Below are positions 1 to 20,323 of a stretch of DNA of 20,323 nt, one piece after another. Position 1 is the stretch's first letter; every line of letters starts with the position of its first letter. Both the position numbers and the translations under genes were made by a program. The stretch spans positions 1 through 20,323 of IMG/VR virus record IMGVR_UViG_3300006735_000346; one strand, 5' to 3'. The DNA is from a virus. The notes beneath the pieces are model-generated. The model searched no databases. It saw only the letters and a program-made list of their open reading frames with translations, and was not told where the DNA came from.

Positions 1-263
1 AGTAAACCCATAAATAAACTAGTGTCTATTTCTTTTTTCTGTATCTTATTTAATCTTGCTCTATTCCTACATATAAATGTACAAACGGGGTGAGCAATCA
101 TTAAATCCCAACCTTGATCAAGATGATTCATTACATCATCTTTTATATGGTATTTGCTTGGTATTTCTGTATCCATTAGATCACATGACCAAGCCTCATG
201 TCCTTTCTTTTTAAAGGCTTCTCTAATAATACCACTCATTTCACAAGCTATTAATACCTTCAT
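1..263 (-). CDS. C5-methyltransferase-like protein, second tandem copy, partial (runs off left edge)
   Basis: The frame reads leftward from ATG at 263-261 and stays open to the window edge, giving 87 residues. It starts MKVLIACEMSGIIREAFKKK and is clearly a paralogue of the next gene upstream. Shared blocks are the N-terminal LIACE motif, a KKGH-x-A-x-SCDL block near residues 19-29, and WDLMIAHPVCTF near 52-63. In the C5 cytosine methyltransferase fold these correspond to the AdoMet loop and catalytic motif IV; here the usual Pro-Pro-Cys is Pro-Val-Cys, with Cys61 kept. The start overlaps the TGA of the upstream copy (ATGA), so it is probably translated by coupling, since no strong ribosome binding site precedes it. 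DNA methylation activity is inferred only. The C-terminal half, where the target recognition region would lie, is outside the window. Confidence 0.8.
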   Translation of the reverse strand, partial: MKVLIACEMSGIIREAFKKKGHEAWSCDLMDTEIPSKYHIKDDVMNHLDQGWDLMIAHPVCTFICRNRARLNKIQKKEIDTSLFMGL

Positions 264-889
264 ACTGAACCCCATTGATCTACGATAGCATTTGCTATAC
301 CTTTAAATGTTTTACTTCTCAATTTCTGCCTTTCTGCTTTGGTCTTTGCTTTGCTTAATGCATCTGCATACCATTTAGGGTGAGACTTACCACTTTTAAA
401 TGTTACTTTTTCACCCTTACCCACTACATTGGTATGAGTCAACAATGGTAAACCTTTTAACCATAAACAAGTGGTCTTAGTCGCCTCATCTCCAAAATGA
501 TATGGTTGTATGATTTGATCGGGTTTTCTAATTTGACTTGATATAACGGATACGGGATTTTCTACCGCTATTTTATCAATAGGCGCATCCATTAATTTCT
601 GTACAAATTCTAATGCATCTAATTGGTTATTCCATCTTTCCTCATTCCGTGAACCATCTTTATTATACATCCATCTAGCACCGCTTACCGCTAAGTATGT
701 ACAAGGCGGGTGCGCTATCATTAAATCATATTTACCGCTATATGCTTCTTTTAATGCATCTCCTTTTATATGCCATTCGGGATGCCCTCCGCTTTCCGCT
801 TGGAGGTCACAACTATATGCGTTATGACCTTTTTTTCTAAATGCTTTGGTTATGGTTTGGCTTTCTTCACAAGCTATTAATATTTTCAC
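260..889 (-). CDS. C5-methyltransferase-like protein, first tandem copy
   Basis: A 209-residue protein that starts at GTG 889, with a near-perfect ribosome binding site (AAGGAGGTGAAATAGTG) directly upstream. It belongs to a group of short phage proteins often annotated as DNA cytosine methyltransferase. Visible blocks are LIACEES at 4-10 (AdoMet-loop-like), SCDL at 26-29, DLMIAHPPCTYL at 55-66 (motif IV-like, candidate nucleophile Cys63), AVENP at 108-112 (motif VI-like, ENP in place of ENV), and a C-terminal GIANAI block near 197-202 that resembles motif X. At 209 residues it is shorter than classical C5 methyltransferases (usually over 300), and no separate target recognition domain is evident. 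No restriction endonuclease is adjacent, so protection from host restriction or marking of phage DNA are both possible. It overlaps the downstream copy by 4 bases and the upstream gene by 1 base. Confidence 0.75.
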   Translation of the reverse strand: MKILIACEESQTITKAFRKKGHNAYSCDLQAESGGHPEWHIKGDALKEAYSGKYDLMIAHPPCTYLAVSGARWMYNKDGSRNEERWNNQLDALEFVQKLMDAPIDKIAVENPVSVISSQIRKPDQIIQPYHFGDEATKTTCLWLKGLPLLTHTNVVGKGEKVTFKSGKSHPKWYADALSKAKTKAERQKLRSKTFKGIANAIVDQWGSV

Positions 890-1089
890 TATTTCACCTC
901 CTTATTTAAAATGTCACATAGTTCTGATAATTGATTAAATTTTATTGTTTCAATCACATCATAATTGGTGTTCAATCCATTCATTTCCCATTCCTCTATT
1001 TTTTGACGAAGTGCCTTAACTGAAGTGCTGTATTCAATCGTTTTTCTATCAGTGCTATCAGCATAATATGTTAATTTATAAATAACCAC
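889..1089 (-). CDS. Hypothetical 66-aa protein
   Basis: Starts at GTG 1089, preceded by the strong AAGGAGGTG ribosome binding site, and ends in TAG whose G is the first base of the next gene's GTG. The protein begins MVIYKLTYYADSTDR and ends in KEVK. It is mixed alpha/beta and charged, with no signal peptide or membrane segment. I do not recognise the family. Its place among small leftward genes suggests an accessory role. Its last four codons and the junction to the next gene are identical to those of its upstream neighbour. Confidence 0.7.
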   Translation of the reverse strand: MVIYKLTYYADSTDRKTIEYSTSVKALRQKIEEWEMNGLNTNYDVIETIKFNQLSELCDILNKEVK

Positions 1090-1262
1090 TATTTCACCTC
1101 CTTTACATCATAATCTAAATATAAATCATAATGTTTATCTCGTTTTTTAATTTCCCAATCTTTGATGTCCATTAATAGTAAACCTTTATGTATGTTTAAG
1201 GTTAACCATCGTAAGAACTCAATTAGGTTCTTCATTGTTTTATGCGATGTATAATATTTCAT
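1089..1262 (-). CDS. Hypothetical 57-aa protein
   Basis: I take the start as ATG 1262, one base after the TAA of the upstream gene. A start at ATG 1307 would add 15 residues but overlap that gene by 44 bases, and neither start has a strong ribosome binding site. The protein begins MKYYTSHKTMKNLIEFLRWL, is basic and partly helical, and ends DYDVKEVK. The family is not recognised. The gene ends in the same KEVK-stop-GTG module found at its downstream neighbour's end. Confidence 0.6.
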   Translation of the reverse strand: MKYYTSHKTMKNLIEFLRWLTLNIHKGLLLMDIKDWEIKKRDKHYDLYLDYDVKEVK

Positions 1263-1263
1263 C

Positions 1264-1458
1264 TTAATTAACGCAGATATGCGTAGGCTTTTTGGTTTCA
1301 GTATCATAATACCCGTCTTTACCTTTTTTCATCGGTGTAGGGTCAAATTTAACGCTTTCAACCCTATTACATTCATCATCGCTAGCGTAGACTAGGTCTA
1401 GGTTTCCGTATTTCTTTTTATAGTCTGTTAAGTTCTTAATTAATCTATCTAACTTCAT
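1264..1458 (-). CDS. Hypothetical 64-aa phage protein
   Basis: Begins MKLDRLIKNLTDYKKKYGNL, followed by an acidic segment and the VESVKFD strand near residues 34-40. The pattern of an N-terminal helix, YGNLDLV, then an acidic Asp/Glu patch recalls a widespread group of small phage proteins of unknown function; this is a resemblance only. A ribosome binding site (GGAGGT) sits 10 bases upstream, inside the end of the 74-aa gene. The upstream gene's TAA is one base before this ATG, so the two are coupled. Confidence 0.7.
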   Translation of the reverse strand: MKLDRLIKNLTDYKKKYGNLDLVYASDDECNRVESVKFDPTPMKKGKDGYYDTETKKPTHICVN

Positions 1459-1459
1459 T

Positions 1460-1684
1460 TTATCGTACCTCCATTAAATACCACCCGTTACCGCTATCCC
1501 AAGAACCTATATGCTTATCATTTTTATAATATAAAGTCATTTTTTTCTTTTTAGGTTGCCCGTATTTATCGACTTTTTCATAATCAAAGTAGTAATAGGG
1601 TCTATATTCAATTACTTTTAAGTTTAATTTTTTGCTTATTAAGTTTTCAAATTTACTTCTAGTAGTTTTTATTGTTGCTTTCAT
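1460..1684 (-). CDS. Hypothetical 74-aa basic protein
   Basis: Starts at ATG 1684 after a strong AAAGGAGGAAGTAAG leader that lies inside the last codons of the upstream 48-aa gene. The protein is lysine- and tyrosine-rich, with a KKKK run near 46-49 and a C-terminal GSWDSGNGWYLMEVR. It has no membrane segment and the family is not recognised. Its base composition and tight packing match its neighbours. Confidence 0.65.
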   Translation of the reverse strand: MKATIKTTRSKFENLISKKLNLKVIEYRPYYYFDYEKVDKYGQPKKKKMTLYYKNDKHIGSWDSGNGWYLMEVR

Positions 1685-1685
1685 C

Positions 1686-1832
1686 TTACTTCCTCCTTTG
1701 AAGTTCTTTTGTAAGCATTAGGGCGGTATCTCTCCACCTATCACAGTTTATTCGCTCCCGATTTAGATCGCTTTGCGCTTTCATTATGTAAAATATAAAG
1801 ATTATTATTACTATTGATATTGTTGTTTCCAT
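1686..1832 (-). CDS. Small predicted membrane protein, 48 aa
   Basis: ATG 1832 to TAA 1686. Residues 4-17 are a strongly hydrophobic stretch (TISIVIIIFIFYIM), followed by a charged helical tail rich in Arg, Asp and Gln. This gives a single N-terminal membrane segment with a soluble C-terminal part. A ribosome binding site (AAGGAG) sits 11 bases upstream, in the end of the 46-aa gene. Its own end carries the ribosome binding site of the 74-aa gene, which supports it as a real link in the operon. The function is unknown; a membrane-active accessory role is possible but not shown. Confidence 0.6.
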   Translation of the reverse strand: METTISIVIIIFIFYIMKAQSDLNRERINCDRWRDTALMLTKELQRRK

Positions 1833-1835
1833 AGT

Positions 1836-1976
1836 TTACAGCTCCTTGTTTATTTTCTTTAATTCGTTATTTTCTTTTTCTGTTAATTCAATTCCCATTT
1901 TTACTTTAAGATTAATCCATTTTATATCTTTTTCAAAATCTATAAATCCTTTTTTTACGGTGTTTAATTTTTTCAT
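1836..1976 (-). CDS. Small helical protein, 46 aa
   Basis: ATG 1976 to TAA 1836, encoding MKKLNTVKKGFIDFEKDIKW and then a Lys/Glu-rich stretch ending NKEL. An AAGGA element sits upstream of the start. The composition suggests a single amphipathic or coiled-coil helix. It is three bases from the next gene and ends within that gene's ribosome binding site. The family is not recognised. The opposite strand is also open here but has no ribosome binding site and gives a low-complexity Phe/Ser translation. Confidence 0.5.
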   Translation of the reverse strand: MKKLNTVKKGFIDFEKDIKWINLKVKMGIELTEKENNELKKINKEL

Positions 1977-2003
1977 TTTTCTTTATTCCTTGAATCTAAT
2001 TTT

Positions 2004-2052
2004 AAAAAGGGAGGGCGGTAACTTTTGCGGAGTTCTTTTAATCCACCCTCCC
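2004..2052 (-). terminator. Probable intrinsic terminator after the GP88-like gene
   Basis: On the minus strand GGGAGGGTGG pairs with CCGCCCTCCC: ten positions with one internal mismatch and a 24-base loop, followed directly by five T (complement of 2004-2008). It begins 11 bases after the stop of the 258-aa gene. The GC-rich stem followed by a T tract fits Rho-independent termination. The long loop makes it less than ideal, so read-through into the small genes is likely. Confidence 0.6.
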
Positions 2053-2063
2053 ATGGAGCAATA

Positions 2064-2840
2064 TTAAACTTGATTGACTACAAATGATATCTCTTTTTGT
2101 AGTTCGTTTTTAATGTTTGCTTTGCTCATTTTGGCTCTAAGTCCTACAATAGTATTGATCCCATCATTTTGAGCGGTTCTTAAATCGGTTTTATCTCCAT
2201 CAACTACATGTAGACCCATAAACATTTTATTAAATTTGTCGGCTTTTTTTGTATTAAATACCATAGCCACATTTAAGCCTTTTTTCATTTGTTTTTTTGT
2301 AGTTTCCCATTTACCCCAATGTGAATAAGTCAAATGATAGTTTGAAGGCGTTTTTCTGTTGGTGTGCTTGGTGTAGTCATAAAATGTAACATCGGGAAAC
2401 AATTCAAAAATTGTCGAACCTCCAAAGCTTTTAAGCTTGATATTTTCCCATTTTATATCGGAATATGAATTGAGCCTAAACGTAGGTTCAAAACCGTAAA
2501 ATTGAGAATATTCCACGGCTTTAAATATATCTAGAATTAGATCATTTAAAAAATTGTTGCGATCTTCAAAGAATCTTTTAGTTTTATTGATTCTAGATTT
2601 AATGACGTTAGGATAGTTCCCGTTACCATTAAATGCGACACACACAGAAGAACAACTACTTTTTTGTTTATGGTCTTCTTTTATGCTTATCTTGTTTGCA
2701 ATTGGGCAAACATTATAACCGCTTATATCACTTGGTGCTAAGCTTAAAAAATAGGTATGGACTTTTAAACCTAAGTTTTTCTGTGCTTTTAAATTGGTAT
2801 TTGGTGGACTTAATAAAATACCTTTATAATGTTTATTCAT
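2064..2840 (-). CDS. GP88-like cysteine-cluster protein
   Basis: A 258-residue protein with start ATG 2840 and an AAAAGGAGC ribosome binding site 9 bases upstream. It resembles the gene product 88 group of phage proteins of unknown function. Shared marks are an N-terminal LLSPPNTNLK segment (9-18), a Cys cluster (C45, C63, C67), and an R-x(2)-KT-like block near 83-88. The central part has FRLNSYSDIKWE near 121-132, FYDYTKHTNR near 153-162 and NYHLTYS near 167-173. Three spaced cysteines suggest a metal or iron-sulfur site, but the ligands are not proven. The last 70 residues are soluble alpha/beta. The gene stands apart from its neighbours, with a perfect hairpin upstream and a terminator-like hairpin downstream, so it may be expressed as its own unit. 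Family placement is from motif resemblance, not a search. Confidence 0.6.
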   Translation of the reverse strand: MNKHYKGILLSPPNTNLKAQKNLGLKVHTYFLSLAPSDISGYNVCPIANKISIKEDHKQKSSCSSVCVAFNGNGNYPNVIKSRINKTKRFFEDRNNFLNDLILDIFKAVEYSQFYGFEPTFRLNSYSDIKWENIKLKSFGGSTIFELFPDVTFYDYTKHTNRKTPSNYHLTYSHWGKWETTKKQMKKGLNVAMVFNTKKADKFNKMFMGLHVVDGDKTDLRTAQNDGINTIVGLRAKMSKANIKNELQKEISFVVNQV

Positions 2841-2877
2841 GTTATTTTGCTCCTTTTGTTTTTTAAATGTTTAATTA

Positions 2878-2913
2878 AGGGCGGTTTAAAGCTGAATTAC
2901 TACAAACCGCCCT
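2878..2913. other. Perfect 10-bp hairpin upstream of the GP88-like gene
   Basis: AGGGCGGTTT at 2878-2887 pairs perfectly with AAACCGCCCT at 2904-2913 around a 16-base loop. On the minus strand it lies 31 bases downstream of the 58-aa gene's stop and 37 bases upstream of the GP88-like start. The bases that follow (TTAATTAAACATTT) are T-poor for a terminator. It may be a leaky terminator, an mRNA 5' structure or a protein-binding site. Confidence 0.55.
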
Positions 2914-2944
2914 AACTTTCCCTATATAAAAGGGTTTATATATT

Positions 2945-3121
2945 TTATTTCTTTAATATATCTTTTGTTAATTGATGAAGTATAAACGAAAGCCCTTCCC
3001 CCGCATTTCTTACCCAAAATTTCAAATCTTCATCTTCAAGTCTTCCGTTTAATCGTAATAACATCGATTGAGCTTCTGTTAATATCTTTAATGTTTTTTG
3101 TGTTTTGCTGTCTATTTTCAT
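2945..3121 (-). CDS. Hypothetical 58-aa protein, first gene of the leftward operon
   Basis: ATG 3121 to TAA 2945, with GGAG 7 bases upstream of the start. It begins MKIDSKTQKTLKILTEAQSM and continues with a charged helical region (LNGRLEDEDLKFWVRNAGEG) and a C-terminal helix. It looks like a small all-helical soluble protein. The family is not recognised. It is the first leftward gene after the divergent control region, the usual position of an early or regulatory gene; that role is inference. Confidence 0.6.
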   Translation of the reverse strand: MKIDSKTQKTLKILTEAQSMLLRLNGRLEDEDLKFWVRNAGEGLSFILHQLTKDILKK

Positions 3122-3489
3122 TTATTACTCCATGTTCGTTAATTAATTGATGGCTAAGCTTACTAATTATAATAGGTCATTCCTAGTAATAAATAGTAAT
3201 AACTATAAATAAATAGTACAGTAAGACGGGCGCACCACCTGGTAATTAACTATAAGTATAATAAAAACAACGACTTATGCAGCTAAAGTATAATAAGATC
3301 GGCGGGCGTGTATATTATAAGGAGTAAAATCTGCGGGCAAATTACATAGGTTAACCACCCCCCCCCATAACCGCTCGGCGACATCGGTAGGGTATGTATT
3401 ATACTCTCCAGATATTTTTTATGACCTAAAAGGCTTTTTTTTTACTTGCTAATAATGGAACTATAAGTGTATGTTTTCGTTATAGTTAT
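3122..3489. promoter_or_regulatory. Divergent intergenic control region
   Basis: This 368-base stretch separates the two transcription directions and has no convincing gene. It holds AAGTATAATAA at 3254-3264 and again at 3286-3296, spaced 32 bases apart, and the inverse AGTATAATA at 3397-3405. It also has ACTATAA at three places (near 3202, 3249 and 3460), GC-rich islands with CGGGCG near 3227 and 3304, and nine consecutive C at 3358-3366. TATAAT-like boxes fit a bacterial -10 element, but good -35 boxes are lacking, so phage-specific activation is possible. A position next to terS would also suit a packaging site; that is speculation. Confidence 0.6.
3166..3195 (-). promoter_or_regulatory. 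Candidate leftward promoter
   Basis: On the minus strand a perfect TATAAT (complement of 3166-3171) lies about 45 bases upstream of the first leftward gene. The best -35 match at 16-17 bases spacing is only TTTATT. It is the best placed sigma-70-like -10 element for the left operon. Confidence 0.35.
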
Positions 3490-3981
3490 ATGCCAAAGAA
3501 AACAAAAACTCAAGTAATTAAGAAAGCGACAAAGGATGTTCAAGACAATCCGTACCTAAAAGACTTTCTTAAAGAATACCAAGAGGAAACTGGCTTACAG
3601 ACACGTTTTACAGCAAAGAAAGATGAGTTTTTATCTTACTTGGTTGCTAACAATGGATTTATATCTCATGCAGCAAAAGAAATGGGGTTCTTTCCAGCTT
3701 CAGTACGATTCGCAATGAAAGGTGACCCTGCATTTCAGCAAGCGGTTCAATCTATAAGAGAAGGATTTGTAGCTGAACGATTGGACGGACTCGAAAAAAC
3801 TTCTTTTGAACAAGCAGCCAAACCTGGGAATGTTACAGAACGTATCTTCCAGTTAAAGGCGCACGACCCTGCAAAATATCGAGATCGAGTCAACCAACAA
3901 AATACACAAGTGAATGTTGTCGTATCGGGAACATCACCAAAGGATAGAGCAGCAGTATTAAAAAAGATGAAAGTGAACTAA
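3490..3981 (+). CDS. terS: Terminase small subunit
   Basis: A 163-residue protein directly upstream of the large terminase. TerS recognises the packaging site and loads DNA onto TerL. Residues about 45-80 hold a helix-turn-helix-like segment (ANNGFISHAAKEMGFFPASV) followed by helices. Residues about 115-133 (ERIFQLKAHDPAKYRDR) match the block after the central helices in many HTH-type small terminases. ATG 3490 is the first start in frame after a stop at 3427, but no ribosome binding site precedes it (TATAGTTAT), so initiation may be weak or leaderless. The last codons contain an A-AAA-AAG slippery heptamer at 3960-3966 that would join this protein to the 53-aa frame that follows, giving 230 residues. 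Confidence 0.8.
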   Translation: MPKKTKTQVIKKATKDVQDNPYLKDFLKEYQEETGLQTRFTAKKDEFLSYLVANNGFISHAAKEMGFFPASVRFAMKGDPAFQQAVQSIREGFVAERLDGLEKTSFEQAAKPGNVTERIFQLKAHDPAKYRDRVNQQNTQVNVVVSGTSPKDRAAVLKKMKVN

Positions 3982-3982
3982 A

Positions 3983-3997
3983 TCACGAAGATCGTGA
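3983..3997 (+). other. Small hairpin downstream of the terS slippery site
   Basis: TCACGA and TCGTGA form a six-pair stem around an AGA loop. It begins 16 bases after the A-AAA-AAG heptamer. It could stimulate frameshifting, though the usual spacer is 5-9 bases, or it could be incidental. Confidence 0.4.
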
Positions 3998-4019
3998 ATC
4001 TATAAAAGATAGTATTTTT

Positions 4020-4181
4020 ATGACTCCTAGAGACATATATTGTATGTTTTTGCGTACATCTTTCGGTTTATCACCTAAAACCGCAGAAGAGGCAACTAAT
4101 TTTGCTTTAGATTTGTTTGAATTAGATAAAAATGGTAAACTTCCATTAGATTGGGAACTATTTTATAGGTCACAAGCATAA
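4020..4181 (+). CDS. 53-aa protein or C-terminal extension of TerS by -1 frameshift
   Basis: ATG 4020 to TAA 4181, overlapping the terL start as TAATG. It encodes MTPRDIYCMFLRTSFGLSPK, then an acidic helix and a C-terminal LPLDWELFYRSQA. The start has no recognisable ribosome binding site. The frame is open upstream to 3948 without any ATG, GTG or TTG, and reads DESELNHEDRESIKDSIF before the Met, a plausible protein linker. Entry by -1 slippage at 3960-3966 in terS would yield a 230-residue TerS variant. In small terminases the C-terminal part contacts TerL, so an extension here would be functionally apt. Other explanations are a separately translated small protein or a one-base sequencing or assembly error in the A run. 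Confidence 0.6.
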   Translation: MTPRDIYCMFLRTSFGLSPKTAEEATNFALDLFELDKNGKLPLDWELFYRSQA

Positions 4182-5590
4182 TGGATGTAAACATATCTTA
4201 TCGAGATGGGGAAGGAAACATAACTGCCCCATTAGATCATCAAGAAGAATTTCATTTATTTACGGGATGGAGTAAACATCAGGTATTGGCAGGATCACTT
4301 GGTACAGGTAAAACTGAGGCGATGTGTATGGAGGCAATCCATCAAAGTGCTGCATTTCAAGGGAATTTAGGTTTAATGGGTAGAAAAGTATTGGATTCGT
4401 TCAAGAAATCTACCTTAATTCAGTTGCTCGATCTTGGTCAAGGCTTTATTCAAAAGCATCGCGCCCAAGATAGAGAAATTATCTTCAAAAATCGCTCTAA
4501 AATAGTATATATGGCGTTAGATGACTCTCGCGACTCTATTCAGCGTATAAAATCTATGAATTTAGGGTGGTTTGCGTTTGACCAGATTGAAGAAATGACC
4601 GAGGCTACATTTATAGCTGCCGCGGGACAAATGCGTAGAAAAAATGCGATGAGATGTAGTTTTCACACCTCTAATCCAGCAGGTCACGATTGGGTATGGA
4701 AAAGATGGAAGAAAGATAAGGAAAAACAAAACAAGAAAAAAGGTGGGTATCGTTTAATTGAGACTATGACATGGCAACCTGGAGTTGCTGCGCCTGAAAA
4801 AGACGAAGAAGTAAAGCTATATTCAGACAATCCTCATTTACCTGCGGATTATATTAAACATTTACTTTCTATGCCTGAACAATGGGTCAACCGCTATGTA
4901 TATTGCAGTTGGGACGATTTTGCAGGACTTGTATACCCAGAATTTAAAGAAGAAACACATTTAGTAAAGCCATTCGATATTCCGAATTGGTGGAATCATT
5001 ATGTAGTATATGACTATGGATATAGAAATCCTACTTCCATTTTATTTGCTGCTTCTGATGATGAAGGGACGATCTATGTATATGATTTAATTTATGTTAG
5101 CGAGCATACCATAGAAATGTTAGTTCCAAAAGTAGAGCGTAGATTAAAACGTGGAGTTAATTATACATTCCTGGCTGATCCATCTATTGTTAGAACGGAA
5201 AGAGATGGAAATAGTGTAGCGGATGAGTGGTATGAGTACGGAATTGAGTGGGAAAAAGCAAAGAATGATAAGCGCGCTGGGTTTGAGCGAGTCTCTGCAT
5301 ATTTAAGGCTTGATAGTAATGAACGTTCTAAGTTATTGTTTTTTAAAAAATTAAATATGAAACCTTTGGTCGAAGAAATCGTTGACTATAAGTGGAGGGA
5401 GTTAAAACATGGCTTTGAAAATCGTAATTTACCTGAAGAACCAGTTAAAAAGAATGATCACGCAATGGATTGTTTAAGATATTTAGTTCATTATGTAGAA
5501 GATAGTGATTCTCCTACAGAACAAAGTGATGATTATGGTCTATGGGGTATGTTTGGAAAATCTAAAAAGAATAGTTGGATGAGTGCATGA
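4181..5590 (+). CDS. terL: Terminase large subunit (packaging ATPase and nuclease)
   Basis: A 469-residue motor protein that pumps DNA into the prohead and cuts the concatemer. The N-terminal ATPase has Walker A AGSLGTGKT at 37-45, a Walker B-like strand LGWFAFDQIEE at 128-138 (D134, with E137 or E138 catalytic) and a coupling motif TSNP at 163-166. The C-terminal RNase H-like nuclease shows D278 in YDYGYRNPTS, D333 in LADPS, and D426/D430 in NDHAMD, the expected acidic metal ligands. Length and layout are complete for the family. The start shares its A with the upstream TAA, and the end overlaps the portal start as ATGA, so all are coupled. Confidence 0.97.
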   Translation: MDVNISYRDGEGNITAPLDHQEEFHLFTGWSKHQVLAGSLGTGKTEAMCMEAIHQSAAFQGNLGLMGRKVLDSFKKSTLIQLLDLGQGFIQKHRAQDREIIFKNRSKIVYMALDDSRDSIQRIKSMNLGWFAFDQIEEMTEATFIAAAGQMRRKNAMRCSFHTSNPAGHDWVWKRWKKDKEKQNKKKGGYRLIETMTWQPGVAAPEKDEEVKLYSDNPHLPADYIKHLLSMPEQWVNRYVYCSWDDFAGLVYPEFKEETHLVKPFDIPNWWNHYVVYDYGYRNPTSILFAASDDEGTIYVYDLIYVSEHTIEMLVPKVERRLKRGVNYTFLADPSIVRTERDGNSVADEWYEYGIEWEKAKNDKRAGFERVSAYLRLDSNERSKLLFFKKLNMKPLVEEIVDYKWRELKHGFENRNLPEEPVKKNDHAMDCLRYLVHYVEDSDSPTEQSDDYGLWGMFGKSKKNSWMSA

Positions 5591-7413
5591 ATATAAAAGA
5601 ATTACATGAAGTTTTTGATGCTATGGTGCAAAATGACTCTGATTGGTTTAGTGCTGCAGAAGAGTCTATGCGATTTTATACAGGAGGATTTGGTACAGGT
5701 CAATGGGAGACAGAAGACCTCCAAACGTTACACGCAGAGGGAAGACCTCCACTACAATTAAATATTATTTTACCAAAAGTTAATTTAGTTACAGGAGTAG
5801 AAAGGCAAGGGCGTTCTTCATGGAAAGCAAGACCTGTAGAGTCTGATGATGAAAATGAAGCAATGCTTTCTACCGCTTTATTGTATCATTTAGATCGTAA
5901 CAGGAAGTTACAAAATCTATTTAGTCGTGTTTTTAAAGATGGAGTTATTACAGGTAGAGGTTGGATTGATGTTTGTGTAGAGCCTGGGCAGTTTTATGAT
6001 GGAGAAATTAGTATTAAACGTGAATCATGGGCAAATGTACATATTGATCCTGAATGTAAAACTCAAGATACAAAAGATTGGAATTATTTAGCTCGTAGTA
6101 AATACCTTACGTTTAATCAAATGAAGCAAATGTTTCCTGATGCATCAAAAGACATTAGCTCTGTAGATGATTATTTGCGTATGCCTCAAAGTGTTACACA
6201 GGAAGTAGGGTCTTATTATCGAAGTGCAGAAGAGATAAGTCCAGCATATCATTTAGATGAATTACATCAAAAAATTCGTGTTGTAGAAATGTGGAATAGG
6301 GAGTATGAACGTGAACATTTCATTATTAATAAAAATACTGGACGTATATCACAGAATGGGTTTCAAACTAAAAACTCTGCTGGAGAACAAATTAGAGAAT
6401 TACAAGCTATGGAAGATGCAGCGCAAGTTCAAGTGAAAACAGAATTTGGCGTAATTAGTCGCGTAGTTCCAAAGACATATTTAACCATTACTGCTGGGAT
6501 GCATACGTTGCAAGAAAAGAAAGCAAACCCTTATATGCATAATCAGTTTCCAATCGTACCTTACTTTTATCATTTTGAAGATATGGGTGATTATGTAGAG
6601 ACATTTGGTTTAGTCGAAAATATGAAAGACCCACAAAGAGAGAAAGATAAGAGAAGGTCACAGATGTTAGATATTATTAATCGTTCTCCTAGAGGTGGTG
6701 GTATTTTTGCGGGAAATAAAGTGTCTCAAGAAGAAATGAATGAGGCTTCTACTACAGGGCGTTGGATTGGGATACCAGGGTTTAAGGGTAGAGTAAGTGA
6801 CTTTATGCAACAATGGTCAAACTCACATTTATCTTTGGTCAGTAGCATTGCAGCTATGGAGCAGAAGGCAGAGATGGATGCGAAAGAGATTAGCGGTGCT
6901 ACTGATCCGATGATGGGTATTGCTACTTCTACAAAAGAAAGTGGTATTGCAGCACAAACAAGAATTAGACAAGGTATGATGACATTGCAAGAGCAGATGG
7001 AGAACTTGGACTTTACCAAGTCAACTGTATTGATGCAGGCAATTAAAAATATGCAACAGTTTTATACCGCAGACAAAATTAAAAGAATTATTGGTGCAGA
7101 AACAGAAAAGGCTGAGTCCCCTGAAGAAGCACAAGCAATAGACGAAACCATTAATCGTTTTCTAACAAACTTTGAAAAGTTTGAATTTGACATTGTATTA
7201 GACAAAGGTGAAAATTCAGCGACCATGCGTGCAGCGAAAGCACAGCAAGTAGGAGAGTTAGTGCGAAATGGGTTTGCAAGTTTATTTCCTCTATATGTTG
7301 AGCTTTCAGATATGGAAGCAGGTAGAGAAATACTTGAAAAATTTGAAGAGGAGCGATCCGCACAAATGCAAGCGCAGCAAAGGCAAATGCCTAATAACGC
7401 GGGCAAATCGTAA
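5587..7413 (+). CDS. Portal protein, P22 type
   Basis: Forms the dodecameric ring at the capsid vertex through which DNA enters and leaves. I take ATG 5587 (608 residues), which overlaps the terL stop as ATGA, over an in-frame TTG at 5575. The N-terminal region FYTGGFGTGQWE (about 30-41), then GRPPLQLNIILPKVN and GVERQGRSSWKARP (about 53-85), is the typical start of P22-like podovirus portals. A later block AKEISGATDPMMGIATSTKE (about 432-451) fits the conserved region before the crown. The C-terminal 60 residues are Gln/Met/Glu-rich and helical. Length is in the normal range (P22 gp1 is about 725). Confidence 0.93.
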   Translation: MNIKELHEVFDAMVQNDSDWFSAAEESMRFYTGGFGTGQWETEDLQTLHAEGRPPLQLNIILPKVNLVTGVERQGRSSWKARPVESDDENEAMLSTALLYHLDRNRKLQNLFSRVFKDGVITGRGWIDVCVEPGQFYDGEISIKRESWANVHIDPECKTQDTKDWNYLARSKYLTFNQMKQMFPDASKDISSVDDYLRMPQSVTQEVGSYYRSAEEISPAYHLDELHQKIRVVEMWNREYEREHFIINKNTGRISQNGFQTKNSAGEQIRELQAMEDAAQVQVKTEFGVISRVVPKTYLTITAGMHTLQEKKANPYMHNQFPIVPYFYHFEDMGDYVETFGLVENMKDPQREKDKRRSQMLDIINRSPRGGGIFAGNKVSQEEMNEASTTGRWIGIPGFKGRVSDFMQQWSNSHLSLVSSIAAMEQKAEMDAKEISGATDPMMGIATSTKESGIAAQTRIRQGMMTLQEQMENLDFTKSTVLMQAIKNMQQFYTADKIKRIIGAETEKAESPEEAQAIDETINRFLTNFEKFEFDIVLDKGENSATMRAAKAQQVGELVRNGFASLFPLYVELSDMEAGREILEKFEEERSAQMQAQQRQMPNNAGKS

Positions 7414-7435
7414 CTCATAATAACAACCCCCTAAA

Positions 7436-7451
7436 TAAAGGATAAGGTAAA
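7436..7451 (+). promoter_or_regulatory. Ribosome binding site of the scaffold gene, shared with the capsid gene
   Basis: AAAGGATAAGGTAAAATGG contains the scaffold ATG. The capsid gene has the same element with two bases fewer (AAGGATAGTAAAATGG). These two genes have clearly spaced ribosome binding sites, whereas most other right-arm genes are overlap-coupled, which fits their need for high expression. Confidence 0.55.
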
Positions 7452-8231
7452 ATGGAAGAACAGACAAACTACATAGACCCAGAAAAGGAAATTGCAGGCA
7501 CAGCAAGTGACGAAGTTTCCCCTGAAGCAAATGTAAGTGAGCAAAAAGCAGAGACACCTGCTGTAGAGCCACAATCATTTAAAGTCGGAGATAAGGAATT
7601 TACTTCGGTGGATGAATTGGTTGAGTATGCTTCTACAACAGACAAGTCCTATAGAAATCTTCGTGAACTCAATGGAAGACAAACCAATGAACTTGGTGAG
7701 TTGAGAAAGTCCCTTGATGAAATTAAGGTGAACGTAGCTCCAAAAGAGCCAGAAGTAGAACTACCAGAGTATGATCCCTATGACATTAATTCGGTCTTAC
7801 CACATATCTCAAAACAAATAGAACAGAAATTCGCAGAAGAGCGAAAAGTACAAGAAATGGAGATGGCTGCAAGAAAAACGAAAAATGCTCAACAGGAAAT
7901 GATTGATAGTTTTATTAAGAAACACCCTAATCTCAATAACGAAGAACTAACCGCTATTGCAAAGTTCGGAGATGAGCGCGGTATTGCACTAATAGATGAT
8001 GCGTACACGCTAATGACAATTAATCAAGAAAAAAATAACGCTAAGAAAGAAGGTGTGAAGGAAGTAACAGAAAAACTTACTAAAGCAGATGAAGTGCCAA
8101 CAACACTATCAAACGCTACTGGTGGGAATAAAACTGCTATTGACTTTGATGCTATTATGCAATCAGATTGGAATAAGTTACCTGAAGATGTGCGTAGGCA
8201 AGCATTAATGGATGCTTCTTCTGGCGGATAA
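7452..8231 (+). CDS. Scaffolding protein
   Basis: A 259-residue, acidic, mostly helical protein between portal and capsid, the fixed place of the assembly scaffold. Residues 1-40 are low-complexity and Glu/Ala/Pro-rich. A short domain FKVGDKEFTSVDELVEYAST follows at about 43-62, then helices with coiled-coil character (about 67-90 and 115-155), and a C-terminal IDFDAIMQSDWNKLPEDVR segment that probably binds capsid. No protease motif is visible, so it is unlikely to be a protease-scaffold fusion. The assignment rests on position and composition. Confidence 0.78.
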   Translation: MEEQTNYIDPEKEIAGTASDEVSPEANVSEQKAETPAVEPQSFKVGDKEFTSVDELVEYASTTDKSYRNLRELNGRQTNELGELRKSLDEIKVNVAPKEPEVELPEYDPYDINSVLPHISKQIEQKFAEERKVQEMEMAARKTKNAQQEMIDSFIKKHPNLNNEELTAIAKFGDERGIALIDDAYTLMTINQEKNNAKKEGVKEVTEKLTKADEVPTTLSNATGGNKTAIDFDAIMQSDWNKLPEDVRRQALMDASSGG

Positions 8232-8235
8232 TTAA

Positions 8236-8251
8236 ATAAAAGGATAGTAAA
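8236..8251 (+). promoter_or_regulatory. Ribosome binding site of the capsid gene
   Basis: AAAAGGATAGTAAAATGG places AAGGA 6 bases before the ATG and is nearly the same as the scaffold gene leader. Confidence 0.55.
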
Positions 8252-9265
8252 ATGGCAAATTGGTCAACAGGATTACAGGTTTCACGTTGGGCGAAACAAC
8301 TTGCTTATGAAGTAGGTAAAGAGATTTATTTCTCAAAGTTCATGGGTGAATCTTTTGATTCTATGATAGTTAAAAAACAAATGGATGAAGGTAAAGGTAA
8401 AGATATTACTTTTGGTCTTGCAGGATTAACACCAGCAGCTGATAATAACAGTGGTGGTTTTTATACTGGTGATACTGCAATCGAAGGTAATGAAGCTAGC
8501 CTTTCTTCTAATAGTCAAACAGTATCAACAGCACACAGAAGATTTGCTGTGATTAGTGATGGTAATTTTGCAGATAGTAAGGTTTTGTACGATTTTCGTA
8601 CAGAAGCTCTTTCTGAGTTAAAAAGATCATACGCAGAAGATCACGATGCACAAATCTTTAGTGCTTTAACAGCAACAAGTGGTAATTTTGGTCAGCTCAA
8701 AGCTGTTGCAGCTGGTTCTACTTATGGAAACTCAGATGGTGAAGCTAGTCTTGCAGCTACTGGTAAGATTGCTTTAGAAGATATTTCCAAACTAAAACGT
8801 ATTGCTATGTTGGGTGGTTCTGGTACTTGGAAAATGAGACCTATCAAAGTGGAAGGCAAGGATTACTATGTCTTATTAGTGCATCCCGAAGTCTCTTATG
8901 ACTTATTTCAGCTTGATGGTTTTCAACAGATACAGCGCGAAGCAAATGTACGCGGTGACGATAACCCGTTATTTGCTGGAGCATTGGGAATGTATGATGG
9001 AGTTGTAATCCATGAGCATGAAGGGATTACTACTGCTGATAATATGGGTTCTGGTAACGATATAAAAGGTGCAAGAAACCTATTTTTAGGTGCAGGTGCT
9101 GGTCTTTGTGCTGGAATTGGTGAAATGAACTGGGTTGAAAAAACCTTTGACTATGGCAACAAGCTAGGTATTGCTGCAGGTCAAATATACGGAGTGTCTA
9201 GAGCTGTTTTTAACAGTAAAGATTACGGAAGTATTCAGTATCTAACAGCAAGAACTGATATTTAA
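8252..9265 (+). CDS. Major capsid protein, N4 gp56 type
   Basis: A 337-residue HK97-fold shell protein. The N-terminus (LAYEVGKEIYFSKFMG), the KDITFGLAGLTP strand near 50-61, YTGDTAIEGNEASLSSNSQTV near 71-91, the HRRFAVISDGNF block near 95-106, and YYVLLVHPEVSYDL near 204-217 fit the N4 gp56 family capsid proteins. Glycine-rich surface loops appear at 143-170 and 264-283. It follows the scaffold and is followed by a GC-rich hairpin, the usual arrangement for the most highly expressed virion gene. No N-terminal prodomain is evident. Confidence 0.9.
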   Translation: MANWSTGLQVSRWAKQLAYEVGKEIYFSKFMGESFDSMIVKKQMDEGKGKDITFGLAGLTPAADNNSGGFYTGDTAIEGNEASLSSNSQTVSTAHRRFAVISDGNFADSKVLYDFRTEALSELKRSYAEDHDAQIFSALTATSGNFGQLKAVAAGSTYGNSDGEASLAATGKIALEDISKLKRIAMLGGSGTWKMRPIKVEGKDYYVLLVHPEVSYDLFQLDGFQQIQREANVRGDDNPLFAGALGMYDGVVIHEHEGITTADNMGSGNDIKGARNLFLGAGAGLCAGIGEMNWVEKTFDYGNKLGIAAGQIYGVSRAVFNSKDYGSIQYLTARTDI

Positions 9266-9280
9266 TCAGTAACTAACTAA

Positions 9281-9302
9281 GGGGCGGGTTTCGGCTCGCC
9301 CC
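9281..9302 (+). terminator. GC-rich hairpin after the capsid gene
   Basis: GGGGCGGG pairs with CTCGCCCC (one G-U) around a six-base TTTCGG loop, starting 15 bases after the capsid stop. The tail GCTTTAGG has only three T, so it may be a partial terminator or an mRNA-stabilising end. The ribosome binding site of the next gene (AGGA) lies just beyond the stem. Confidence 0.55.
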
Positions 9303-9315
9303 GCTTTAGGACATT

Positions 9316-10002
9316 ATGACTTTAACAGAAATAAGAACAGAAATTAGAAATATCACAGGAGTAGATGATACTTCTGTTGTTGCAGATTCCGTATTAACAG
9401 ATTTGATTAATAAAGGTCAGAATATATTAGCAGATGAAGCCAATCTTTTTTATGGTCATGCTAAAAGAAATAGCGTTGCAGGTACAAGTAAATATCAAAT
9501 TCTTAATGGAAATGGTTTATCTGTAACCGCATGGACAATCGTAGAAAATACAGCAGGGAGTAGTAGTCAAAGTTTAGCAAATATGATTCGTATTTATCGA
9601 GTTGACTTTGAAGGTGAAAAAACAACTCGTATTGGTATGGATCAAATTCACAATATTTCTAGTGACAATGCTTCTTTAACGATGCCTACTGCATATGGAT
9701 ACTATATTGATGATATATATATAGGTATTTTTCCTACACCTCAAGTTGTTAAAGAAATAAGAGTTTATTACTATCATTTACCTACTGTTTTATCAGGAGA
9801 TAGCGATGTGCCTATGATTGACACTCGCTACCACGAGTGTTTAATTTATTATGGATCGTGGAAGGTAGCAGAACGATTAAGAGATATGAATATGATTTCT
9901 TATTTTAAAAATGAATGGCTAGAGTGGAAGGAGAAAGTAGTGTTAGATCGTCAGCGTAGAGCTGGTGAACCAAAGTTTAATATTAATTACAAGGACTTTT
10001 AA
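9316..10002 (+). CDS. Head-tail adaptor protein
   Basis: A 228-residue connector that would sit below the portal and receive the tail. The N-terminal helices (TEIRTEIRNITGV, then a helix ending LADEANLFY near 30-45) and the block PTAYGYYIDDIYIGIFPTPQ near 123-142, followed by IRVYYYHLPTVLSGDSDVPM, YHECLIYYGSWKVAERL and a basic C-terminus, match the adaptor family of short-tailed phages such as SU10 and P22 gp4-like connectors. Start ATG 9316 has AGGA six bases upstream. It overlaps the next gene as TAATG. Function is inferred from pattern and position. Confidence 0.75.
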   Translation: MTLTEIRTEIRNITGVDDTSVVADSVLTDLINKGQNILADEANLFYGHAKRNSVAGTSKYQILNGNGLSVTAWTIVENTAGSSSQSLANMIRIYRVDFEGEKTTRIGMDQIHNISSDNASLTMPTAYGYYIDDIYIGIFPTPQVVKEIRVYYYHLPTVLSGDSDVPMIDTRYHECLIYYGSWKVAERLRDMNMISYFKNEWLEWKEKVVLDRQRRAGEPKFNINYKDF

Positions 10003-12080
10003 TGCCTCGTTTACAAATAAGAAACTTTTCAGGTGGGTTAGTAACAAATCAATCTGATTTTGACATAACAGAAAGTCAGTATACAAAGTTTAGAAACGTT
10101 CTTAATAAAAAGCCTGGAAGACTAGAAAGACCAAATGGCGAACAAATTGTAAGTGCATCAGGCTCTGGAACAGATTTTCAAACAGAATTAATTCTTTATA
10201 GAACTGAAAAAGATGGTAGCAACGCAGATGTTTCTACTACATGGTGGGTCTATGGTAATCGTACAATTTTAAAAAGACAAGATACTTCTACAGGAACAGG
10301 TGGATCATTTAGTAGTATTACTACAGGTTGGTCTTCTTCTCCTATTTATGATTTTTTAGTGCATAATCAAGTATTAAGAATTTCAGATGGTAGTTTTTCT
10401 AATGATACAAAATGGTATGGACATATAAAAAGAAATGTATTTGGAAAAACCGATGAATCTTCTTATACAACTGGATATGCATTTAAGAAACCGCCTATGC
10501 AGGCATTAATAAATGATTGGAAAATCACAGACACGCAATTAACTCCTCCTACTGTTGTTAGAATGGGATATAGTTGGGATCAAGATGATGATATTAATGC
10601 TGTCAATGAAGTAGGTTTATATATTACGTTCCCTGATGGTACACCTAGTCAAGATGATCTTTTAATTCCTGATTTAGCAGATGTTACATTTAAAACACAT
10701 GATAGATATACTGTTACTTTTATTTATGATTATGTGCAAGAATCTGCACTAGCAAGAGATAGTAATGGAAACATTGGAATTGAATCAAGAAAAGCAGTAC
10801 AAAATTCAGGTAAAACTTGTCCTGGTATACAAGTAGTATTGCATACAGGATCATCATTAGCAGATTTAAATCCAAGAATTACTGGAATTAACATTTATTG
10901 GAATCCCGAAGATGATGTAGATTGGTATCTTGTAGACACATTAGATATAGATAATGGGTTTAAAGATAGTCCTTTATCAGAGTTATCTAATGCTGATACT
11001 ACAGCAGAAGACCCAAATAATGGTAGATGGATACCTTGTCCAGAACCTTATGTGGCTCAAAATAGTTTTTCTAATGTATCTTCTGAAGATACTTCAGAAT
11101 CTGAAATTGTATTATCATCTATGCCTACAAATTTTGCAGCAGATAAAATGATGTTTATCTATCCTACTCATAGTTTATCTACTATAGGTCAAGTTTATCC
11201 AATTATGAGTGATACTTGTTTGAGAATTGGTAATATTAAACTTATTCTTAGCACTACAATTACTACAGGAGACACTACTGCAATCACTATGGTTAACACT
11301 AGAAATGAAGCATCAGGAGCATTTAATATTGGTACTTCAAGAGCATATGTAGCAAGCACCTCTACTACAAAAGTAGCTACTTGGTGGATTCCTTATGATG
11401 GATTAAAATTAGCAACATATAGTTCATTAACAGGAAGAGCATCAAGCACTACACTAAATGGTATCAAATGGAATACTTCAACTATACTAAACAATAAAGC
11501 ATACTATGCTAACATCGATACTACAGATGAAAACGGGCAAACCGCTCGTGAAAGAAATCAAATTTATTATACTGATCCTTATAAGTTAGATGAAATTATG
11601 CCTACTCATTATTTTGATGTAGGTAGAAATGATGGAGATGAGATTATAAAAATTACTGCATATCGAAATAAGATTTTTGTATTTAAAACAAGAAATACTT
11701 ATGTTTTAAATGCAAAGCATCAAATAGAAAGAGTTTTTACTGGAGTAGGTGCAATACATAAAAATTCAGTATGTGAAACTCCAATGGGGCTAGTTTGTGC
11801 TAATAAACAATCCATTCATGTGGTGAACAATACTTCAGTTCGTGAGTTAGCATTTAATATTAAAGATACATATCAAGCATTAGCCTTTGATAGACCAGCA
11901 TTAGGATATGATGGAATTGATAATGAATTAATTTTTGTACCTGATAATGATGGTTCTGCAATGTATGTGATGAATATGGATAATGGTAGTTGGATTTTAA
12001 GGACAATAAGTAGTTCTACAAATAGAAGTAATTTTGTAATCAGTAGCGATTTACGCGCTCAATACACACATGGTGAGTAA
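10002..12080 (+). CDS. Tail nozzle or DNA-stabilisation protein (T7 gp12 / P22 gp10-like)
   Basis: A 692-residue, mostly beta protein. The N-terminal RNFSGGLVTNQSDFDITESQ and KPGRLERPNGEQIV (about 7-45) are the usual opening of nozzle or stabilisation proteins, where each short-tail subunit carries a beta-propeller. Propeller-like repeats are visible, for example ITAYRNKIFVFKTRNTYVLN near 548-567 and LGYDGIDNELIFVPDNDGSA near 631-650. The C-terminus is SNFVISSDLRAQYTHGE. It would hold packaged DNA and form the lower tail channel. The exact homologue cannot be told from sequence alone. The end overlaps the next gene as TAATG, and that gene may supply its missing C-terminal domain. Confidence 0.7.
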   Translation: MPRLQIRNFSGGLVTNQSDFDITESQYTKFRNVLNKKPGRLERPNGEQIVSASGSGTDFQTELILYRTEKDGSNADVSTTWWVYGNRTILKRQDTSTGTGGSFSSITTGWSSSPIYDFLVHNQVLRISDGSFSNDTKWYGHIKRNVFGKTDESSYTTGYAFKKPPMQALINDWKITDTQLTPPTVVRMGYSWDQDDDINAVNEVGLYITFPDGTPSQDDLLIPDLADVTFKTHDRYTVTFIYDYVQESALARDSNGNIGIESRKAVQNSGKTCPGIQVVLHTGSSLADLNPRITGINIYWNPEDDVDWYLVDTLDIDNGFKDSPLSELSNADTTAEDPNNGRWIPCPEPYVAQNSFSNVSSEDTSESEIVLSSMPTNFAADKMMFIYPTHSLSTIGQVYPIMSDTCLRIGNIKLILSTTITTGDTTAITMVNTRNEASGAFNIGTSRAYVASTSTTKVATWWIPYDGLKLATYSSLTGRASSTTLNGIKWNTSTILNNKAYYANIDTTDENGQTARERNQIYYTDPYKLDEIMPTHYFDVGRNDGDEIIKITAYRNKIFVFKTRNTYVLNAKHQIERVFTGVGAIHKNSVCETPMGLVCANKQSIHVVNNTSVRELAFNIKDTYQALAFDRPALGYDGIDNELIFVPDNDGSAMYVMNMDNGSWILRTISSSTNRSNFVISSDLRAQYTHGE

Positions 12081-12445
12081 TGTCAATATTAGTTATTAAG
12101 GTAAAAGAAATTAATACTGGATCGGCAGATTCTAGTGCAGCTACTGTACAAACAAAGCGTTTTGACTTTAACTCACCTGATGTACAAAAAAGATTTACAA
12201 AGATTACTGTTGTGTATAAAGCTTCGTCTGATTTGACATTTAAATTCTACTTAGATACTAATTTTATTTCAGGTGGTTCTGCGGATGCTACCTTAACCTT
12301 TCCTTCTAAAAGTTATATTGGAACAGTATCGAAGAAATTTTCAGCAGTAGGAAAAACAGGGATAATACAATTTACTTGTTCTGCAAGTGACCTAGAAATA
12401 GATTCTATAGATATTGATTATTCCTTACTAGGGAGTAATCCATGA
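12080..12445 (+). CDS. 121-aa beta-rich structural protein, possible detached nozzle domain
   Basis: Starts at the A of the nozzle gene's TAA and overlaps the next gene as ATGA. Residues 23-48 (VQTKRFDFNSPDVQKRFTKI, then TVVYKA) and the following beta strands resemble the jelly-roll-like segment that ends many tail nozzle proteins, where a TK-x-FDF motif follows the last propeller blade. Here it is a separate gene. It has no signal peptide. It is probably a virion tail component. The similarity is a pattern memory, not a search result. Confidence 0.55.
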   Translation: MSILVIKVKEINTGSADSSAATVQTKRFDFNSPDVQKRFTKITVVYKASSDLTFKFYLDTNFISGGSADATLTFPSKSYIGTVSKKFSAVGKTGIIQFTCSASDLEIDSIDIDYSLLGSNP

Positions 12446-12651
12446 TAGAAGAAATTAACGAAGATATATTATTTACGGAACTTGATAAAAAACAAGATGT
12501 TATGTTAAATACAAAGCAAGGTTTTTTTACAGACGCAGAAGGAAGTCCAGGAGATATGGGTTTATGTCAACAAGGTGGTAAAGTTTATATATCTATAAAA
12601 TTAAATGAACATTGGTATTTTTCAGAATTAAAACAATCACAACACTTATAG
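12442..12651 (+). CDS. Hypothetical 69-aa tail-region protein
   Basis: Begins MIEEINEDILFTELDKKQDV and contains EGSPGDMGLCQQGGKVYISIKLNEHWYF at about 33-60. This pattern of a Gly/Pro turn, a short strand ending in I-K, and an aromatic Trp is common in small phage adhesin or collar modules. The start overlaps the upstream stop as ATGA. It is followed after 9 bases by the next gene, whose GGAG site lies in the gap. Probably a minor virion protein; the function is unknown. Confidence 0.6.
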   Translation: MIEEINEDILFTELDKKQDVMLNTKQGFFTDAEGSPGDMGLCQQGGKVYISIKLNEHWYFSELKQSQHL

Positions 12652-12660
12652 GAGTCTCAT

Positions 12661-13551
12661 ATGAGATATTCGATTAGAAAAGAAAAAAATAGATGGGGCA
12701 ATACTGTTAAAGTTAGAATTATTGATAGCGAAACAGGGCAGACAGTCTTCACTAGAAATGTAGATAGTTACGATGGATCAAGAAAGCAAAGAGTAGGAGA
12801 GATGAATAGAGAAGCGGAAGCTGAACTAGCAAGATTAAATGAATCTGTTGTTACAAGAGAAGAAGAAAGACAAGCTGGTTTAGAAGAAGATGTCGAAAAG
12901 TTTGAAGAAAGAATTACAGAAGCAGGCAGGATTCGTGAAGACCTTGCAGAAAACATTCAAGCAAGACAACAAGGACAACTCTTAAGTCAACTACAACGCT
13001 CTATTTTGGGTACTGGTGGCGATATTTCTCAAATATCGGCACTAACTCCGCAAGTCCAAGAAGCAGGGCAAAGAAGCCTACAAGATTACATAGCTCAAAG
13101 CCAGGCAAGAACACAACAGGATTTAGCACAATTTATACCTACAGAAATAGGGGCAGAGTATAATCTTGCTAATTTAGAAGATGCAATGAGAAGATTTACA
13201 ATGGGTGAAGAAACTCGAAGAGCGCAGATACAAGCAGGATTAGATCAGCAACCTGAATGGTGGGAATCTATTATAGGTAGTGCAGGTAGTGCAGCGGGTA
13301 CAGCAGCGGGTACAGCTTTAGCTACGAAAGCTATTCCTTATTTAGCTTCTTTGTCAGATATAAATGTAAAAGAAAATATATCACAAGTAGGTATATTAGA
13401 CAATGGATTACCTGTATATCTCTTTAACTATAAAGGAAATAACACACCTCAAATCGGTTTAATGGCACAAGATGTGGAAAAGGTAAACAAAGATGCGGTA
13501 AAAGAAATAGATGGCATAAAACACGTTTACTACACAAAGGCGGTAAAATAA
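12661..13551 (+). CDS. Ejection-type virion protein with C-terminal S74 chaperone-like domain
   Basis: A 296-residue protein. Residues 45-160 are helical and rich in Glu, Gln and Arg. A small-residue hydrophobic stretch at 206-230 (GSAGSAAGTAAGTALATKAI) could insert in a membrane. From 231 the sequence SDINVKENI, then LPVYLFNYK and QIGLMAQDVEKV, is an intramolecular chaperone domain of peptidase S74 type, normally found on tail spikes and fibres. Ser232 and Lys237 keep the spacing of the self-cleavage dyad. The 65-residue domain is near minimal. Position after the nozzle and before two large proteins matches the place of T7 gp14 or P22 gp7, so an internal ejected role is inferred; a tail fibre role is the alternative. 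GGAG precedes the ATG. Confidence 0.65.
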   Translation: MRYSIRKEKNRWGNTVKVRIIDSETGQTVFTRNVDSYDGSRKQRVGEMNREAEAELARLNESVVTREEERQAGLEEDVEKFEERITEAGRIREDLAENIQARQQGQLLSQLQRSILGTGGDISQISALTPQVQEAGQRSLQDYIAQSQARTQQDLAQFIPTEIGAEYNLANLEDAMRRFTMGEETRRAQIQAGLDQQPEWWESIIGSAGSAAGTAAGTALATKAIPYLASLSDINVKENISQVGILDNGLPVYLFNYKGNNTPQIGLMAQDVEKVNKDAVKEIDGIKHVYYTKAVK

Positions 13552-14738
13552 TGGCATTTAAGTTTAAAGTAAAGAAAAGACCAAATCTAGCACAAGCAGT
13601 AGCAGGTGCATTTACACAAGGTGCGGTTCAAGGCGGTCAAGCTGCGTTACAAAAGATGATAAAAGATAGAGAGGACTTAAAACAACAATCTACGAAAGAG
13701 TTAAATACATTTAATAATTTAGCTGCTGGATTAGTTCAAACCCCAAAGAATAGACAGGCAATAATCAATGGAAGACTTGCTGTAATGAAAGGTTCTCCAG
13801 CTTTAGAAACATTTGAAGCAATAAATATAAGTGATCTTGACTATCAAACTGAAAAAGAAAAAGAAGATGCTTTTGCAAAAGCAGTTAAATTAGGTGAGTC
13901 AGCAGAAAAAGTGAAAGAAAAAGAGCGTACTTCATTTGCAACACTATCAGAAGACCCTGAAATAGTAGCAGAAGAGATAAAAACTATGCAATCTAGGGTG
14001 AATCCGATAACAGGAGAAAGAGAAGTGATCTCGCCTAAACCACCTGAGTCAGTAGTAGAGCAACGTATTAAAGAAGCAGAGCCAACAATAGAACAAAAAT
14101 ATCCAGCTTATAACATTGCAACGGGAGAAACATTAAAAGCAACTGAAGGAGAAGTAGAAGGAGATAAGAATTTACAATTTGGTACTCCACCAGCTGCAAA
14201 AGAAGCTAAAAAATATGTTTCATATAATGTAAAAACAAATGAGGTTTTACAATCTACTGAAGATGAAGTTGAGAGTAATCCTGATTTAGCGTTTGGTACA
14301 CCAGATAAACCAACACCTCTTAAAAAATATCAAGCTTTCAAACGTGATACTGGTGAAATTATTATGGCTACTGAAAGAGAAGTAGAAAGTGATCCCAATA
14401 AAGCTTTTGGAACACCTAAGTCAATAAAAACAAAAAAAGCTAAAAATCTTAGAACAGGTAAACCTCAATTTGTAACAGAAGAAGAAATACAAAAATCAGG
14501 CGGGAATTTAGTTCCTTACATCAATCAACCTTCTTTTATTAGCTTATTTGAGGATATTCCAGAAGGTACTATAGGAGTAACCAATCAAGTAATTCAAGAA
14601 AGAAATTTTTCAGATGCCTTGAGTGGTAAGTTTCAACTATCAGTAGGAGATTCTATTTCCGATGAAACCTTTGGTAAAATGGTTTTTAAAGGTGGAGATC
14701 AATCTAATCCAGACAACTATGATATAGTTCTAGATTGA
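13551..14738 (+). CDS. Probable ejection (internal virion) protein with 38-residue repeats
   Basis: A 395-residue protein in the second slot of a three-gene ejection cassette (compare T7 gp15, P22 gp20). The N-terminus is basic (MAFKFKVKKRPNL) followed by a Gly/Ala/Gln-rich helix, and about 100-180 is highly charged helix. Three repeats with an exact 38-residue period begin at 184, 222 and 260, each of the form Y-x-A/S-Y/F-N/K-x2-T-G/N-E then TE-x-EVE and FGTP. A fourth degenerate copy follows at about 296-323 (RTGKPQFVTEEEI). The C-terminus is a compact beta region ending DNYDIVLD. No lytic transglycosylase motif is seen. It shares an A with the upstream TAA and overlaps the next ATG as TGATG. 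Confidence 0.6.
   Translation: MAFKFKVKKRPNLAQAVAGAFTQGAVQGGQAALQKMIKDREDLKQQSTKELNTFNNLAAGLVQTPKNRQAIINGRLAVMKGSPALETFEAINISDLDYQTEKEKEDAFAKAVKLGESAEKVKEKERTSFATLSEDPEIVAEEIKTMQSRVNPITGEREVISPKPPESVVEQRIKEAEPTIEQKYPAYNIATGETLKATEGEVEGDKNLQFGTPPAAKEAKKYVSYNVKTNEVLQSTEDEVESNPDLAFGTPDKPTPLKKYQAFKRDTGEIIMATEREVESDPNKAFGTPKSIKTKKAKNLRTGKPQFVTEEEIQKSGGNLVPYINQPSFISLFEDIPEGTIGVTNQVIQERNFSDALSGKFQLSVGDSISDETFGKMVFKGGDQSNPDNYDIVLD
14100..14520 (+). repeat. Tandem coding repeats, period 114 bases
   Basis: Three copies begin at 14100, 14214 and 14328, with a partial fourth near 14442. The period is exactly 114 bases (38 codons) in the first three. The nucleotide copies have diverged, while the protein motif TE-x-EVE and FGTP is kept, which suggests selection at the protein level. 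Confidence 0.8.
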
Positions 14739-17700
14739 TGGCTGATAATACGCAAAAATTAATTCAGCTTTTTAGAGCAAAAAGACCTGATTTAGTAAAT
14801 GTAAGTGATGAGCAATTAGGTGGTTTATTAAAAAAATCAAGACCTGATTTATTTCCAAAGCAAGAAGATGCAGTAATTAAGTCGTTTAAAAGTAACCCTT
14901 CATCAACAGAGATACAGCAATTGGAATCTCTTGGAAAAAGTATTGCTAATAAAATGCCTGGAGTAAAACAACCTCAATATTATTTTACAGCTGCAGGAAA
15001 TGAACCTGAAAAGAAAGAAGATGATTTTCTTCCTGGATTAAGAAATGCTTGGAGTCAGACTCAAAGTCGAGTACAATTTTTTAAAGAAAATCCAGAAAGA
15101 GCTAAAGAGATAAAAGGACAAGCTACTGCATATCAATTTGCGCCATTATTATCCTATTTAGAGTCAAAAGAAGAAGATTCAATTACAAGACGCGTAACTA
15201 AAGAGCTAGTAATGTTGTCAGCTTTAGCACCAGTAGGAGCAATGACTATTGTAGAAAACCCCATTGGAAGTGCGTTTCAAATGGCTCAAGTAGTAGGCGA
15301 TATGGCAACAGATTGGGTAAAATTAGTTGACCCTGATAAAAGATCAGAAGGGTGGTCTGAAATTAAAAAATATCCTTTATCTCATGTTTCTTTTTTAGCT
15401 AGTGTTCGTGCATTAAAAAAGAAAGCGAAGATAGATACTGATGATGATAGACCGTTTGGTGTTATTTCTCAAGACGAAGTTATGAAAGGAATTGAAAAAG
15501 ACATTAAAGAGTTTCAAGTTGCTGCTGAAAATGTATTAAAAGAAAAGCCTGAATTAGCAGAGACATTACAATCTATTGCTCGTGATCGTGTTAAAAATCT
15601 TGAGTTTACTCAATTAGCAAGGGATAATTTTCGTTCAAAACAAGCCACTAAAGATATAAAACTTTTACCAGCTACGACCTCTCCAAAAATTCTTAAATTA
15701 AATCGTGAGTTAGCAAATTTACAAGAAACATTAAAAAGTCAAAAGTTTCAATTAGAAAATCCTAATTTAACACAAACACAAAGACAGCAGATTAATAAAT
15801 CAATGAGTCGTGTAGAGGAGTTAATAGAAGAAACAAGATCGCAAGGACATCAATTAGGATATAAAGCAGAAATGGATGTGAAGCCAGGAGAAACCGTTGA
15901 GTATTTTAATACTAGAGAGCAAGGCAAAGTATTAAAAAAACAGGAACTTGATAAACTATATCTTGATGCTAGTAATGAAATTATTTTATTACCAGAGTCA
16001 AAAGGATTACATGAGCCTGTAAAAGATTTTTATGAAAAATCATTTAAGGCTATGGAAGGGCGAGGTAAGCAAAACTGGCAAGATGTAAAAAATAAATTAG
16101 TTACTAGCACAGTAGATATTTCAGGTAATGTCAAAAAAGCATTGCGAGAAGAAGGAGTTTTAGGTCAACAGGCAGCTATTATGCACGATCTTGCTTTAGG
16201 TTCAAGCGCAAAATCTGTAATGATTTTTGAAGATGCCGCTAAAAAAATATTTAATGACTTGCCTAAAAATGAAAGAAAACTTCTTGATACTATAATTGAA
16301 ACCCGTAGAAACATTACGATTAAAGAGTATCGAAATGACTATAAAATACCTGGTGGTTATCAAGGTAATATCGCGTATTTAAATGAAATTAAAAAAACAG
16401 ACCCTAGATTATATAAAAAATTAAATTCTAGAGCGGATGAATTTTTTAGTGAAATGAATATGAATTTAAAAGAATTATATGATAATGGATTAATTAATGA
16501 TAAAGCGTATGACTTATTAAAAGATAAAGATTATACTATTAAAGAATTTGTTAAAGATTATGATCCAGAAATTAGTTATATATCTAATGGTAGAAAAATT
16601 ACTGTTAATAGTAGTGGTTTAAAATCATTAAAAGAAGGTTCAGAAGCAGAAGTTAATTTGGATCAATCAAGTAAACTGTTTAGAAATATTAATTTAGTTC
16701 AATCTCGTATCGCAAAAAACAAATCGAATTTAATTATGCGTGACATGATTAAAGAAAATCCAAAAAATAAAATAGCTATTGAAGTTAAAAAAGGTCAAAA
16801 ACCCCCCGCTGGATATGAAGCAGTTTCTTATTTTGAAAAAGGTAAGAAAAAAGAATTTTATATGCCAAGAGAGTTTGCAAATGAATGGGTTGTTGCTGAT
16901 CCCGCGATTACTAGCAGTTTTGCAAATGTAGCAAGTTGGGTTTCAGGTAGTAAAATCTTAAAATCTATGGCTACAGGATATAACCCAGAGTTTGCTTTAG
17001 TTAACTTCCCTAGAGATATAGGATATGTTTACTTGACTACAAGTGAATATTCCCCTCATCTTCCAAAGTTTGCAGCTCAAATGTCAAGAGATTTAGCATC
17101 GGTTGCAAAAGATGCATTTACTAAAAAAGGTAGATATAGAGATTATGTAATGGAAGGTGGTGGTATGGAATATTTAACACATCAAGGTGGACTTGGTAAG
17201 TCTTATAAACCATATGGTAAAATCACAAATGCATTTGAAGCTTTTAAAAGTATGGCATCTTATGCAGGAGAGACTAGTGAAATATGGGTTAGGTTGGCTT
17301 TAAGAGAGCGTGCATTAAGAAATGGAAAATCTCCTTTAAATGCAACATACGAAGCAAGAAATTATTTAGATTTTGCTCAAGGAGGAAGTTTTATTAAAGC
17401 TGCAGATGTGATGATGCCTTACTTAAATGCTACAGTTCAAGCTACAAGAGGATTAGTTCGCGCAGCAAAAAACAACCCAAAAGATTTTGCAACAAAGTCT
17501 GCATGGATTTCAGGAACAGCATCTAGTCTATGGTTTGCTAATAATGTAGTGAATGGTGAAGCGTACGATCAAATAAATGAAAGGATTAGAAATGATAATT
17601 GGATTGTTACTACTCCATTTCATTATACGGATGAGCGTGGTAATAAGCGTTATATGTATTATAAGTTTCCAAAAGATCAAGGGCAAAGAATCGTTGCTTC

Positions 17701-18601
17701 TGCTACAGACGCACTTTTAGAAAAAACATATAAAAATAAAGATGCTTCCGATCAGGTTATTGAAGGATTAAAAGATTTAGGTGGTTTTGTACCAACTACC
17801 TCTTCTCTTCCACCTTTATTTGATGCCTTGATTGGTGCAAGTATTAATTATGATTTTTTTAAAGGTGAGCCAATTTATGATGATCGCGGTAGACCAATAG
17901 ACCCTACGCAAGAATTTATTCCTGGAAAAACAGGTCAAGCATTTATTGATGCTTCTCAGGCTTTACCAGAGAAAGCTCCTGATTTTGTCAGAAGTCCAGA
18001 GAGACTTGAATATATGGTTGAACAATTTACTACTCACAGAAATATTTGGACAGATTTAGTGGGTGGAGGGTATAAGACTTTAGTTGGTGGGCAAGATAAA
18101 AAAGCAACAGAAGATTTTACATTAGAAATGTTAAATAGTATTCCTGGAACAAGAAGGTTTGTTTCTTTTACTAGTCCATATCAAGTAGATAAAGAATTAG
18201 AAAGAACTATCATTCAAAAGAATACAAAAGATAAACAAAGAAAAGATTTTAGTCGACAGTTATTTACTCAATTTAATAATAGCGAAATGACTAAAAAAGA
18301 AGTAATAGATTCTATTAAACAATCTAATTACGATATGTCAGATAAACAAAAAATGCTAAAGAGATTTGTACAATCATATAAGACAAAAAATGTAAGAAAT
18401 CCTGGTTTTTATTATGATGGTTTAGAATTAAATGCGGTTCAGAGAGCAGATTATTTTTTCCAAAAGTATTCTAAATCCGAAAAAGAAGAGAAAAAAACAA
18501 TGATAGATGAGATGAAACGCATACCAGGTTTTGCATCAAAGCCTTTTATAGAAAGATTTAATGTGTTATCAAAACGATACATGGAACAAACAAAGAAATA
18601 A
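14738..18601 (+). CDS. Large internal virion (ejection) protein with LPD38-like region
   Basis: I take ATG 14738 (1287 residues), which shares its A with the upstream TGA, over an in-frame TTG at 14735. It is the largest gene here, in the slot and at the length of T7 gp16 (1318 residues). The N-terminus LFRAKRPDLVNVSDEQLGGL is a short helical repeat-like module. A hydrophobic segment lies at about 158-185 and a coiled coil at about 319-368. Around 700-950 is a region resembling large polyvalent protein domain LPD38, with ATGYNPEFALVNFPRDIGYV near 745-764 as its clearest mark. The C-terminal 170 residues are highly charged and helical. I see no lytic transglycosylase catalytic motif, unlike T7 gp16. 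It probably enters the host envelope with the DNA. Confidence 0.7.
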   Translation: MADNTQKLIQLFRAKRPDLVNVSDEQLGGLLKKSRPDLFPKQEDAVIKSFKSNPSSTEIQQLESLGKSIANKMPGVKQPQYYFTAAGNEPEKKEDDFLPGLRNAWSQTQSRVQFFKENPERAKEIKGQATAYQFAPLLSYLESKEEDSITRRVTKELVMLSALAPVGAMTIVENPIGSAFQMAQVVGDMATDWVKLVDPDKRSEGWSEIKKYPLSHVSFLASVRALKKKAKIDTDDDRPFGVISQDEVMKGIEKDIKEFQVAAENVLKEKPELAETLQSIARDRVKNLEFTQLARDNFRSKQATKDIKLLPATTSPKILKLNRELANLQETLKSQKFQLENPNLTQTQRQQINKSMSRVEELIEETRSQGHQLGYKAEMDVKPGETVEYFNTREQGKVLKKQELDKLYLDASNEIILLPESKGLHEPVKDFYEKSFKAMEGRGKQNWQDVKNKLVTSTVDISGNVKKALREEGVLGQQAAIMHDLALGSSAKSVMIFEDAAKKIFNDLPKNERKLLDTIIETRRNITIKEYRNDYKIPGGYQGNIAYLNEIKKTDPRLYKKLNSRADEFFSEMNMNLKELYDNGLINDKAYDLLKDKDYTIKEFVKDYDPEISYISNGRKITVNSSGLKSLKEGSEAEVNLDQSSKLFRNINLVQSRIAKNKSNLIMRDMIKENPKNKIAIEVKKGQKPPAGYEAVSYFEKGKKKEFYMPREFANEWVVADPAITSSFANVASWVSGSKILKSMATGYNPEFALVNFPRDIGYVYLTTSEYSPHLPKFAAQMSRDLASVAKDAFTKKGRYRDYVMEGGGMEYLTHQGGLGKSYKPYGKITNAFEAFKSMASYAGETSEIWVRLALRERALRNGKSPLNATYEARNYLDFAQGGSFIKAADVMMPYLNATVQATRGLVRAAKNNPKDFATKSAWISGTASSLWFANNVVNGEAYDQINERIRNDNWIVTTPFHYTDERGNKRYMYYKFPKDQGQRIVASATDALLEKTYKNKDASDQVIEGLKDLGGFVPTTSSLPPLFDALIGASINYDFFKGEPIYDDRGRPIDPTQEFIPGKTGQAFIDASQALPEKAPDFVRSPERLEYMVEQFTTHRNIWTDLVGGGYKTLVGGQDKKATEDFTLEMLNSIPGTRRFVSFTSPYQVDKELERTIIQKNTKDKQRKDFSRQLFTQFNNSEMTKKEVIDSIKQSNYDMSDKQKMLKRFVQSYKTKNVRNPGFYYDGLELNAVQRADYFFQKYSKSEKEEKKTMIDEMKRIPGFASKPFIERFNVLSKRYMEQTKK

Positions 18602-18605
18602 ATAG

Positions 18606-18664
18606 TTAATATTAATGAACACAAAGCTCATTCATGCCTAACCATAGGCTTAGAGCGTTGCAAC
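18606..18664 (+). other. Structured intergenic leader before the spike-base gene
   Basis: This 83-base gap holds a palindrome TTAATATTAA (18606-18615), a nested hairpin in which GCTC 18626-18629 pairs with GAGC 18653-18656 outside GCCTA-ACCA-TAGGC (18636-18649), and a palindrome GTTGCAAC (18657-18664). There is no T tract, so it may be a processing site or promoter region rather than a terminator. The next gene's GAGGA follows at 18675-18679. Confidence 0.4.
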
Positions 18665-18684
18665 ACTAAACAAGCGAGGAAAAT

Positions 18685-18948
18685 ATGGGAACTTTTAGGG
18701 ATTTTTCAGTACAGAAAGCAATTACCCCTGCAGCATCCGCTGTCTTAATCAACAATACCAACACTACGAATGATGAATCACGCGCGGTGTATATCGGTGT
18801 TGATGGAGACTATAAATTTTATATTAATGGAGGTTATGTAACCTTTGCAGGTACATTAGCAGGCTCGATCCTTCCGATTCGGGCGACAGGAGCAACCACT
18901 ACGGGTGATGCTGCTACTGGAACTACAGCAATAATTTTCTTATATTAA
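18685..18948 (+). CDS. Spike-base-like protein, RCAP_Rcc01079 type
   Basis: An 87-residue beta-rich protein with GAGGA 5 bases before the ATG. ESRAVYIGVDGDYKFYINGG (31-50), FAGTLAGSILPIRATGAT and a final TTAIIFLY match the pattern of small spike-base proteins of the Rcc01079 type known from the Rhodobacter gene transfer agent and many phages: A-hydrophobic-Y-hydrophobic-G-x-x-GD, then AGS-x-LPIR, and TTA-x-I-x-x-LY at the end. It would form the base that carries fibres or adhesins. It stands three bases before the LamG gene, which fits a joint role in host attachment. Confidence 0.6.
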   Translation: MGTFRDFSVQKAITPAASAVLINNTNTTNDESRAVYIGVDGDYKFYINGGYVTFAGTLAGSILPIRATGATTTGDAATGTTAIIFLY

Positions 18949-18951
18949 CCC

Positions 18952-20323
18952 ATGAGATTAGGTCTTGGGTTAGGTCTTGTCCGATTAGGCAAGGCGATTG
19001 CATCGTTTGTTCGTGATGGATTAAAACTATACTATCCATTTAGAGACAACGATCCAGAACTATTACTATCTGGTGCTACCTCTTTTGATGGTAATGATCA
19101 ATATATATCCGTAGCAGATGATTCTTCATTAGATATAACAGATGCTATCACAGTATCAGCTTGGGTACTTACAACTGTTTCAAGTGATCATCAAAGAATA
19201 GTTGCAAAACAATTTCAATCAGATACTGGAACAGGTAACTCATGCTTTCAATTAGCTATTTCTAATTCAGATAAATTTAGGTGGGCAGTTGGTGGCGTAT
19301 TTGATATTGCTTCATCTGATAGTATTGTAACAAATACTTGGACTCATATGGTTGGAACATATGATAAAACTACTGCAAAATTGTATGTCAATGGTCAATT
19401 AGTGCAGAGTACAAGTGCAACTGCTGTTATCAGAACAAGCTCACAAGAATTAACAATAGGAACATCGAAATTTGATTCATCAATTCAACAAGAAACACAT
19501 GGCTCAATAGCCAATGTCGGCATCTGGAATCGTGCTTTATCTGCAAGTGAAGTAGAATCTATCTACTGGAAAGGACAATATGCAGATTTAAAAGGTACTG
19601 AATTAACCAATCTGGTTAGCTGGTATAATTTAAGTGCAGATGCTAATGATAGTACAGGAACAAACAATGGTACAAACAATGGTGCAACCTTTTTAACAGA
19701 TGCCTATTCTGCCAGTTCTCCTTTCTTACCAAGAATCCAAGATAAAGCATCTGATACAGTAGCTAACTATGGAGAAGTCTATGGTGGGAATGCAGTTAGC
19801 TTTGATGGTACGAATGATTATATAGATATTGCAGATAATGATAGTTTATCGTTTGGTGATGGTAGTAATGATTCAGCATTTAGTATATCAGCATGGATCA
19901 ATATGGATGATGCTACTAATTTTCCTATTGTAATGAAAGGTGTTTATAATAGTGATGCTGAATGGCATTTATGGACACAAGGCAATGATAATCTATATAT
20001 TGTTTTATACGATGAAAGCGTAAGCAATACATTTGAAGGAGCAAACACATCAGCTATAACAGCCTATGAAGGCAAATGGACTCATATAACTGCTACTTAC
20101 GATGGAACTGGTGGAACAAGTGCAAATAATGGATTGAAAATATATATAAATGGCTCATCTCAATCATTAACTTTAATTGGAAGTGGCACATATGTAGCTA
20201 TGGAAAATCTTGGTGCTAATGTAGAAATTGGTAGAACTGGATCAACATATGCAGATGGTAAAATAAATAATGTAAAAATCTTTAACACAGCCTTAACCCA
20301 AGATCAAGTTAGGGAACTTTATA
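18952..20323 (+). CDS. Tandem LamG-domain adhesin, partial (runs off right edge)
   Basis: ATG 18952, open to the window edge, 457 residues visible. The N-terminus MRLGLGLGLVRLGKAIASFV ends in DGLKLYYPF, a short anchor. Two concanavalin-like LamG/pentraxin domains follow. Domain 1 runs from TSFDGNDQYISVAD (43-56) through VSAWV, WTHMVGTYD (130-138), KLYVNGQ and IWNRALSASEVESIY (191-205). Domain 2 repeats the order from VSFDGTNDYIDIAD (282-295) through ISAWI, WTHITATYD (376-384), KIYINGS and IFNTALTQDQVRELY (443-457). A Ser/Asn/Thr-rich linker lies between them. LamG folds bind sugars, so receptor binding is likely. No ribosome binding site is clear; coupling to the spike-base gene is likely. 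More domains may follow beyond the edge. Confidence 0.85.
   Translation, partial: MRLGLGLGLVRLGKAIASFVRDGLKLYYPFRDNDPELLLSGATSFDGNDQYISVADDSSLDITDAITVSAWVLTTVSSDHQRIVAKQFQSDTGTGNSCFQLAISNSDKFRWAVGGVFDIASSDSIVTNTWTHMVGTYDKTTAKLYVNGQLVQSTSATAVIRTSSQELTIGTSKFDSSIQQETHGSIANVGIWNRALSASEVESIYWKGQYADLKGTELTNLVSWYNLSADANDSTGTNNGTNNGATFLTDAYSASSPFLPRIQDKASDTVANYGEVYGGNAVSFDGTNDYIDIADNDSLSFGDGSNDSAFSISAWINMDDATNFPIVMKGVYNSDAEWHLWTQGNDNLYIVLYDESVSNTFEGANTSAITAYEGKWTHITATYDGTGGTSANNGLKIYINGSSQSLTLIGSGTYVAMENLGANVEIGRTGSTYADGKINNVKIFNTALTQDQVRELY

Follow-up and report, generated by a model that had tools for sequence, protein, structure and literature searches.

How do ribosomes reach a gene that opens without a canonical start codon? 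The question is raised by a small conserved open reading frame (ORF) which sits between two DNA-packaging genes, terS and terL, in a lineage of uncultured, probably marine phages, represented here by a window of 20,323 nucleotides (the whole stretch of DNA analyzed, positions 1 to 20,323 of IMG/VR virus record IMGVR_UViG_3300006735_000346). The original prediction was that a programmed -1 frameshift at a slippery heptamer near the end of terS appends this frame to the terminase small subunit as an extension.

The terS-terL junction in the window and its close relatives

The genes follow in the order terS, small ORF, terL and portal, the portal being P22-like, and both the protein family and the position of the upstream gene are those of a terminase small subunit (Table 1). 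The terS frame at 3955-3981 reads GTA TTA AAA AAG ATG AAA GTG AAC TAA, which sets the heptamer in the zero frame with the stop five codons beyond it, as had been claimed. The -1 frame is indeed open from 3948 to 4178, its closing TAA (4179-4181) overlapping the terL ATG at 4181, and the length calculated for a slipped product, 159 + 71 = 230 aa beside the 163 aa of TerS, is correct. Directly 5' of the terS ATG, a leader at 3457-3489 (GGAACTATAAGTGTATGTTTTCGTTATAGTTAT) has a mean identity of 91% across 12 diverse relatives; it occurs once in the window, holds the inverted repeat AACTATAA/TTATAGTT, lacks an SD sequence, and could be a promoter, an operator or an RNA element.

Table 1. Features at the junction of terS and terL, in window coordinates.
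Feature	Position	Strand	Basis or remark
terS, terminase small subunit, 163 aa	3490..3981	+	phrog_4044 E 2e-7, phrog_309 E 0.0014; directly upstream of terL region
SD-like AAAGGA within terS	3939..3944	+	15 nt before slip site, 12 nt before ATT; CCA AAG invariant in 42/42 distinct sequences
TAG stop, upstream closure of -1 frame	3945..3947	+	read from sequence
ATT in -1 frame, candidate non-AUG start	3957..3959	+	in 50/51 close relatives, also L048/L140; missing from L047
Candidate slippery site A_AAA_AAG	3960..3966	+	A_AAA_AAR in 36/51, A_AAG in 15/51; A3960 invariant
Overlap of terS end and -1 frame (KMKVN-stop / DESEL)	3966..3981	+	sequence and substitution analysis
-1 frame extension, 71 codons and stop; core domain 4020-4178	3966..4181	+	alignments of relatives and AF2 model
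Linker, coding in -1 frame only	3982..4019	+	substitutions 19/22/57; no -1-frame stop in 42 sequences; clear in 3/4 subclades
6-bp hairpin	3983..3997	+	window; shifted 5-bp version in L001/L005 only; not kept in other lineages
terL	4181..5590	+	phrog_2 E 1.5e-33; Pfam Terminase_3 E 3.8e-12; ATG overlaps extension stop (TAATG)

The close set (n = 51) comprises the window and 50 IMG/VR contigs from 46 metagenomes, of which 42 distinct sequences were used for the tree. In the scan of viral contigs, the TerS proteins of these 50 relatives are 76-98% identical to that of the window where complete; L048 and L140, with TerS 65% identical, were found in addition. A further search with TerL for new lineages returned the same contigs. 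Neither TerS nor the extension had a tblastn match in cultured phages, and no TerS relative was found in bacterial and archaeal genomes. In one contig (L023, 3590-3718) the extension runs off into unrelated sequence, likely through chimeric assembly.

The same relation between terS and the -1 frame holds in 51/51 sequences, including 15 from which the A6 run is absent, 14 reading TTA AAG AAG and one TTA AAG AAA. One extra base in the run would join both frames into a single intact 230-codon terS, and a sequencing error of this kind had been named as a caveat. As the long run is absent from those 15 sequences, however, they offer none for misreading, and the repetition of the frame relation in 50 contigs from 46 metagenomes, 15 of them carrying AAG in the run's place, refutes error in assembly or sequencing and reduces its probability to practically nil. 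With the A run missing from 15 sequences, transcriptional slippage, too, becomes less likely as the shared mechanism. Comparison with homologues, which had been proposed as a check, returned a mixed answer: the split is kept in close relatives and no single 230-aa frame was found, but the strict heptamer is not kept.

Coding constraint on the linker and loss of a start codon

Across the 38 bases that separate the terS stop from ATG 4020, changes counted on the tree of 42 distinct sequences number 19/22/57 at codon positions 1/2/3 of the -1 frame (p about 4e-6, with sites treated as independent), and the sequences with a stop within this linker number 0/42 in the -1 frame against 16/42 and 23/42 in the other two. 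The bias recurs within the window's own subclade (0/4/10), in the L018 group (2/2/13) and in the largest group (0/0/8); the fourth subclade shows it weakly (5/6/7). Immediately past the slip site and up to the stop, the -1 frame is conserved as coding sequence, as would be expected of a frameshift, and the suspicion that the linker is not idle sequence is borne out. With coding constraint acting on the linker, ribosomes must already be translating the -1 frame when they reach it. As read from these substitutions, the start of the functional protein lies upstream of 4020, which leaves the 53-aa ORF as only the core of a predicted protein no shorter than 71 aa.

A plain ORF caller would nonetheless annotate an ordinary, separate 53-aa gene from ATG 4020, a codon that is conserved in all close relatives and lies about where the confidently modeled core of the fold begins. 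We consider such a gene highly improbable, given that the preceding 38 bases (linker peptide DESELNHEDRESIKDSIF) carry the -1-frame coding signature in most subclades, that the window shows no SD ahead of 4020, and that homologues begin about 17-19 residues earlier. It is also very unlikely that starts specific to individual lineages, located past the terS stop and used by termination-reinitiation, provide the entry. Codons that could serve are present in frame in other lineages (TTG at codon +3 in many, GTG at +3 in L047, CTG at codon 0 in the L018 group), and relatives do use stop-start coupling; none of these codons is common to all, however, and the window and its ten nearest relatives maintain the same coding linker (0/4/10) in a -1 frame that, as originally stated for the window, contains no ATG, GTG or TTG before 4020. 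The coding linker and the absent start codon, and not the heptamer alone, are the informative parts of the observation. Ribosomes must, on this evidence, enter the start-less gene from inside terS, probably by slippage or by initiation at AUU, between which sequence alone does not distinguish.

In the outer relatives the extension is a free gene. Where TerS identity is 50-55% (L080-L110 and others) it stands as a gene of its own, 69 aa long, with an ATG that overlaps the stop of terS (AAAATGA), an arrangement repeated in L202, while L147 has a separate 71-aa extension gene with an ATG; the start of family B aligns without gaps to window codon 3972-3974. Closer to the window, in L045 and L046 (TerS 79%), the extension is a separate ORF with a TTG start, reading TTG AAA AAA AAT GAA where others read ATT AAA AAA GAT GAA. 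These free genes imply that the extension is an ancestral free protein whose canonical start was lost in the clade of the window, and, on alignment, the frame at 3966-4178 is best read as a genuine gene in the terS-terL cassette, coding for a small protein and separate in ancestry. The clade also records how a gene passed from an overlap of stop and start (ATGA) into a deep one with no start codon. An independent gene in relatives had been named as the pattern that would count against a frameshift; distant relatives do carry a free gene with an ATG, although of 69-71 aa and not of 53 aa. No in-frame fusion of TerS and extension was present among the relatives fetched, a finding that would have lent support rather than one that was strictly required. 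Other small ORFs also occur at this junction: in L045 (3430-3830), and likewise in L046, terS and the extension are separated by an inserted ORF of about 100 aa, together with what resembles a duplicated terS tail, and in L201 a different small ORF lies immediately upstream of the extension.

Possible entry by slippage or at an internal AUU

We favor -1 slippage near the end of terS, yielding a TerS-extension fusion, over AUU initiation, and assign it a probability of about 0.5; this figure, like the lower weight that we attach to AUU, is a judgment and not a computed posterior. Some ribosomes would slip back by one base on A_AAR (A_AAA_AAG in the window), miss the TAA at 3979, translate the linker and make the 230-aa fusion beside the 163-aa TerS. 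As the slipped ribosomes would terminate on the start codon of terL, translation of terL may be coupled to the shift.

The slip-prone motif occupies the zero frame of terS in all 51 close relatives, the most diverged included, and in L048. In Escherichia coli, the heptamers of IS elements are predominantly A_AAA_AAG and A_AAA_AAA, and no tetramer is more shift-prone than A_AA.G; A_AAG alone is weak when it lacks a strong stimulator (PMC4066793). The first base of the motif never varies, but 8/24 Leu sites are likewise unchanged. At the first Lys codon the third position has changed in 4 steps, an ordinary rate, and Lys third positions vary no more and no less than average, which gives no sign of selection for the strict heptamer. 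Further, A is the last base of about 46% of Leu codons in these genes, so that Leu-Lys-Lys will often give such a heptamer, which by itself is not improbable. The useful range reported for an upstream SD stimulator is 9-14 nt (PMC5009743), slightly shorter than the distance from the conserved AAAGGA to the slip site. The AAAGGA region forms the lowest window of synonymous O/E in terS (0.24), although other windows reach 0.29-0.30. Downstream, the six-pair hairpin originally noted 16 nt beyond the site is present (3983-3988/3992-3997), but it is unremarkable against shuffled sequences (z = -0.94) and private to the subclade of the window; no downstream RNA structure is conserved across lineages, and Rfam returned no match.

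Alternatively, and in our estimation possible though less probable, ribosomes may initiate internally at AUU 3957-3959, aided by AAAGGA 12 nt upstream, to make a free 74-aa protein (MKKDESEL...) with no fusion, which would preserve the ancestral state. ATT persists in 50/51 close relatives and in L048 while the overlapping TerS residue varies (V/I/L/A); free homologues begin at about the same place, as at the family B ATG, and the free copy in L045/L046 opens with TTG AAA AAA at the position of the ATT AAA AAA of others. In addition, AAAGGATAG also acts as the apparent SD of the capsid gene at 8252, and internal AUU starts with a ribosome binding site are proven for RcsD-Hpt of Yersinia (PMC10191623). 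Nevertheless, the diverged L047 has TCT in place of ATT and retains A_AAA_AAG, AUU is weak as a start codon, its SD spacing is long (12 nt, compared with 7 nt at the capsid gene), and initiation would fall inside a translated gene. Nor is a four-fold site with at most one step rare, as 10/94 such sites in these sequences have one change or fewer, and synonymous constraint is not decisive, clearly favoring neither slippage nor AUU. Weighing against a fusion are the free gene of outer relatives, the TTG ORF of L045/L046, and the retention of AUU in 50/51 sequences. What stands of the original prediction is that entry upstream of the linker is required by coding constraint, in an arrangement kept in nearly all close relatives; fusion by frameshift goes further than the comparison establishes, given a free gene in relatives, a varying heptamer and the AUU alternative. 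The apparent SD of the major capsid gene (8236-8252) is AAAAGGATAG, which contains the same AAAGGATAG as terS 3939-3947.

Known systems, implications and the extension protein

Slippage at this locus would resemble that in dnaX of E. coli, which combines an A_AAA_AAG site with an upstream SD-like stimulator and derives zero- and -1-frame products from one start; in dnaX, however, a downstream stem-loop is proven and the shift shortens the protein, whereas the shift predicted at terS would lengthen the product and has no conserved stimulator. Tail assembly chaperones of the lambda G/GT type likewise have a -1 ORF that lies past the upstream gene and lacks its own canonical start, giving two isoforms from one start, but the gene here is terS, the extension is free in outer relatives, and the motif alternates between heptamer and tetramer. 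Recoding has been suspected in a terminase gene, that of Streptomyces phage Hau3 (PMC5009743), as bypassing at UUA and not -1 slippage, and with no extension at the end of terS. The counterpart for AUU initiation is RcsD-Hpt of Yersinia, a free protein made from an AUU start with a ribosome binding site inside another gene (PMC10191623), although that is a bacterial signaling gene and its start is proven, while the one in the window is a candidate.

In keeping with the original statement that no terS case is established, we found no paper that treats terS and slippery-site frameshifting together among open-licence papers, the suspected bypassing in Hau3 being the nearest case. If slippage takes place, it would be the first case in terS as far as these open-licence sources extend, and would imply rings that mix TerS forms and a fixed ratio between TerS and TerL. 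Two forms of TerS (163 and 230 aa) may thereby supply one packaging ring while ribosomes are fed to the terL start, a free ancestral packaging protein having been captured in one lineage as a frameshift-encoded TerS domain; we advance this scenario tentatively, at a little under even odds. AUU initiation, if true, would be a rare instance, among phages, of an AUU start conserved in evolution. Under either reading, ORF callers miss or truncate a conserved protein of the packaging cassette across a whole phage lineage.

As to the protein itself, the extension had no useful match in PHROGs or Pfam, and a fold search of its model against PDB and BFVD returned nothing at E <= 0.001. The AF2 model of the 74-aa form (29 sequences) has a helical core at residues 21-60 (pLDDT 92-98) and low confidence over the first 20 residues, a pattern compatible with a linker and equally with a free N-terminus; the TerS model was poor (mean pLDDT 52) and was set aside. 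Within the extension, the segment at 4119-4165, LFELDKNGKLPLDWE, resembles an EF-hand loop, with a helix-loop-helix at this point in the model and weak matches to calbindin/secretagogin profiles (E about 0.03).
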